In this document: piece after piece, positions 1-64,000 of the stretch
Numbering within the stretch: the first letter of the stretch is position 1
How the letters are laid out: every line of letters begins with the position of its first letter
Made by a program: the position numbers and the translations under genes
The notes under the pieces: model-generated
What the model was told of the DNA's origin: nothing
What the model saw: only the letters and a program-made list of their open reading frames with translations
The model's database searches: none
Source: Halomonas jincaotanensis
Lineage (GTDB): Bacteria; Pseudomonadota; Gammaproteobacteria; Pseudomonadales; Halomonadaceae
Direction: 5' to 3'
DNA: 64,000 bases
Assembly: GCF_018448785.1 (NCBI RefSeq)
Contig: NZ_JAHCLU010000005.1
Span: forward strand, 1-64,000

Positions 1-9
1 AGATTCCGA

Positions 10-45
10 CCCGTCCTCCTTGGGAGGGCGGGTTTCTTGTTTTCG
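10..45 (+). terminator. Rho-independent terminator of a gene left of the window
   Basis: A 10-bp stem (CCCGTCCTCC at 10-19 pairing with 23-32, one G-T pair) with a 3-nt loop is followed by TTTCTTGTTTT. The T-rich side lies on the plus strand, so it should end a rightward transcript whose gene lies before the window. Confidence 0.75.
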
Positions 46-60
46 TTGGCACGTAAACTG

Positions 61-98
61 GCTGGGCCGACGCGCTGTAGCTCGCGCGTGGGCCCAGC
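61..98. repeat. Large GC-rich imperfect hairpin
   Basis: GCTGGGCC (61-68) pairs with GGCCCAGC (91-98) and, after one mismatch, ACGCGC (70-75) pairs with GCGCGT (84-89). The result is a 14-pair hairpin with an 8-nt loop. It sits between two terminator-like structures and has no T tail of its own. Confidence 0.6.
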
Positions 99-106
99 GA
101 TCGTTT

Positions 107-143
107 GAGGCGCCGTCGCAACGCGATGGGCGTCTCTTTTTTT
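107..143 (+). terminator. Second terminator-like hairpin with a 7-T tail
   Basis: GAGGCGCC (107-114) pairs with the segment at 129-136 (one G-T pair) and is followed immediately by seven T residues. It looks like a second plus-strand terminator about 100 nt after the first. No gene is visible between the two. Confidence 0.6.
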
Positions 144-208
144 GCGCCTGCCTGTATGTCTACCCCAATGCCTCGCAAATGCCTGATCTGGTTCGCCTCG
201 CCGCGTCG

Positions 209-1237
209 TCAGGCAGGCTCGTGCTGACGGTCGAGTGCCACGGGGTTGGGGTCAGGTGCGCTGAGTCCGTCTAGTAGGGCGTCCAGGTCCGTCAAGCGCT
301 TGAGGGAGTGAAAACGTCTGGCCGATTCGGCGTGGTGGAGGCGCATCTGGCCTAGCCACTGCTTGACGAGGGAGGTGACAACCCGATCGCGAAGTGTGCT
401 ACGCTGCAATGCAGCAAATTCGGCGAGTAGGGTGGCGCGTGACTGCCATGAGGTGTCGGCGAGCCGCTCGCCAGTGGCTTGCCAATGGCGAATTCGCATC
501 GCCAGCCAAGGGTCGGCCAGGGCGCCGCGCCCGAGCATGACATCCTGGCAGCCCGAGAGCGTGCGGGCCTTCCAGTAGTCTTCCAGGGTCCAGATGTCGC
601 CGTTGCAGACGACTGGAATCGTCAGGCGCTGTCGAATGCGTCCGACCCATTCCCAGTGGGCGGGCGGCCGATAGCCCTCCTCGCGGGTCCGCCCGTGGAC
701 GACTAGCTGCGAGGCGCCGCCACTTTCGGCGGCCAGCGCGCATTCCAGTGCCAGGCGTCGGTCGGCAAAGCCCAGGCGGATCTTGGCGGTTACGGGAATC
801 TTGTCGCTCACGGCGCCATGGACAGCGTTGACGACGGCATGGACGCGCTCGGGGTCGCGCAGTAGCGAAGCGCCACCATCATGACGGTTGACTGTCTTGG
901 CCGGGCAGCCGAAATTGAGATCGAGTTGCGTGGCGCCGAGCCGTAGCGCCTGGCGGGCGTTGGCCGCCAGTGCGGCGGGGTCCGAGCCTAGTAGTTGAAG
1001 GGATACCGGTACACCCGATGGGGTAGCGACCCGGGTGCCATTGAGCTCGGGGCAGTGCTTGTAAAAGACGCGCGAGGGCAGGCATGCGTCGACAACGCGT
1101 GTGAACTCCGTCACCGCCCAGTCGAATCCAGGAAGGCGAGTGAGTAGGTCACGGGTCGTGGCGTCAATGACCCCTTCCATAGGCGCTAGCCCAATGCGGC
1201 CGTTATGTAGTAAATTAACCACGCTATTTTTCATCAT
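209..1237 (-). CDS. dusC: tRNA-dihydrouridine(16) synthase DusC
   Basis: FMN-dependent reduction of uridine to dihydrouridine, at U16 of tRNA in the DusC subfamily. The protein (342 aa; the E. coli enzyme is about 315) starts its TIM barrel with GLAPMEGV (residues 16-23). It carries TEFTRVVD and the active-site segment NFGCPAKTVNRHDGG, with the catalytic cysteine at residue 111. The N-terminal TEF(T/V)RVVD pattern matches DusC better than DusA or DusB. The start is one of two adjacent ATG codons with a weak ribosome site. It is divergent from oadG, and no terminator is evident after its stop. Confidence 0.9.
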   Translation of the reverse strand: MMKNSVVNLLHNGRIGLAPMEGVIDATTRDLLTRLPGFDWAVTEFTRVVDACLPSRVFYKHCPELNGTRVATPSGVPVSLQLLGSDPAALAANARQALRLGATQLDLNFGCPAKTVNRHDGGASLLRDPERVHAVVNAVHGAVSDKIPVTAKIRLGFADRRLALECALAAESGGASQLVVHGRTREEGYRPPAHWEWVGRIRQRLTIPVVCNGDIWTLEDYWKARTLSGCQDVMLGRGALADPWLAMRIRHWQATGERLADTSWQSRATLLAEFAALQRSTLRDRVVTSLVKQWLGQMRLHHAESARRFHSLKRLTDLDALLDGLSAPDPNPVALDRQHEPA

Positions 1238-1350
1238 GCCGCCATGGTCGTGTGTTTCTGGTGAGGTGGGAAAGACGCCCCGAAGCGCCTAAAAGCCTGC
1301 TGATAGCCAATCATGCGGGCTTTCGACGCAAAGATGAGGAGAATGTCTCC

Positions 1351-1605
1351 ATGCAGGACACGCAGCTATTCCAAGAAGGAATTTCCTTGATGGGCCTCGG
1401 CATGGGGTTCGTTTTTGTTTTTCTTACGTTATTGGTGGCCATTACCACATTGATGTCCAAGGCCATCGGTCGCTTTTTCCCCGAGCCGGTTACGCCCGAG
1501 GCGCCGATACCTGGCCAGACCGGCGCCCCGGCAAGCCAGGAAGATGACGTGATGGTCGCCATCACCGCCGCCGTGCATCGCTATCGCCGCCGTCATCGTC
1601 GCTGA
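1351..1605 (+). CDS. oadG: Oxaloacetate decarboxylase gamma subunit
   Basis: Small membrane subunit (84 aa) that holds the Na+-pumping oxaloacetate decarboxylase together. I chose the ATG at 1351 over an upstream in-frame start because GAGGAG lies about 9 nt before it. One transmembrane helix covers about residues 12-35 (GLGMGFVFVFLTLLVAI), followed by a Pro/Glu-rich linker and a basic C-terminus (HRYRRRHRR). It is first of three genes oadG-oadA-oadB, the usual order, and is divergent from dusC. The sequence itself is poorly conserved, so the call rests on topology and context. Confidence 0.9.
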   Translation: MQDTQLFQEGISLMGLGMGFVFVFLTLLVAITTLMSKAIGRFFPEPVTPEAPIPGQTGAPASQEDDVMVAITAAVHRYRRRHRR

Positions 1606-1681
1606 AGGCGTCACCGCAAGCCAACGTTTCTTTGCCTGCCTCACCGCGTGATGGCTCATCCATAACGACAAGGTCAACGCT

Positions 1682-3535
1682 ATGACAGACTCGACTCGCC
1701 ACCCGGTTGGCATTACTGATGTGGTACTGCGTGATGCCCACCAATCGCTGTTTGCCACACGGATGCGTCTGGACGACATGTTGCCGATTGCCGAGACACT
1801 CGACAAGGTCGGTTTCTGGTCGATTGAATCCTGGGGTGGAGCGACCTTCGACGCCTGCATCCGCTATCTAGGTGAGGATCCCTGGGAGCGCCTGCGAGCC
1901 CTCAAGGCGGTCATGCCCAACACGCCCCAGCAGATGTTGTTGCGTGGCCAGAACCTGCTTGGTTATCGCCACTACGCCGATGACGTGGTCGACCGCTTCG
2001 TCGAGCGCGCGAAGACCAACGGCATCGACGTGTTCCGCATTTTCGATGCCATGAACGACCCGCGCAACCTCGAAGGGGCCATTCAAGCGGTCAGACAGGT
2101 CGAGGGGCATGCCCAGGGCACGCTCTCCTATACCGTGAGTCCGGTGCACACCCTGGACGGCTGGGTCGAGCTAGGCAAGACCATCGCCGCCATGGGTGCC
2201 GACTCCCTGGCGATCAAGGACATGGCTGGCCTGCTCAAGCCCTACGATGCCTATGAGCTGGTCACCAAGCTCAAGGCCGCCGTGGACATTCCCCTCCACT
2301 TGCATTGCCATGCCACCACAGGCCTGTCCACCGCCACCGCGCTCAAGGCCGCCGAGGCGGGCATCGACAACGTCGACACCGCCATCTCGTCGATGTCGAT
2401 GACCTATGGCCACAGTCCCACCGAGTCGGTGGTCGCGATCCTGCAGGGGACCGAGCGCGACACCGGGCTGGACCTCGAGCTGCTAGAGGAGATCGCCGCC
2501 TACTTCCGTGAAGTGCGCAAGAAATACGCCGCCTTCGAGGGCTCGCTCAGGGGTATCGACTCGCGCATCCTGATCGCCCAGGTGCCGGGCGGCATGCTCA
2601 CCAACATGGAAGGTCAGCTCAAGGAGCAGGGCGCCGGTGACAAGCTCGACCACGTGCTCAAGGAAATTCCCAAGGTACGTGAAGATCTGGGCTTCATCCC
2701 GCTGGTCACCCCGACCTCGCAGATCGTCGGCACCCAGGCGGTGATGAACGTGATGATGGGCGAGCGCTACCAGTCGATCTCCAAGGAGGTCCAGGCGCTG
2801 CTCAAGGGCGAGTACGGCGCCGCGCCGGCGCCCTTCAACGAAGAACTGCAGGCGCGCGTGCTGGAGGGCGGCGAGCCGATCACCTGTCGTCCGGCCGACC
2901 GGCTCGAGCCGGAGATGGACCGGCTCACAGCCGAACTCAAGGACAAGGCCAAGGCCGAGGGCATCCGCCTGGCCGAGGGCGAGCGCGAGATCGATGACGT
3001 GCTGACCTATGCGCTGTTCCCGCAGATCGGCCTGAAGTTCCTCAAGCACCGCGACAACCCCGAGGCCTTCGAACCCGCGCCCCAGGCTCCTGGGCAAGAG
3101 CCCCCTGAGAAAGAAACTCCGGAGGCAGGTGCCCAGCTGCCCGCGAAAAGCGAGGCCAAGGCACCGTCGACCCAGGGCGCGGCGCCGGATGGCCCCGAGA
3201 CCTACACCGTTACCGTCAATGGCAAGCAGTACGTTGTCGAGGTCGCCGAAGGCGGCGAGATCGGTGAGGTCGCCGAGCAGGACGGAGAGCCGCCCAAGGC
3301 GGCGCCGGCACAGGATGAATCGTCGGGCGAGGCCATCACCGCGCCGTTGGCCGGCAACATCTTCAAGATCAACGTCAAGCCGGGGGACAGCGTCGCCGCG
3401 GGTGATGTAGTGATCATTCTCGAGGCCATGAAGATGGAAACCGAGGTCAGGTCGAAGCGTGCCGGCACCGTATCCGCCATCCAGGTCAGCGAAGGCGACA
3501 GCGTGGCTGTCGGTGACCCGCTGGTCGTGCTCTAG
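1682..3535 (+). CDS. oadA: Oxaloacetate decarboxylase alpha subunit (biotin-containing)
   Basis: Carboxyltransferase subunit: moves CO2 from oxaloacetate to biotin and releases pyruvate. The 617-aa protein has an HMGL-like TIM-barrel domain with the metal-binding Asp18 (LRDAHQS) and LHCHAT around residues 207-212, the conserved PYC/OADA domain, an Ala/Pro/Glu-rich linker (about 465-545), and a biotinyl domain with EAMKMET, where Lys584 would carry biotin. The biotin site lies 34 residues from the C-terminus, as is typical. The gene follows oadG by 76 bp and precedes oadB by 9 bp. The alternative, pyruvate carboxylase subunit B, is excluded by the oadG and oadB neighbours. Confidence 0.95.
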
Positions 3536-3544
3536 GGGCGTCGT

Positions 3545-4867
3545 ATGGACAATTTGTTGACCCTCTGGTATGGCTCGGGGCTCTACAACCTGAGCCTGGG
3601 CCAGCTCGTCATGATCGTGGTCGGGCTGGTGCTGCTGTACCTGGCCATCGCCAAGAAATTCGAGCCGCTGCTGCTGGTGCCGATCGGCTTCGGCGGGATA
3701 CTCGCCAACATCCCCGAGGCGGGGCTGGCATTGTCGGCGCTGGATCAGGCGATCGAGGTGGCCAGACCCGCCGTGCTACAGCAGCTCGGGGTCGCGCTGG
3801 GGGCGAGCCTTGAGCCCTCAGCAGGCGCCGAGACGTGGCGCGAGACCCTGAAAGGGCTGGCCCATGAGGGTGCCGCGCCGGAGGCGCTGCGGGCCGCCCG
3901 CGACGTGGCGGTCGGCGTTGGCTACGGCGACGGCATGCTTTATCGCTTCTACACCGTGGCCATCGCCTCGGGCATCGCCCCGCTGGTGATCTTCATGGGC
4001 GTGGGGGCGATGACCGACTTCGGCCCGCTGCTGGCCAATCCCCGCACCCTGTTCCTGGGCGCGGCAGCGCAGTTCGGCATCTTCGCCACCCTGCTCGGTG
4101 CGGTGGGCATGTCGGCGATGGGCTGGATGGACTTCTCGCTCAATCAGGCCGCCGCCATCGGCATCATCGGTGGCGCCGACGGCCCCACCTCGATCTATGT
4201 GTCGAGCGTGCTGGCCCCGGAGCTGCTGGGCGCCATCGCCGTGGCTGCCTATGCCTACATGGCGCTGGTCCCGCTGATCCAGCCGCCGATCATGAAGCTG
4301 TTGACCTCCAAGCGGGAGCGCGAGATCACCATGACCCAGCTACGTCCGGTGTCGAAGCTCGAGAAGGTGGTCTTCCCGATCGCGATCCTGCTGCTGGTGG
4401 CCTTCTTCCTGCCGGATGCCGCACCGCTGCTGGGGATGTTCTGCTTCGGCAACCTGATGCGCGAGTGCGGCGTGGTCGAGCGGCTCTCCGACACCGCCCA
4501 GAACGCGCTGATCAACATCGTGACCATTTTCCTGGGGCTCTCGGTGGGCTCCAAGCTGATGGCCGACAGCTTCCTGGCCCTGGAGACCCTGGGCATCCTG
4601 GGGCTGGGCATGGTGGCCTTCGGCATCGGCACCGCGGCCGGGGTGCTGATGGCCAAGCTGATGAACGTGATGAGCAAGATGCCGATCAACCCGCTGATCG
4701 GGGCCGCGGGCGTGTCGGCGGTGCCCATGGCGGCACGGGTGGCCAACAAGGTGGGGCTGGAGTCCAACCCCCACAACTTCCTGCTGATGCACGCCATGGG
4801 TCCCAACGTCGCCGGTGTGATCGGCTCGGCGGTGGCCGCCGGGGTGATGATCAAGTACCTGGGATAG
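3545..4867 (+). CDS. oadB: Oxaloacetate decarboxylase beta subunit, Na+ pump
   Basis: Integral membrane subunit that decarboxylates carboxybiotin and exports Na+. The 440-aa protein is close to the usual 433 aa. It is almost wholly hydrophobic apart from a polar stretch at about residues 95-120. It contains [13 protein letters not shown] with the Na+-binding Asp212 (equivalent to the essential Asp203 of the Klebsiella protein) and the C-terminal [17 protein letters not shown]. It is last in oadGAB. Its stop lies only 6 bp from the stop of the convergent tctA gene, and no terminator is seen in that gap. Confidence 0.95.
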
Positions 4868-4873
4868 CCCAGG

Positions 4874-6376
4874 CTATTCGAGGGCGGTCGTCCGACGCTG
4901 GTGTTTTATTCGGTAGCGTATGGCCATGATGATCGATACGCCGGCCAGTACCAACAGCATCAGCGACACCGGGCGCGTGAAGAACAGCGTCCAGTCCTCG
5001 TTGGTCATCAGCGCCCGGCGCAGGTTGGTTTCGGCGATAGGCCCCAGTATCACACCCAGCACTAGCGGGGCCAGGGGATAATCGAGTTTGGTGAGTACAT
5101 AGCCGAAGATGCCGATACCGAGCAGCAAGTAGATGTCGGTGACGCGGTTGTTCAGCGTGAACGCACCGACCACGCAGCACGTTAGCACCACTGGGACGAT
5201 GATCGATTTGGGCACGTTCGTGACCTTGAGAAACAGGCGCATGCTGAGCAGGCACACGACCAGCATCATGGCGCTGGCCAGGAACATCGCCATGAACATC
5301 CCGTAGACGGTGTCGGCATGGTCGAGGATCAGCCGGGGTCCGATACCGATACCGTGCACCATGAGCGACGCCATCAGCACGGCATCCACGGCGCTGCCGG
5401 GAATCCCCAACGCGATCAGCGGGATCAGGCCGCCGCCCGAGGTGGCGGAATTTCCCGATTCCGAGGCCACGACCCCCTCGCTGCAACCTTCACCGAACGC
5501 CTCGGGGGTGCGGGAGCCCTTCTTGGCCTGGTCGTAGGCCAGTAGGTTGGCGATGCTGCCGCCCGCCCCGGGCACCGCACCGATGAAGACCCCTACCAGC
5601 GACGAGCGCAGGAGATTGATCGGCTGCATCACCACCTCGCGCAGGACCGCGAGGGGATGGAAGTCGATGTTCGAGGAAATCAATGCCTTGCCCTGCTTGA
5701 TCTGCTCTGGGTTCTCGACCTCCTGAAGCAATTGGCTGACGGCGAAGATGCCGATCAGCACCACGAGGAAAGGAATACCCGCCGATAGCACCGGAATGTC
5801 GAAGGTGAATCGCGTCACGCCCATCAGCGGATCGGCGCCGATGGTGGCAATCAGCAGCCCCAGCGTGCCCGCCATGAGACCCCGTATCATCGAGCTCCCC
5901 ACCAGGCTTGCCACGATGGTGAGCGCAAAGATCACCAGCGAGAAGTACTCCCAGGCGCCCAGCTTGACGGCGATCATAGCCAGGGGTGGGGCGGCAATGA
6001 TCAGCACGATCGAGCTGATCAGCGTGCCGAAGAAGGAGGCCCAGACACCCAGGGCCAGGGCGCGTCCGGGTTCTCCCTTGCGGGCCATGGGAAAGGCATC
6101 GAAGGTCGTCGCCACGGCCGATGGCGTCCCGGGTATCCCCAGCAGGGCGGCGCTGATCATCCCGCCCGTGTAGCCGCCGATGTAGACGGCCAGCATCGTC
6201 GCGACCCCCTGAAGCGGCGGCATGGTGAACGTCAGGGGCAACGTCAACACAATGGCCATGGTAATGGTGAAGCCGGGGATCGCCGCGGCGATGACACCCG
6301 CGATCACCCCCACCAACATTGTCAGCAGGGTCGGCAGATTGAACAGTTGATCTACCCCGGACAAGAAGGCTTCCAT
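4874..6376 (-). CDS. tctA: Tripartite tricarboxylate transporter, large membrane subunit TctA (system 1)
   Basis: Large permease subunit of a TTT-family secondary transporter for carboxylates. The 500-aa protein has about 10-12 hydrophobic segments and the family repeats: AAIPGFTITMAIVLTLP near the N-terminus, GIPGTPSA(V)ATTFDAFPMARKGEPGRALALG, and GAVPGAGGSIANLLAYDQAKK with SEGVVASESGNSA in the second half. It is the last gene of the leftward array, 44 bp after tctB. Its convergence on oadGAB fits import of a citrate- or oxaloacetate-like acid coupled to Na+, but the substrate cannot be read from sequence. Confidence 0.92.
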   Translation of the reverse strand: MEAFLSGVDQLFNLPTLLTMLVGVIAGVIAAAIPGFTITMAIVLTLPLTFTMPPLQGVATMLAVYIGGYTGGMISAALLGIPGTPSAVATTFDAFPMARKGEPGRALALGVWASFFGTLISSIVLIIAAPPLAMIAVKLGAWEYFSLVIFALTIVASLVGSSMIRGLMAGTLGLLIATIGADPLMGVTRFTFDIPVLSAGIPFLVVLIGIFAVSQLLQEVENPEQIKQGKALISSNIDFHPLAVLREVVMQPINLLRSSLVGVFIGAVPGAGGSIANLLAYDQAKKGSRTPEAFGEGCSEGVVASESGNSATSGGGLIPLIALGIPGSAVDAVLMASLMVHGIGIGPRLILDHADTVYGMFMAMFLASAMMLVVCLLSMRLFLKVTNVPKSIIVPVVLTCCVVGAFTLNNRVTDIYLLLGIGIFGYVLTKLDYPLAPLVLGVILGPIAETNLRRALMTNEDWTLFFTRPVSLMLLVLAGVSIIMAIRYRIKHQRRTTALE

Positions 6377-6420
6377 GGTGGTCTGGCTCCTGGGTCGACT
6401 ATGCCGTCATGAGTCGTGGT

Positions 6421-6960
6421 TTAGTTCCACAACCCGCGTGGCAGGGAGATGGTGAAGACATCGCGGAACAGCGCTTCGATGCCGAACGACATCACTAATG
6501 CCACTGCGATGGCAATGAGAATGCCGCGAAAATGGCGAGCGCCCAGCAGAAACTGACAGGCGATGAGAAAGGGCAGGCTTGACCAGCGAAAGCCAAGGAT
6601 CGGTACTGCAAGGATGAAGAGGGTGAACAGACCCAGTACCCCGAAGGCCAGCCGATGTTGGTAACACCAGCCGGTCAGTGCCTTCGCGGGCAAAGCCGGC
6701 ATGGCGATGAAGTGGCGGACCTCGGTGGCAATGATCAGACCGTTGAAGACCACCAGAGCGGCCAGCACCATGCGGGGAAAGCTGCCCGACCCCAGAGGCT
6801 CCCACATGGATGAGGGCAGGGAACCGGCGCGCAGGAACAAGAAGATGAACAGTACCGCCAGGGTAACGTTGAGCACGATATGGCCCATGGCCTTGGCACG
6901 GGTTTCCTCCTGGCGAGCCCGGTCGCTAGGCGACCGGGCTTGGCGAGTTGCATCGTTCAT
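6421..6960 (-). CDS. tctB: Tripartite tricarboxylate transporter, small membrane subunit TctB (system 1)
   Basis: Small permease subunit (179 aa) with a charged N-terminus and four hydrophobic helices, at about residues 27-46, 64-82, 103-127 and 143-165. The SFPRMVLAALVVFNGL segment after the first helix is typical of TctB. Its ATG overlaps the stop of tctC by four bases (ATGA), implying translational coupling. An 11-bp perfect hairpin lies inside its first 15 codons (see 6916-6940). Confidence 0.88.
   Translation of the reverse strand: MNDATRQARSPSDRARQEETRAKAMGHIVLNVTLAVLFIFLFLRAGSLPSSMWEPLGSGSFPRMVLAALVVFNGLIIATEVRHFIAMPALPAKALTGWCYQHRLAFGVLGLFTLFILAVPILGFRWSSLPFLIACQFLLGARHFRGILIAIAVALVMSFGIEALFRDVFTISLPRGLWN
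6916..6940 (-). promoter_or_regulatory. Perfect 11-bp hairpin at the tctC/tctB junction
   Basis: AGCCCGGTCGC (6916-6926), a 3-nt loop, and the exact complement (6930-6940). In the mRNA it lies 16 nt after the tctC stop, inside the first codons of tctB. It has no T tail. Stem-loops at this place often protect the upstream binding-protein mRNA from 3' decay or slow translation of the next cistron; that role is inferred here. Confidence 0.6.
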
Positions 6961-7973
6961 TGCTTGAGGTTTTCCGCAAGACGCTCGACTGTCCCATCGA
7001 GTTCTTCAAGATGCGAGCGATACTCGTCCGGCCCCATGAACTGGACCTCGGCACCGGCATTGTTGACGCTGGTCACGAAGTCCTCGTCATCGGTCATTGC
7101 CTCCAGGGCATCCGCCAGGATCTCGATACGCTCGGGGGGAGTGCCCGCCGGGGCGATCAGGCCGCGTAGAATGGACAGGTTCAGGTTGTCGTAACCCAGC
7201 TCCTGAAAGGTCGGAACATCGGGCGTCTGTTTCATGCGTTCGGTATGTCCAACGGCCAGGAATTTCAAGTCACCGTTCTCCACGAACTGGTTGCTGGAAG
7301 CGATGTCGCCCATCGCCGCGTCGATATGGCCACCAACCAGCGCACGGATACGCTCGCCGGTGCCTTCAAAGCCGACATAGCGAAAGGCGATATCCTCGGC
7401 TTCCTCGATCATGGCAGCGTGGAGGTGCGGTACGCCGCCCAGGGTGACACCGAAGCGAATTTCTCCGGGGTTCTCACGAGCGTAATCGACGAAATCCTCG
7501 AAGGTGTCCCAGTCGCGATCGGCATTTACCGTGACGTACTGTGGCGAGGCGGTCACCGAGGCGATGGGTTCATAGTCGTCCCAGTTGTTCTGCGTCAGGC
7601 CAGTATGGTGGGAGACCAGGAAGCCATCGTGAACCTGCCCCACCGTATAACCGTCTGCATTTCTGTCGGCCAGGTCGGCCAGCCCTACCGTGCCGCTGAC
7701 GCCAGGCATGTTGATGATGGGCATCGGCTGGCCGAGGTGCGACTCGATGTGGTTGGAAACGATGCGCATCAAGGTGTCGCTGCCGCCACCGGGCGACCAG
7801 GGAACGATGAATTCGACCGGCTTTTCCGGATAGTCGCTGCTTTGTGCCGTGGCCGAGACGCTGCCAAGCAGCAGGCAGGTGCCCATCAAGCCACCTGCCA
7901 GGGCTTTCCAGTTCAGCGGCTTCAACGATTGCGCATTTTTGTGAAGAGTATTGTCGAGATCGATCATCATCAT
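6957..7973 (-). CDS. tctC: Periplasmic tricarboxylate-binding protein TctC (system 1)
   Basis: Extracytoplasmic solute receptor (338 aa) of the TTT/Bug family. It has an N-terminal segment with a signal peptide (hydrophobic core GGLMGTCLLLGSVSATAQ, cleavage probably after ATA-QS), then YPEKPVEFIVPWSPGGGSDTLMRIV. The PWSPGGGSD loop is the conserved ligand-binding beta strand-loop of Bug receptors. AAGGAG lies just before three tandem ATG codons; I use the first. tctC comes first, so the receptor gene leads tctB and tctA, and it lies 89 bp after ggt. Confidence 0.9.
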   Translation of the reverse strand: MMMIDLDNTLHKNAQSLKPLNWKALAGGLMGTCLLLGSVSATAQSSDYPEKPVEFIVPWSPGGGSDTLMRIVSNHIESHLGQPMPIINMPGVSGTVGLADLADRNADGYTVGQVHDGFLVSHHTGLTQNNWDDYEPIASVTASPQYVTVNADRDWDTFEDFVDYARENPGEIRFGVTLGGVPHLHAAMIEEAEDIAFRYVGFEGTGERIRALVGGHIDAAMGDIASSNQFVENGDLKFLAVGHTERMKQTPDVPTFQELGYDNLNLSILRGLIAPAGTPPERIEILADALEAMTDDEDFVTSVNNAGAEVQFMGPDEYRSHLEELDGTVERLAENLKQ

Positions 7974-8062
7974 GATGCTCCTTGTTGTGATACTTCACTT
8001 GCTTTCCCTTTAGGCGAGCCTGTCGGGAATGAGTCGGGCTACGGCGACTATCGAGGAATGAC

Positions 8063-9670
8063 CTACCAGGGAATGACCGCACCATCGGTACGCGGCTCGG
8101 TACCGCCGCTCAAGACGCCGGTCTCACTGTCGCGCAGGATAATCTGGCCCCGGCCGAAGCTGATCGGGTCGGCCGCCTTGACGATCTTGTGGCCGCGACG
8201 GGCCAGCGCCTGGGCGAGGTGGTCGGGGAAGTGCGGTTCGACTTCCACGGTGCGTCCCTCGGTCCACTTCCAGCGTGGCACATCCAGCGCCGCCTGGGGA
8301 TTGAGATGATCGTCGAGCATGGCGGTGACGACCTGGACGTGTCCCTGGGGTTGCATGAAACCGCCCATGACACCGAACGGGCCGACAGCCTCACCGTTGC
8401 GTGTAATGAAGCCGGGGATGATCGTGTGGTAGGTGCGCTTGCCCGGCGCTAGGGCATTGGCGTGCTCGGGGTCGAGGGAGAACGACCAACCGCGGTTCTG
8501 CAGGCTGATGCCGGTGCCCGGCACGACGATGCCCGAGCCGAATCCCGCGAAGTTGCTCTGGATGAGCGAGACCATGTTGCCGTCGCCATCCGCCGTGGCG
8601 AGATACACCGTGCCGCCCTTGATGGGGTTGCCGTGGAGCGGGTCCAGCGCGCGCTCGCCAATCAGCTTGGTGCGCGAGGCCAGGTAGTCGTCCGCCAGCA
8701 TCTGCTCGACGCTGGGTTTCATTTGATCACGTTCGGTGATGTGTTCGAGCCCATCGACATAGGCGAGCTTGGTGGCCTCGATGCGGCGATGCAGCGTCTC
8801 GACCGGGTCGCGGACCTCATCGCCCATTTGCTCGAGCATGCCGAGCGCCTGAAGCGCGATCATGCCACTGCCGTTGGGCGGGATCTCCCAGATGTCGTGG
8901 CCGCGATAGCGAGTGCCGATCGGCTCGACCCACTCGGGCTCGAAGCGTGCCAGGTCCTCCTTGCGCAGCAAACCGCCATGCTCGCGCGAGAACGCATCGA
9001 GCTTGTCGGCCAGCTCCCCCGAGTAAAACGCCTGGCCCTGCGTTTCGGCAATGGCGCGTAGCGTGCTGGCGTGACCCGGCGATGACCAGAGCTCGCCTGG
9101 CCTCGGGGCATGGCCGTCGGGGGCGAAGGTGTCGAGCCACGGCGTGAAGGCGGCCTCGTCGTAGGCGCTGTAGCTGTGAAAGGCCTCCTCCCACATCTGA
9201 TGCACAATCGGCGAAACCGGATAACCCTGCTCGGCTAGCTCGATGGCGGGAGCCAGCAGCTCGGCAAAGGGCAGCTTGCCGAAACGCTTCGACAGCGCCG
9301 ACCAGGCGGCGGGAGCGCCCGGAACGGTCACCGGAATCAGGCCGTGCTTGGGCATGCGCTCATGCCCGAGCGCCTTTACAGCCTCGATAGTAGCGCCGGC
9401 CGGCGCCGGGCCACTGGCGTTGAGGCCATGAAGCTTGCCGTTCATCCAGACGATCGCGAAGACATCGCTGCCAATCCCGTTGGACGTCGGTTCGACAACA
9501 GTGAGCGCGGCGGCCGAGGCGATGGCCGCATCTACGGCATTGCCTCCCTGCTGGAGGATGCGCATGCCCACCTGGGCGGCCAGCGGCTGGGAGGTGGCGA
9601 TCATGCCACGGCGGCCGAAACTGGCCATGCGCCGCGAAGGGCTCGGATAATAGAGGGCATCATGCTGCAT
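8063..9670 (-). CDS. Gamma-glutamyltransferase, cytoplasmic YwrD-like
   Basis: N-terminal nucleophile hydrolase of the gamma-glutamyltranspeptidase family (535 aa). It has the N-terminal GGNAVDAAIA motif, and the autocleavage/nucleophile threonine is most likely Thr354 in KGGTVYLATADGDGNMVS. PFGVMGGFMQPQGH is near the C-terminus. There is no signal peptide, unlike the periplasmic Ggt of E. coli, which places it with YwrD-type or cephalosporin acylase-like members. CAGGAG lies 8 nt before the start. It sits between two TctCBA systems, so it may release or hydrolyse a gamma-glutamyl or amide compound taken up by one of them. That link is inference. Confidence 0.88.
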   Translation of the reverse strand: MQHDALYYPSPSRRMASFGRRGMIATSQPLAAQVGMRILQQGGNAVDAAIASAAALTVVEPTSNGIGSDVFAIVWMNGKLHGLNASGPAPAGATIEAVKALGHERMPKHGLIPVTVPGAPAAWSALSKRFGKLPFAELLAPAIELAEQGYPVSPIVHQMWEEAFHSYSAYDEAAFTPWLDTFAPDGHAPRPGELWSSPGHASTLRAIAETQGQAFYSGELADKLDAFSREHGGLLRKEDLARFEPEWVEPIGTRYRGHDIWEIPPNGSGMIALQALGMLEQMGDEVRDPVETLHRRIEATKLAYVDGLEHITERDQMKPSVEQMLADDYLASRTKLIGERALDPLHGNPIKGGTVYLATADGDGNMVSLIQSNFAGFGSGIVVPGTGISLQNRGWSFSLDPEHANALAPGKRTYHTIIPGFITRNGEAVGPFGVMGGFMQPQGHVQVVTAMLDDHLNPQAALDVPRWKWTEGRTVEVEPHFPDHLAQALARRGHKIVKAADPISFGRGQIILRDSETGVLSGGTEPRTDGAVIPW

Positions 9671-9687
9671 GCGCTGGCTCCTGGTAG

Positions 9688-9753
9688 GGTTTAAACGTCA
9701 ATAGGTTTCAAGCGGAAATAGGTTTTAAACGGAAATAGGGTTCAGGCGTCATT
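9688..9753. repeat. Short tandem repeat, 17-bp unit, about 3.5 copies
   Basis: Units beginning GGTTT(A/C/T)AA(A/G)CG follow one another at 9688, 9704, 9721 and, degenerate, 9738. The second and third units share 15 of 17 bases. The repeat fills the gap between tctA (system 2) and ggt and runs into the last codons of tctA. Confidence 0.7.
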
Positions 9754-11257
9754 CGCCTTTTGTCTCGAGGGCATGGAGGCGAATCTTGCGGTTCTGGTAC
9801 AGCGAGAAGAGCAGCGACACCACCGCCAGCGCAAGAAACAGCGCCGATAGCGGTCGGGTTAGGAAAGTCAGCCAGCTGCTGTCGAGTTCCAGGGCGCGAA
9901 ACAGCTGGCGCTCCATGTTGTCGCCCAGCACCACGCCGAGGATCAGCGGGGTGAGTGGCACCTCGGCCTTCCAGAGCAGGTATCCCAGGATGCCGAAGAT
10001 GAACAGTACCCAGACATCGAAGAGATTGTTGTTCAGCGCGAAGGCGCCAACGGCACACAGCATCAGCACCACGGGCACCAGCACCTGCTGGGGAATCAGC
10101 GAGATCTTGGCAAACCAGCGCACCAGAAGCAGCTGGCTGAGCACCATGACCACAGCACCGATCAGCAAGCTGGCGTAGATGGCTCCGACAAGCACCGGGT
10201 TCTGCTCGAACATCAGCGGACCCGGGGTAATGCCGTGCAGGATCAGCACCCCCATCATGATCGCCATCGGTAGGTCACCTGGAATGCCCAGCGCCAGGGT
10301 GGGTACGAAGGCGCCACCAGCGACCGCGCTGTTCGAGGCTTCAGACGCGACGATGCCGTCGGGTGTGCCGGTGCCGAAGCGCTCGGGGTGGCGCGACATC
10401 TTCTTTGCCTGATCGTAGCTGATGAAGTTGGCGACGGTCCCGCCGGTCCCGGGAAGCGCGCCCACCAGGCTGCCGATCAGTGACGAGCGCACGGTGTTGA
10501 TCTTTTGGCGCGACATATCCACCAGGATCTGTCGGTAGGGGATCGCGACGTTGGTGTTGACGTCCTTGATGTCGCTCTTGTCGTCGCGCAGCTTCTCTAG
10601 GTTCCCCATCAACTGCGAGAAGGCGAAAATGCCGATCATCACCGGCAGGATCTCGAAGCCGGAGCCGAGTACCGGGAGGTCGAAGTCGAATCGCAGGTTG
10701 CTGTTGCGATCGTAGCCGACGGTGGTGATCAACAGCCCCAGAGCAGCCGCCAGAAGGCCCTTGAGCATGGCCCCGTTGGACAAGCCCGCCACGAGCGTCA
10801 GGGCGAAGACGATCAGCGAGGTGATCTCCCAGGGGCGGAATTTCATGCTGTAGCTGGCGATCAACGGGCCGAAGAAGACCAGCACCGCCACACTGATCAG
10901 GGTGCCGATGAAAGACGCAGCCACGCCGATGCCCAGTGCCCGGCCTGGCTCGCCCTTCTGGGCCATGGGATAACCATCATAGACGGTGGTGATCGAGGAG
11001 GGCGTGCCGGGTATGCCCAGCATGATCCCCGAGACGAGCCCGCCCGAATAGCCGCCGACGAAGACGCCGACCATCAGCGAGACGCCGCTGATCGGGTCCA
11101 TGGCGAAGGTGAACGGGAAGACCACCAGAATTGCCATGGTCACAGTGAAACCCGGTATGCAGCCACCGATGATGCCGAACAGCACTCCGATCGTGATCAG
11201 CGCCAGGACCATGGGGCTGCCGACTTGACCGAGTGCCTGAAGAAAGAAGTCAGCCAT
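9749..11257 (-). CDS. tctA: Tripartite tricarboxylate transporter, large membrane subunit TctA (system 2)
   Basis: Second TctA-type permease (502 aa). It has the same repeats as system 1: GGCIPGFTVTMAILVVFP, GIPGTPSSITTVYDGYPMAQKGEPGRALGIG and GALPGTGGTVANFISYDQAKK with DGIVASEASNSA. I chose the ATG at 11257 because GGAG lies 6 nt before it and the hydrophobic family N-terminus begins there; a longer reading adds 35 unrelated residues. It starts 17 bp after tctB of the same system. It is clearly divergent from system 1, so the two systems probably differ in substrate. Confidence 0.92.
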   Translation of the reverse strand: MADFFLQALGQVGSPMVLALITIGVLFGIIGGCIPGFTVTMAILVVFPFTFAMDPISGVSLMVGVFVGGYSGGLVSGIMLGIPGTPSSITTVYDGYPMAQKGEPGRALGIGVAASFIGTLISVAVLVFFGPLIASYSMKFRPWEITSLIVFALTLVAGLSNGAMLKGLLAAALGLLITTVGYDRNSNLRFDFDLPVLGSGFEILPVMIGIFAFSQLMGNLEKLRDDKSDIKDVNTNVAIPYRQILVDMSRQKINTVRSSLIGSLVGALPGTGGTVANFISYDQAKKMSRHPERFGTGTPDGIVASEASNSAVAGGAFVPTLALGIPGDLPMAIMMGVLILHGITPGPLMFEQNPVLVGAIYASLLIGAVVMVLSQLLLVRWFAKISLIPQQVLVPVVLMLCAVGAFALNNNLFDVWVLFIFGILGYLLWKAEVPLTPLILGVVLGDNMERQLFRALELDSSWLTFLTRPLSALFLALAVVSLLFSLYQNRKIRLHALETKGE

Positions 11258-11274
11258 GGTTCGCTCCGAGTGCG

Positions 11275-11745
11275 TCAGGGTAGCCAGACATTGAGGCCGT
11301 AACGGAAGATCACGTACACCAGCGGCACGAGAATGCCGCTCACGGTAAGGTTGATGATCCACTTGCGGCGAGTATTGATGCCCAGCAGCAGGGCAAAGGC
11401 GAGAACCAGAAAGCCCAGCGTCGCTGCGATATAGCCCACCAGCGGCAGCAGGGCGGCATAAAGGCCAAACAACAGAAACAGGCCCAGAACGGACCGGTTA
11501 TGGGCGAGCCATTGCGGGAAGGAGCGGCGGGGAGTGTCGGCCGGTCTGGCGCCGGCCAGCAGCGAGCGAATCAGGATCAGCAGCGAGAGCGCGACGATCA
11601 AGACCAGCAGGATTCGCGGAAACAGCGCCGAGCCATAGGGCTGCCAACTGGTCGGTGGGGGAATGTCGCCGGATTCCACCAGCAGGATGCCGGCCATGAG
11701 CATCATGGCAAGCGCCAGGGCACGATCCTTGGTAAGCATCAGCAT
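11275..11745 (-). CDS. tctB: Tripartite tricarboxylate transporter, small membrane subunit TctB (system 2)
   Basis: 156-aa protein with four hydrophobic helices and the TctB-type GSALFPRILLVLIVALSLLIL segment. The ATG at 11745 (GAGAG about 8 nt upstream) is preferred over a GTG 39 nt earlier. It lies 62 bp after tctC and 17 bp before tctA, as expected for a tctC-tctB-tctA unit. Confidence 0.85.
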   Translation of the reverse strand: MLMLTKDRALALAMMLMAGILLVESGDIPPPTSWQPYGSALFPRILLVLIVALSLLILIRSLLAGARPADTPRRSFPQWLAHNRSVLGLFLLFGLYAALLPLVGYIAATLGFLVLAFALLLGINTRRKWIINLTVSGILVPLVYVIFRYGLNVWLP

Positions 11746-11807
11746 GATAGGTCTCTCGGGAGACACCTGCCGACCGTCACGCACGAGGTCGGCAGGGAAT
11801 CACCACA

Positions 11808-12782
11808 TCAGTTCTGGAAGTCGATATTCTCGGCGGCGGCGGTCAGCGCGGCCTCGTTCTCGTCGAGAAATTCGAGATAGTCGTCGCCGGCCAGGAAGCG
11901 CACCACCGAGCCGAATTCGTTCTCGATGCGGCTGCTGATCTCCTCGTTCTCCAGTGCCTTGCCGTAGGCATCGGCGATGGTGGCCTGAATCTCCTCAGGC
12001 GTGCCCTTGGGCGCGAAGATACCTCGGCTGGTCGAGTGATCCATCTCGATACCCTGTTCGCGCAGGGTGGCAACGTCGGGATGGCTGTCCAGCCGTTCGG
12101 GATGGGCGACGGCCAGCGGGCGGAAGGTGCCGTCCTCGTAATACGCGCCGCCGGAAGGCAGGTTGAACATCGCGAAGTCGACTTCCTCGGCCATCAGGGC
12201 CGATACCTGCTCGCCGGTATCCGGATAGCCGACCAGTCGCACATCCGCCATGTCGATGCCCGCGGCGTCGAAGAACTGCACCCAGAAGAAGTGATCGGTT
12301 GAGCTCGGGATCATGCTGAAGCGTACATCTCCAGGGTTCTCGCTGACATAGTCGGCGATCTCGTCGGCGCTCTGTACCGGATGGTTGGCGTGTGCGGTCG
12401 GGATGTTGATGGTCTGGGTCAGCAGGGCGATCGGCTCGAAGGCGTCATAGGAATAATCCACGGTGCCGGCCAGCTTGGAGAGCGCGATGGTGTCGTGGCT
12501 ACCCAGCAGGGTGTAGCCATCGGGGTCGGCATCCTTGACGTTTCTCGAGCCGAGCGTCGCGCCGGCACCGGCCATGTTGACGGGCACGATGGCTTCACCA
12601 AGGTGTTTCTCGGCTTCCTTGGAAATCAGTCGGAAGATGATGTCGGTCGCGCCGCCCGGGCCGTAGGGGATGACCATGCGGATATCCTGTTCCGGGTAGT
12701 CGGCCTGCGCGGTGGCGGTCAAGGCAACGCTTGAGGCCAGGCCGATGGCGGCAATAGTGAGGGTCAGTCTTGAGCGCATCAT
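11808..12782 (-). CDS. tctC: Periplasmic tricarboxylate-binding protein TctC (system 2)
   Basis: 324-aa Bug/TctC-family receptor. The signal peptide is MMRSRLTLTIAAIGLASSVA and onward, with likely cleavage after ATAQA. The mature N-terminus DYPEQDIRMVIPYGPGGATDIIFRL contains the conserved PYGPGGATD ligand loop; system 1 has PWSPGGGSD there, so the binding sites differ. AAAGGTG precedes the start. It is separated from the upstream chrA pair by 117 bp, longer than the other gaps in the array, so an internal promoter is possible. Confidence 0.9.
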   Translation of the reverse strand: MMRSRLTLTIAAIGLASSVALTATAQADYPEQDIRMVIPYGPGGATDIIFRLISKEAEKHLGEAIVPVNMAGAGATLGSRNVKDADPDGYTLLGSHDTIALSKLAGTVDYSYDAFEPIALLTQTINIPTAHANHPVQSADEIADYVSENPGDVRFSMIPSSTDHFFWVQFFDAAGIDMADVRLVGYPDTGEQVSALMAEEVDFAMFNLPSGGAYYEDGTFRPLAVAHPERLDSHPDVATLREQGIEMDHSTSRGIFAPKGTPEEIQATIADAYGKALENEEISSRIENEFGSVVRFLAGDDYLEFLDENEAALTAAAENIDFQN

Positions 12783-12899
12783 GAAGTAGCACCTTTGCTG
12801 TTGTGAGTCGTATGGTGATTACCGCTCGTCGGGAGCGGGGTGAGCGCGTGTTGCGGATTGCTGTTGTTATTGTGTTGCGGTGGTGATGAGACGGTTGTG

Positions 12900-13430
12900 T
12901 CAGCCCAGGAAGAGACCTCCATAGATCAGCGCGGCCATCACGACGAAGGCCGGATGTGTCCTGAAGCGCAGTAGCGCGATGGCGGCCGCGGCGCCGATCA
13001 GCACGGTGTGCAGCCAGCCGGCGCTGTCGAGCCCCTCGCTGAAAAAGCTCCAGGTCAGCCAAGCCATCATCATCGCGATCACTGGGCGAACCCATTGGCT
13101 CATGCGTTTCACACGCGGCGAGTCGCGATGGCGGTACAGCAGGCCCAGGGCACCGAGCATCAACAGCAGCGAAGGCACAACGGTGGCGAAGACGGCCACC
13201 AGGGCGCCACCGGCGCCCGCCACGTCGTAGCCGACATAACCGGCCATCTTCGTCGCGATGGGGCTGGGCAGGGCGTTGCCCAACGCCAGGGTTTCCGCGA
13301 ATTGCTGAGCGCCCATCCAGCCGTAGCGGCCGACGACCTCGGCCTCGATCAGCGGAATGATCGCCGGACCGCCACCGTAGCCGATGATGTTGGGGATGAA
13401 GAAAGCGAGAAACAGCTCCCAGTAGATCAT
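12900..13430 (-). CDS. Short-chain ChrA-family transporter, second of a pair
   Basis: 176-aa single CHR-domain membrane protein with YGGGPAIIPLIEAEVV near the N-terminus, then LGNALPSPIATKMAGYVGY, the CHR-family pattern. Short ChrA proteins work as pairs of two dissimilar halves, and the other half is the next gene upstream. The ATG at 13430 overlaps the stop of that gene by four bases (ATGA), so I reject a longer start. The family is named for chromate export, but the natural substrate is unknown, and the TctCBA/Ggt neighbours suggest an organic anion could be involved. Confidence 0.82.
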   Translation of the reverse strand: MIYWELFLAFFIPNIIGYGGGPAIIPLIEAEVVGRYGWMGAQQFAETLALGNALPSPIATKMAGYVGYDVAGAGGALVAVFATVVPSLLLMLGALGLLYRHRDSPRVKRMSQWVRPVIAMMMAWLTWSFFSEGLDSAGWLHTVLIGAAAAIALLRFRTHPAFVVMAALIYGGLFLG

Positions 13431-13999
13431 CGACTGGCCTCTTTGCCTGGTGAGGTGGGACGCAGCAGGGCAGCCGCCAGCAGCCCACCGATGATCCACC
13501 CGGGATGGATGCCGAGGAAGTAGATCAGCACGCCGGCCACGCTGGCCATAATCAGACTAACGATCCATCCCAGAGCCAGGCGCGACTTGTTCCAGAAGTC
13601 TAGCGTCAACTGGGCCATCATGATCATGACCACCGGCACGACCGCCTGTCCCATGCCTCGAATCCAGGCGACGTCCTGGTAACGAGAAAAAATAGTGAGC
13701 ATCACTACCATGGCCACGATCATCGGCAGGATCACGGCGAGCACGGCGATCGCGCAGCCGACGATCCCTGCCACTCGATAGCCGATGTAGCCGGGCATCT
13801 TGGTGGCAATGGGTCCGGGCAGGGTGTTGCCGATGGCCAGGATATCGGCGAATTCGTCGTCATCGAGCCAGGCATGCCGCTTGACCACTTCCTGTTGGAT
13901 CAAGGGGATCATGGCCGGTCCACCGCCGAAACCCAGCAGGCCGATGCGCGTGAACGCCCAGAACAGAGCACTCAGATGCATGCTTTTGCCAGCGGTCAT
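13427..13999 (-). CDS. Short-chain ChrA-family transporter, first of a pair
   Basis: 190-aa CHR-domain protein. It has FTRIGLLGFGGGPAMIPLIQQEVV near the N-terminus and AIGNTLPGPIATKMPGYIGY in the middle, with about five hydrophobic helices. It is the first gene of the leftward array, 89 bp after a good sigma70 promoter. The start is the first ATG of the frame; an ATG six codons later is also possible. It forms a heteromeric pair with the following gene, to which it is translationally coupled. Confidence 0.83.
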   Translation of the reverse strand: MTAGKSMHLSALFWAFTRIGLLGFGGGPAMIPLIQQEVVKRHAWLDDDEFADILAIGNTLPGPIATKMPGYIGYRVAGIVGCAIAVLAVILPMIVAMVVMLTIFSRYQDVAWIRGMGQAVVPVVMIMMAQLTLDFWNKSRLALGWIVSLIMASVAGVLIYFLGIHPGWIIGGLLAAALLRPTSPGKEASR

Positions 14000-14040
14000 G
14001 GCGTCGGCCTGTCGGCGATGACATCGAGCACAATTGAAAT

Positions 14041-14057
14041 GATTGTCATGGATTGTC
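14041..14057. repeat. Direct repeat GATTGTC in the chrA leader
   Basis: GATTGTC occurs at 14041-14047 and 14051-14057, exactly one helical turn apart. It lies between the predicted transcription start (near 14081) and chrA. It could be an operator half-site pair, but no regulator gene is adjacent to name. Confidence 0.35.
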
Positions 14058-14080
14058 TTTGTAATAAAAATCGATTATTG

Positions 14081-14117
14081 AGCATGGAATATAGTTTAGC
14101 GGTGAAAGATACGTCAA
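14081..14117 (-). promoter_or_regulatory. Sigma70 promoter of the chrA-tct-ggt-tct array
   Basis: Reading the minus strand, TTGACG (14117-14112), an 18-bp spacer and TATATT (14093-14088) put the transcription start near 14081. This leaves an untranslated leader of about 80 nt before chrA. Base composition is locally AT-rich compared with the flanking genes. No terminator was seen inside the array below it. Confidence 0.7.
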
Positions 14118-14193
14118 CTCGCCATGAAAGTTTGTCATCTCGAGGCAGCGGAACATAAGTCGTGCTAATGAGTCTGCAAGGGGAGCTAACATG

Positions 14194-14808
14194 TCACCTC
14201 AACAGCGTAATACGCCCCCGAAGCCGTGTCTCAAGGGGGCTCAGGTCAACTGGCGTGTCCGTGGGCCAGCCGAGAGTGAGCAAGACGCCGTCGGCGCGAT
14301 AATCCGCCTGTGTAACTGGCACAGCCTGTTCGGTCAGCCAGGCGCGCGCCTCGGCCTCGCCGGCGAAATCGACCCTGATATGCAGCGAAGCGCGTTCGAC
14401 GAGTTCGTGACTGGGTAGTGTGTCGAGCGCCATCGTTGCAGCCCTGGCGTAAGCCCGGGCCAGGCCGCCGGTGCCCAGCTTGGTGCCGCCGAAATAGCGG
14501 ATGACGACACAGCCCACCTGGCCTAGCCCTGCACCTTCAAGGACCTGGAATATCGGCCGGCCGGCGGTGCCCCCGGGCTCCCCATCATCGGAAAAACCGA
14601 TGGCATTCTGCTCGCCGGGCGGGCCGACAATGAAAGCACTGCAATGGTGGCTGGCGCTCGAATGCCGCTGGCGTGCGGTCGCAAGCAGGGCCTCGAAGGC
14701 AGGACTGTCAGGCGCTCGGCATACCCAGGCGATGAAGCGGCTCCTTTCCACCTCGAACTCGCTTGAGTGCCAGGCGCCGGGCGACAGGTCAGGCACGAGG
14801 TAGCGCAT
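14194..14808 (-). CDS. yigZ: YigZ/IMPACT-family protein
   Basis: 204-aa member of the IMPACT (UPF0029) family. The conserved core SDDGEPGGTAGRPI(F) is present at about residues 73-86, followed by VVIRYFGGTKLGTGGLARAY. The C-terminal DUF1949-like domain follows. The biochemical role of bacterial YigZ proteins is not settled; eukaryotic IMPACT modulates Gcn2. Its ATG overlaps the stop of the preceding LexA-like gene by one base (TGATG), so it is probably cotranscribed with it and may be SOS-induced. Confidence 0.9.
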   Translation of the reverse strand: MRYLVPDLSPGAWHSSEFEVERSRFIAWVCRAPDSPAFEALLATARQRHSSASHHCSAFIVGPPGEQNAIGFSDDGEPGGTAGRPIFQVLEGAGLGQVGCVVIRYFGGTKLGTGGLARAYARAATMALDTLPSHELVERASLHIRVDFAGEAEARAWLTEQAVPVTQADYRADGVLLTLGWPTDTPVDLSPLETRLRGRITLLR

Positions 14809-15278
14809 CAGGCGGCCAGTTCCGCCTGTCGCGCCACGCCCATTACCAGGCCGAGTACCTGGATATCGTCATTCTTCAGATAGATCGGCGCCATGCCTTC
14901 GTTGGCCGGCTGCAGGCGAACGCCGGATTTCTCGATATAGAGCTTCTTCAGGGTCACTTCCTGATTGTTGATCATCACTACAGCAGTCTCGCCATTTTCC
15001 GCGCTCTCGCTGCGCTCGATGATGATGACATCCCCGTCGAAAATATTGCAGTCGATCATCGAGTCGCCGCGAACGCGCAGGGCATAGGTGTTACGGCGCA
15101 CCATGCGTGAGGGCACCTGCAGACTGCCGACATCAGGACATGCGTCGATAGGCAGGCCTGCCGAGACTTGCCCAAGCAGCGGGATCTCGACGAGATCGTT
15201 GCCCTCGATAATTTCCCAAGCCATGGAAGACGGCTGATTGAGCCGGCGTTGCAGGAACTGCGATCTGACTTTCGGCAT
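14808..15278 (-). CDS. LexA-like S24 autopeptidase lacking the DNA-binding domain
   Basis: 156-aa protein with only the LexA/UmuD autoprotease fold. The cleavage site is VSAGLPI (Ala40-Gly41), nucleophile Ser73 in RGDSM and general base Lys111 in VTLKKL. The Ser-Lys spacing matches LexA to within one residue. LexA repressors are about 200 aa with a winged helix before the cleavage site; here only 39 residues precede it and none form a helix-turn-helix. CAGGAG sits about 11 nt before the ATG, so this start is real and not an annotation artefact. A perfect SOS box lies 40 bp upstream. It could be a UmuD-like polymerase subunit or a SOS modulator; no umuC lies nearby. Confidence 0.75.
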   Translation of the reverse strand: MPKVRSQFLQRRLNQPSSMAWEIIEGNDLVEIPLLGQVSAGLPIDACPDVGSLQVPSRMVRRNTYALRVRGDSMIDCNIFDGDVIIIERSESAENGETAVVMINNQEVTLKKLYIEKSGVRLQPANEGMAPIYLKNDDIQVLGLVMGVARQAELAA

Positions 15279-15317
15279 GTCGTGACTACTCCTGTCTGCG
15301 GACCCGCGAGATGAAAG

Positions 15318-15333
15318 CTGTCGATTCGTACAG
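15318..15333. promoter_or_regulatory. LexA-binding SOS box
   Basis: CTGT-N8-ACAG, the exact gammaproteobacterial LexA core (CTG-N10-CAG), lies 40 bp before the LexA-like gene. It should make that gene and yigZ DNA-damage inducible. Confidence 0.75.
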
Positions 15334-15377
15334 TGTTACATGAGCCTATCAGCTGGCGCAGACCTGGCAAGGCACGC

Positions 15378-15406
15378 TGTGTCAACGCCGACTTGACACA
15401 CGTCAA
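15378..15406. promoter_or_regulatory. Overlapping palindromes, FNR/Anr-like box before ccmA
   Basis: TTGACACACGTCAA (15393-15406) is a perfect 5-4-5 palindrome resembling the FNR/Anr site TTGAT-N4-ATCAA. It shares its left half with a second inverted repeat, TGTGTCAA-N7-TTGACACA (15378-15400). The 14-mer lies 90 bp before ccmA. A -10-like TAAAGT at 15458 would place the box centre near -70. Anaerobic control of ccm is plausible but unproven. Confidence 0.4.
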
Positions 15407-15496
15407 CTGCGACTGGCTGACGCAGCGCCGCGACTGGTAGCGAAAGCCCTTTGCGTGTAAAGTTTCGGCCGAAATACCCCATTCCCGGAGAGTGCC

Positions 15497-16141
15497 TTGA
15501 CCCTGCGTCTGCAAGCCCGAGGGCTGGCCTGTGAACGCGATGATCGCTGGCTGTTCGAGGATCTCGATCTGGATATCGTGGCCGGTGAAATCGTGCGCAT
15601 CGAGGGCCCCAATGGCAGTGGCAAGACCACGCTGCTGAAGATCCTGTCGGGTCAACTGGCGGACTATCAGGGCGAGCTCTTCTGGAACGAGGCGCCGATG
15701 CACCAGGCACGCGACGCCTTTCTCTCGAGCCTGCTTTATCTTGGTCATGCGGCCGGCGTCAAGGCGACCCTGACCCCCTTGGAAAATCTTGCCTGGTACC
15801 AGGCCATGGCCGGGGACCCCGACAGTGAAGCCGACAGACTGGCAGCACTCGAGGGCGTGGGACTTGCCGGCTTCGAGGACCTGCCCACCGGCCAACTCTC
15901 CGCCGGGCAGCAGCGCCGCGTGGCGCTGGCGCGCCTGGAACTGACGCCGCGACCGCTGTGGGTGCTCGATGAGCCGTTTACCGCCATCGACCGCGAGGGC
16001 GTGGCCGAGCTCGAAACGCGGCTCGAGGCGCATGCGCACGATGGCGGCGCTGTGCTGGTCACCACTCACCACGCGCTGAGGGCGACGCCCGTCCTGCGTC
16101 ATGTGCGGCTCGGAGCCGGCAATGCGCATGTCCGGCACTGA
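15497..16141 (+). CDS. ccmA: Heme exporter ATP-binding subunit CcmA
   Basis: ATPase of the CcmABCD complex, which releases holo-CcmE (heme-loaded) in cytochrome c maturation. The 214-aa protein has Walker A GPNGSGKTT (37-45), the ABC signature LSAGQ (134-138) and Walker B LWVLDEP (154-160). The start is TTG at 15497 with CGGAG 6 nt upstream; no ATG gives the full domain. It is the first gene of ccmABCDEFGHI and overlaps ccmB by 20 bp. Confidence 0.95.
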   Translation: MTLRLQARGLACERDDRWLFEDLDLDIVAGEIVRIEGPNGSGKTTLLKILSGQLADYQGELFWNEAPMHQARDAFLSSLLYLGHAAGVKATLTPLENLAWYQAMAGDPDSEADRLAALEGVGLAGFEDLPTGQLSAGQQRRVALARLELTPRPLWVLDEPFTAIDREGVAELETRLEAHAHDGGAVLVTTHHALRATPVLRHVRLGAGNAHVRH

Positions 16142-16871
16142 GGCGTCGGTGGGCAAGGCCGGGCCCGCCACGCCGTCGCACCGGGAACCTCGCGGTGGGC
16201 TGAGGGTCGCATTGCATGCCACCTTCAAGCGTGACTTGACACTGCTGATGCGGCGGTGTGGCGAGGTTTTCAACCCGCTGGTGTTCTTCGCGCTGGTGAT
16301 TACGCTGTTTCCGATTGGTATCTCGCCCGATCCGGAACTGCTGTCCACCATCGCCCCAGGCCTGCTCTGGGTGGCGGCTCTGTTGGCGGCGTTGCTATCA
16401 CTCGATAGCCTGTTCCGCGGCGATTACGACGACGGCAGCCTGGAGCAGCTGTTGCTCTCGCCCCAGCCGCTCGCGGCGCTGGCGCTGGCCAAGGTGGCGG
16501 TGCACTGGCTACTGACGGGGCTGCCACTCGCCCTGATGGCGCCGGTACTCGGCATCATGCTGTCGCTGCCGGCCGGCAGCTATCTGGTCCTGGCGTTGTC
16601 GTTGGCACTCGGCAGTGCCAGCCTGAGCCTGATCGGCGCCATCGGTGCGGCCCTAACCGTGGGGCTTTCCCGGGGTGGCGTTCTGCTCTCGCTGCTGGTA
16701 TTGCCGCTTTACATTCCGGTGCTGATCTTCGGGGCCGGCGCCGTCCAGGCGGCCATTCTGGGGGACGGAATCACGGCGCACCTGGCCATACTCGGCGCCC
16801 TGCTTGCGGTGGCCCTGATGTTCGCGCCCTGGGCGATCGCGGCGTCGCTGCGCATCAGTATCAACGGATGA
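16122..16871 (+). CDS. ccmB: Heme exporter membrane subunit CcmB
   Basis: Membrane partner of CcmA (249 aa, family about 220). Six hydrophobic helices begin with FNPLVFFALVITLFPIGI, and SLDSLFRGDYDDGSLEQLLLSP is the conserved cytoplasmic stretch. The ATG at 16122 is preferred because GGAG lies 6 nt before it. This leaves about 27 extra polar residues before the conserved start, so a later start cannot be excluded. It overlaps the ccmA 3' end. Confidence 0.92.
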   Translation: MRMSGTEASVGKAGPATPSHREPRGGLRVALHATFKRDLTLLMRRCGEVFNPLVFFALVITLFPIGISPDPELLSTIAPGLLWVAALLAALLSLDSLFRGDYDDGSLEQLLLSPQPLAALALAKVAVHWLLTGLPLALMAPVLGIMLSLPAGSYLVLALSLALGSASLSLIGAIGAALTVGLSRGGVLLSLLVLPLYIPVLIFGAGAVQAAILGDGITAHLAILGALLAVALMFAPWAIAASLRISING

Positions 16872-16885
16872 GGAATTAACGCGGC

Positions 16886-17626
16886 ATGTGGGCCTTTATT
16901 CACAAGTTGGGATCGCCCAAGTGGTTCTATACCATCAGCGCTCGGCTGCTGCCCTGGTTCTGGGCGGCGGCGGCGCTGTTGATCGCGGTCGGCAGCATCT
17001 GGGGGCTGGCCTTCGCGCCGGCGGATTACCAGCAGGGCAACAGTTTCCGGATCATCTACGTGCACGTGCCGGCGGCTTTCCTGGCCCAGTCGATCTTCGT
17101 GGCCATGGCGGTGTCGGGACTGATCTTCCTGGTCTGGAAGATCAAGATCGCCGACATGGCCGCGGCCATGATGGCGCCCCTGGGGGCGGCCATGACCTTC
17201 ATCGCGCTGTTCTCCGGCGCCGTGTGGGGCGTGCCCACCTGGGGGACCTGGTGGATGTGGGACGCGCGCTTGACCTCGATGCTGATCCTGCTGTTCCTGT
17301 ACGTCGGGGTGATCGCCCTGCGCGGGGCCTTTTCCAGCCGCGACAGTGCCTCCCGGGCGGCGTCCGTGCTGGCCATGGTGGGCGTGATCAATATCCCGAT
17401 CATCAAGTACTCGGTGGACTGGTGGTACACCCTGCACCAGCCGGCGACGTTCAGCGTGACCTCGCGCCCCGCCATGCCTATGGAGATGTGGATGCCGCTG
17501 TTGATCATGGTGCTGGGCTTTTATTGCTTCTTCATTGCACTGACGCTGACGCGGACCCGCAGCGAGATCCTGCGCCGCGAATCGACCAAGCGCTGGGTGC
17601 GTGAGCTGGCCGGGGAGGGGGGCTGA
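16886..17626 (+). CDS. ccmC: Heme transporter CcmC
   Basis: Heme handling protein that loads heme onto CcmE (246 aa, six helices). The tryptophan-rich WWD signature [17 protein letters not shown] is present, with flanking conserved histidines in YVHVPAA and TLHQPAT. The stop overlaps the ccmD start by one base (TGATG). Confidence 0.95.
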
Positions 17627-17859
17627 TGGCCTTCTCGTCACTGACCGACTTTCTTGCCATGGGCGGTCACGCGCCCTATGTCTGGAGCGCCTGGGCGATG
17701 ACACTAGCGCTGCTGGTGGGCAGTGTGTGGCACGCACGCCACGAACGTCGCCAGCTGATACGCCAACTGCAGCGCCGCAGCCGCCGCGAGCGGCATCACG
17801 CCGCCCAGGGCAGGACACCCCGTTCCCCTTCAAGGGTTGGAGACATCGATGACACCTAA
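17626..17859 (+). CDS. ccmD: Heme exporter small subunit CcmD
   Basis: Small single-helix protein (77 aa) with FLAMGGHAPYVWSAW before the helix and ERRQLIRQLQRR after it, as in CcmD. It stabilises CcmC-CcmE and is needed to release holo-CcmE. The C-terminal 25 residues are basic and low in conservation. It overlaps ccmC by one base and ccmE by 11 bp. Confidence 0.9.
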   Translation: MAFSSLTDFLAMGGHAPYVWSAWAMTLALLVGSVWHARHERRQLIRQLQRRSRRERHHAAQGRTPRSPSRVGDIDDT

Positions 17860-18364
17860 GCGCCGACAAAAACTCTTCGTGATCCTGGGGCTGGTGTCCC
17901 TGGCGGCGATTGCCGTGGGCCTGACGCTCTTTGCGCTGCGCGCCAACATCAATCTCTTCTTCAGCCCCGTGCAGATCGCGGCCGGTGATGCGCCTTTCGA
18001 GCGTACTCTGCGAGCCGGTGGCATGGTCAAGGAAGGGTCGGTCTCGCGCGATACCGAGACGCTGGACGTGGCCTTCACCGTCACCGATTACGTCGACGAC
18101 GTGGAGGTGCGTTACAGCGGCATCCTGCCCGACCTTTTCCGCGAGGGGCAGGGCGTGGTGGTGGTCGGCGAGCTTACCTCCGAGGGCTGGATCCGGGCCG
18201 ATGAAGTCCTGGCCCGCCACGACGAGAATTACATGCCGCCGGAGGTCGCCCAGGCGCTAGAGGAGGCTGGCTACTCGCCCGAGGACTACCAGGCCAAGGC
18301 CGCCGAGGTCGCCAAGCGAATGGAAGCCCAGGCAGGCGATGACGACTCGCGCCAGACGAACTGA
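17849..18364 (+). CDS. ccmE: Heme chaperone CcmE
   Basis: Membrane-anchored periplasmic heme chaperone (171 aa). It has one N-terminal helix (residues 9-30), a beta-barrel OB-fold, and LARHDENYMPP with the covalent heme ligand His124 and Tyr128, matching His130/Tyr134 of E. coli. The ATG at 17849 has GGAG 6 nt upstream; a TTG four codons earlier is less likely. Confidence 0.95.
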   Translation: MTPKRRQKLFVILGLVSLAAIAVGLTLFALRANINLFFSPVQIAAGDAPFERTLRAGGMVKEGSVSRDTETLDVAFTVTDYVDDVEVRYSGILPDLFREGQGVVVVGELTSEGWIRADEVLARHDENYMPPEVAQALEEAGYSPEDYQAKAAEVAKRMEAQAGDDDSRQTN

Positions 18365-18376
18365 TTCGGAGTGCCC

Positions 18377-20380
18377 ATGCAGACCTTGTTGATCCCGGAA
18401 ATCGGTCACTTCGCCCTGATCATCGCCCTGTTGATGGCGCTGGTGCAGGGAGTGATGCCCCTGGCCGGGGCGGCCACACGCCGTCCGTTGTGGATGGCCT
18501 ATGCACGCCCCATGGCCACCGGCCAGTTCCTGTTCCTGGCCATCGCCTACCTTTGCCTGACCGCCAGTTACCTGCTCGACGACTTCAGCGTGGCCAATGT
18601 CGCCAACAACTCCAATTCGCTGTTGCCCTGGTATTACAAGGCCAGCGCGGTCTGGGGCAACCACGAGGGGTCGGTGCTGCTCTGGAGCCTGATCCTGGCG
18701 GGCTGGACCTTCGCCGTCAGCCACTTCTCGCGGGAACTGCCCCGCGACATGCTGGCCCGGGTGCTGGGCGTCATGGGGCTGGTCAGTGTCGGCTTCCTGG
18801 CGTTCGTGCTGATCACCTCCAACCCCTTCGAGCGGCTGCTGCCCAATCTCCCTGACGACGGCGCCGATCTCAATCCGCTGCTACAGGACTTCGGGTTGAT
18901 CGTGCATCCGCCGATGCTCTACATGGGCTACGTTGGCTTCTCGGTGGTCTTCGCCTTTGCCATCGCAGCCCTGCTGGGTGGGCGCCTGGACTCTGCCTGG
19001 ACGCGCTGGGCGCGGCCCTGGACCAACATCGCCTGGGCGTTTCTCACCGTGGGCATCGCCCTGGGCAGCTGGTGGGCCTATTACGAGCTCGGCTGGGGCG
19101 GCTGGTGGTTCTGGGACCCGGTGGAAAACGCCTCTCTTCTGCCCTGGCTGGCAGGCACGGCGCTGATCCACTCGCTGGCCGTCACCGAGAAGCGGGGCTC
19201 CTTCAAGAGCTGGACGGTGCTGCTGGCGATCTCCACCTTCTCGCTGTCGCTGATGGGCACCTTCCTGGTGCGTTCGGGCGTGTTGACCTCGGTACACGCC
19301 TTCGCTAATGACCCTGCGCGTGGCTTGTTCATCCTGGTCTTGCTGGGGATCACCGTCGGCTTGTCGCTGCTGCTGTTCGCGTTGCGAGCACCCCGAGTCA
19401 GCCACCAGGTGGGCTTCAACTGGCTGTCTCGCGATGCCTTGCTGCTGATCAACAATATCCTGCTGATAATCATCACCGTCACTGTCCTGCTCGGCACGGT
19501 TTACCCGCTGCTGCTCGATGCCTTGAACCTGGGCAAGATCAGCGTGGGCCCGCCCTACTTCAATGCGCTCTTCGTGCCGCTCACCGTGCTGCTGTGCCTC
19601 TTCATGGGCCTCGGCCCGCTGTCGCGCTGGAAGCGCATGGACGGCCGCGATCTCTTCAAGCGCAGCTGGCTGGCGGGGCTCGCCGCCTTGCTGATCGGCA
19701 TGGCCGCACCGCTGGCCTACGGCGGCGAGTGGAACCTCAAGGTGTCGCTGGGGCTGGTCGTGGCGCTTTGGATCGTGCTGCCGATGGCGCGCGACCTCTG
19801 GACCAAGTCGCGCCATTCCGCGGGGCGTCTGGCCGGTGTCAAGCGATTGTCATTGGCCTACTGGGGCATGGTGCTCGGTCACCTGGGAGTGGCAGTGACC
19901 ATCATCGGGGTCACGGTGGTATCCAACTACGCCATCGAGCGCAACGTGCGCATGGGTGTCGGCGACAGCGCCCAGGTCGCCGGCTACACCTTCACCATGA
20001 CCGAACTGGCCAGCCGTCGCGGCCCCAACTACCTGGCCGATACGGCGCTGATCGAAGTGAAACGCGGCGATAGTCGACGCGAATTCGTCATGGAGCCCGA
20101 GAAGCGGCTGTATATCGCGCGCGGCATGCCGATGACCCAGGTAGCGCTGAGCCCGGGACTGTTCCGCGACCTCTATGTGGCCATGGGCGAGGAGCTGGAA
20201 GGCGACAGCTGGGCCATGCGTCTCCAGTACAAGCCCTTCGTGCGCTGGCTGTGGCTGGGGGCGCTGCTCATGGCCGCCGGTGGCATCATGGCCGTGGTCG
20301 ACAAGCGCTACCGTCGAGCCGCCGCTGTCCGCGATTCGAAAAGCGCGCCGGCGGCCCGCGCCCGGGAGGCTACGGCATGA
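18377..20380 (+). CDS. ccmF: Cytochrome c heme lyase subunit CcmF
   Basis: Large heme lyase subunit (667 aa) that attaches heme to apocytochrome c with CcmH and CcmI. About 14-15 helices are predicted. The WWD motif GWGGWWFWDPVENASLLPWL lies in the first half, and a large periplasmic loop lies near the C-terminus. The ATG at 18377 has CGGAG 5 nt upstream. The 3' end overlaps ccmG by four bases (ATGA). Confidence 0.96.
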   Translation: MQTLLIPEIGHFALIIALLMALVQGVMPLAGAATRRPLWMAYARPMATGQFLFLAIAYLCLTASYLLDDFSVANVANNSNSLLPWYYKASAVWGNHEGSVLLWSLILAGWTFAVSHFSRELPRDMLARVLGVMGLVSVGFLAFVLITSNPFERLLPNLPDDGADLNPLLQDFGLIVHPPMLYMGYVGFSVVFAFAIAALLGGRLDSAWTRWARPWTNIAWAFLTVGIALGSWWAYYELGWGGWWFWDPVENASLLPWLAGTALIHSLAVTEKRGSFKSWTVLLAISTFSLSLMGTFLVRSGVLTSVHAFANDPARGLFILVLLGITVGLSLLLFALRAPRVSHQVGFNWLSRDALLLINNILLIIITVTVLLGTVYPLLLDALNLGKISVGPPYFNALFVPLTVLLCLFMGLGPLSRWKRMDGRDLFKRSWLAGLAALLIGMAAPLAYGGEWNLKVSLGLVVALWIVLPMARDLWTKSRHSAGRLAGVKRLSLAYWGMVLGHLGVAVTIIGVTVVSNYAIERNVRMGVGDSAQVAGYTFTMTELASRRGPNYLADTALIEVKRGDSRREFVMEPEKRLYIARGMPMTQVALSPGLFRDLYVAMGEELEGDSWAMRLQYKPFVRWLWLGALLMAAGGIMAVVDKRYRRAAAVRDSKSAPAARAREATA

Positions 20381-20904
20381 CGCGTCGCTTGCTGCTGCTG
20401 TTGCCACTGGTTGGTTTTCTGGTGCTGGGGAGTTTTCTCTACCTGGGGCTGTCGATCAATCCGTTCGAGCGTGATTCGGCCCTGATGGCCCGAGAATTTC
20501 CGGCCTTCGAGCTCGCCACTCTCGGGGATCCCGACCAAGTCGTGGACGAGTCGCTGCTCGAGGGCGAGGTCACCCTGGTCAATGTCTGGGGGGAGTGGTG
20601 CCCGACCTGCAAGCAGGAAATGCCCCAGCTGCTCGACCTCGCCGAGCGGGGCGTGCGTCTGGTGGGGGTCGACTACAAGGACACCCGCGACAAGGGCCGC
20701 GATTTCCTCGATACCTACGGCAATCCCTTCGAGATCAACATCTTCGACCCGGAAGGCACGCTGGGCTTCGATCTCGGTGTCTACGGTGCCCCGGAAACTT
20801 TCCTGGTCGACCGTGACGGCATCATCCGTTATCACCACACCGGCTACATCACGCCGGTGGACGTGCGCGAGACCATACTGCCGGAGGTAGAAAAATGGCG
20901 CTGA
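20377..20904 (+). CDS. ccmG: Thiol:disulfide oxidoreductase CcmG/DsbE
   Basis: Membrane-anchored periplasmic thioredoxin (175 aa) that reduces the apocytochrome/CcmH cysteines. It has an N-terminal helix (residues 4-24), the active site WCPTC with Cys75 and Cys78, and GAPETFLVD with the cis-proline loop. I take the ATG that overlaps the ccmF stop (ATGA). An upstream in-frame extension into ccmF is coincidental. Confidence 0.95.
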   Translation: MTRRLLLLLPLVGFLVLGSFLYLGLSINPFERDSALMAREFPAFELATLGDPDQVVDESLLEGEVTLVNVWGEWCPTCKQEMPQLLDLAERGVRLVGVDYKDTRDKGRDFLDTYGNPFEINIFDPEGTLGFDLGVYGAPETFLVDRDGIIRYHHTGYITPVDVRETILPEVEKWR

Positions 20905-21392
20905 CCCGACGCCTCATGCTGTGGCTAGGTTTCATGTCGAGCCTGGCTTTCGTGCTGGCCCTGCTACTGCCGACACCGGGCCTTGCCGCCTCGGAAGTCC
21001 GGGAGTTCAGCGACCCGGTCACCGAACAGCGTTACCGCGACCTGACCGCGACGCTGCGCTGTCCGAAGTGCGAGAATCAGGCCATCGACGACTCCGAATC
21101 GCCGATTGCCGGCGACATGCGCGAGCGAGTCTATACGCAGCTGCAGGACGGCCGTTCGGACAAGGAGATCATCGATTTCATGGTCGAGCGCTTCGGCGAC
21201 TACGTGCTCTACAATCCCCGCCTCGAGGGGCGCACGCTGTTGCTGTGGGGGCTGCCTGTCGCCCTGGTGCTGCTCGGCCTGCTGGTAGTAACCCTGATCG
21301 TGCGTGCCCGTCGTCACGCCTCAGCGCGTGACCTGTCCGCCGAGGAGCGCGCCCGTCTCGACGCCCTTATCAATCGCGAGAGGACCGAATGA
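20895..21392 (+). CDS. ccmH: Cytochrome c maturation protein CcmH
   Basis: Thioreductant/heme lyase component (165 aa) with a signal peptide, the redox motif LRCPKC (usually followed by QNQ, here ENQ), a three-helix domain and a C-terminal helix (about 118-137). GGAGG lies 7 nt before the ATG. It is the short CcmH; the TPR half seen in E. coli CcmH is a separate gene, ccmI, here. It overlaps ccmG by 10 bp and ccmI by 4 bp. Confidence 0.94.
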   Translation: MALTRRLMLWLGFMSSLAFVLALLLPTPGLAASEVREFSDPVTEQRYRDLTATLRCPKCENQAIDDSESPIAGDMRERVYTQLQDGRSDKEIIDFMVERFGDYVLYNPRLEGRTLLLWGLPVALVLLGLLVVTLIVRARRHASARDLSAEERARLDALINRERTE

Positions 21393-22630
21393 CCCTGCTC
21401 TGGCTAGCCTTCGCCATCCTGTTGCTGCCCGCCCTGTGGCTGCTCGTCGCGCCGCTGCGCCGTGCCGCGCTTGTGCATGCCGCTCAGCGTGACTTCGAAG
21501 CCAATGATCGCAGTACCGATCAGAACCTGGCGATCTATCGGCGCCGCCTGGCTTCGCTGCAGGCTGCCCGCGAGCGGGGCGACATCGACGACGCTCGTCT
21601 CGAGGAGGATCGTCTTGAGCTCGAGCGAAGCCTGCTTGAGGACACCGAACACCAGGCGCGCCGCCCGCTGCGCGCCGCCGGCGCCGGTCGCCTCATAGTG
21701 CCGATCCTCATGGTGGCCATGGTCTTGGTCAGCGTGATCTGGTATCAGCAGGAAGGCGCCGAGGATGACCTTGCCCTTTACGCCGCCCAGCAGGCCGTGA
21801 TCAACGATCCCGATGGTTCGCCGGCAATGATGATCGAGCGCCTCGAGAGCCAGGCCGAGCGTCAGGCGGACAACCCTAATGTGTGGAAAGCGCTGTTTCC
21901 GCTCTACCGTGACACCGGGCGCATCGAGGCGGCCACAGCCTCGCTGGAACGGCTGATCGAGCTGGAAGGGCGCGAGCCGTCACTGCTGGCGGAGCTGGCG
22001 CAGATCCGCTTCTTCGCGTCCGGTCGTGACATGACCGACGAGGTGCAGGCTCTGGTCGACGAGGCGCTCGAGAAGGATTCAGGCCAGCCCACGGTACTCG
22101 GCATGCTCGGCATCGCGGCCTTCGACGGCGGCGACTTCGCCCGGGCCATCGAGCACTGGCGGCGCGCCATCGCCGGTATGAACGACCCGGGCAGCGCCGA
22201 TGCCCTGCGCGAAGGTATCCGCGTCGCCCAGCAGCGAATGGGCGTGACGCCGGAAGATGCCGAGGAGGCCGCCACCGAGGGACCGGGTATTCGGGTGCGC
22301 GTCAGTCTCGACCCCGGCCTCGCGTCCCGTGCCGAGGACGAAACCCGCGTCTTCGTCGTAGCCCGTGATATGGCGGGGGAGCTGCCACCGCTGGCCGTGG
22401 CCCAGCTGCGCGTCGGCGACCTGCCGACCAGCGTGGTGCTCGACGATAGCCGGTCGATGTCACCGGAGACAACCCTGTCTCAGGTGAGCGAGGCGCGCCT
22501 GATCGTGCGGGTCTCGCCGAGCGGTCAGGCATCTCCGCAGCCCGGTGATCTCTTCGGCAGCCTCGAGGGCGTGACGGTCGGTAGCCTCGATGAGCCCGTC
22601 GAGCTGACCGTCGACCGGGTCGTCGAGTGA
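21389..22630 (+). CDS. ccmI: Cytochrome c maturation protein CcmI, TPR chaperone
   Basis: Apocytochrome c chaperone (413 aa). There are two helices at the N-terminus (about 2-22 and 101-119) with a basic cytoplasmic loop between them (AIYRRRLASLQAARERGDID is typical), then TPR repeats (about 140-290), then a C-terminal beta-rich domain containing RVRVSLDPGL and VFVVARDMAG. It overlaps ccmH by four bases. Only 4 bp separate it from smc, so the ccm transcript may continue into smc. Confidence 0.92.
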   Translation: MTLLWLAFAILLLPALWLLVAPLRRAALVHAAQRDFEANDRSTDQNLAIYRRRLASLQAARERGDIDDARLEEDRLELERSLLEDTEHQARRPLRAAGAGRLIVPILMVAMVLVSVIWYQQEGAEDDLALYAAQQAVINDPDGSPAMMIERLESQAERQADNPNVWKALFPLYRDTGRIEAATASLERLIELEGREPSLLAELAQIRFFASGRDMTDEVQALVDEALEKDSGQPTVLGMLGIAAFDGGDFARAIEHWRRAIAGMNDPGSADALREGIRVAQQRMGVTPEDAEEAATEGPGIRVRVSLDPGLASRAEDETRVFVVARDMAGELPPLAVAQLRVGDLPTSVVLDDSRSMSPETTLSQVSEARLIVRVSPSGQASPQPGDLFGSLEGVTVGSLDEPVELTVDRVVE

Positions 22631-22634
22631 TCCC

Positions 22635-25600
22635 ATGCGGCTGACCTCGATTCGCTTGGCCGGCTTCAAGTCCTTCGTCGACCCCGTGACGGTACCCTTC
22701 GATGGCAACATGACCGCCATCGTCGGGCCCAACGGCTGTGGCAAGTCGAACATCATCGACGCCCTGCGCTGGGTGATGGGCGAATCCTCGGCCAAGACGC
22801 TGCGCGGCGAGTCGATGACCGACGTCATCTTCAACGGCTCCACCGCGCGCAAGCCGGTCGGCCAGGCTTCCATCGAGCTGAACTTCGACAACCGCGACGG
22901 CGCCATGGGCGGCGTCTACGCCCAGTACGCCGAGATCGCGGTCAAGCGCCAGGTCACGCGTGACGCGCAGTCCAGCTATTTCTTCAACGGCCAGAAGTGC
23001 CGGCGTCGCGATATCGCCGACCTGTTCCTGGGCACCGGCCTGGGGCCGCGCTCCTACGCCCTCATCGGCCAGGGCATGATCTCGCGGTTGATCGAGGCGC
23101 GCCCCGAGGAGCTGCGCGCGACCCTCGAGGAGGCGGCCGGCATCTCCAAGTACAAGGAGCGGCGCCGCGAGACCGAGAATCGCATGCGCCGCACCCGCGA
23201 GAACCTCGAGCGCCTGGAAGATATCCGCGAGGAACTCGACAAGCAGCTCGAGCGCCTGTGGCGCCAGGCCGAGGCCGCCCGCCGCTACCAGAGCCTCAAG
23301 CAGGAAGAGCACCGGGTGAAGGGTGAACTGGCGCTGCTGCGCGCCCGCGCCCTGCGCGCCAGCCAGACCGAGGAAGAACGCCGCGTGCGCGAGCTGGAGA
23401 CCGCCGTCGAGCGCGAGGTGCTGGGGCTTCGACAGTGCGAGACACGCCTCGAACTGGCGCGCGCCGATCACGACCGCCTGGCGGGCGAACTTGATGCCCA
23501 GCAGTCGCGATTCTTCGAGACTACTACGGCTATTGCGCGCCTCGAACAGGACCTCGAACATGCACGTACGCGTGATGCCCAGCTCGCCCGCGACCTGGAG
23601 AGTACCCACCGGGAGCTGACCGAGCTGGCGCGCCTGGGCGAGGACGACGGCGCACGCCTGGCGGCATTGGAGGCGCGCCTCGAAACCCTGGCGCCCGAGC
23701 GGGAAGAGATCGCCGAGCAGCTCGCCGAGCTGGAAGCGGCCCTCGAAGACGCCGAGCCATTCGCCGAGGATGCCGACGCCGCCTGGGAAGCCTTCAGCGA
23801 GCAGTGGCGCGAGGCCAGCCGCGAAGCCGAACGCCGTCAGGACCGCCTGCGCGAGATCGAGGGCCGCCTGGAGCGCCTCGATGCCGACGAGCGTCGCCGC
23901 CGCCAGCAACATGAAGAACTGCCCGACATCGCCCTGCTCAGCGAGCAGCGCCGTGAACTGGCCGAGCGCGTCGCCGAACTGGACCGGCAGCGGGAGGCCC
24001 AGGAAGCCCGCCGCGACGAGCTGCAAGCGAACCGCGACGAGGCCCGCGAACAGGTCCGCCTCACCGAGGCCGAGCTCGAAGAAGAGCGCCAGCGCCGAAG
24101 TACCCTGCAGGGCGAGCTGGCCTCGTTGGAGGCGCTGATCGAGGCGGCGCTGACCAATCATGACGAGGCGATGGATGCCCACCTGGCCGAGCATCGCCTG
24201 GAGACAACACCGCGTCTGGGCGAAAGTCTTGCGGTCGACGCCGGCTGGGAAGATGCGGTGTCCTGGGTGCTCGCGCCCTGGTTGCGCGCCCGCATGACGT
24301 CGCTCGACGCGTCTCTCTCTTCGGGATATGCCGCGCTCGACGCCGCCCCCGGCGAGCTCGGCCTGCTCGAGGACGTGCAACCGCCGGCGCCGGCCGACAG
24401 CCTCGCCGCTCGTGTCCAGGGCGCCGGGGCAGCCGGCCAGTGGCTGGCCGATATCCAGTGCGTAGATTCGCGGGATATCGCCTGGGAAAGGCGTGCACAT
24501 CTGGGGTCTGGTAAGAGCTTGATGACCGCCGATGGGCTCTGGGTGGGGGGCGACTGGGTGCGCCATCGTGGTCAGGGCGATGGGCTCGACGGCTTGCTGG
24601 TCAGCCGCCGTCGTGAAGGCGAGGTCAGAGAGTCGCTTGCGCGTTGCGAAACGCGCCTGGCCGAGCAGCAGGGTCACCTGGAAGCATCGACCCTGCGCAT
24701 CGAGCAGGCCGACACCAATCTGGAAGCGTGCCGCATGGCAGAGCGTGAGCTGGACCAGACACGCCAGCAGCTGGCAGTGCAGGATAGTAGCCTTTTCAGC
24801 CGGCTCGAGCATATTGAGGGTCGCTCGGCCGAACTCGCCGAGGAACTCGCTGTCCTAGCCGAGTCACGTGAAGAGACGTTACTGACGCAGGAAGAGGAGC
24901 GAAACCTCTGGCAGCAGGCCATGGCGCGGCTGGAAGACGGGGCGCAGACGCGCGAGCGCCTCGAGCACGAACGCCGTGAGGCGCGCGAACGCCTGATGGC
25001 GCTGCGCAGCCGTCAGCGCCCGCTGACCGAGCAGGCCCAGCAGCTCGCGCTAAACGAGCAGCGATTGATCACCGAGCGTGCCGGCCTCGCAGAACAGCAG
25101 GGTCGTGCTGGTGAAACACGCGAGCGTCTGGAGCAACGCGTCGCCGATCTCGAAGAGGAGCGCGAGGGCTTGCGCGAGCCGGAGGAGGAGCGGCACGAGC
25201 GTCTCGATGAACTTCTGGATCGTCGCGAGCGTGAGGAGAGTTCACTCAATGCCGTGCGCAGCCGGGCCGCCGAGCTGGTCGAGCGGCTGCGCGAGGATGA
25301 ACAGGCCCGGCAGGGTCATGAGCGTAGCCTCGAAGGCATTCGCGAACGCCTTCAGGGAGGGCGCATGCAGGTCCAGGCGTTGGCGCTCAAGGCCGACACC
25401 CAGGACGAGCAGCTGCGCGAGTTGGGCCACGATGCGGTGGCGCTTACCGAATCGCTGGATTCCGAAGCGACCGACGCCGCCTGGCAGGAGCGGCTCGAGG
25501 CGCTCGGTGAAAGAATCCGCCGGTTAGGGGCGATCAACCTGGCGGCGATTGAGGAGTACGATCAGCAGGCCGAGCGGCGTGACTATCTTGAAGCGCAGCA

Positions 25601-26138
25601 TAACGAGTTGAGCGAGGCACTGGAGACGCTCGACCGAGCGATACGCCGCATCGACCAGGAAACGCGCACGCGGTTTCGTGATACCTTCGAACGCGTCAAT
25701 ACCGGTCTTCAGGCGCTTTTTCCCAGAGTCTTCGGTGGGGGAACCGCATGGTTGACCTTGACGGGCGATGATTTGCTGGAGACGGGGGTGGCGATCATGG
25801 CACGCCCTCCCGGCAAGAAGAACAGCACCATTCATCTGCTCTCCGGGGGCGAAAAGGCATTGACTGCGTTATCGTTGGTCTTTGCCATCTTCCAGCTCAA
25901 TCCGGCGCCCTTCTGTATGCTCGATGAGGTGGATGCACCGCTCGACGATGCCAATGTCGGGCGCTATGCAAAGCTGGTGAAAGAGATGTCCGAGACGGTA
26001 CAGTTTATTTATATTACGCATAACAAGATTGCCATGGAGGCCTCGGAACGGCTGATGGGCGTCACTATGCAGGAGCCGGGGGTTTCACGCCTAGTGGCGG
26101 TCGGCGTCGAGGAGGCTGCGGCACTGGCTGAAGCCTGA
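22635..26138 (+). CDS. smc: Chromosome partition protein SMC
   Basis: Chromosome condensation ATPase (1167 aa). It has an N-terminal head with GPNGCGKS (31-38), a long coiled coil rich in Glu/Arg/Leu, a hinge around residues 505-640, a second coiled coil, and a C-terminal head with LSGGEK (1069-1074) and the CMLDEVDAPLDDAN Walker B/D-loop region. smc followed by zipA and ligA is the arrangement known from Pseudomonas. The kleisin partner genes scpA/scpB are not in the window. Confidence 0.96.
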   Translation: MRLTSIRLAGFKSFVDPVTVPFDGNMTAIVGPNGCGKSNIIDALRWVMGESSAKTLRGESMTDVIFNGSTARKPVGQASIELNFDNRDGAMGGVYAQYAEIAVKRQVTRDAQSSYFFNGQKCRRRDIADLFLGTGLGPRSYALIGQGMISRLIEARPEELRATLEEAAGISKYKERRRETENRMRRTRENLERLEDIREELDKQLERLWRQAEAARRYQSLKQEEHRVKGELALLRARALRASQTEEERRVRELETAVEREVLGLRQCETRLELARADHDRLAGELDAQQSRFFETTTAIARLEQDLEHARTRDAQLARDLESTHRELTELARLGEDDGARLAALEARLETLAPEREEIAEQLAELEAALEDAEPFAEDADAAWEAFSEQWREASREAERRQDRLREIEGRLERLDADERRRRQQHEELPDIALLSEQRRELAERVAELDRQREAQEARRDELQANRDEAREQVRLTEAELEEERQRRSTLQGELASLEALIEAALTNHDEAMDAHLAEHRLETTPRLGESLAVDAGWEDAVSWVLAPWLRARMTSLDASLSSGYAALDAAPGELGLLEDVQPPAPADSLAARVQGAGAAGQWLADIQCVDSRDIAWERRAHLGSGKSLMTADGLWVGGDWVRHRGQGDGLDGLLVSRRREGEVRESLARCETRLAEQQGHLEASTLRIEQADTNLEACRMAERELDQTRQQLAVQDSSLFSRLEHIEGRSAELAEELAVLAESREETLLTQEEERNLWQQAMARLEDGAQTRERLEHERREARERLMALRSRQRPLTEQAQQLALNEQRLITERAGLAEQQGRAGETRERLEQRVADLEEEREGLREPEEERHERLDELLDRREREESSLNAVRSRAAELVERLREDEQARQGHERSLEGIRERLQGGRMQVQALALKADTQDEQLRELGHDAVALTESLDSEATDAAWQERLEALGERIRRLGAINLAAIEEYDQQAERRDYLEAQHNELSEALETLDRAIRRIDQETRTRFRDTFERVNTGLQALFPRVFGGGTAWLTLTGDDLLETGVAIMARPPGKKNSTIHLLSGGEKALTALSLVFAIFQLNPAPFCMLDEVDAPLDDANVGRYAKLVKEMSETVQFIYITHNKIAMEASERLMGVTMQEPGVSRLVAVGVEEAAALAEA

Positions 26139-26365
26139 CTAGCTTGAACGTCGATGGTAAACAGGGTAACAAGGAAGGTAAAATTGCTGCATTGCACGGA
26201 AATATTAGGGATGAGCGAAGGGCGATTGCACAGGGCGGCGTCGAGTTAGGTTACTAAGTTTTTCAGCTTGACAAATAAAAAAATTAGCCCTTTTTTTGGC
26301 AGTCGCGCTATGCTGTTGACGAACTACCATCAGGCATGGCGCCTTAGCAAAAGGCATGACGATCC

Positions 26366-27886
26366 ATGGAACTTAGAGAATGGCTGATCATTCTGGGATT
26401 GGCGCTGGTGACCCTCATCGTGATCGATGGTGTGCGTCGCCTGCAGCGACAGCGTCGAATCCCTCGTCTCGACGAGGTCCCGGACGACGCGAAAGACGCG
26501 AGTCTTGATCCTGAAGAGGCGGCTCGGGCTGCTGAAATCAATTGGGAACTGCCCAACGGCGGGGCGCGTGTCGTCCGGCCCGCGGAAACGGGCGGGGTCA
26601 AGGGCAAGCCCAAGTTGCAGCGCCAGGAGCATCCAGGCGGCGGCTCTAGCGTCTTGGCCGGCTTCGGTGAATCTCGCGCTGACGCGGGTTCCCGTCACTC
26701 GATGTCCCGTCAATCACCGCCGCCCTCGACATCAGGTGAGGCGCCTCGTCGTGAGGTTTCCCAGCCGCAAAATGCCGGCATGGCGCCCAAGCCTGCCGAG
26801 ACGCTAAGCAGGGCGTCGGCGTCTTCCTCGGCAAGCGAGCCGGCGCGGCAATCGGTTCGAGATGACGCTATCGACACGCCTCATCAGGACGGCGTTGAGA
26901 GCACCAGGCATGATGACACGCGTCGTGAGCCCATCCTTTCCGCGTTGGACGACGACCAGGATGCTTTCGCCACGAACGCCGCCGATAACCGGCTGGCAGC
27001 CGAGCCCGACGATCATGACGACAGCCAGGATGCCGAGCGCTACCGTCTGGTGGATCTCGATGGTGTCAGCGATTCCTTCAGGAGTGGTTCCAGGCGTGTG
27101 GGTGCCAGCATGCAGCGGTCGTTCACTTCCTTCCAGAAGGGGCTGGCAGATCGTCGGGAAAGCAAGCGGCTCAACAAGGCGCGTCGTGAAGAGGAAAGGA
27201 GCCAAACGGCTGCTCGCGATGCCGAGCTGCACCGCCAGGCTCAGGAGCAAGCCACTGAAGACACGTCCTTGCGGGAAGCCGAACGGCGTCGTCACGAGGC
27301 CGATCGAGTCGCCCAAGTCGATGACGCCGGTGTGGCGAGCGATGCCGGCGCAGACGGTGAAGTCGTGCGTGCTCATCCGGTGCTCGAGAAGGCCCTGCGT
27401 CACGACGTCAGCGCCGAGCAAGCTCGTCATGCCCTGAGTCACGCCGAAGAGATCATCGTCATCACTGTCATGTCACGCGACGAGCAGGGCTTCTCCGGCA
27501 CAGCGTTGCTCGACCTGATGCTGACCTGCGGGCTTCGCTACAGCCGCGACATGGGTATCTTCCATCGCTTCGAGACCGAGGAGCCGGAAAGCCAGCTTCA
27601 ATTCTCGATGGTTAACGTGCTCAAGCCGGGCACTTTTCCTATCGAGTCCATGGGTGATTTCCGGACCACCGGGGTGACGTTGTTGATGCCGTTACCTGGC
27701 GCCAGCGATACCGCGGGGGCTTTCGAAGCCATGGTTGAGACCGCCATGGTGATCGTTCGCCACCTGGGTGGCGAGCTCAAGGACGAGAACCACAGCGTGA
27801 TGACGGCGCAGACCGTGGGTTTCGCCCGCCAGCGGGTGCAGGAGTTCGAGCGCCGCAACCGTCTCAACCGCTACCAGGCGAACTAG
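26366..27886 (+). CDS. zipA: Cell division protein ZipA
   Basis: Inner-membrane FtsZ anchor (506 aa; E. coli 328). It has an N-terminal helix (about 4-21) facing a basic stretch, and a very long charged, disordered linker (about 60-350) that accounts for the extra length. The C-terminal FtsZ-binding domain contains EEIIVITVMSRDEQGFSG and MGIFHRFE. It follows smc after 227 bp that hold a TTGACA (26268-26273) in an AT-rich patch but no convincing -10 box. A strong terminator follows. Confidence 0.92.
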   Translation: MELREWLIILGLALVTLIVIDGVRRLQRQRRIPRLDEVPDDAKDASLDPEEAARAAEINWELPNGGARVVRPAETGGVKGKPKLQRQEHPGGGSSVLAGFGESRADAGSRHSMSRQSPPPSTSGEAPRREVSQPQNAGMAPKPAETLSRASASSSASEPARQSVRDDAIDTPHQDGVESTRHDDTRREPILSALDDDQDAFATNAADNRLAAEPDDHDDSQDAERYRLVDLDGVSDSFRSGSRRVGASMQRSFTSFQKGLADRRESKRLNKARREEERSQTAARDAELHRQAQEQATEDTSLREAERRRHEADRVAQVDDAGVASDAGADGEVVRAHPVLEKALRHDVSAEQARHALSHAEEIIVITVMSRDEQGFSGTALLDLMLTCGLRYSRDMGIFHRFETEEPESQLQFSMVNVLKPGTFPIESMGDFRTTGVTLLMPLPGASDTAGAFEAMVETAMVIVRHLGGELKDENHSVMTAQTVGFARQRVQEFERRNRLNRYQAN

Positions 27887-27920
27887 CCAATCAACTGTAA
27901 GCTTGACTTCGAAGCCGTAA

Positions 27921-27960
27921 AACAACCCCCGATGGATTCCCGTCGGGGGTTGTTGCTTTG
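27921..27960. terminator. Terminator between zipA and ligA
   Basis: AACAACCCCCGA (27921-27932) and its exact complement (27943-27954) form a 12-bp stem with a 10-nt loop. The tail (GCTTTGG) is weak, so termination may be partial. It lies 35 bp after the zipA stop. Confidence 0.7.
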
Positions 27961-27969
27961 GTAAGCTAG

Positions 27970-30346
<2,377 letters not shown>

Positions 30347-30350
<4 letters not shown>

Positions 30351-32365
30351 CCCGACTTGCTCTGTACTAGGTCACGGATGATTCGCCGCCCCGGATGCAG
30401 GTGATCCACGAGTGGCTGCTCCAAAGGCATGGGCTCGTCGCAGATCCTTGAGGCGATCAGCTCGGCGCAGAGCGGGGCGCTGGCGAGACCACGCGAGCCG
30501 TGCGCGGTACTGATCCACAGGCCGCGATGATGGCGACCGGGTATCTCGGCGACCCGCGTGGCGTCCTTGGCCAGCAGGGCATAATCTTCCCGCCAGGCCG
30601 CGGCGTCAGGCACCGGCCCGGCGTAGGGGGATTTATCGGGGCTGGCGGCGCGCAGGGCGGCTCGCCCGGTGAGCTGGCCAGCCTCAAGCTCTGCCCCCGC
30701 CTCGCGCAGGGCCGCGACGAATGTCGGCAAGCTACGCTGGAGTTCGGCCAGGTTGGCGGCATGGTCCCCCTCGCGTACCTCGGTATCCGTCTGGTTGGGG
30801 TGGAAGCTGGCGCCAAACGTCAGTACGCCGTCCAGTGCCGGCGTGACATAACCGCCGGCGCAGATCACCCGCGACAGCGTCGGCGCCCCCTCGGGAAGTT
30901 TTAGCTGGCTGATCTGGCCGCGCACCGGCTGCAGTGGCAGCGTCGCCGTCTGGGGGAAGTTATTGGCCTGCGTGGCGGTGGCGATGACCACCTGATCGGC
31001 GAGCATGTGCTCGCCATCCGCCAGCCATAGCATCCAGCCTTCCGGGTTTCCCTCCAGTCTCGTGACCTCGGCCCGGCGTAGCGTCACGCCGGGGGTGGCG
31101 GTCAGGCGTTCACAGAGCGCGGCGGGGCGCACCCAGCCCGCCAGCGGGTAGTCGAGCCCACCATCGGTGATCGGGATGTTCGCCAGTGTGCTGGCGTTGG
31201 CGGCATCCACTCCACTTACCACACTCTTGGGCAGAGAGTGCCGGGCCAGGAAGCTCGCCTGGCGCTTGCGTTCCTTATCGCTGGTGGACAGTTGCAGCAC
31301 GCCCGAAGGGCACCAGAGGTCTTGTTTGGGGTCGAGGACCTCGAGCCAGCGACGGCTATGGAGCAGCCCGGCCAGATAGAACCGGCTCTGTAGGTTGGTC
31401 TGTGCCGCCGGTTTCACATAGAGCGCGCCCTGGGCATTGCCGGAGCCACTGGTGCCGGGCGCCTGTCGGTCCAGCAAGGTGACGCGTATGCCGCGCCGGG
31501 CCAGGGTCGCAGCGACGCTGGCGCCGGCGATCCCGGCCCCGATCACCGCGACATGGCGCGGCACGGGCGAGGCGGGTGGCGTGTACCAGGGCGTTGGGTC
31601 GCGGCGCCGGTCTTGGGGGGGACAAGCTATCTCGCCGGCCAGCATCTCGCTCTTGCGCCCGATCCCCGGCACCTTGCGCCAGGTGAAGCCGGCCGCGGCG
31701 AGTCCGCGCTTGACCACCCCGGCGCAGCTGAAGGTGGCGAAGGTCGCCCCAGGGCGTGAACGGGCCGCCAAGGCGGCGAACAGCGCCGGGTGCCACATGG
31801 CTGGATTCTTGGTAGGCGCGAAGCCGTCCAGGAACCAGGCATCGACCCGGCCGTCGAGCCGCTCGAGCCGCTGGGTGGTATCGCCGAGATGCAAATCCAG
31901 CGTCACCCGTGCGTCGAGCCACAGGCGATGCACGCCGGCGACCGGCTCGGGCCATTGGGCGATCAGGCGTGCGGCGCGCTCGGCGAGGTCGGGCCAGACA
32001 GCAAGGGCCCGGGCCAGGTCCGGGCGGGTGAGCGGATACTTCTCGGTGGAAACCAGATGCAGCCGCGCATGGGGTGGGGCATGGGCCGAGAAGCATGCCC
32101 AGGCGACGAGCATGTTGAGCCCGGTCCCGAATCCCGACTCGCCGATGACGAATGGACGCGCTTTCTGCCAGGCGGCGAAACGCTCGGGCAGGCGGTTGGC
32201 GGCGATGAATACGTGCTCGGTCTCGAGGCGCGCGTCGTGACGCGAGAAGTAGCCGTCGTCGAAGGCCATGGAGTGGGGCGTTTCCTGGCCGCTGTCGTCG
32301 CGGCGCCAGTCCAGCCGGGCGGGCGACAGGGCGCTGAGCGGCGGCAGGTCAGTTGCGGGGGACAC
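30347..32365 (-). CDS. mnmC: Bifunctional tRNA mnm5s2U biosynthesis enzyme MnmC
   Basis: Last two steps of mnm5U34 tRNA modification (672 aa). The N-terminal methyltransferase half has FVIGESGFGTGLNMLVAW for SAM binding and VDAWFLDGFAPTKNP. The C-terminal FAD oxidoreductase half begins with HVAVIGAGIAGASVAATLARRG (dinucleotide fold), followed by a DAO-type domain. Length and domain order match the E. coli bifunctional enzyme. A perfect DnaA box lies 128 bp before the start. Confidence 0.95.
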
Positions 32366-32492
32366 GGCAGGCTCCGCAGGGGTCCGGGTGTGGTTTGGAT
32401 GGTCAACTTTCGAGCGATCAATTAATGATCAATCACGCCGCAGGGCCATCCCATCCCGGTTGGGGAAAGGCGTCCGCGGCGTTTCAACAGAG

Positions 32493-32501
32493 TTATCCAC
32501 A
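32493..32501 (+). promoter_or_regulatory. Consensus DnaA box
   Basis: TTATCCACA is the strongest (R1-type) DnaA-binding sequence. It stands in the 203-bp gap between yciI and mnmC. A weaker reverse copy, TGTGGAAAG, follows at 32520. Two related 14-15-mers (TTCTTATGGAAAGA, TTCCTTATGGGAAGA) lie at about 32549-32578. Confidence 0.55.
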
Positions 32502-32568
32502 GAGACGGTGGGTAAGCGGCTGTGGAAAGATTCGCCGTTGCGGAAAACGTTCTTATGGAAAGAGTTCC

Positions 32569-32868
32569 TTATGGGAAGACCTTCTTGAAGGGCTTCACAC
32601 TGACGCGGCTATAGACACCGGCGATCACGAAGGGATCGGCATCGGCCCAGGCCTGCGCCTCGTCCAGGCTGTCGAATTCGGCCACCACCAGGCTGCCGGA
32701 GAAGCCTGCCTCACCGGGGTTGTCACTGTCGATGGCGGGATGGGGGCCAGCCAGTACCACGCGGCCCTCGTCGCGCAGGGCTTCCAGGCGGGCCAGGTGG
32801 TCAGGGCGGGCGGCCAGGCGCCGTTCCAGGCTATCTTTTACATCGTCGCTGATGATCGCATAGAGCAT
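32569..32868 (-). CDS. yciI: YciI family protein
   Basis: 99-aa YCII-domain protein with a ferredoxin-like alpha/beta fold. [28 protein letters not shown] and [12 protein letters not shown] show the conserved R-x-x-H-L and G-P pattern, and [12 protein letters not shown] is the other family signature. Its molecular role is unknown; a dehydratase-like activity has been proposed for relatives. It is probably monocistronic. Confidence 0.9.
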
Positions 32869-32986
32869 CGCTGAAACTTCCTATTTGAGCGGCTCGCGCC
32901 GCGAGTGGCGGTGGTTACGGCATTGACCGCGGTCAGCCGGACAAGCAACATGAAAGGATATTCTGACAAAGTCACCCGCCGGCGTC

Positions 32987-33895
32987 ATGCCAATGAATGA
33001 ACTTCCCGGGTCTTTCGAGGGCGACTCTGCCTTGCTGACCATTGACCTGCACATGCATTCCACAGCCTCGGATGGCACCCTGCCGCCTGCCGACGTCGTG
33101 GCCCTGTGCAAGACACGTGGCCTCACGCATATGGCGCTGACCGACCACGATACGCTTGATGGTGTTGCCGAGGCGAGTGAAGCCGCTGAGCGCGAGGGAA
33201 TTTTCCTGCTGCCGGGCGCCGAACTCTCTACCCGCTGGCAGGGCCACAATGTTCACATCGTCGCGCTCCTGCCACACGGTGCCAGGGGCAGCCTGGTCGC
33301 GGGACTCGCGTCGCAGGCAATCGCGCGCCACAAGCGCGCCGCGCGTATCGCGCTTAAGCTGGAGAAAGTCGGCCTGGTCGACGCGCTGGCACGGGCCCGC
33401 GAGCAAGCGGGGTCGGAGCGGCCGCTGGGGCGGCCGGATTTCGCCCGGGCCCTGGTGGCGGCGGGGCTAGTACCCGACGTGGCCACGGCGTTCAAGAAGC
33501 ACCTGGGCGACGGCAAGGCCGGCGACGTCAAGGCGCTGTGGCCGGAGATCGCCACGGCGGTGGGCTGGATTCTCGATGCCGGTGGGGTGGCGGTGCTGGC
33601 CCACCCCTTGCGCTACGGGCTGACCCGCCGCAAGCGCGGCCTCTTGCTGGATACCTTTCACGACGCCGGGGGGCAGGCGGCCGAGCTGATCAGTGGGTTC
33701 CAGAACGCCGATGTCACTCGCGACCTGTCACGCCAATTGCAGGAGCGCGGCCTCTATGCGTCGCTCGGTAGTGACTTCCACTTCCCGGGCGGACACTTGG
33801 CCCCGGGCAGCATGAGCCCCGTGCCGCGTACCGCGACACCGCCGGTCTGGACCCATCCGCGTCTGGCCGATTTGATGGTTGCCGCCGTAGCCTGA
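32987..33895 (+). CDS. rnm: 5'-3' exoribonuclease Rnm (YciV/RNase AM), PHP domain
   Basis: PHP-superfamily metal-dependent nuclease (302 aa) that matures the 5' ends of rRNA in E. coli. The metal-ligand motifs are DLHMHSTASDG, LTDHDT, PGAELST, NVHIVALL, VLAHPLRY and LGSDFHFPG, all present. The start region has three close ATG codons and no strong ribosome site, so the start is uncertain by a few codons. It is followed by yciO, as in E. coli, which strengthens both calls. Confidence 0.9.
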   Translation: MPMNELPGSFEGDSALLTIDLHMHSTASDGTLPPADVVALCKTRGLTHMALTDHDTLDGVAEASEAAEREGIFLLPGAELSTRWQGHNVHIVALLPHGARGSLVAGLASQAIARHKRAARIALKLEKVGLVDALARAREQAGSERPLGRPDFARALVAAGLVPDVATAFKKHLGDGKAGDVKALWPEIATAVGWILDAGGVAVLAHPLRYGLTRRKRGLLLDTFHDAGGQAAELISGFQNADVTRDLSRQLQERGLYASLGSDFHFPGGHLAPGSMSPVPRTATPPVWTHPRLADLMVAAVA

Positions 33896-33950
33896 GGGTA
33901 GTCGCGAGAATGAACGAGAACACCATCACGACCATATCACCGGAGCTTGC

Positions 33951-34574
33951 ATGAGCCAGTTCTTCCAGATCCATCCCGATAATCCGCAGAAGCGCTTGAT
34001 CGATCAGGCCGTCCAGATCATTCGCAACGGGGGTGTCATTGCCTATCCCACCGATTCCGGCTATGCGCTGGGTTGCCATCTGGGCGATAAGAAAGCCATT
34101 GAGAAGATCAAGTGGCTGCGCTCGCTGGACGACAAGCACAACTTCACCCTGATCTGCTCCGATCTATCGCAGATCGGCACCTACGCCAAGGTGGATAACG
34201 ACGTCTTTCGGCTGCTTAAGGCGCGCACACCGGGCGCCTATACCTTCATCCTCCAAGCCACCAACGAGGTGCCGCGGTTGCTGCTGCATCCCAAGCGACG
34301 CTCCATCGGCGTTCGGGTGCCCGATCATCGCATCACCCACGCGCTGCTCGCCGAACTCGGCGAGCCGCTGATGAGCGTGACCCTGATTCCTGTCGGTGAC
34401 ACCTTGCCGATGACCGATGCCGAGAAGATCCGCGAGCGCTACGGCGCGCATCTGGACCTGATCATCGACGGCGGGGCGTGTCATTTAGAACCCACCAGTG
34501 TGATCGACCTGCGTGAGTTGCCGCCGAAGATCCTCCGCGAAGGCCGTGGCGACACCGAGCCCTTCCGTATCTAG
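33951..34574 (+). CDS. yciO: YciO, Sua5/YciO/YrdC family protein
   Basis: 207-aa single-domain paralogue of the threonylcarbamoyl-AMP synthase. MSQFFQIHPDNPQKRLI and GGVIAYPTDSGYALGC are nearly identical to E. coli YciO. KWLRSL replaces the KxR(S/P) lysine-arginine signature of TsaC, in keeping with the weak or absent TsaC activity of YciO. CGGAG lies before the ATG. It is the second gene of rnm-yciO and ends in a hairpin shared with the convergent ion-channel gene. Confidence 0.93.
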   Translation: MSQFFQIHPDNPQKRLIDQAVQIIRNGGVIAYPTDSGYALGCHLGDKKAIEKIKWLRSLDDKHNFTLICSDLSQIGTYAKVDNDVFRLLKARTPGAYTFILQATNEVPRLLLHPKRRSIGVRVPDHRITHALLAELGEPLMSVTLIPVGDTLPMTDAEKIRERYGAHLDLIIDGGACHLEPTSVIDLRELPPKILREGRGDTEPFRI

Positions 34575-34628
34575 CCGCTTTCCCGGCACCGTTTCATTTT
34601 CGACACAGCATTGCCATTACAACGTTTC

Positions 34629-34660
34629 ACAACGGGGTTCAGGCCCCGTTGTCATTTCCG
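34629..34660 (+). terminator. Stem-loop between yciO and the K+ channel gene
   Basis: ACAACGGGG (34629-34637), a 6-nt loop and the exact complement (34644-34652), followed by CATTTCC. The stop codon of the convergent channel gene lies in the loop, so this may serve transcripts from both sides. The T tail is modest. Confidence 0.5.
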
Positions 34661-35550
34661 CGCGTCTTGTCCTGGCTCTCTTCAGCGTCTTCGGCCGGTG
34701 CTCTGGGGTCGGGCGTCGTCTCGTCAAGCCAGGTGCCGCACAGCAGGCAGTACTTGGCGCGCCGCTCATGACGGTCGTGGCCGCAGCCAGGGCAGGCCTC
34801 GTCGGAATAGCGGTCGGCACGGATCGAGCGAATCACCTCGGCCGAGAAGACCCCGGTCGGCACGGCGATGATCGAGTAGCCGATCAGCATTACGAGCACC
34901 GAAATCGCCTGGCCGAGAGGCGTTACCGGCACAATGTCGCCGTAGCCCACCGTGGTCAGGGTAACGATGGCCCAGTACACCGCCGTGGGAATGCTGGAAA
35001 AGCCGGCCTCGGCGGGCTCGATCATGAAAACCAGCGCGGCGAAGATGTTGACCAGCATGAATACGGTGAACAAGAAAAGAAAAATCTGGTGCACACTATT
35101 CTTCAGGGCATCGACCAGCAGCCGCCCTTCACCGACGAACTGCATGAGACGCAGGATCCGGAAGATCCGCAGCACCCGCAGCAGGCGAACGATCACCAGC
35201 GATTGGGCGCCGGGTACGAGCAGTATCAGCCAGGTAGGCAGGATGGCGATCACATCGATAACGCCGTAGAAGCTGCGTAGGTACTTAAAGGGTTTGTCGA
35301 GACAGTACAGACGGGCGGCCAGCTCGAGGGTAAAGGCGAACGTGAAACCCCACTCCAGCCAATAGAAGAGCTCGCCGTACTCGACTCGATAGGCAGCTAC
35401 GCTGTCGAGCATCACCACCAGCACACTGGTAAGTATCATCACGATCAGGGCGATATCGAAGCCCTTGGCGAGCGGCGTGTCCGATTCGAAGATCACCTGA
35501 AAGATGCGAGTACGAGCGCCTTCGGCGGCGGGTTTGAAGGGTTCGATCAT
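34639..35550 (-). CDS. Voltage-gated potassium channel with C-terminal zinc ribbon
   Basis: 303-aa six-helix cation channel. S1-S4 cover about residues 30-135, with S4 bearing Arg122, 125, 128, 131 and 134 every third position. The selectivity filter TVGYGD (200-205) identifies K+. After S6 the cytoplasmic tail carries CPGCG (253-257) and CLLCG (268-272), a four-cysteine zinc-ribbon, then a disordered acidic end. It lies 33 bp after the CYTH gene and may be cotranscribed with it. Confidence 0.9.
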   Translation of the reverse strand: MIEPFKPAAEGARTRIFQVIFESDTPLAKGFDIALIVMILTSVLVVMLDSVAAYRVEYGELFYWLEWGFTFAFTLELAARLYCLDKPFKYLRSFYGVIDVIAILPTWLILLVPGAQSLVIVRLLRVLRIFRILRLMQFVGEGRLLVDALKNSVHQIFLFLFTVFMLVNIFAALVFMIEPAEAGFSSIPTAVYWAIVTLTTVGYGDIVPVTPLGQAISVLVMLIGYSIIAVPTGVFSAEVIRSIRADRYSDEACPGCGHDRHERRAKYCLLCGTWLDETTPDPRAPAEDAEESQDKTRGNDNGA

Positions 35551-35583
35551 GGGCGCCTCTCTGGCGTTACGAAGGGTTTCGAG

Positions 35584-36453
35584 TCAAAGCGTCACATCGG
35601 CGGGCAACCGTCGGGTCAGCTGCAGCGCCGCTCGGCCGAAGGCTGGGGTCGGCCAGTCGGGAGCGTGCAGATCGGCGATAAGGGGGGCGATTTCGCGACG
35701 ATAGCGGCCGCCGTCGAGTTCGGCTAACTGCTGAAAAGCGTGGCGAGCCGCCTCGCGCCAGGTCAGCTCGTGGGTATCGGTGTAGGCGTCCAGGGCCACC
35801 ACCGCACGGTGCAGCCAGGCGCTGGCTTGTTGCCCGCCCTCCGGTAGCCGCCACTCTCCGGTCAGCAGGGCATTACCGCGGGCAGCCTTGCTGGTGTCGG
35901 CGGGCCGCAAGCCCACGCGGTCTGTCAGCGCCTCGGCCAGAGCCCACAGGCGGCCTGGCTCGCCGCGCTTGATTTCCAGTTCCATTTCACGGATGGCCAC
36001 GCGCCTTTCACCGGCGTGAATCTCGCCGAGGTCGAGGGCCAGCTCGATGTGGCTCTCCGCGTCTTCCAATTGCCAGGTCTCGCGGCGGAAGTCGGTCGCG
36101 AAGCGCGGCGCCAGGCGAGCCAGCTGCGCCTCCGAAAAGTCGGCCAGAGGCGGCAGTGCGGCCAGGCCGTTGAGGTCGAGACCGGGCCCTGCCACCTCCC
36201 ACTCCCATTCGCCGCGGGTAGACAGCCCGCCGCCGCCCTGGCCGCGGGTCTTGAGAGTCTGGCGCAGCCGGTCGCCATCGCGCCGCAGGCGCAGCGCCAT
36301 GCGTGCCGCTTCCAGCTCTGCCCCCGGGGTGTCGAAATAAGTGTTACCCAGCGTCGCAACGCTTGGCGTGATGCCCGCCAGCCGCGGGTGATCGCGCAGT
36401 TGGGCGGGCCCGCTCTCCGCCAGGGCCAGCTTCAACTCGATTTCCTGGTTCAT
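35584..36453 (-). CDS. CYTH-domain protein, YgiF-like inorganic triphosphatase
   Basis: 289-aa protein opening with the CYTH signature EIELKLAL (ExExK) at residues 4-11. YFDTPGAELEAARMALRLRRDGDRLRQTLK and WEWEV follow, then the acidic metal-binding strands ELALDLGEI and IREMELEIKRG. E. coli YgiF has a CHAD domain after CYTH (433 aa in total); here only about 90 residues follow, a shortened or degenerate C-terminal region. Likely activity: hydrolysis of inorganic triphosphate. Confidence 0.82.
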   Translation of the reverse strand: MNQEIELKLALAESGPAQLRDHPRLAGITPSVATLGNTYFDTPGAELEAARMALRLRRDGDRLRQTLKTRGQGGGGLSTRGEWEWEVAGPGLDLNGLAALPPLADFSEAQLARLAPRFATDFRRETWQLEDAESHIELALDLGEIHAGERRVAIREMELEIKRGEPGRLWALAEALTDRVGLRPADTSKAARGNALLTGEWRLPEGGQQASAWLHRAVVALDAYTDTHELTWREAARHAFQQLAELDGGRYRREIAPLIADLHAPDWPTPAFGRAALQLTRRLPADVTL

Positions 36454-36482
36454 TAACTTGCCACCTCGCTACGATGAATTTT

Positions 36483-36525
36483 TGATGACTTTTTCATGAC
36501 GTGACGGTGGTGGGTCTCTATACTG
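36483..36525 (+). promoter_or_regulatory. Possible Pho box/promoter of the DUF47-pit pair
   Basis: TTTTGAT and TTTTCAT recur 11 bp apart in an AT-rich patch (about 36479-36497), loosely like PhoB half-sites (CTGTCAT). TATACT at 36519 is a good -10 box, but its -35 (TGACGT) is weak. Similarity to the Pho consensus is only 4 and 5 of 7 bases. Confidence 0.3.
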
Positions 36526-36557
36526 GCGCCGCCATTTCCTCAAATGGAGGCGTCGCC

Positions 36558-37238
36558 ATGGCGACTACCAACCCGTTTTCCGCGATGTTCGGCCGCTCGC
36601 CATTCCAGCCGCTGCTGGCGCACATCGTCAAGACCCACGAATGTGCCAACCATCTGTTGCCCTTCTTCGAGGCGACGCTGGCGGGTGACTGGGATGCTGC
36701 CGCCGAGTGTCGCGAGAGCATCACGCGACTCGAGCACGAGGCCGACGAGCTCAAGACCGAGCTTCGCCTTAACCTGCCCAATACTATCTTCCTGCCGGTC
36801 TCGCGTACCGATCTTCTCGACCTGATCAGCGTACAGGACAAGATCGCCAACAAGGTGCGCGATATCACCGGCATCATGCTCGGTCGGCGCATGCAAATGC
36901 CGCAACCGCTGGCCCAGCCGATGCGCGACTACATGCGTACCTCGGTGGCCTGCGTGGCCCAGTCGCGCCAGGCCCTGGAAGAGCTCAAGGACCTGCTGGA
37001 GTCAGGCTTTGGACGCAACGTCACGCAAGTGATGCAGAAGCTTATCCGCGAACTGCACGTCCTCGAGAATCAGGCCGATCACCAGCAGGTTGCCATCCGC
37101 CGCCAGCTATTCGAGCTGGAAAGCGACTTGCCACCGGTGGACGTCATCTTCCTCTACAAGATCATCGACTGGGTCGGCGAAGTCTCCGACCGTGCCGAAC
37201 GCGTTGGCAGTCGTCTGCAGATCATGACGGCCAGCTAA
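36558..37238 (+). CDS. DUF47/PhoU-like phosphate transport accessory protein
   Basis: 226-aa all-helical protein of the TIGR00153/DUF47 family, related to PhoU. HECANHLLPFFEATLAGDW, the metal-binding-like LEHEADELK and the C-terminal DWVGEVSDRAERVG are typical. I chose the ATG at 36558 because GGAGG lies 7 nt before it. DUF47 proteins are encoded beside Pit transporters and are thought to restrain phosphate uptake. The pit gene follows after 59 bp. Confidence 0.9.
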   Translation: MATTNPFSAMFGRSPFQPLLAHIVKTHECANHLLPFFEATLAGDWDAAAECRESITRLEHEADELKTELRLNLPNTIFLPVSRTDLLDLISVQDKIANKVRDITGIMLGRRMQMPQPLAQPMRDYMRTSVACVAQSRQALEELKDLLESGFGRNVTQVMQKLIRELHVLENQADHQQVAIRRQLFELESDLPPVDVIFLYKIIDWVGEVSDRAERVGSRLQIMTAS

Positions 37239-37297
37239 GCCACACCGGCAGCCCTCTCCGCTTACTCCATTCGACCGCCACCTGGGACTCCTCCCTT

Positions 37298-38563
37298 ATG
37301 TCGATCATTGCGCAGCACGGCGACACCTTCATCATCCTGGCTTGTCTCTTCGGTTTCTTCATGGCCTGGGGCGTCGGCGCCAACGACGTCGCCAATGCCA
37401 TGGGCACCTCGGTCGGTTCCCGGGCGATCACCATCAAGCAGGCGATCATCATCGCCGTGATCTTCGAGTTCCTCGGCGCCTGGCTGGCCGGCGGCGAGGT
37501 CACCAACACCATCCGCAAGGGCATCATCGACCCCGAGCTGCTGCAGGAGGATCCCCAACTGCTGGTCTACGGCATGCTCGCGGCCCTGCTGGCGGCGGCG
37601 ACCTGGCTGCTGGTCGCCTCCATGAAGGGCTGGCCGGTCTCCACGACCCATTCCATCGTCGGTGCCATCGTCGGCTTCGCGGTGGCGGGCCTGGGCGCCG
37701 GCGCGGTGGACTGGGCAAGCGTGGGCAAGATCGCCGCCAGCTGGGTGGTCTCGCCGCTGCTGGCCGGCACCATCGCCTTCACCCTCTTCAAGTCGGTGCA
37801 GCACTTGATCTTCGAGGCCCGCGACCCCTTCAGCGCCGCCAAGCGCTACGTACCCATGTACGTCTTCCTGGTCGGCTTCGCGGTGACCATGGTGACCCTC
37901 ACCAAGGGCCTCAAGCACGTCGGCCTGGACCTCGGCTTCGGCTCTAGCCTGCTGCTCTCTCTCCTCGCCGGCTTGGCGGTAGCCGGGATCGGCGCGGTCA
38001 TGGGGCGTCGCGTCAAGGCCTCGAGCCGCCAGTCCGACCAGTTCGGCTTCTCCGGGGTGGAGCGCATCTTCGGCGTGCTGATGATCTTCACGGCCTGCGC
38101 CATGGCCTTTGCCCATGGCTCCAACGACGTGGCCAACGCCGTCGGCCCGCTGGCGGCGGTGATCAGCGTGGTCCAGACCGGTGGCGAGATCGAGGGGGCG
38201 GCCCTGGTGCCCTGGTGGGTGCTGGTGCTGGGCGGCGGCGGCATCGTCGTCGGCCTGGTCACCTACGGCCACAAGGTGATCGCCACCGTGGGCACCGGCA
38301 TCACCGAACTGACCCCGAGCCGCGGCTTCGCCGCCACATTGGCGGCCGCCACGACCGTGGTTCTGGCCTCGGGCACCGGCCTGCCGATCTCCACCACCCA
38401 TACCCTGGTCGGGGCAGTGCTGGGCGTGGGCCTGGCCCGCGGCATGGCGGCGCTCAACCTGCGGGTCATCGGCACCATCGCCATGTCGTGGCTGATCACC
38501 CTGCCGGCCGGCGCCGGCCTCGCTATCCTCTTTTTCTTCACTTTCAAGGGCATATTCGGCTAG
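37298..38563 (+). CDS. pit: Inorganic phosphate transporter, Pit family
   Basis: Low-affinity metal-phosphate:H+ symporter (421 aa) with about 10 helices. The duplicated signatures GVGANDVANAMGT near residue 27 and AHGSNDVANAVGP near residue 270 are present, each followed downstream by a STTH motif (PVSTTHSIVGA, PISTTHTLVGA). It is shorter than E. coli PitA (499) because the central loop is reduced, as in many DUF47-linked Pit proteins. A terminator follows. Confidence 0.94.
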   Translation: MSIIAQHGDTFIILACLFGFFMAWGVGANDVANAMGTSVGSRAITIKQAIIIAVIFEFLGAWLAGGEVTNTIRKGIIDPELLQEDPQLLVYGMLAALLAAATWLLVASMKGWPVSTTHSIVGAIVGFAVAGLGAGAVDWASVGKIAASWVVSPLLAGTIAFTLFKSVQHLIFEARDPFSAAKRYVPMYVFLVGFAVTMVTLTKGLKHVGLDLGFGSSLLLSLLAGLAVAGIGAVMGRRVKASSRQSDQFGFSGVERIFGVLMIFTACAMAFAHGSNDVANAVGPLAAVISVVQTGGEIEGAALVPWWVLVLGGGGIVVGLVTYGHKVIATVGTGITELTPSRGFAATLAAATTVVLASGTGLPISTTHTLVGAVLGVGLARGMAALNLRVIGTIAMSWLITLPAGAGLAILFFFTFKGIFG

Positions 38564-38598
38564 TCCGGCGCCAGGCCCGTCACGAGGGCGGCGGCATC

Positions 38599-38622
38599 AC
38601 GGCGGTGGTGCCGCCGTTTTGT
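38599..38622 (+). terminator. Rho-independent terminator after pit
   Basis: ACGGCGG (38599-38605), a 5-nt loop and CCGCCGT (38611-38617), followed by TTTTGTT, 36 bp after the pit stop. Confidence 0.75.
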
Positions 38623-38680
38623 TGGCTCTGCTATCATCGGGGCTTGCTCAATCCCGATCATCTGCTGCCGGAGTGCGGCC

Positions 38681-39994
38681 TTGGACACACGTTTTCCCTT
38701 CGTCGACTGGTTCCGCAATTCCTCGCCCTACATCAACGCTCACCGGGGCCGAACCTTCGTCATCCTTATCGAGGGTGAAGCGATGGCGCGTGGGCGTGGC
38801 GAGCAGCTGATCCAGGACCTGGCGCTACTGCACACCCTCGGCGTGCACCTGGTTGTGGTGTTCGGTATTCGTCCCCAAGTCCGCCAGGCACTCGACGAGG
38901 CGGGTATTGTGCCCGAGCGGCATCAGGGGCGTTGGGTCGCCGATCCGCCGATCATGGATGTCGTCGAGCGCATTGCCGCCGAACAACGCATGTGGCTGGA
39001 AGCGCGGTTGTCGCTGGGGCTGCCCAACACGCCGCTGCACGGCATGGAGCTGACGGCGATTTCCGGCAACTTGGTGATGGCCAAGCCCCTGGGCGTGCGC
39101 GAGGGTGTCGACTTTCATCACAGCGGCGAAGTACGCCGTGTGCGCTCGCGCGTTATCCAGGGGCTGCTCGAGAAGGGCTCACTGGTGGTGCTGCCGCCGC
39201 TGGGCTTTTCCAGCACGGGGGAGGTGTTCGACCTTGATGCTGCCGAGGTCGCCCAGCACGCCGCTGTGGCACTATCCGCCGACAAGCTCATTCTACTAGG
39301 CGAGGCCAGCGGCCTGTTCGACCAGAGCGGTCAGATGCAGCGCCAACTCACCCCCGCCGAAGCCGAGCCCTTGCTGAGCCAGGCGGAAACCGCGGATGAA
39401 ACGGCGCGGCATCTACGCGCCGCCTGCGCCGCGGCACGGCATGGCGTGGGGCGCACCCATCTGCTCTCTTGGCATGACCATGATGCGCTGCTCGGCGAGC
39501 TGTTCACCCGTGATGGGGTGGGCACCATGATCACCCAGCATCGCTACGAGCAGCTGCGCCCCGCCGAGCTTGGTGACATCGGCGGCCTGCTCGAGCTACT
39601 CGACCCGCTGGAGCGCTGTGGCATGCTGGTGCCACGCTCCCGCGAGCGTCTCGAACACGAGATCGACGATTACCTGGTGATCGAGCGCGATGGCATGATC
39701 ATCGGCTGCGCGGCCCTGCATGCCTTTGCAGACGCCGAGATGGCCGAACTCGCCTGCGTGGCGGTGCACGACGACTATCGCGGCGGCGCGCGCGGCGAAC
39801 TGCTGTTGGCCGAGATCGAGCGTCGCGCCCGGCGGTTGGGTCTCTCGGCCCTGTTTGCCTTGACCACCCATACGGCGCATTGGTTCTTCGAGCACGGCTT
39901 TGGTCTGGCCGATATCGCCGACCTGCCGCCCCTGAAACGCGACACCTACAGCTACGCCCGCAAATCGAAGATTCTCGTCAAGCCGCTCGGCTAA
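38681..39994 (+). CDS. argA: N-acetylglutamate synthase ArgA
   Basis: First enzyme of arginine synthesis: acetyl-CoA + glutamate to N-acetylglutamate (437 aa, typical). It has an amino-acid kinase-like N-terminal domain (GRTFVILIEGEAMA, VVVFGIRPQV) that binds arginine for feedback inhibition. The C-terminal GNAT domain has VAVHDDYRGGARGELLL for acetyl-CoA binding and WFFEHGF. The start is TTG at 38681 with GGAG 7 nt upstream. It is transcribed alone; no arginine-repressor box was identified. Confidence 0.95.
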   Translation: MDTRFPFVDWFRNSSPYINAHRGRTFVILIEGEAMARGRGEQLIQDLALLHTLGVHLVVVFGIRPQVRQALDEAGIVPERHQGRWVADPPIMDVVERIAAEQRMWLEARLSLGLPNTPLHGMELTAISGNLVMAKPLGVREGVDFHHSGEVRRVRSRVIQGLLEKGSLVVLPPLGFSSTGEVFDLDAAEVAQHAAVALSADKLILLGEASGLFDQSGQMQRQLTPAEAEPLLSQAETADETARHLRAACAAARHGVGRTHLLSWHDHDALLGELFTRDGVGTMITQHRYEQLRPAELGDIGGLLELLDPLERCGMLVPRSRERLEHEIDDYLVIERDGMIIGCAALHAFADAEMAELACVAVHDDYRGGARGELLLAEIERRARRLGLSALFALTTHTAHWFFEHGFGLADIADLPPLKRDTYSYARKSKILVKPLG

Positions 39995-40047
39995 GCGGCG
40001 CCTGTCATGGTGTTGTCACATTCGTCGTTGCTTCTTGTTCCCTTGAT

Positions 40048-40065
40048 GGTCGTTGCCACATGACA
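40048..40065. promoter_or_regulatory. Second, imperfect GlrR-type site
   Basis: GGTC-N10-GACA differs from the TGTC-N10-GACA activator site at one base. It lies 99 bp upstream of the exact site, in line with the multiple upstream sites found at enterobacterial glmY. Confidence 0.35.
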
Positions 40066-40146
40066 TCGGGTCCGTCAGCACTGTCGCCAAATGCATACAC
40101 CTTAATACATTGTCATTGAAGGGGTTTTTAGTTTAGCGGTAATGCG

Positions 40147-40164
40147 TGTCTCTAAAAAAAGACA
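40147..40164. promoter_or_regulatory. GlrR (QseF) activator site TGTC-N10-GACA
   Basis: Exact match to the published GlrR-binding consensus TGTC-N10-GACA, with an A-rich centre. It lies about 145 bp before the start point predicted from the sigma54-like promoter, a normal distance for an enhancer-binding protein. The gene for this activator, qseF, is 3 kb downstream in the same direction. Confidence 0.6.
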
Positions 40165-40273
40165 AATCAGCGCCTGACAAGACGATGTTTCGTCGATTTT
40201 GGCATCCAGGCGTATCGCTCCTTACGCTTATGTGCATTTCAACTTTCTGAAAATTAAGCGAATAGATCGTTTC

Positions 40274-40289
40274 TGGCACGGCGTTGGCA
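40274..40289 (+). promoter_or_regulatory. Sigma54 (-24/-12) promoter
   Basis: TGGCACG-N4-TGGCA keeps the invariant GG-N10-GC spacing; the -24 half is perfect and the -12 half differs from TTGCA at one base. The start point would be near 40300. A weaker -24-like TGGCAC at 40633 lacks the GC. Confidence 0.55.
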
Positions 40290-40454
40290 AATAGATAGGT
40301 GAGCAACAGAAGCGGTTTGTCACGGCTCAAGCTGCTTTTGATCGCCAAGGACGTTCGGGTCAACACTGCCCTGTGCACCTGAACCCTGAAACGATCAGCG
40401 TTTGCTCAAAGCGATGTATGACTTAAGGTTGCGATGAGACGGGTTCGCCAAATA

Positions 40455-40497
40455 GGCAAGGACGTGACCCGAACGGGCAAGGAGGCCTAGGCAAGGA
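40455..40497 (+). repeat. Three GGCAAGGA motifs
   Basis: Identical 8-mers at 40455-40462, 40476-40483 and 40490-40497 with unrelated spacers. AAGGA/AnGGA is the core of CsrA/RsmA binding sites in RNA. Confidence 0.7.
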
Positions 40498-40503
40498 TGC
40501 CTC

Positions 40504-40521
40504 ATCCCTCTTCGGAGGGAT
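40504..40521 (+). other. UUCG-capped RNA hairpin
   Basis: ATCCCTC-TTCG-GAGGGAT: a perfect 7-bp stem with a very stable UUCG tetraloop, directly after the third GGCAAGGA. Confidence 0.6.
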
Positions 40522-40750
40522 CGAATTGAGCACCGGCGCTGCCGACGATGTCGGGGGCGACGATGTCAGGAACGAAGCAGGGCGGCGCGCCACGCGATGG
40601 TTCGCCACCCGCATGTGGAGGTCAGCCCCTGGTGGCACATGACATTCGTATGGCTTCGTGGGCCCCGGCCCATCTGGATTGTGGATAGACCCGGTTGATC
40701 AGGCAACGGGACTTTCTCCTCTCCATACCCCTTCAGTTCCCTGCGTATTG

Positions 40751-40774
40751 GGCCGGCTATGCCGGCCTTTTTTA
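40751..40774 (+). terminator. Strong terminator of the candidate small RNA
   Basis: GGCCGGC-TAT-GCCGGCC followed by a run of seven T residues. It ends 80 bp before qseE, so any transcript starting upstream is either ended here or reads through into qseEGF. Confidence 0.88.
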
Positions 40775-40853
40775 TGTTTTACGCCGACGAAGGCGATGCG
40801 GGCTGTACGAGTAAGGCTGACCAGCGGAACTCTGTTATTCTTTGGGGAAGACG

Positions 40854-42557
40854 ATGGCAGTACCTTTCACCCCCCTGCAAAGAATGCTGGTCATGATCTC
40901 TCGGGTTTCCCGCCGCTGGCGCCCTCGCTCGCTGCTGCAGCTCGTGCTACTCGCCTTTCTCGTGGTGATGTTGCCGCTTGCCATACTGATGTTCCAGGCC
41001 GGCCAGGCGCTCACCGAGCTGTCACGACTAGCGGACGTGAGCGCTCGCCAGGCTGTCGAAGAGACGCGCCGTGCGCGAACACTCAGCGCCTTGGCGCTGG
41101 AGATAGAACGCGGTGCTCGCCAGTATGCCGTCCTGGAGCAAGAGAGCCTACTGGATATCTACTACGAACGACTGGATGAATACGAGACGCTGTTGGCCCG
41201 GCATCGCGAGCTGCTACCCAATAACCCGGAGGTAGCGGCGCTCGATGCTCAGCTGGATGAATTGGCTCGCCTACCGCTACTGCCCATCGAGGACTTCCGT
41301 GAGCGTCTGGTGGCCTTCTACCCATTTTCCCAGAACACCGACGCCATGCGCCAAGCCACCAACGACCAGATCGACCTGCGCATCGAGGCGATCCGCGAGC
41401 GTGCGATGAACGTGCAGAACCGACTATGGCTGCAGACCGCTGCGATGGTTTCTGCCAGCCTGATCCTGATGCTCTACTTCTCCTGGCTGATCATCCGTCC
41501 GGTGCGCCAGCTCGAGCGACGTATCCTGGGCTTGGGCAGTGGCAAAAACCACCGGGCGATGACTCGTATTCAGGGCCCCGCGGAGCTGGTCCAGCTAGAC
41601 CGACGACTCGACTGGTTGGCCTCGCGACTCGAGGAGCTCGAGGAGCAGAAACAGCAGTTCTTGCGCCACATGTCCCATGAACTCAAGACGCCGCTGGCCA
41701 GCGTGCGCGAGGGCTCTTCGCTGCTTGCCGATGGGGTGGCCGGCGAGCTCACCCCCCGCCAACGCGAGATTCTCGACCTGATCGACGCCAGCGGGAGTGA
41801 ATTGCAGCGTCTGATCGAACAGCTTCTCGACTACAACCTCCTGCAACACAATCGTGCCATCGAGCCTGAGCATCTGGACATTGCCACCGTGATCAAGGAG
41901 GTGCTCGCCAAGCATCGCCTGGCCCTGGACAACAAGGGCATGCGTGTTACCTGCTTCGATGCCCCCCTCGAGTGGCAGGCCGATCGCACCGCCCTTATCT
42001 GTATCCTCGACAACCTGATATCCAATGCCATTGCCTATGGGGAAGACGGCGGCTGGCTGGAGATACGTGCCCACCGTCGACATGATGACTTGATCATCGA
42101 GGTGGCCAATAGTGGTGAGACGATTGTCGGTGAGGATCGTGAGCGGCTATTCGAGGCATTCTATCAGGGTCGTATTCGTCGCAGGGGCCCGCTCAAGGGA
42201 TCCGGCATCGGCCTCTCGGTGGCCGCCGACTGCGCTCGCCTGCATCACGGCAGCCTGGCGCTAGTGGATGATTCGCGCTTCGACGTGTGCTTCCGTTTGA
42301 CCCTACCGAGGCTGACCAGCGCGTTACCCACCGCGGATGGGTCGCTTGAAAACACGACCTATGACGACGAAATCTACACCGCTGCGCCCTATGAAAAAGA
42401 TCTCTTCAAAAAAGCGCCCTTCAATAAAGCGCCCTTAAAAATAGAGCCCCATTTCAATGAGACCAATATCAATGCGCCCCGAGCCAACGAAGAGGGTCGC
42501 CACGAACCACGGCTCGGGGCGGGGCCTACTCATCTCACTGCCAGGAAACCACGATAA
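40854..42557 (+). CDS. qseE: Sensor histidine kinase QseE/GlrK
   Basis: Membrane histidine kinase (567 aa) pairing with QseF/GlrR. Helices at about 28-50 and 190-212 flank a mostly helical periplasmic domain. HAMP precedes the HisKA box FLRHMSHELKTPL with phospho-acceptor His275. The ATPase domain has DNLISNAIAYGEDGG (N box) and GSGIGLSVAADC. The start ATG at 40854 has GGGGAAG close upstream. About 65 residues follow the ATPase domain; they are low-complexity and repetitive (KKAPFNKAPLK), encoded by AT-rich DNA unlike the rest of the gene. Confidence 0.92.
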   Translation: MAVPFTPLQRMLVMISRVSRRWRPRSLLQLVLLAFLVVMLPLAILMFQAGQALTELSRLADVSARQAVEETRRARTLSALALEIERGARQYAVLEQESLLDIYYERLDEYETLLARHRELLPNNPEVAALDAQLDELARLPLLPIEDFRERLVAFYPFSQNTDAMRQATNDQIDLRIEAIRERAMNVQNRLWLQTAAMVSASLILMLYFSWLIIRPVRQLERRILGLGSGKNHRAMTRIQGPAELVQLDRRLDWLASRLEELEEQKQQFLRHMSHELKTPLASVREGSSLLADGVAGELTPRQREILDLIDASGSELQRLIEQLLDYNLLQHNRAIEPEHLDIATVIKEVLAKHRLALDNKGMRVTCFDAPLEWQADRTALICILDNLISNAIAYGEDGGWLEIRAHRRHDDLIIEVANSGETIVGEDRERLFEAFYQGRIRRRGPLKGSGIGLSVAADCARLHHGSLALVDDSRFDVCFRLTLPRLTSALPTADGSLENTTYDDEIYTAAPYEKDLFKKAPFNKAPLKIEPHFNETNINAPRANEEGRHEPRLGAGPTHLTARKPR

Positions 42558-43128
42558 TGCAACGACATTGGCGAATCGGCCCGCTGCTGGTCTGTCTGAT
42601 GGCCCTCTTGCTGGCCGGTTGTGAATTGATTGCCGACGAGCCTTTTGGCCGGCAGAACGACACCGAGTCCGTCCAGCCTGTCGCGACCGGCTGCAAGGCG
42701 CTTTTGCCTAACTTCGACGATGCTCCCTGTCTGCTGTCCGACTGGATCGCTTTCGGTCTGGCCTCCCAGCGCGGCGACCGGGAGTGGCGCGACGACATGC
42801 TGACGCGCCTTGAGGCCGAGACCACCGAGCGTCGACTGGCCAGGGCGGTCGCGCTCACCTGGGGCAGCGAGAGTGAATGGGAACGCGCCTCGGAGCTTTA
42901 CAAGGCGGACCTTCATGCCGCCCCCGTCGAGTTGCAGCCACTGCTGCGTTACTGGCTCAATGAACTGGAGGGCAGGAGGGCCATGAGTGGGCGTCTCGCC
43001 AGCTCCCGTGAGGAGATCGCGGCGCTGGAAGAAGAAAACGCCACCCTAGACGAGAAGCTCGAGGCGCTGACCGCCATTGAGCACAATATCAACCTTCGAC
43101 AGCAGATCGATGATCGGGAGACAACGCC

Positions 43129-43132
<4 letters not shown>
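42557..43132 (+). CDS. qseG: Outer-membrane lipoprotein QseG (YfhG)
   Basis: 191-aa lipoprotein: signal peptide ending in the lipobox LLAGC with lipidated Cys22, then a helical, TPR-like domain and a C-terminal coiled coil (SREEIAALEEENATLDEKLEAL). QseG interacts with QseE in enterobacteria and can relay RapZ-related signals. The start overlaps the qseE stop by one base (TAATG), and its own stop overlaps the GTG of qseF. Confidence 0.88.
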
Positions 43133-44547
<1,415 letters not shown>

Positions 44548-44551
44548 CCTA

Positions 44552-46036
44552 ATGGCACGCCTCGAGGCGTCACCGGGACGCTCGCCTGCCCGGGGTCACG
44601 ACAAGCCGCGCTGGTGGCGCCGCAAGCACTGGTACCTGGTGCTGTTCCTGTTGGCCTATGTAGGTGTGTTGCTTTATCACCAGTACAAGCCACTGCCGGA
44701 CGGTATCTCCTACGCCAGCCAGGAATACCGCGTCGAGGACGTCAAGTTCTATCGCGACCTGACCCACCACGAAAACGATATCCGCCATGTCGATCAGGAG
44801 ATATTCGCCCGCCTGGAACAGATGATCGAGGAGGCGGAGGACTTCATCGTCATCGATGTCTTCCTCATGGACGGTCGCGTCAGCGACGCATCGGTCGACT
44901 ATCCACCGATCGCCGATGACCTCATGCAGCAATTGATAACCAAGAAATCGGCCAATCCGGAGATGCCGATCGTCTTCATTTCCGACGCGGTCAACACCGG
45001 CTACGGCTCCTATCCGGCCGATTGGCTCGAGCCGATGAAGGCGGCGGGCATCGAGGTAGTGATGTCGAATCTACATCCCTTGCGTGATTCGACCCCCGTC
45101 TACTCGACCCTATGGCGTATGGGGCTGCAATGGTTCGGCCAGGAAGGCACGGGCTGGCTGGAAAACCCCTTCGTCGACGACGGGCCGCGCATGACCCTGC
45201 GCTCCTACCTCAAGCTCTTCAACATCAAGGCCAACCATCGCAAGGTCTACATGACCGAGCGCTCTGCCCTGGTCGCCTCGGCAAACGCCCATACCGAGTC
45301 CGGCTTTCACGGGAACGTCGCCTTCGAGGTCACCGGGCCGATCATCGCCGAGATGCTGAAAGCCGAGCAGGCGGTGGTCGACCTCGGCGATTCGGGGGTC
45401 GTCCTGCCTGACGTCGAGGCGGAGGAGACCGCCAACGGGGGGTCGCTGCACATTCAGTACACAACCGAAGGGCAGACTCAGAAAAACGTGCTCGCCACCC
45501 TGGCGCGGGCCGGTCCCGGCAACGAGCTCTGGCTCGGGATGTTCTATCTCGCCGACCGTCAGGTGGTCAATGCCATCACCGCCGCGGCCAACCGTGGAGT
45601 CGAGGTGTCAATGATCCTCGACCCCAACGAGACCGCATTCGGCAGGAAGAAAACGGGCCTTCCCAACCGACCCGTGGTCCAGGAACTGGTGGAGGATACC
45701 GACAGTAAGGTCCGCGTACGCTGGTATGCCGTCGGGGACGAGCAGTACCACCCGAAGATGATGATGCTCAAGCAGGATGAGCGCAGCACTATCATCAGCG
45801 GCTCGACCAACTTCACGAAGCGCAACCTCGCCGATTACAACCTCGAGGCCGGGCTGACGATCTGGGGCCCGCCGGAGGCCGAGGTAATGCGCGAGGTCGA
45901 GGCCTACTTCGCTACCCTGTGGAGCAATCGCGGCGGCGCCTACACCCTCGATCAGGATGAGTATCAGAACGTGCTCTCCCAAGGGCAGCGCGTCGTCTAT
46001 GCGGTGCAAACTTTCTTCAATCTGACCAGCTATTAG
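44552..46036 (+). CDS. Phospholipase D-family protein (cardiolipin synthase-like)
   Basis: 494-aa protein with one N-terminal helix (about 27-43) and two PLD domains. The HKD motifs appear as NHRKVYMTERSALVASAN and YHPKMMMLKQDERSTIISGSTNF; both keep His and Lys. The Asp of the first is replaced by Glu/Arg around the usual position, the second keeps D. It could be a cardiolipin synthase-like phosphatidyltransferase or phosphodiesterase in the inner membrane facing the periplasm. It starts 4 bp after qseF, so it may be part of the qseEGF transcript. Confidence 0.82.
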   Translation: MARLEASPGRSPARGHDKPRWWRRKHWYLVLFLLAYVGVLLYHQYKPLPDGISYASQEYRVEDVKFYRDLTHHENDIRHVDQEIFARLEQMIEEAEDFIVIDVFLMDGRVSDASVDYPPIADDLMQQLITKKSANPEMPIVFISDAVNTGYGSYPADWLEPMKAAGIEVVMSNLHPLRDSTPVYSTLWRMGLQWFGQEGTGWLENPFVDDGPRMTLRSYLKLFNIKANHRKVYMTERSALVASANAHTESGFHGNVAFEVTGPIIAEMLKAEQAVVDLGDSGVVLPDVEAEETANGGSLHIQYTTEGQTQKNVLATLARAGPGNELWLGMFYLADRQVVNAITAAANRGVEVSMILDPNETAFGRKKTGLPNRPVVQELVEDTDSKVRVRWYAVGDEQYHPKMMMLKQDERSTIISGSTNFTKRNLADYNLEAGLTIWGPPEAEVMREVEAYFATLWSNRGGAYTLDQDEYQNVLSQGQRVVYAVQTFFNLTSY

Positions 46037-46073
46037 CATCGACCCCTAGCATTGACCCCCTAGCATCGCCCCT
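46035..46073. repeat. Triple 13-bp micro-repeat between convergent genes
   Basis: AGCATCGACCCCT, AGCATTGACCCCCT and AGCATCGCCCCT are consecutive, filling the gap between the PLD gene stop and the xseA stop. Confidence 0.6.
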
Positions 46074-46079
46074 GGCCGC

Positions 46080-47423
46080 TCAACGCTTCAGGCGCCGTTT
46101 GACCTCCAGCTTCAAACGGCCCTCACCCAGGCGGGCGGTCAGCGCCTGCCCGGGCTGGGTGTCCTGCGAACGGCGGATCACCTGGCCCCGTTCGTCTTCC
46201 AGAATCGCGTAGCCGCGCCCCAGCACCGCCAGCGGGCTGACCGCCTGCAACTCGCGGGCGAGTCCGCCCAACCGTTCGCGATGGCGCGTGAGTTCGCGCT
46301 GTATCGCGGGCGTTAAGCGGGTGCGGGCACGTTCCAATCGTTGCGTCGCCTGCGCCAGTTGCCGCGCCGGCGGGTGGGCTGTCAGGCGCCTGTCTAGGAG
46401 CGCCTCGCGGCGGCGTTCGGTAGCGAGGCGCTCCTGGGTGGCGCGCCTTAGCCGGCTCTGCAGCTGGTCTAGGTGGACGCGCTGGCGGTCGAGCGCTTCG
46501 CGGGGATGGCGAAGCCGTGCGCGAAGATGGTCCAGGCGCTGAGCATCACGCTCCAGCCGGCCGAGCTGGGTGCGCTCCAGTCGAGCGGCCAGCGTGATCA
46601 GGCGACCCTGAAGCTCGCGGCGGTCGGGCACTAGCTGCTCGGCCGCGGCGGACGGCGTGGGCGCCCGCACGTCGGCGGCGAAGTCGGCCAGTGTCACGTC
46701 GACTTCGTGACCCACCGCCGACATCACCGGCAACCGCGAATGGAAGATGGCGCGCGCCAGGTGCTCGTCGTTGAACGCCCACAGATCCTCCAGGCTGCCA
46801 CCGCCGCGGGTGATCAGGAGGGCGTCGCGGCTCGGGTCCAGCGCCTGCTGGCGATTGAGCATGCCCAGCGCCGAGATCAGCACTGGGGCAGCTTCACGGC
46901 CCTGCACTGGCACCGGAATCAGCGTTACCTGGGCGAGCGGCCAGCGCGCCGCAAGCACGGCCAGTACATCGCGGATGGCCGCCCCGGTCGGCGAGGTGAG
47001 CACCAGCAGATGGCGCGGCGGGTAGGGCAGGGCGCGGGCGTTGGCGAATACCCCCTCGTCCGCCAGGCGGGCCTTGAGCCGCTCGAAAGCCGCCAGCAAG
47101 TCGCCGAGGCCTGCCGCCTGCACCACCTCGACGATCAGCTGGTAATCGCCCCGGGGCTCGAAGATCGACAGCCGTCCGCGCACCTTGACGCGATCGCCGT
47201 CGCGCATCGGCGAGGCCACGAACCGCGCCCGGGTGCGGAACAGCGCGCAACGCAACTGGGCGCGGTCATCCTTGAGCGTGAAATAGACATGCCCGGAGCC
47301 GGGCCGCGATACCCCCGAGAGCTCGCCCTCTACCCACAGCTCGCCGATATCGCGCTCAAGCGTCTGCTTGGCACGGCGGTTGACGTCGCTAACGGAGAGA
47401 ATGCTGTCTTCGGCAAGGGGCAT
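46080..47423 (-). CDS. xseA: Exodeoxyribonuclease VII large subunit
   Basis: Catalytic large subunit (447 aa, family about 450) of the single-strand-specific exonuclease. It has an OB-fold N-terminus (LWVEGELSGVSRPGSGHVYFTLKDD), a conserved core with TSPTGAAIRDVL, ITRGGGSLEDLWAFN and SAVGHEVDVTLADFAADVRAPTPSAAA, a long coiled coil, and a C-terminal segment VLGRGYAIL. The small subunit xseB is not in the window. It is convergent with the PLD gene. Confidence 0.95.
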   Translation of the reverse strand: MPLAEDSILSVSDVNRRAKQTLERDIGELWVEGELSGVSRPGSGHVYFTLKDDRAQLRCALFRTRARFVASPMRDGDRVKVRGRLSIFEPRGDYQLIVEVVQAAGLGDLLAAFERLKARLADEGVFANARALPYPPRHLLVLTSPTGAAIRDVLAVLAARWPLAQVTLIPVPVQGREAAPVLISALGMLNRQQALDPSRDALLITRGGGSLEDLWAFNDEHLARAIFHSRLPVMSAVGHEVDVTLADFAADVRAPTPSAAAEQLVPDRRELQGRLITLAARLERTQLGRLERDAQRLDHLRARLRHPREALDRQRVHLDQLQSRLRRATQERLATERRREALLDRRLTAHPPARQLAQATQRLERARTRLTPAIQRELTRHRERLGGLARELQAVSPLAVLGRGYAILEDERGQVIRRSQDTQPGQALTARLGEGRLKLEVKRRLKR

Positions 47424-47549
47424 CGGCGCTCACCCTGTAGGATGGGGGCCGCTTACTTTATCATGCTCGAGACGGCTCGCTGAGCCGGGGCTTGGCTATT
47501 CACCAGGCAATGCTCATCTCATCAGGCAAAGCACGTCGCCACAACGCAA

Positions 47550-47575
47550 TACGCCGAGCCAGTTGGCTCGGCGTA
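47550..47575 (-). terminator. Stem-loop after csbD
   Basis: TACGCCGAGCC (47550-47560) and its complement (47565-47575) form an 11-bp stem with a 4-nt loop. Reading the minus strand it follows csbD by 31 bp; the tail (TTGCGTTGTG) is only moderately T-rich. Confidence 0.65.
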
Positions 47576-47606
47576 AAAGTCGGTCGGCTCGACAGAGCCT
47601 AATCGG

Positions 47607-47804
47607 TCATTGACGGCTGGCCCAGTCATCGGCCTCTTTTTCGGCCTTTTCGCGTTCCATGCCATATTTCTGCTGCAGCTTGCCTATGAGCTGCTCGCGC
47701 TTGCCACCGATCTGATCGAGTTCGTCATCGGTGATCTCGCCCCAACTGGAACGGGCCTTGCCACTCATTTCCTTCCATTTGCCTTCGATCTGATCCCAGT
47801 TCAT
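47607..47804 (-). CDS. CsbD-like general stress protein
   Basis: 65-aa hydrophilic CsbD-family protein: NWDQIEGKWKEMSGKARSSWGEIT, then DELDQIGGKREQLIGKLQQKYG, the two family motifs. AAGGAG precedes the chosen ATG; a longer reading frame adds 19 unrelated residues. CsbD proteins are induced by stress such as osmotic shock or sigma-B in Bacillus; the function is unknown. Confidence 0.93.
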   Translation of the reverse strand: MNWDQIEGKWKEMSGKARSSWGEITDDELDQIGGKREQLIGKLQQKYGMEREKAEKEADDWASRQ

Positions 47805-47956
47805 CTCGACACTCCTTTCCTTGGTGGTCATTGGCCATGATACGGCGTAGGCCCCTGGCAAGCCATTACTCTGCTAATGGCCTTTGGCCTACTCTCACAA
47901 TTTTAGACGATAAATGCCGGTTTGCCCTAATTTTCCAGGCACAGCGCGCCGCCATC

Positions 47957-47992
47957 GTGACGCCACCCATGCTTGGCCGCTATAATGGGGGA
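47957..47992 (+). promoter_or_regulatory. Sigma70 promoter of guaB
   Basis: A perfect -10 box TATAAT (47981-47986) with GTGACG 18 bp upstream, giving a start near 47993 and a leader of about 46 nt. GGGG directly after the -10 is a GC-rich discriminator, as expected for a stringently controlled promoter. Confidence 0.65.
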
Positions 47993-48038
47993 TTAACTTT
48001 TTCACTCCCTCCCACCAGCTCACTGGGTGTTGCCGATT

Positions 48039-49508
48039 ATGCTACGTATGGCTCAAGAAGCACTGACGTTCGACGACGTCTTGCTCGTACCCGGCTATTC
48101 CGAGGTACTGCCCAACGATGTCAGCCTCCGAACGCGCCTGACCCGTCATCTCTTCCTCAACATCCCGCTGGTCTCGGCGGCGATGGACACCGTGACGGAG
48201 GCCCGCCTGGCGATCGCCATGGCCCAGGAAGGCGGCATCGGTATCATCCACAAGAGCATGACCATCGCCGCCCAGGCCGCTGAAGTGCGCAAGGTCAAGA
48301 AGCACGAGAGCGTGATTGTCAAGGACCCGGTGACCTTGAACCCCAAGGCCAAGTTGGCCGACCTGTTGAGCATGGCCGATGAGCATGGCTTCTCCGGGTT
48401 CCCGGTAGTGGAAGGCGAGACCCTGGTCGGCCTGGTGACCCAGCGCGACATGCGCTTCCAGCCCAACCACGGCGATACCGTGGCGGATATCATGACGCCC
48501 GGTGAGAAGCTCGTCACCGTGCCCGTGGGCACCGGGCTGGATGTCATCAAGGGCAAGATGCAGGAGCATCGCGTCGAGAAGATGCTGATCGTCGATGACG
48601 CCTTCCGCCTGCGCGGCCTGGTGACCTTCAAGGATATCGAGAAGGCCCGCACCTTTCCTCACGCCGCCAAGGACAGCGATGGACGCCTGCTGGTCGGCGC
48701 CGCGGTGGGCACAGGCCCCGAAACGCCGGATCGCATCGCCTTGCTGGCCGAGGCCGGCGTCGATGTGATCGTGGTCGACACCGCCCACGGCCACTCGCGC
48801 GGCGTGATCGAGCGGGTCGCCTGGGTGAAGGAGCACTTCCCGCAGATCCAGGTGATCGGCGGCAACATCGCCACCGCCGAGGCGGCCAAGGCGCTGGCCG
48901 AGGCGGGCGCCGACGCCGTCAAGGTCGGCATCGGCCCCGGCTCGATCTGCACCACGCGCATCGTCGCCGGCGTCGGCGTACCGCAGATCACCGCGGTCTC
49001 CAACGTCGCCGAGGCGCTGAAGCCCTACGACATCCCGCTGATCGCCGATGGCGGCATTCGCTTCTCTGGCGACCTGGCCAAGGCGATCGCCGCCGGCGCC
49101 AGCACGGTGATGGTCGGCGGCCTGCTGGCCGGTACCGAGGAAGCCCCCGGCGAGGTCGAGCTCTACCAGGGCCGCACCTACAAGGCCTACCGCGGCATGG
49201 GCTCGATGGGCGCCATGTCCCAGACTCAGGGCAGCGCCGACCGCTACTTCCAGGACAAGAGCGAGGGCGCCGAGAAGCTGGTGCCGGAAGGCATCGAAGG
49301 CCGCGTGCCCTACAAGGGCATGATGAGCGCCATCGTCCATCAGATGATGGGCGGGCTGCGCGCCTCCATGGGCTACACCGGCTGCCGCGACATCCAGGAA
49401 ATGCGCACCAAGCCCGAATTCATGAAGATCACCGGGGCCGGCTTCAACGAGTCGCACGTCCACGACGTGCAGATCACCAAGGAAGCCCCCAACTACCGGG
49501 CGAGCTGA
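48039..49508 (+). CDS. guaB: IMP dehydrogenase
   Basis: IMP + NAD+ to XMP, the first step committed to GMP (489 aa). The TIM barrel opens with [14 protein letters not shown], two CBS domains lie at about 95-205, the catalytic cysteine is in [12 protein letters not shown], and the mobile flap is around [10 protein letters not shown]. The ATG at 48039 fits the conserved N-terminus MLRMAQEAL; a TTG four codons earlier is rejected. It is followed by guaA. Confidence 0.97.
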
Positions 49509-49527
49509 ACCCATTGACTGATCGACC

Positions 49528-49557
49528 GCGGCGGGGCACTCCCCGCCGCACGCTTTT
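49528..49557 (+). terminator. GC-rich stem-loop between guaB and guaA
   Basis: GCGGCGGGG-CACT-CCCCGCCGC, a 9-bp all-GC stem with a short T-rich tail (ACGCTTTTG). With only 82 bp between the genes it could end part of the guaB transcript and reduce guaA expression. Confidence 0.6.
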
Positions 49558-49590
49558 GTATCCGGCCTGCCGCCCCACCGAGACGCTTTC

Positions 49591-51168
49591 ATGACCGACA
49601 TTCACGCCCACAAGATCCTGATCCTCGACTTCGGCTCCCAGTACACCCAACTGATCGCCCGCCGCGTACGCGAGATCGGCGTCTACTCCGAGGTCCGTGC
49701 CTTCGACATCACCGAGGCCGAGATCCGCGAGTACGCCCCCAACGGCATCATCCTCGCAGGCGGGCCGGAATCGGTCACCGAGCTGGACTCGCCGCGCGCC
49801 CCGCAGTGCGTGTTCGAGATGGGCCTGCCGGTGCTGGGCATCTGCTACGGCATGCAGACCATGGCCGAGCAGCTGGGTGGCAGCGTCGAGGGCTCCAAGG
49901 TGCATGAGTTCGGCTACGCGCAGATCCGCGTCGACGAGGAAACCGCGCTGTTCAAGGATATCTCGGACCATATCGACCGCGGCACCGGCAAGAGCCTGCT
50001 CGACGTCTGGATGAGCCACGGCGACAAGGTCGCCCGGGTGCCCAGCGAGTTCACCGTGACCGCCTCCACGCCGAGCTGCCCGGTGGCCGCCATGGCCTGG
50101 GAAGCCAAGCGCTTCTATGGCGTGCAGTTCCACCCCGAGGTAACCCACACCCTGCAGGGCCTGCGCATCCTCGAGCACTTCGTGCTGGGCATCTGTCAGG
50201 CGGAACGCTTGTGGACCCCGGCGCAGATCATCGAGGACCAGGTGGCCCGCGTGCGCGACCAGGTCGGCGACCGTCACGTGCTGCTCGGCCTTTCCGGCGG
50301 GGTGGATTCCTCGGTGGTCGCGGCATTGCTGCACAAGGCCATCGGCGACCAGCTGACCTGCGTGTTCGTCGACAACGGCCTGCTGCGCAAGGCCGAGGGC
50401 GACCAGGTCATGGAAACCTTCGCCCGTCACATGGGCGTGAAGGTCATCCGCGTCGACGCCGAAGCGCTGTTCCTGGGCAAGCTAGATGGCGAGGCCGACC
50501 CGGAAGCCAAGCGCAAGATCATCGGCAACACCTTCATCGACGTGTTCGACGACGAGGCCGGCAAGATCGATGGCGTCGACTTCCTGGCCCAGGGCACCAT
50601 CTACCCGGACGTGATCGAATCCGCCGCCAGCAAGACCGGCAAGTCGCACGTCATCAAGTCGCACCACAACGTCGGCGGCCTGCCCGAGACCATGAAGCTC
50701 AGACTGGTCGAACCGCTGCGCGAGCTGTTCAAGGACGAAGTGCGCAAGCTTGGCCTGGAACTCGGCCTGCCGTATGACATGGTCTACCGCCACCCCTTCC
50801 CGGGGCCGGGCCTCGGCGTGCGCATCCTCGGCGAAGTCAAGAAGGAGTACGCCGACATCCTCCGCGAGGCCGACGCCATCTTTATCGAGGAGCTGCACAA
50901 CGCCGACTGGTACCACAAGACCAGCCAGGCCTTCGCCGTCTTCCTGCCGGTGCGCTCCGTCGGTGTGGTCGGCGACGCCCGCCGCTACGAATGGGTCATC
51001 GCCCTGCGCGCGGTGGAAACCATCGACTTCATGACCGCCCGCTGGGCGCACCTGCCCTACGAACTGCTGGAGACCGTCTCCAACCGCATCATCAACGAGA
51101 TCACCGGTGTCTCTCGGGTGACCTACGACGTCAGCAGCAAGCCGCCGGCTACGATCGAGTGGGAGTAG
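49591..51168 (+). CDS. guaA: GMP synthase (glutamine-hydrolysing)
   Basis: XMP + ATP + glutamine to GMP (525 aa, as in E. coli). The glutaminase domain has LGICYGMQ with nucleophile Cys85 and the GVQFHPEV histidine. The ATP-pyrophosphatase domain has the P-loop LSGGVDSS, and the dimerisation domain ends in PPATIEWE. It completes the guaBA pair. Its stop is 15 bp from the end of the convergent vapC remnant. Confidence 0.97.
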
Positions 51169-51183
51169 TGCAGGCGTCGCAGA

Positions 51184-51596
51184 CTATGCCTCTAGCCAGT
51201 TCTCCACTTTCAGCCCTGGCACCCGGGAGAATTCCCTGACATTGGCGGTTATCACTGTAAGGTCATTTGTGAGAGCTTGTGAAGCAATCAGAAGATCATT
51301 TGGCCCAATGGGTGATCCCTGCCGTCTGAGGTGATGGCGTAATGATGCGTACTGGTGGTCGGCGGGTGGTTCCAGTGGCAGAATTTCCAGTGCCGAGAGG
51401 ATCAAGTCAATGCGTTCTGCGAGTTTTGCAGAGTTTGATTTGATCGCGCCATAGCGGAGTTCTGCCGCTACGATGATGCTAGTGCAGCCAGTACCTCTCC
51501 TGCCTTGGTGATCTGTGCTGCAACTGCGCTTTGGGGATTGCGGACAAGATCTGACAGGATATTGGTATCCAGTAAATACGCCAGCGATGCACTCAT
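51184..51596 (-). pseudogene. vapC: VapC-family PIN toxin, frameshifted
   Basis: The PIN-domain RNase reads MSASLAYLLDTNILSDLVRN from an ATG that overlaps the vapB stop (ATGA). It then runs into a stop about 42 codons on; the rest (TSIIVAAELRYG, IGPNDLLIASQAL, REFSRVPGL, VENWLEA) continues in another frame. One missing base near 51482-51490 explains this. The acidic residues of the PIN site are all present across the two frames. No slippery heptamer or strong downstream structure supports programmed frameshifting. Either the toxin is dead or there is a sequencing error. Confidence 0.8.
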
Positions 51597-51835
51597 AGCT
51601 GCACTTCGTCCAGTGAAGGCAGATCGTCATCGATATCGGGGAAGGGTTCAGTCAAGGGATCCAGAGAGGTAAGCAGTGCCAGCAGCCTGCCTTTACGGAT
51701 CGGCTCCACGATCAGCCGGTCACCCTCCTTGTGGATGATTGCCTCCTCACCCTCCAACTCGAACTCGCGGGGTATGCGTAGTGCCTGATTGCGCCTGTTA
51801 CGAAAGAGGCGTACATGGCGTTCAGAGGTTGACAT
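51593..51835 (-). CDS. vapB: VapB-family antitoxin
   Basis: 80-aa AbrB/SpoVT-type antitoxin: RHVRLFRNRRNQALRIPREFELEG, then EAIIHKEGDRLIVEPI, the swapped-hairpin DNA-binding fold, and an acidic toxin-neutralising tail (DPLTEPFPDIDDDLPSLDE). The ATG at 51835 has GGAGG about 8 nt upstream. It is coupled to vapC. With the toxin frameshifted it is presumably an orphan. Confidence 0.85.
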   Translation of the reverse strand: MSTSERHVRLFRNRRNQALRIPREFELEGEEAIIHKEGDRLIVEPIRKGRLLALLTSLDPLTEPFPDIDDDLPSLDEVQL

Positions 51836-51896
51836 GCGTATATCCTCCGGTCTGTATGGCATAGGTCAAAGCAAATGCTGAAAAATCCGGTGAGTC

Positions 51897-51942
51897 AATG
51901 AGGGACAGAGCCTGAGGGATCCCACATGGACAGTCCCTCATT
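51897..51942. repeat. 10-bp inverted repeat
   Basis: AATGAGGGAC (51897-51906) and its exact complement (51933-51942) flank 26 bp. The GGGAC...GTCCC ends resemble REP-type palindromes that surround REP-associated transposases in other genomes; no transposase is present. Confidence 0.4.
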
Positions 51943-52043
51943 CTTTGTTACATGGCCTGAAAGGGTTTGATTCCGTGGCGCTGAACTTTGTCTGCCAGCT
52001 ATGGTGTTCTTATCGATAGGGTACTGGCTGGGAGGAGTTCGTG

Positions 52044-52466
52044 ATGGAGCAGCGCATCAGTCTGATCACCCTGGGTGTGAGCGACCTGGCGCGGGCGCGG
52101 CGCTTCTATGAGGAGGGGCTGGGATGGAAGGTGGGGCTGTCGGAGGGCGAAATCGTTTTCTTCCAGCTCAATGGGCTGATCCTGTCGCTCTATCCACGCA
52201 CCGCCCTGGCGCAGGATGCTGGAATACCCGAAGCGGGCAGTGGCTTCGCCGGCATTACCCTGGCCCACAATGTCGGTTCGGAGCCCGAGGTCGACGCCGT
52301 GCTGAACGAGGCGCAGCGCGCCGGCGGAGGTATCGTCAAGCCGGCCAGAAAGGCGGAGTGGGGCGGGTATTCCGGCTATTTCGCCGATCTCGACGGCCAT
52401 CTCTGGGAAGTGGCGCACAATCCCTATTTCCCCATCGATGGCGAGGGCAATACCTGGCTTGGATGA
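52044..52466 (+). CDS. VOC/glyoxalase-family protein, copy 1
   Basis: 140-aa single-module VOC protein: ISLITLGVSDLARARRFYEEGLGW at the N-terminus, VFFQLNGLILSLYPR in the middle, and SGYFADLDGHLWEVAHNP with the metal-site Glu near the C-terminus. GGGAGGAG lies 7 nt before the ATG. The substrate is unknown; relatives include glyoxalase I and dioxygenases. It is closely similar to the gene at 54719-55144, and fragments of the same gene occur four times further right. Confidence 0.85.
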   Translation: MEQRISLITLGVSDLARARRFYEEGLGWKVGLSEGEIVFFQLNGLILSLYPRTALAQDAGIPEAGSGFAGITLAHNVGSEPEVDAVLNEAQRAGGGIVKPARKAEWGGYSGYFADLDGHLWEVAHNPYFPIDGEGNTWLG

Positions 52467-52558
52467 GTGCAGGCGGTGAAGACGATAGCCTCCATGTCAG
52501 CCATACCTTGTCGTGTGACAGTATGGCCATCGGAACGATGTTGAAAGGAACACGAGCC

Positions 52559-53077
52559 ATGCTGACACAAGCCTTTTCCACGGTTCGCTCTGAAACGCCC
52601 GACGACGTCCAGGCCATCGAGGCCGTCACTGTAGCGGCCTTTCGCGAGGCGCCGCATACAAGCCATACCGAGCAGCATATCTTGCGCGCGTTGCGTGAGG
52701 CAGGGGCGCTGAGCGTGTCGCTGGTAGCCGAGTGCGATGGCGAGGTGGTGGGCCATGTGGCGGCCTCAAAGGTCACGCTGTCGGACGGCACGCCGGACTG
52801 GTTCGGGCTGGGGCCCGTGTCGGTGCTGCCGGCGTGGCAGGGCAGCGGCATTGGTTCCGCGCTGATGGAGGCGTGCCTGGCGGGCTTGCGCGAGCGCGGT
52901 GCCCGGGGCTGTGTGCTGGTGGGGGAGCCCGGTTACTACCAGCGCTTCGGCTTCCGCTCTATGTCGGGGCTCAGCCTGCCGGGTGTACCGCCGGAATACG
53001 TCATGGTGTTGGATTGGAGCGATGAACGGCCTCAGGGCGAGGTGGCCTTCCATCCGGCCTTCGAGGCAACGGCCTGA
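52559..53077 (+). CDS. GNAT-family N-acetyltransferase (YhbS-like)
   Basis: 172-aa acetyltransferase. SVRSETPDDV-like start, VGHVAASKV, then the acetyl-CoA loop VLPAWQGSGIGSALMEACL and VGEPGYYQRFGF, a stretch typical of YhbS-type GNAT proteins. The substrate is unknown. I use the ATG at 52559, with AAGGAA about 11 nt upstream; an ATG 7 codons earlier is possible. Confidence 0.83.
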   Translation: MLTQAFSTVRSETPDDVQAIEAVTVAAFREAPHTSHTEQHILRALREAGALSVSLVAECDGEVVGHVAASKVTLSDGTPDWFGLGPVSVLPAWQGSGIGSALMEACLAGLRERGARGCVLVGEPGYYQRFGFRSMSGLSLPGVPPEYVMVLDWSDERPQGEVAFHPAFEATA

Positions 53078-53166
53078 TCGGCGGGGGCTGGCCGGTGAGC
53101 CGTCTTGTGCTTCCGGCAACGGGCGTCCTGAACGCCTGGGTCCAACCACACGAGGTTCTTTCTTGC

Positions 53167-53640
53167 ATGAAACAGCCGGATCGCACAGCCTGCCTCTGCG
53201 GCAGCGGTCGTCCGCTCACCGACTGCTGCGGGCGCTATCACGCCGGCGAGCCGGCGCCGACCCCCGAGGCGTTGATGCGCTCGCGCTACAGCGCCTTTGT
53301 GCTCGACCTTCCCGACTACCTGCTGACGACCTGGCACCCGAGCACCCGGCCGTCGAGCCTGGAGCCGGACGCCGCGACCGTCTGGAAGCGTCTCGAGGTG
53401 CTCGAGAGCGGCAAGGAGGGCAGTGAAGGGAGCGAGCGGGGATGGGTGCATTTCCGCGCCACCTTCCGCGAGGGCAAACGCTGGTCGGTGCTGGAAGAGT
53501 CCTCAAGCTTCAGGCGCGAGGCGGGGCGCTGGTTCTATCTCGATGGCAACCCTGCCATCCATCGGCTCAAGCCCGGCCGCAACGCGCCCTGTCCCTGCGG
53601 CAGCGGGCGCAAGTTCAAGGCCTGCTGTGGCCCGGCATGA
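53167..53640 (+). CDS. ychJ: YchJ family SEC-C domain protein
   Basis: 157-aa protein with a SEC-C zinc-binding motif at each end: CLCGSGRPLTDCCGRYH near residue 9 and CPCGSGRKFKACC at the C-terminus. A NTF2-like YchJ middle domain (LMRSRYSAFVLDLPDYLLTTWHPSTRP) lies between them. The function is unknown. The stop codon directly abuts a fragment of a VOC gene, as if a recombination joint lies there. Confidence 0.9.
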   Translation: MKQPDRTACLCGSGRPLTDCCGRYHAGEPAPTPEALMRSRYSAFVLDLPDYLLTTWHPSTRPSSLEPDAATVWKRLEVLESGKEGSEGSERGWVHFRATFREGKRWSVLEESSSFRREAGRWFYLDGNPAIHRLKPGRNAPCPCGSGRKFKACCGPA

Positions 53641-53641
53641 G

Positions 53642-53749
53642 TGGGGCGGCTATTCCGGCGACTTCGCCGACCCCGACGGCCATCTCCGGAAGGTGGCGTA
53701 ACATCCGTATTTCCCCATCGATGAGCAGGGCAATACCCGGCTCGGTTGA
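53642..53749 (+). pseudogene. VOC gene 3' fragment (remnant 1)
   Basis: Reads WGGYSGDFADPDGHLRKVA-stop-HPYFPIDEQGNTRLG-stop, the last 36 codons of the VOC genes at 52044 and 54719. It has an in-frame TAA and W to R and E to K changes. It begins two bases after the ychJ stop. Confidence 0.85.
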
Positions 53750-53774
53750 GCGTGGGTAACGGCAGGGAGAGCGC

Positions 53775-54605
53775 ATGCTCACCTTCGGCATTGGCTACTC
53801 ATTCTTCCTGATCCTGTTCGGCCTGTGCGCCGAGCCGCGCTGGCGTTACGGCGGGGCGGTGGCCGTGCTGCTGCTGGCGGGGCTCGTCGGTTACGCGACC
53901 TGGCTCTTCGTGGGGCTGGCGCTAGGCCATGTGTCCCTGACCGCGTGGATGCTGGCGCAGCGGCTGCCGCCCTGGGCGCAGGCGGCGCGGATCGCCTGGC
54001 TGGTGGCCAGTGCCGGTCTGGTGCTCCACGCCTGGCCGGGCTATGCCGGGCTGGCGCTGGCCGAGGAGCTGGTATGGAAGGAAGGCAGCCTGCCCACTGG
54101 CCTCTACTTCAACCACGACAAGGTGCTGGTGGCCTGGTCGCTGCTCGGCTGGTTACCGCTGTTCGGGCGCAGCCTGGCACCACGCGGGGCCGTGCCGCCC
54201 TGGGCGATGCCACCGCTGGTAGCGGGCGGCCTGGGGCTGTTGATGGGGCTGGCCGTGGCGCTGGGGCTGATCGACTGGCGCCCGGGTGTGCCCGCCTGGT
54301 TCTGGGCCTTCGCCGTGGCCAACCTGCTCAATACCTGCCTGGCCGAGGAACTGCTGTTTCGCGGCGTGCTGCAGCGCGACCTGATGGCGCGTCGGGGCAC
54401 CGTCGTCGTCCTGTTGGTGACAAGTGTGCTGTTCGGGATCGCCCACCTGGCGGGCGGCGTGGCCTTCGTGGTGGTCGCCACCGGTGCCGGGCTGCTCTAT
54501 GGGCTGATCTACCTGTGGACGGGGCGGCTGGTGTGGTCAGTGCTGGTGCACTGGGGACTCAGCCTCACCCACCTGCTGCTGTTCACCTATCCCATGAGTG
54601 CCTGA
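53775..54605 (+). CDS. CPBP-family intramembrane metalloprotease
   Basis: 276-aa membrane protein with about eight helices. The Abi/CPBP motifs are AEELLFRG (Glu191, Glu192, Arg196), the FGIAHLAGG histidine (His224) and VLVHWGLSLTH (His259). Bacterial members are CAAX-like proteases whose substrates are mostly unknown. It is flanked on both sides by VOC genes or fragments. Confidence 0.87.
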   Translation: MLTFGIGYSFFLILFGLCAEPRWRYGGAVAVLLLAGLVGYATWLFVGLALGHVSLTAWMLAQRLPPWAQAARIAWLVASAGLVLHAWPGYAGLALAEELVWKEGSLPTGLYFNHDKVLVAWSLLGWLPLFGRSLAPRGAVPPWAMPPLVAGGLGLLMGLAVALGLIDWRPGVPAWFWAFAVANLLNTCLAEELLFRGVLQRDLMARRGTVVVLLVTSVLFGIAHLAGGVAFVVVATGAGLLYGLIYLWTGRLVWSVLVHWGLSLTHLLLFTYPMSA

Positions 54606-54718
54606 TGTCAAGCGGCGGGCAATCACCTTCTGCCGGGGAAGCGGTGCTGCGACGGTGAAGCTCGCCCGCCTGCTATGGTGCTCCTATCTTATGGGGCACA
54701 GCTCGGGAGGACCCCATG

Positions 54719-55144
54719 ATGGAACAACGCATCAGTCTGATCACCTTGGGCGTCAGCGACCTGGCACGGGCGCGGTGCTTCTACGAGGCGGGGCTGGGCT
54801 GGCAGGTGGGGTCGGCCGTGGACGACGAGGTGGTTTTCTTCCAGCTCAACGGACTGATCTTGTCGCTCTTTTCCCGCGCCGACCTGGCGAGAGATGCCGG
54901 CGTGCCCGATGCCGGCACCGGCTTCGCCGGTATCAGCCTGGCCCACAATGTCTGTTCGGAGCCCGAGGTCGACGCCGTGCTGAGCGAGGCGCAGCGCGCC
55001 GGTGGGCGTATTGTCAAACCGGCCAGCAAGGCGGCGTGGGGCGGTTATTCTGGCTATTTCGCCGACCCCGACGGCCATCTCTGGGAAGTGGCGCACAATC
55101 CCTATTTCCCCATTGATGATCAGGGCAACACCTGGCTGGGTTGA
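54719..55144 (+). CDS. VOC/glyoxalase-family protein, copy 2
   Basis: 141-aa paralogue of the gene at 52044. It is identical over long stretches (MEQRISLITLGVSDLARAR, WGGYSGYF, DGHLWEVAHNPYFPID), with most differences at residues 32-60. GGGAGG lies before two adjacent ATG codons. The surrounding bases are also similar to those of copy 1 just upstream (GGGAGGA...ATGATGGA), so the duplication covered the translation signals. Confidence 0.86.
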   Translation: MEQRISLITLGVSDLARARCFYEAGLGWQVGSAVDDEVVFFQLNGLILSLFSRADLARDAGVPDAGTGFAGISLAHNVCSEPEVDAVLSEAQRAGGRIVKPASKAAWGGYSGYFADPDGHLWEVAHNPYFPIDDQGNTWLG

Positions 55145-55407
55145 GGTGATTTGCATCGTTGCTGTAAACCTCCATAGCGCCATGAATCGCCATGGCGGTT
55201 GCCGCCCATGCGCCCCACGACGACTTCGAGCCCCAGCGGGTCCAACACTTCCAACAAGGCTTCATAGGTGTGTTCGTCAATCGCCGATGAGCGTCTCCAT
55301 TTTATCTGGCTAGCGTCGCCCCACTCGTCGCCATATAGTTGCGTCCTTCCCCCTGTTTTGCATCAGAACAGCGTGCCCGTTTCGGGGTAACTTGTCAGGA
55401 GAGACAT

Positions 55408-55878
55408 ATGGAGCATGAGAAGAGCACCGGGGCCCGACCGCCGCAGCTGATGCATGATGAGCTTCCCAAGGAGCATGAGGACCCGTTGATCCGTAGTTTG
55501 CATCTCGTCATCCGCTTTGCCATCAAGGTGTTGGCGGTGCTGATGGTGCTGGTGATCATCTGGGGCGTGCTGGACGTGATTTACGTGCTTTACACGCGTT
55601 TCATGGCCCCGCCGGTGATGCTGTTCAATGTCAGCGATATCTTCGTCATCTTCGGAGCCTTCATGGTGGTGTTGATAGCCGTGGAGATCTTCATCAACAT
55701 TCGGCTTTACCTCGGCACCAATATCCTGCCCATCCGCCTGGTGATCGCCACGGCCCTGATGGCCATTGCGCGCAAGGTCATCATCCTCGACATCGAAACC
55801 ATTACCGCGGAAGAGATGCTGGCTATCGCGGCGGTAGTGCTGGCGCTTGGCGTCACGCACTGGCTGGTCGGCAAGTAG
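55408..55878 (+). CDS. psiE: PsiE-family membrane protein
   Basis: 156-aa protein with four helices (about 37-58, 75-98, 112-128, 136-154). DPLIRSLHLVIRFAIKVLAVLMVLVIIWG and the C-terminal ITAEEMLAIAAVVLALGVTHWL match phosphate-starvation-inducible PsiE. AGGAGAG precedes the ATG at 55408. E. coli psiE is under PhoB and Crp control; no Pho box was recognised here. A fragment of a PAP2 gene follows. Confidence 0.85.
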   Translation: MEHEKSTGARPPQLMHDELPKEHEDPLIRSLHLVIRFAIKVLAVLMVLVIIWGVLDVIYVLYTRFMAPPVMLFNVSDIFVIFGAFMVVLIAVEIFINIRLYLGTNILPIRLVIATALMAIARKVIILDIETITAEEMLAIAAVVLALGVTHWLVGK

Positions 55879-55898
55879 TCGCCACAGCCGTGAGCCTC

Positions 55899-56030
55899 TA
55901 GGCCGAGGGCGATCATAGCCCACCTTCATCAACGTGCTGAGTAGTATGCCGCCGGGTACTGCGACCGAGACAAAGAGTACCGCGCGATAGCGTCGCGCGT
56001 AGCAGGATAGCCCAGAGCGCCCAGCAGCCC
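55899..56030 (-). pseudogene. PAP2 phosphatase gene fragment
   Basis: Reads ARRYRAVLFVSVAVPG and on through LMKVGYDRPRP, matching residues 110-142 of the intact PAP2 protein encoded at 61570-62325, with DNA identity that stops abruptly on both sides. The catalytic PSGH and SRxxxxxHxxxD parts are missing. Confidence 0.8.
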
Positions 56031-56094
56031 TGAAAACCCGTAGCGTCCGGTCCAGCATGGAAGGGCTTTGGCGACCGACAAGATCATGACTCGT

Positions 56095-57516
56095 TCAGGC
56101 AGATGTGGTGAATTCATCGCTCGCCGTATCGGCTTCATCCTCGGACGTGGCGGATTCATCTCCAGACGTTGTTGATTCCTCCTCAGGCGCGTCGGATTCA
56201 GTCTCACCCGTCTCTCGCTGCGTGTTCGCCTCATCAGGCGTCACGCGCCAGACGATGTTAGAAAGGTCGTCGGCGATAATGACGGCGCCGTCCGGGGCCA
56301 CGGTGACGCCAACCGGGCGGCCACGCGTCTTGCTGTCATCCGTGAGAAACCCTGAAACAAAGTCGATGGGATCGCCGTCAGGTTGGCCGTTGCTGAAGGG
56401 CACAAAGACTACCTTGTAGCCCACGGGGTCCGCGCGGTTCCAACTGCCGTGCTCGCCGATAAACACACCCTCCGCGAAATCGTCGCCCACTTCTGGCGTG
56501 GAGAAGTCGAGGCCGAGAGGGGCCACATGCGAGCCTAAGCTGTAATCGGGAACAATCGTCGATTCCACCTTTTTGGGGTCCTGCGGGCGAACGCGTGGGT
56601 CCACATTCTGCCCCCAATAGCTGTACGGCCAGCCGTAGAAGCCACCTTCCTGAACGGAGGTGAGGTAGTCGGGTACCAGGTTGGGTCCGAGCTCGTCCCG
56701 CTCGTTGACCACGGCCCATAGCGCGTCTGTCTCAGGCTGAATCGTCAGCGCCGTGGGGTTACGCAAGCCGGTCGCATAAGGCTTGTGCGCACCGGTTTCT
56801 GCATCGATCTGCCACACCTCGGCCCGGTTGACTTCCGCTGCCATGCCGCGCTCGGTGATGTTGCTATTGGAGCCGATGCCCACGTAAAGAAAACGTCCAT
56901 CCGCGCTCGCGGTCAGCGCCTTGGTCCAATGGTGGTTGATCTCTGAGGGTAGTTTCGTCACCTCCTCGGGCGGTCCACTGGCCTGGGTCTGGCCTTCCTC
57001 GTAATCGAATCGCACCAGCGCATCCTGGTTGGCGACGTAGAGATTGTCGTCGACCAGCGCAAGGCCGTAAGGCGCATTGAGGTCTTCGGCGAACACCGTC
57101 TGTTCTTCGTAGGTGCCGTCACCGTCGCTATCGCGCAATAGGGTCAGTCGATCCCCGCTTTCGACCGAGGTGGTCCCCCTTGCCTTGATAACACCGGCAA
57201 TGAAGTCTTTTGGCTTCAGCGGCGGTGCGCCGCCGCCGCTACCCTCGGCTACCAGGATGTCGCCATTGGGCAGCACCAGCGTTTGCCGCGGTACTTTGAG
57301 GTCGGTGGCGATAGCCGTGATCGTATAGCCGTCGGACACTGTCGGTTGCTGATCGCCCCATTCCGCGGGCTCGGGAACCGTCATATCGGGTATCAGCCCT
57401 CGCTGCGGCTCTGGAAGGCTTGGATCGGGGCCGTATTGTTGCGCGTCTTGAGCGCTAGCCCCACCTGCGACCAGAAGCATCGAGAGGGGAGCGGCGTAGA
57501 GGCTGGCAAGCTTCAT
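56095..57516 (-). CDS. PQQ-dependent sugar (sorbosone) dehydrogenase-like beta-propeller protein
   Basis: 473-aa secreted protein: signal peptide (MLLVAGGASAQ), then a six-bladed GDH/sorbosone dehydrogenase propeller with VPRQTLVLPNGDILVAEG, AEDLNAPYGLALVDDNLYVANQ, GSNSNITERG, GLRNPTALTI and FIGEHGSWNRADPVGYKVVF. The last 50 residues are a low-complexity Ser/Thr/Asp/Glu tail. PQQ dependence and the substrate are inferred from the family. Its ATG overlaps the stop of the upstream DUF2231-like gene. Confidence 0.82.
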   Translation of the reverse strand: MKLASLYAAPLSMLLVAGGASAQDAQQYGPDPSLPEPQRGLIPDMTVPEPAEWGDQQPTVSDGYTITAIATDLKVPRQTLVLPNGDILVAEGSGGGAPPLKPKDFIAGVIKARGTTSVESGDRLTLLRDSDGDGTYEEQTVFAEDLNAPYGLALVDDNLYVANQDALVRFDYEEGQTQASGPPEEVTKLPSEINHHWTKALTASADGRFLYVGIGSNSNITERGMAAEVNRAEVWQIDAETGAHKPYATGLRNPTALTIQPETDALWAVVNERDELGPNLVPDYLTSVQEGGFYGWPYSYWGQNVDPRVRPQDPKKVESTIVPDYSLGSHVAPLGLDFSTPEVGDDFAEGVFIGEHGSWNRADPVGYKVVFVPFSNGQPDGDPIDFVSGFLTDDSKTRGRPVGVTVAPDGAVIIADDLSNIVWRVTPDEANTQRETGETESDAPEEESTTSGDESATSEDEADTASDEFTTSA

Positions 57517-57965
57517 GGCTTATCTCCTGCGCTGGGACGGGAGAAACCGATCCAGGTCGCCGCGCATGCCAGCACGGTAACGACTATCGAGAGAATAAAG
57601 CCGTTGGGCATCATGCCCCAGGCATCCCTGGCATGGATCAGCGCGTTGATGAAGCCTGCTATCCAGGTGACCAACAGCAGCAAGAAGTAAACGATGGAAA
57701 GGCGACGGTGGCCGTCGGCCCGAAAGAGTCCAACGAGCGCGAACAGCAGTGCGAGGCCGTTAAAAACGAGACCGCCGGCAATCAGCCAGGAAGCGAAGGT
57801 GCCCCATTGTATGTGGTAGCTCGAGAAGTAGGCGTAGTCGCTCAACGTGGCGCCAAGAAAGAGCGTAAGGGTTCCCGCAAGCAATACGGCATGAAGCGGA
57901 TGCAATCCGCGTCGATACGTTCGTTCGGCTGTGGCGGTCAAGGCAAGCTCCTTTTGCTGATCCAT
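57513..57965 (-). CDS. DUF2231-like four-helix membrane protein
   Basis: 150-aa protein with four helices and conserved RGLHPLHAVLLAGTLTLFLGATLSDYAYF, the histidine-containing first helix typical of DUF2231. It is translationally coupled (ATGA) to the sugar dehydrogenase-like gene; this pairing suggests it passes electrons from the periplasmic enzyme or anchors it. That role is inference. Confidence 0.72.
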   Translation of the reverse strand: MDQQKELALTATAERTYRRGLHPLHAVLLAGTLTLFLGATLSDYAYFSSYHIQWGTFASWLIAGGLVFNGLALLFALVGLFRADGHRRLSIVYFLLLLVTWIAGFINALIHARDAWGMMPNGFILSIVVTVLACAATWIGFSRPSAGDKP

Positions 57966-58198
57966 TAAGACTCGTCTCCCGGGGCGACCCGAGCCTTCTT
58001 TTAGAGGTGAAGTCTAGAGATGATGTCCCGTCCATTCGGCTGGAGTGTAGTTTAGGCATGGAGTCTTCACCAAAGCGGCCCTACTACTGGTTGAACCCTG
58101 GATTCATAGAACAACCGCAGCGCTTTTCGTAGAGAGACACTGCCATCGGGTGTTCCTGCCATGCGGGGGCATACTCGGCGCGCATCAAAAAGAGTATT
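57966..58198. other. Intergenic region, nothing recognised
   Basis: Between the DUF2231-like gene and the phasin terminator (the whole gene-free interval runs to 58289). No convincing promoter, reading frame or repeat was seen; the minus-strand frame at 58067-58375 crosses the terminator and is not credible. Confidence 0.5.
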
Positions 58199-58237
58199 AA
58201 AAAAACCGCCATTTACGGACTTTTCCGGGTGGCGGTT
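58199..58237 (-). terminator. Rho-independent terminator of the phasin-like gene
   Basis: On the minus strand AACCGCCA...TGGCGGTT (an 8-bp outer stem with an inner CGG/CCG pair) is followed by a run of T residues. It lies 53 bp after the phasin-like stop. Confidence 0.88.
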
Positions 58238-58289
58238 ATGCGTTGCGAGTCTCCTTGGTAGCGATCGCTGCTGGAGGCGTCTGCTCCGT

Positions 58290-58589
58290 TCAGCTGCGCA
58301 GCTTGCGAACATTAGATTGCGTCTGGGTGCTGTATGGCTTGAGCGCCGCCGCCGTGATCCGCGCGGGATCGGCACCGCTGGCCGCCGCCACTGACGCTCG
58401 CTCGGTCGCAGTGGCGAAAATCGTCGCCTTCTCCATCACCATGCCCATGGCTTCGGGTAAGGTCATGGCGCCGCTGGCCATCAACATTGTGCGCCGGGCG
58501 ATCACCTCACCGGCAGAAAGCGTCATCTCGTTGTAGGAAGAGGCGACCTTCATCCACGCGGCCATCATGTCCATCGGGTTATTCTTCAT
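58290..58589 (-). CDS. Phasin-like (polyhydroxyalkanoate granule-associated) protein
   Basis: 99-aa helical protein: MDMMAAWMKVASSYNEMTLSAGEVIARRT, then a Met/Ala-rich amphipathic helix (EAMGMVMEKATIFATATERA) and VAAASGADPARITAAALKPY. Helical amphipathic pattern, size and composition fit small phasin-like proteins that coat PHA granules. AAGGAG lies before the ATG. The gene is preceded by a 17-codon frame whose stop overlaps its start, and by a broken SDR gene. Confidence 0.6.
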   Translation of the reverse strand: MKNNPMDMMAAWMKVASSYNEMTLSAGEVIARRTMLMASGAMTLPEAMGMVMEKATIFATATERASVAAASGADPARITAAALKPYSTQTQSNVRKLRS

Positions 58590-58639
58590 TTCGTCTGGTA
58601 CTCCTTGTCATTTTGGCCTTCGTCTTGATGCGTGTTCAT
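58586..58639 (-). CDS. Possible 17-codon leader peptide of the phasin-like gene
   Basis: MNTHQDEGQNDKEYQTK, with CAGGAG about 8 nt before its ATG and its TGA overlapping the phasin ATG (ATGA). The same frame also continues upstream into the broken SDR gene, so it might instead be the tail of that chimaeric frame. Confidence 0.35.
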   Translation of the reverse strand: MNTHQDEGQNDKEYQTK

Positions 58640-58749
58640 GCAAACTTCTCCTGTGGGTAGCAGGTATCGACGCCTGAACCTCGCCATGAAGTCATCGAGA
58701 CGCAGGGACGGCTTAAGATATCCTTGCCTGCGACCCGTGTCGGTGCGCT

Positions 58750-58939
58750 GGCCCACCCTTGCTAACCCGGGGCAATCGCCGCCGGCATCGCGGCACAGGC
58801 GTGCCGTTTCTTCCAGACCCTCCTTGCTGATCGCCGCAAGGGCCTGGCGGCCGCCCTTGGCGGCGATCATCTCCGCGGACTTCTGTCCCAGTCTTCGGCC
58901 GGCGCCGGTGACGACGATGGTCTTTTCCTTGAGTTCCAT
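58750..58939 (-). pseudogene. Broken short-chain dehydrogenase gene (internal deletion)
   Basis: The first 54 codons (MELKEKTIVVTGAGRRLGQK onward) match the intact SDR at 59427-60188 closely. The sequence then jumps to DNA matching the region near its codon 208 (gcgattgccccggg, the APGFAN part), in a different frame, and decays. The NNAG, Ser-Tyr-Lys active-site segment is deleted. Confidence 0.82.
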
Positions 58940-59021
58940 GGGATCTCTCTCCTGTGCTGAGAGAGACCGCGCTGCGCAAAAGCGCAAGGCGCTGTCAGTG
59001 TCGAGCCGCAGGCCCAGTCAG

Positions 59022-59327
59022 GCGGTTTTCGAGCAGGAACCCGAGTATATGCGCACCATCTGGCTGGACAACGCCCGCACGGTGCCGCCACAGATGAGCA
59101 TGACGCCACCTGCCATCACCTGCGAGGATCTAGCGACCCTCGAGCAACCGACCCTGATTCTCAAGGGCGAGCACAGCGACCTCTTCTTTGCGTCGATCGC
59201 CGACACCATGGCGCAGTGCCAGCCCCAGGCCGAGTTGCAGGTGATCCCCGGCGTCAATCATGACGGACCGGTTCACGCCGTCGAGCCGTTCACGGCCGCC
59301 ATTCTCGATTTTCTGTCGGAGCATTGA
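59022..59327 (+). pseudogene. 3' fragment of an alpha/beta hydrolase gene
   Basis: An open 100-codon stretch (FEQEPEYMRTIWLDNART to AAILDFLSEH) is about 85% identical to the C-terminal third of the hydrolase at 60540-61442. The N-terminal two thirds, including the nucleophile, are absent. It stands next to the broken SDR gene exactly as the intact hydrolase stands next to the intact SDR gene. Confidence 0.85.
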
Positions 59328-59426
59328 ACGCGAGGGGCATAGACCGTGAGGAACCTGCAATGCAGGAGGGTTTGAGTCTGGCCACGCTACTGCCCTGCAA
59401 GAGACGGTTCCATTGGCCAGAGGCGC

Positions 59427-60188
59427 TCAGAGCCTGAGCCCGCCGTCCACCTCCAGCACCCGACCGTTGAAGTAGTCGTTCTCGAGCACATAGATCACCG
59501 AGTGGCCGATCTCCGACGGCTCGGCTAGCCGTCCCAGCGGTACCTGCGCCGTGATCTGGTCGAGGACCTTGTCGGGCATCTTCGCCACCATGCGGGTATT
59601 AGCGAAGCCCGGGGCAATCGCCGCCGCGCGGATGCCATGGCGGCTGAGCTCCTTGGCCCAGGTCACGGTCATGGCGGCGACGCCGGCCTTGGCGGCCGAG
59701 TAGTTGGTCTGCCCAACGTTGCCGACCCGCGAAATGCTGGAGATATTGACGATTGCGCCGCCCCCGCCCAGCTCAATCATGCGCGCGGCGGCTTCGCGTC
59801 CGCAGAGGAAGATCCCGCGAAGGTCAACCTGAAGCACGTCATCCCAGTCGTCCAGGCTCATCTTCTTCTCCACCTTGCCGTCCTTGCCCTCGACCAGGAG
59901 TCCGTCCTTAGTGATGCCGGCGTTGTTCACCACGCCATCCAGGGCGCCGAAGTCCTCCACGACCCGGGCGAAGACGCTCTCCACGGCCGATTCGTCGGAG
60001 ACGTCCAGCAGGTAGACGCGGGCCTCGCCGCCGGCGTCGCGGCATAGGCGTGCCGTCTCTTCCAGACCCTCCTCGCTGAGCCCCGCCAGGGCCAGGCGGC
60101 CGCCCTTGGCGGCGATCATCTCCGCGGTCTTCTGTCCTAGTCCGCGGCCGGCGCCGGTGATGACGATGGTCTTTCCCTTGAGTTCCAT
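59427..60188 (-). CDS. Short-chain dehydrogenase/reductase, FabG/PhaB-like
   Basis: 253-aa classical SDR: TGAGRGLGQ (11-19), NNAG (88-91), Ser150, Tyr163 and Lys167 (NYSAAKAG), and IAPGFANTRM. Family members include 3-ketoacyl-ACP and acetoacetyl-CoA reductases; the nearby phasin-like gene makes a PHA-related role conceivable. The ATG at 60188 has AGGAGAG about 10 nt upstream; a longer frame adds 16 residues also seen before the broken copy. It is divergent from the hydrolase gene. Confidence 0.88.
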   Translation of the reverse strand: MELKGKTIVITGAGRGLGQKTAEMIAAKGGRLALAGLSEEGLEETARLCRDAGGEARVYLLDVSDESAVESVFARVVEDFGALDGVVNNAGITKDGLLVEGKDGKVEKKMSLDDWDDVLQVDLRGIFLCGREAAARMIELGGGGAIVNISSISRVGNVGQTNYSAAKAGVAAMTVTWAKELSRHGIRAAAIAPGFANTRMVAKMPDKVLDQITAQVPLGRLAEPSEIGHSVIYVLENDYFNGRVLEVDGGLRL

Positions 60189-60268
60189 GGGGTATCTCTC
60201 CTGTGCTGAAAGGGATGGCACCGCACAAAAGCGCACGGCCCGGTCAGTAGTGTAGCCAGCGACTCCCC

Positions 60269-60385
60269 TTCATCGCCCATACCCAGCGCTATTTCGGCAC
60301 CGACCCCTGGCCGGCCAGTGGGGCGGGGGTTCCATATTTCACCGATCCCGACGGACATCCCTGGGGTGGCCCACAACCCGTGCTT
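60269..60385 (+). pseudogene. Fused scraps of a hydrolase gene and a VOC gene (remnant 2)
   Basis: In one plus-strand frame, FIAHTQRYFGTDPWPASG matches residues 75-92 of the hydrolase (FITYTKRYFGTEPWPDDG). It runs straight into YFTDPDGHPWG, matching YFADPDGHLWE of the VOC genes, with a two-base loss just after (tggggtggcccacaaccc). It lies in the 351-bp gap between the SDR and hydrolase genes; nothing else is seen there. Confidence 0.7.
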
Positions 60386-60539
60386 GGAGGGCGAGGCCGG
60401 CAGGCCAAACTCGCGACGCTCCTCAGAGTGGTGCAATATCATGTCTAGGCTGATTCCAGAGCCATCGCCATCGTTAACCCGGTTGATGGTCCGGCGGCCG
60501 ATGTCCATGGCCAATAACCGATGGAAGGTGGGAGCCGCC

Positions 60540-61442
60540 ATGCCCAGACCGTTCAATATACTCATGCTATCTGCCGCCGTTGTTCTGGCCGGCCAGGCTT
60601 TCGGCGTCTGCGCCCAGCAGAGCTCCATGGTTGAGGTCAACGGTGTCACGCTACCCTATGTCGATGAGGGGGAAGGCAAACCCGTCGTGTTCGTGCCCAC
60701 TTCGCTTGTCGACCACCGGGTCTGGGAGCCATACCGCGAGGCCATCGCCCGCGAGCACCGCTTCATCACCTATACAAAACGCTATTTTGGCACCGAACCC
60801 TGGCCAGACGATGGCGAGCAGTTCTCCAACGAGACCCATGTTGCCGATCTTGCCGCCTTCATCCGGACGCTGGATGCCGGGCCGGCGTATCTGGTCACTT
60901 GGTCCTACAGCGGTCAGCTCGCCCAGCAACTGGCGCTGGCGCATCCGGAACTGGTGCGCGGTATGATGCACTATGAGCCCTTTATCCCCTCGCTGGTCGC
61001 CGAATTGCCGGAGGAACGCCAGGCCGCCATCGAAGAGGAGGGAGAGAAGTACGGCCCGGCCAGGGAGACATTGGAGGCCGGCAATGTTGTACAGGCCACC
61101 CGACTGTTCATCGAGGCCGTGTTCCAGCGAGCGCCAGGCGGCTTCGAACAGGAACCCGAATACATGCGCACCATCTGGCTGGATAACGCCCGTACCTTGC
61201 CGCTTCAGGTCGCCATGACACCGCCCGCCATCACCTGCGAGGATCTGACGACACTCGAGCAACCGACTTTGATTCTCAAGGGTGAGGAGAGCGACCTCTT
61301 CTATGCGTCGGTCGCCTATGCCCTGGCGCAGTGCCTGCCCCAGGCCGACATGCAGGTGATCCCCGACGTCAACCATGACGGACCGATTCACGCCGTCGAG
61401 GCGTTCACAGCCGCCATCCTCGATTTCCTGGCCGAGCATTGA
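60540..61442 (+). CDS. Secreted alpha/beta hydrolase
   Basis: 300-aa alpha/beta hydrolase with a signal peptide (ILMLSAAVVLAGQAFGVCAQQ; cleavage probably after GVCA). PVVFVPTSLVDHRVWEP is the oxyanion-hole strand, and the nucleophile elbow is VTWSYSGQ, so Ser122 is flanked by Thr and Ser where most relatives have glycine. The acid lies in LILKGEESD and the histidine in VNHDGPIH. GGTGGGAG lies 6 nt before the ATG at 60540; a longer upstream reading runs through the remnant at 60269. The substrate is unknown. Confidence 0.82.
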   Translation: MPRPFNILMLSAAVVLAGQAFGVCAQQSSMVEVNGVTLPYVDEGEGKPVVFVPTSLVDHRVWEPYREAIAREHRFITYTKRYFGTEPWPDDGEQFSNETHVADLAAFIRTLDAGPAYLVTWSYSGQLAQQLALAHPELVRGMMHYEPFIPSLVAELPEERQAAIEEEGEKYGPARETLEAGNVVQATRLFIEAVFQRAPGGFEQEPEYMRTIWLDNARTLPLQVAMTPPAITCEDLTTLEQPTLILKGEESDLFYASVAYALAQCLPQADMQVIPDVNHDGPIHAVEAFTAAILDFLAEH

Positions 61443-61459
61443 GCGAGAGGAGTTGTCCG

Positions 61460-61561
61460 ATCAGTGCTGGCATCACCCTGGCCGACAATGTGTCGACCCA
61501 GGCCGAGGTTGGTTCGTCGCTGAGCGAGCGTGCCAACGGTCGGGTCGTCAAGCCGGCCTGC
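61460..61561 (+). pseudogene. VOC gene middle fragment (remnant 3)
   Basis: Reads ISAGITLADNVSTQAEVGSS, then LSERANGRVVKPAC, matching GFAGITLAHNVGSEPEVDAV and NEAQRAGGGIVKPAR of the intact VOC proteins. No start, no metal-binding end. It sits between the hydrolase stop and the PAP2 stop. Confidence 0.82.
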
Positions 61562-61569
61562 CGGACTCG

Positions 61570-62325
61570 CTATTCGGTGCCTGACCAGCTCTCCTCTGTC
61601 TCTACCTGCCCCCGCCGCTGCATCCAGCGCATCGCCAGCCAGCACAGTGCTGCCCAGGCCGCCCCGGCCGTCCAGCCGGCAAGCACATCCGTCGGCCAAT
61701 GGACCCCGAGATAGACACGGCTGATACCCACCAGCAGCGTGAGCAGTATCGCCACCACCAGGATGTACGCCTTCAGCCTCAGCTCGGGGTGGACCCGGGT
61801 GAGCAAGGCGGCGAGGGTGAGGTAGGTCACGGCAGACATCATCGCGTGGCCACTGGGAAAACTTGCGGTGTAGACGAGGGAATCATGAGGCACAAGATCG
61901 GGCCGAGGGCGATCAAAGCCCACCTTCATCAGGGTGCTGAGCAATATGCCGCCGGGTACCGCGACCGAAGCAAAGAGCGCCGCGCGATAGCGTCGGGCGA
62001 GTAGCAGGTAGCCCAGGGAACCCAGCGAGACCAGCACCAGCACGCCTACGCCACCGAGCGCGGTAAAGTCCCGCCCGAGCTCCTCTACCCAGCCAGGGCC
62101 GAGTGGATCGGTGTGATCGGCAGGGTTGCGCAGGGAAAGCAGCAGGGTCTCATCGAGACTCTGGGTGTCACCCTCGGAGACTTCCTCGGCCAGCTCGACA
62201 AACCCCCAGATCCCGCCGGAAAGTACCGACACGCAAAGCAGTATCGCCAATTCATAGCGGCCTAGCCGAGCCAGCAGGGAAAGGCTTCGGCGTCCCACCT
62301 GTTTGGTCTTTTCGTAGTGTTTCAT
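61570..62325 (-). CDS. PAP2-family phosphatase
   Basis: 251-aa membrane phosphatase with about six helices and the three PAP2 motifs: KVGFDRPRP (134-142), PSGH (157-160) and SRVYLGVHWPTD (202-213). Substrates of relatives are phosphatidate, undecaprenyl pyrophosphate or phosphatidylglycerophosphate. AAGGGAG precedes the ATG at 62325; a 17-codon longer reading is rejected. A fragment of a sister copy lies at 55899-56030. Confidence 0.9.
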   Translation of the reverse strand: MKHYEKTKQVGRRSLSLLARLGRYELAILLCVSVLSGGIWGFVELAEEVSEGDTQSLDETLLLSLRNPADHTDPLGPGWVEELGRDFTALGGVGVLVLVSLGSLGYLLLARRYRAALFASVAVPGGILLSTLMKVGFDRPRPDLVPHDSLVYTASFPSGHAMMSAVTYLTLAALLTRVHPELRLKAYILVVAILLTLLVGISRVYLGVHWPTDVLAGWTAGAAWAALCWLAMRWMQRRGQVETEESWSGTE

Positions 62326-62460
62326 AGCAACTCCCTTGCCGTGAAAAGCGCTACGCCCACCCGGTGGCTCTGCCACGGTCAGCGCGTCAACCCCACACCA
62401 TAGGCGATCCGCACCAATGGGACACTTCAGCTCGGCGGTTGGCGGGCCTAGTATATCTTG

Positions 62461-62520
62461 ACCGATGTCGGCGTGCCTGGCGCAGGAGGCGGTTTTGGTG
62501 GAATCACCCTGGCCCGCTAG
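62461..62520 (+). pseudogene. VOC gene middle fragment (remnant 4)
   Basis: Reads DVGVPGAGGGFGGITLAR-stop, matching DAGVPDAGTGFAGISLAHN of the VOC proteins. It overlaps remnant 3 in the GFAGITLA part and precedes it in the gene, but lies on the other side of the PAP2 gene. Confidence 0.75.
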
Positions 62521-62560
62521 GCTACTGGGGTGCTAAAGGGTAGCAGTGGAGGGCGTAACG

Positions 62561-63316
62561 ATGCTCAAGTCGGTATTGCTCGATATCAGTGGCGTGTTGA
62601 CCGAGGATGGCGAGGCCTTGCCCGGCGCAGTGGAGGCGGTGGCACGTCTGCAGTCGAGTGGCCTGGCGCTGCGCTTTCTTACCAACACCTCGCGCAAGAC
62701 CTCGGCGGCAGTCTGCGAGGAACTGCAGCAGCTGGGCTTCGCCCCGGAGCCGGCGCAGGTGTTCACCGCCCCGGGCGCGATCCGGCGCTATCTCGAGCGC
62801 CATCGGCTCTGTCCTTACCTGCTGATCCACGAGCGGCTCGAGCCGGAGTTCGCCGATCTGCCCCGGGGGGAGCCCAATGCCGTGGTGCTCGGCGATGCCG
62901 AGCAGCGCCTGGACTATGCCCACCTCGATGAGGCCTTCCGGCTGCTGCTGGACGGGGCACCGCTGCTGGCTGTGGGCACCAACCGCTATTTCCGCCAGGC
63001 GGGGACGTTGCATCTGGATGCGGGTCCCTTCGTGCGTGCCCTGGAGTACGCCGCCGGCGTCGAGGCGCGGGTGCTTGGCAAGCCCTCGGGCGACTTCTTC
63101 CATGCCGTGCTCGAGGAGGCTGGGGTGGCGCCCGGCGAGGCGCTGATGGTGGGCGATGATGTGGAGTGCGACGTGGCCGCCGCCACGGCGGTCGGCCTGC
63201 AGGCGTGCCTGGTGCGCTCCGGCAAGTATCGCCCGGGCGATGAGACGCGGGCGCCGGAGGCACGCTGTGAGGCGAGCTTGGCCGATCTGGTCGAGGCACT
63301 GCTGGGAACGCCGTGA
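62561..63316 (+). CDS. HAD-superfamily phosphatase, LHPP-like (subfamily IIA)
   Basis: 251-aa phosphatase. Motif I is LLDISGVL (Asp8; the second position is Ser, as in mammalian LHPP). Motif II is FLTNTSRK, then a IIA-type cap (residues 65-170), LGKPSGDFFHAVL (motif III lysine) and GDDVECDVAAA (motif IV). LHPP acts on phospholysine, phosphohistidine and pyrophosphate. The ATG at 62561 has GGAGGG upstream. Confidence 0.87.
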   Translation: MLKSVLLDISGVLTEDGEALPGAVEAVARLQSSGLALRFLTNTSRKTSAAVCEELQQLGFAPEPAQVFTAPGAIRRYLERHRLCPYLLIHERLEPEFADLPRGEPNAVVLGDAEQRLDYAHLDEAFRLLLDGAPLLAVGTNRYFRQAGTLHLDAGPFVRALEYAAGVEARVLGKPSGDFFHAVLEEAGVAPGEALMVGDDVECDVAAATAVGLQACLVRSGKYRPGDETRAPEARCEASLADLVEALLGTP

Positions 63317-63366
63317 ACCGTGGGTAATCTGGGACAGCTTCCCTTATTCCCCGCGGACGCGCGTTG

Positions 63367-63492
63367 ATGGCGAGGGCCTGCGGCCACGATAGCCTGGCCA
63401 AGTTCAACCGCGAGGACCTTGCCATCTGGCACCGCGATATGGCCCTGCTGAGTGGGGTGCGGTATGCGGGCTTGCTGGATCCGCGCGGCTGA
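63367..63492 (+). pseudogene. C-terminal scrap of an FMN-dependent glutamate synthase-like gene
   Basis: A 41-codon frame reading ACGHDSLAKFNREDLAIWHR, then DMALLSGVRYAG, resembles the C-terminal end of FMN-binding glutamate synthase family proteins (ACGH-x-SL-x-x-FN-x-x-DL-x-x-W-x-x-M pattern). No further homologous sequence precedes it. Recognised from memory of the family only. Confidence 0.45.
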
Positions 63493-63502
63493 CGGCGTCC
63501 TG

Positions 63503-63522
63503 CTGTCCGGCATGCCGGACAG
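63503..63522. repeat. 20-bp perfect palindrome
   Basis: CTGTCCGGCATGCCGGACAG reads the same on both strands. It lies 34 bp beyond the stop of the oxidoreductase gene. There is no T tail, so it is a weak candidate for a terminator; it could be a protein-binding site. Confidence 0.6.
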
Positions 63523-63555
63523 CGGCGGCAGGCCGCAATCGAAGTCCGGCGTCGG

Positions 63556-64000
63556 TCAGAGTCGTACTAGCATCTTGCCGGTGTTGGCGCCCTCGAACAG
63601 GGCCAGAAAGGCATCCGGGGTGCGCTCGAGGCCTTCCTCGATAGTCTCCGTGTAGTCGAGTTCGCCCTTGGCGACCTGTGGGCCGACCTCCTCCAGGAAT
63701 CGCGGATACTCCGCCCAGTGGTCGAAGATAATGAAGCCTTGCATGCGCAGGCGCTGGATCAGCACCATGGCCAGGTTGCTGGGCCCTGGGTCGGGTCCTT
63801 CGGCGTTGTAGCGAGCGATCATCCCGCAAACGGCGATGCGACCGCCGGTTCGCAGGGTGTTGAGGGCGGCTTCCAGACAGACGCCGCCGACGTTTTCGTA
63901 ATAGACATCAAAACCCTCTGGGCAGGCTGTCTTGAGTGCCTCGGTCAGCTGCTGGGCGTCTCTGTCGCGGTAGCTCACCCCCTTGATGCCGTGGGACTCC
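63556..64000 (-). CDS. NADP-dependent oxidoreductase (CurA-like), 5' end outside window
   Basis: C-terminal 148 residues of a zinc-independent MDR-family reductase: ACPEGFDVYYENVGGVCLEAAL, RIAVCGMIARYN, and the end EGANTGKMLVRL. E. coli CurA (curcumin reductase) and leukotriene B4 dehydrogenase-like enzymes share these. The frame stays open to the edge, with the typical segment GIKGVSYRDRD preceding. The start and NADP-binding N-terminal part are not visible. Confidence 0.88.
   Translation of the reverse strand, partial: ESHGIKGVSYRDRDAQQLTEALKTACPEGFDVYYENVGGVCLEAALNTLRTGGRIAVCGMIARYNAEGPDPGPSNLAMVLIQRLRMQGFIIFDHWAEYPRFLEEVGPQVAKGELDYTETIEEGLERTPDAFLALFEGANTGKMLVRL

Follow-up and report, generated by a model that had tools for sequence, protein, structure and literature searches.

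A predicted sigma54- and QseF-controlled RNA with CsrA-type hairpins upstream of qseEGF in Halomonas jincaotanensis and related Halomonadaceae

Results

Organization of the argA-qseE interval

The window examined in this study, a stretch of 64,000 nucleotides of Halomonas jincaotanensis DNA, carries argA at 38681-39994, and 847 bp separate argA from the first possible start of qseE. Downstream lie, all on the plus strand, a QseE-like histidine kinase (40854..42557), a small protein in the qseG position (42557..43132), and a QseF/GlrR sigma54-dependent response regulator (43129..44547), which is the presumed activator of the RNA gene described below. The first two are named by gene order; the kinase matches no NCBIfam equivalog above cut-off, and the small protein matches no family of NCBIfam or Pfam. 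QseF is a GlrR equivalog (NCBIfam NF011695, 788.6 bits against a cut-off of 763). Among the named loci that were fetched, that of Halomonas korlensis (L031) is the nearest, its ArgA being 96% and its QseE 82% identical. The protein encoded 3' of qseF (44552-46036) weakly resembles DrmC, the phospholipase D-like protein of DISARM (36 bits against a cut-off of 133), which we do not take as a defence call.

The argA-qseE interval contains a predicted noncoding RNA of about 475 nt on the plus strand (40300..40773), supported by conservation bounds, covariation, and fold. It includes a highly conserved core segment, AGCGATGTATGACTTAAGGTTGCGATGAGACGG (40410..40442, plus strand), seen in the alignment of relatives, and ends in an intrinsic terminator, GGGCCGGCTATGCCGGCCTTTTTT (40750-40773, plus strand), detected by a terminator scan and in the alignment. 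An earlier note on this DNA had proposed at this place, upstream of qseEGF, an undescribed small RNA gene transcribed from a sigma54 promoter and controlled by QseF/GlrR, comprising about 450 bp without coding capacity and a strong terminator at 40751-40774, in the direction of qseE-qseG-qseF. The present analysis supports that candidate, together with its direction, its lack of coding capacity, and its terminator. Simple scans are weak by themselves (three terminator-like sites against 1.6, sd 1.3, expected, and no sigma70-like site against 0.5 expected), and the evidence beyond chance is comparative. When 40000-40850 was used for a DNA search, 18 of the best 29 non-self matches among relatives started at 40267-40274 (query 268-275) and 26 ended at 40773-40779 (query 774-780), indicating that conservation runs from the promoter to the terminator.

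The longest complete open reading frame within the window RNA has 27 amino acids, the longest in the RNAs of relatives has a median of 40 and a maximum of 142 amino acids, and of the 1324 gaps in the alignment with 80 relatives, 1185 have lengths that three does not divide. Judged from gap lengths and reading frames, protein coding is unlikely. A mechanical reading frame of 173 amino acids that begins at 40658, crosses the terminator, and enters qseE in a different frame was taken as chance. The window RNA folds better than its shuffles (z -2.9; 0 of 100 shuffles). Our confidence that the predicted RNA gene is real is very high.

Distribution and control region

The search set comprised 195 genomes, that of H. 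jincaotanensis included, all of its order, with 120 from its own family and 75 others. The DNA search gave matches in 108 of the 195 genomes, and a covariance model of the core found the RNA in 106, namely 105 of the 120 family members and, marginally (E 0.006), one of the 75 others. A model of the 3' end gave many weak matches outside the family (E 0.01 to 1e-6), which is what a terminator-like model would give, and these were not counted. We regard the predicted noncoding RNA gene as one of Halomonadaceae, and the H. jincaotanensis genome has one copy by either model. From part of the 108 matching genomes, 88 intergenic entries were extracted (the window and 87 loci); L001, L004, L028, L031, and L034 were left out as duplicates or as lacking a proper argA border, L093 was too short for the RNA alignment, and of the 82 rows then aligned L076 was dropped as misaligned. 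The final alignment has 81 rows with 79 distinct RNAs, and because the rows are related sequences, the counts given below are not independent.

The promoter is a sigma54-type -24/-12 element with GG-N10-GC, CTGGCACGGCGTTGGCA (40273-40289, plus strand), as the earlier note had described, and predicts an RNA start at about 40300, from which all offsets are counted. In the alignment of relatives, the element TGGCA[C/T]...GC[A/T] is present in 81 of 81 orthologous leaders, in 80 at one offset and in one a base away. Upstream of it an exact QseF/GlrR site TGTC-N10-GACA, TGTCTCTAAAAAAAGACA, was confirmed at 40147-40164 on the plus strand, starting at -153 (about -152 in relatives). Two further sites on this strand match 7 of 8 positions: the QseF/GlrR-like site TGTCGCCAAATGCATACA (40082-40099), starting at -218 (about -217 in relatives), and the weaker GGTCGTTGCCACATGACA (40048-40065), starting at -252 (about -248 in relatives). 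The latter is the near-exact site that had been reported previously; it is present, but sits 3-4 bases off the third recurrent position, and the second upstream site that relatives keep in place is 40082-40099 rather than 40048. The best TGTC-N10-GACA match is exact in 29 of the 81 leaders, against 0.19% of 1620 dinucleotide shuffles, and reaches at least 7/8 in 66 leaders, against 4.1% of those shuffles; sites of at least 7/8 average 1.38 per leader against 0.04 in shuffles. Their starts in relatives recur at about -248, at -217 or -206, and at -152 or -141.

An IHF-like site with one mismatch to the consensus lies on the minus strand at 40240..40252. Scored with the IHF consensus, IHF-like sites with at most one mismatch occur in 73 of 81 leaders (13% of base shuffles), 65 of the 73 at the offset of the window or an adjacent one, and exact sites in 28 leaders (0.5% of base shuffles), starting about 60 bases before the predicted RNA start. 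In Escherichia coli, a passage of PMC6075780 describes glmY as having three QseF sites (TGT-N12-ACA), help from IHF, and a sigma54 promoter, and this matching architecture marks the Halomonas control region as one of the same kind. Conservation in related genomes had been set beforehand as the test of promoter and activator sites, and both are conserved in position, so that TGTC-N10-GACA with -24/-12, the feature of a sigma54/QseF (GlrR) regulon, is found across relatives. We predict with high confidence that the RNA gene is under sigma54/QseF control.

Core structure and CsrA-type elements

The consensus structure of the 110-nt core, built from 33 sequences, has 97.6% of cells paired, whereas slid controls have 27-49%. 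Eight of its 25 pairs changed on both sides, in 25 cells against 5.3 (sd 1.7), and 0 of 500 shuffles were as high. This RNA carries conserved CsrA-type ANGGA hairpins, a feature absent from the earlier note. Three ANGGA motifs occur in the core on the plus strand. Site 1, a CANGGA (40455..40464), lies on the 3' side of covarying stems, and the other two sit in ANGGAN six-base loops on short stems, namely hairpin 2 with hexaloop AAGGAG (40475..40488) and hairpin 3 with hexaloop AAGGAT (40489..40502). GGA is kept in 79, 81, and 81 of the 81 rows, respectively, every time with A at -2, so that both hairpins have ANGGA in 81 of 81, while the N is free (A45 C15 G8 T11 in site 1, A74 C4 T3 in hairpin 2, and A45 T33 G2 C1 in hairpin 3). 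Three of the four stem pairs of hairpin 2 change on both sides; the stem of hairpin 3 never varies, and covariation is therefore silent on it.

ANGGA occurs 5.16 times per RNA against 1.93 (sd 1.33) in shuffles, and CANGGA 3.53 times against 0.59. The enrichment is limited to these motifs, as total GGA is not enriched (9.2 per RNA against 10.9 in shuffles). Over the 81 orthologues, 128 ANGGA lie in hairpin loops against 21.8 (sd 3.8, 20 shuffles); in a control with eight altered motifs, one (ANGGC) exceeded shuffles, with 77 against 31, and the other seven did not. When both strands of the 64-kb window were scanned, the RNA core was the only 110-nt stretch with at least three CANGGA and at least two such hairpins. 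The genome has one csrA gene, the product of which is 51/55 identical to a solved CsrA. ANGGA with a free N corresponds to the known CsrA/RsmA binding element, and the three core motifs are predicted sites of this kind. Binding of RsmE to a hairpin with an ANGGAN hexaloop is described in a passage of PMC7652899. Our confidence that the RNA would bind CsrA is high for a judgment made from sequence only, and the conserved ANGGA hairpins, the ANGGA enrichment, and the single csrA gene together lead us to read it as a probable CsrA decoy.

The 3' element and a second RNA in relatives

The most conserved part of the RNA is a nearly invariant 3' element, CCTTCAGTTCCCTGCGTATT (40730..40749, plus strand), identified in the alignment as CCTTCAGTTCCCTGCGTA in orthologues and common to a second RNA of relatives. 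The centroid fold of the window RNA leaves most of it unpaired. With at most one mismatch allowed, the sRNA itself is the one place in the genome where the complement of the 13-mer at 40735-40747 is found, and the reversed control pattern occurs 8 times, a difference that possibly reflects avoidance. By this search the 3' element has no extended antisense target. The element could serve as a short seed, as a protein site, or as a signal for processing; we know of no counterpart among Csr/Rsm RNAs and of no sRNA seed that it resembles. Extra copies of the 3' element with terminator, at L117 ~2565 on the plus strand (genome G103) and at G103:C2:974130, belong to neither RNA.

A shorter second RNA, detected by a search with a stretch sharing mainly the 3' end, is present elsewhere in at least 22 genomes (L097-L118), and genome G108 has an additional longer second RNA (L042) that shares the core too. 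These second RNAs have their own sigma54-like element and terminator, and their 3' end is common with that of the main RNA. Upstream sites of at least 7/8, which lie near -206 and -141, precede 18 of 23 (7.7% of base shuffles), as IHF-like sites also do (18 of 23; 15% of shuffles); in L109 and L111 the promoter taken, the first candidate, is probably wrong. The stems of the short second RNAs differ from those of the main RNA, and ANGGA hairpins are kept in 15 of 22 and, by the rule applied here, absent from 7. Over the 22 short RNAs there are 19 ANGGA in hairpin loops against 1.4 (sd 1.3, maximum 6, 200 shuffles), and 11 altered motifs gave 0-6. The 3' element is in 22 of 22, partly by construction as it was the search key. 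Since seven of these RNAs have no ANGGA hairpin and all have the 3' element, there may be more to the function than binding CsrA. No second copy was found in the H. jincaotanensis genome by the DNA, core-model, and 3'-end-model searches.

Comparison with GlmY and GlmZ

GlmY of Enterobacteriaceae and the Halomonas RNA both lie directly upstream of qseEGF. The control regions are alike as well, with a sigma54 promoter, QseF sites, and an IHF site beside qseEGF, and in both systems there is a second related RNA under like control, here in some genomes. In contrast to GlmY, the Halomonas RNA is about 475 nt rather than about 184 nt long, its features are CsrA-type where those of GlmY are RapZ-type, and it is without similarity in sequence or covariance model. 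No Rfam family matches it at gathering score, the covariance check against Rfam GlmY/GlmZ suggested in the earlier note gave nothing in 39900-40900 even at E<=10, and blastn at E<=10 found no similar DNA in a collection of E. coli genomes, which bears out the expectation that there would be no evident sequence similarity to GlmY. The 3' segment paired with the glmS leader no better than shuffles did (-30.3 against -30.8, sd 3.5). On the results with Rfam, blastn, and the glmS-leader duplex, GlmY/GlmZ homology was rejected. Although rapZ is present in the genome, the alignment of its product with the 284-residue RapZ of E. coli stops at residue 279, and the end is different; according to a passage of PMC7073468, the RapZ RNA-binding domain is restricted to Enterobacteriaceae and coincides with GlmY/GlmZ. 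Position and control are thus GlmY-like and the molecule is not: the RNA sits where GlmY would be, without belonging to GlmY. The earlier note had proposed that this locus has a functional equivalent of GlmY. As a regulator of RapZ, GlmZ, and glmS this proposal is not supported, given the results on Rfam, E. coli DNA, the glmS leader, and the RapZ end; taken more broadly, as a decoy for a regulatory protein under the control of QseF, it may hold.

Discussion

We propose that this locus encodes a QseF/sigma54-driven, CsrA-sequestering RNA in the chromosomal position of GlmY, and assign this whole statement a probability of about 0.72. A structured RNA of about 475 nt, apparently noncoding and controlled by QseF and sigma54, very likely exists; our confidence in titration as its main function is moderate, which sets the value for the whole statement. 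What we infer from the DNA and its conservation is that the gene is transcribed, that QseF activates it, that the RNA binds CsrA, and that CsrA is titrated as a result. Phosphorylated QseF (GlrR) would occupy the two or three TGTC-N10-GACA sites that recur in position, and bending by IHF would help it to activate RNA polymerase-sigma54 at 40273-40289. The resulting transcript of about 475 nt, ending at the terminator at 40750-40773, would display at least three ANGGA elements, two of them in hexaloops, predicted to bind CsrA. An active QseEGF envelope sensor would in this way cause the RNA to accumulate and titrate CsrA off mRNAs, switching the Csr/Rsm regulon, and in some relatives a second, shorter RNA would be under like control.

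Known Csr-network RNAs are mainly under GacA/UvrY-type control. CsrB/CsrC and RsmX/RsmY/RsmZ share with the Halomonas RNA ANGGA in hairpin loops, the noncoding nature, an intrinsic terminator, and a tie to a two-component system. It is unlike them in its sigma54/QseF-type promoter, where theirs is GacA/UvrY controlled, and in having three strictly conserved sites only. One feature of Csr/Rsm-type RNAs, multiple ANGGA in hairpin loops, is found in this RNA; another, a high total number of GGA, is not. Three strictly conserved sites are also a much smaller number than the 22 GGA that a passage of PMC11882849 gives for CsrB. Rfam CsrB (RF00018) and PrrB_RsmZ (RF00166) have no match over gathering score in the window or in the H. 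jincaotanensis genome. In Pseudomonas, CrcZ is a CbrB/sigma54-driven Hfq decoy encoded beside its two-component system; it resembles the predicted decoy described here in being sigma54-driven beside a two-component system, and differs in the activator (CbrB) and in the sequestered protein (Hfq).

Other explanations can be weighed against this reading. The RNA could be a base-pairing sRNA, the active part of which is the 3' element, with CsrA merely modulating its stability or action. McaS, which is also named in a passage of PMC9788540, is an example of such a dual-function RNA. The conservation of the 3' element beyond all other parts, its occurrence in orthologues and second RNAs alike, its mostly unpaired state, and the 7 of 22 second-copy RNAs without an ANGGA hairpin all speak for base pairing. 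However, base pairing would not account for the three ANGGA elements and their free N, and the 13-base complement occurs, at up to one mismatch, only in the sRNA itself; that search covered long targets, of which it found none. We consider this explanation unlikely, if the least unlikely of those set against CsrA titration.

It is less probable still that the RNA is genuinely of the GlmY kind, acting as a decoy of RapZ so that a GlmZ partner is protected and glmS is raised. The position upstream of qseEGF, the type of control region, the homologous second RNA under like control in some relatives, and the presence of rapZ would agree with it, but the lack of an Rfam match and of similar E. coli DNA, the glmS-leader duplex at shuffle level, the single copy in the H. 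jincaotanensis genome, and the different C-terminal end of RapZ, whose RNA-binding domain is given as restricted to Enterobacteriaceae in the passage cited above (PMC7073468), do not. We see an equally slim chance that the interval is a long regulated 5' leader (attenuator) of qseEGF instead of a separate RNA. It does lie shortly before qseE and points the same way, and glmY-qseE-qseG-qseF of Proteus mirabilis is reported as one operon (PMC8745638). Against a leader, a strong conserved terminator precedes qseE, 22 genomes hold second copies elsewhere with their own sigma54-like element and terminator, and read-through from E. coli glmY to qseE is virtually absent according to a passage of PMC6075780.

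If the preferred reading of a QseF-driven CsrA decoy is true, an envelope-related two-component system and sigma54 would be wired directly into the Csr network, and the locus offers a concrete candidate CsrA antagonist with a presumed activator and predicted binding sites. It also suggests that a regulatory locus can stay in place and retain the logic of its promoter even as the RNA that it encodes becomes a different one. More tentatively, and with odds that we put below even, qseEGF may be a decoy-RNA cassette with a lineage-exchanged output, the RapZ decoy GlmY in Enterobacteriaceae and a sigma54-driven CsrA decoy in Halomonadaceae, the latter acting also through its 3' element and forming, with the second RNA of some species, a two-RNA QseF regulon. 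The matches listed in an open-access literature search included neither an account of this RNA nor a Csr RNA driven by sigma54 or QseF. In the table of one review, the sRNA that antagonises CsrA in Halomonas anticariensis is entered as unknown (PMC7366521).

The idea that the family has no Csr-type RNA besides the QseF-linked one was rejected in view of nine sub-threshold RsmZ matches in family members. Two of these (L211 and L213) look like chance, L214 and L215 look GGA-rich in other ways, and the remaining five share one GGA-rich RNA. Because relatives have this separate RNA, the QseF-linked one would be an additional, sigma54-driven input, one of several. In the H. jincaotanensis genome, the Gac-box TGTAAG-N6-CTTACA with at most one mismatch occurs in four places, the same as its reversed control, and by eye none of them starts a GGA-rich terminator-ended RNA (one L195 strand left out). 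L215, which is strongly GGA-rich (9 GGA in 130 nt) and scores 39 bits with RF00166 against a cut-off of 44, comes from G093, which belongs to the family but gave no QseF-linked RNA with the core model. The RNA shared by L207, L208, L209, L210, and L212 (G070, G045, G006, G014, and G103) is conserved, GGA-rich, terminator-ended, and about 110-150 nt long, and is probably a classical Csr RNA of Halomonadaceae. Upstream of it, L207 has three GTCA repeats at 11-nt spacing, which we take to be Pho-box-like; L209 and L210 have none, and L208 and L212 each have one pair.
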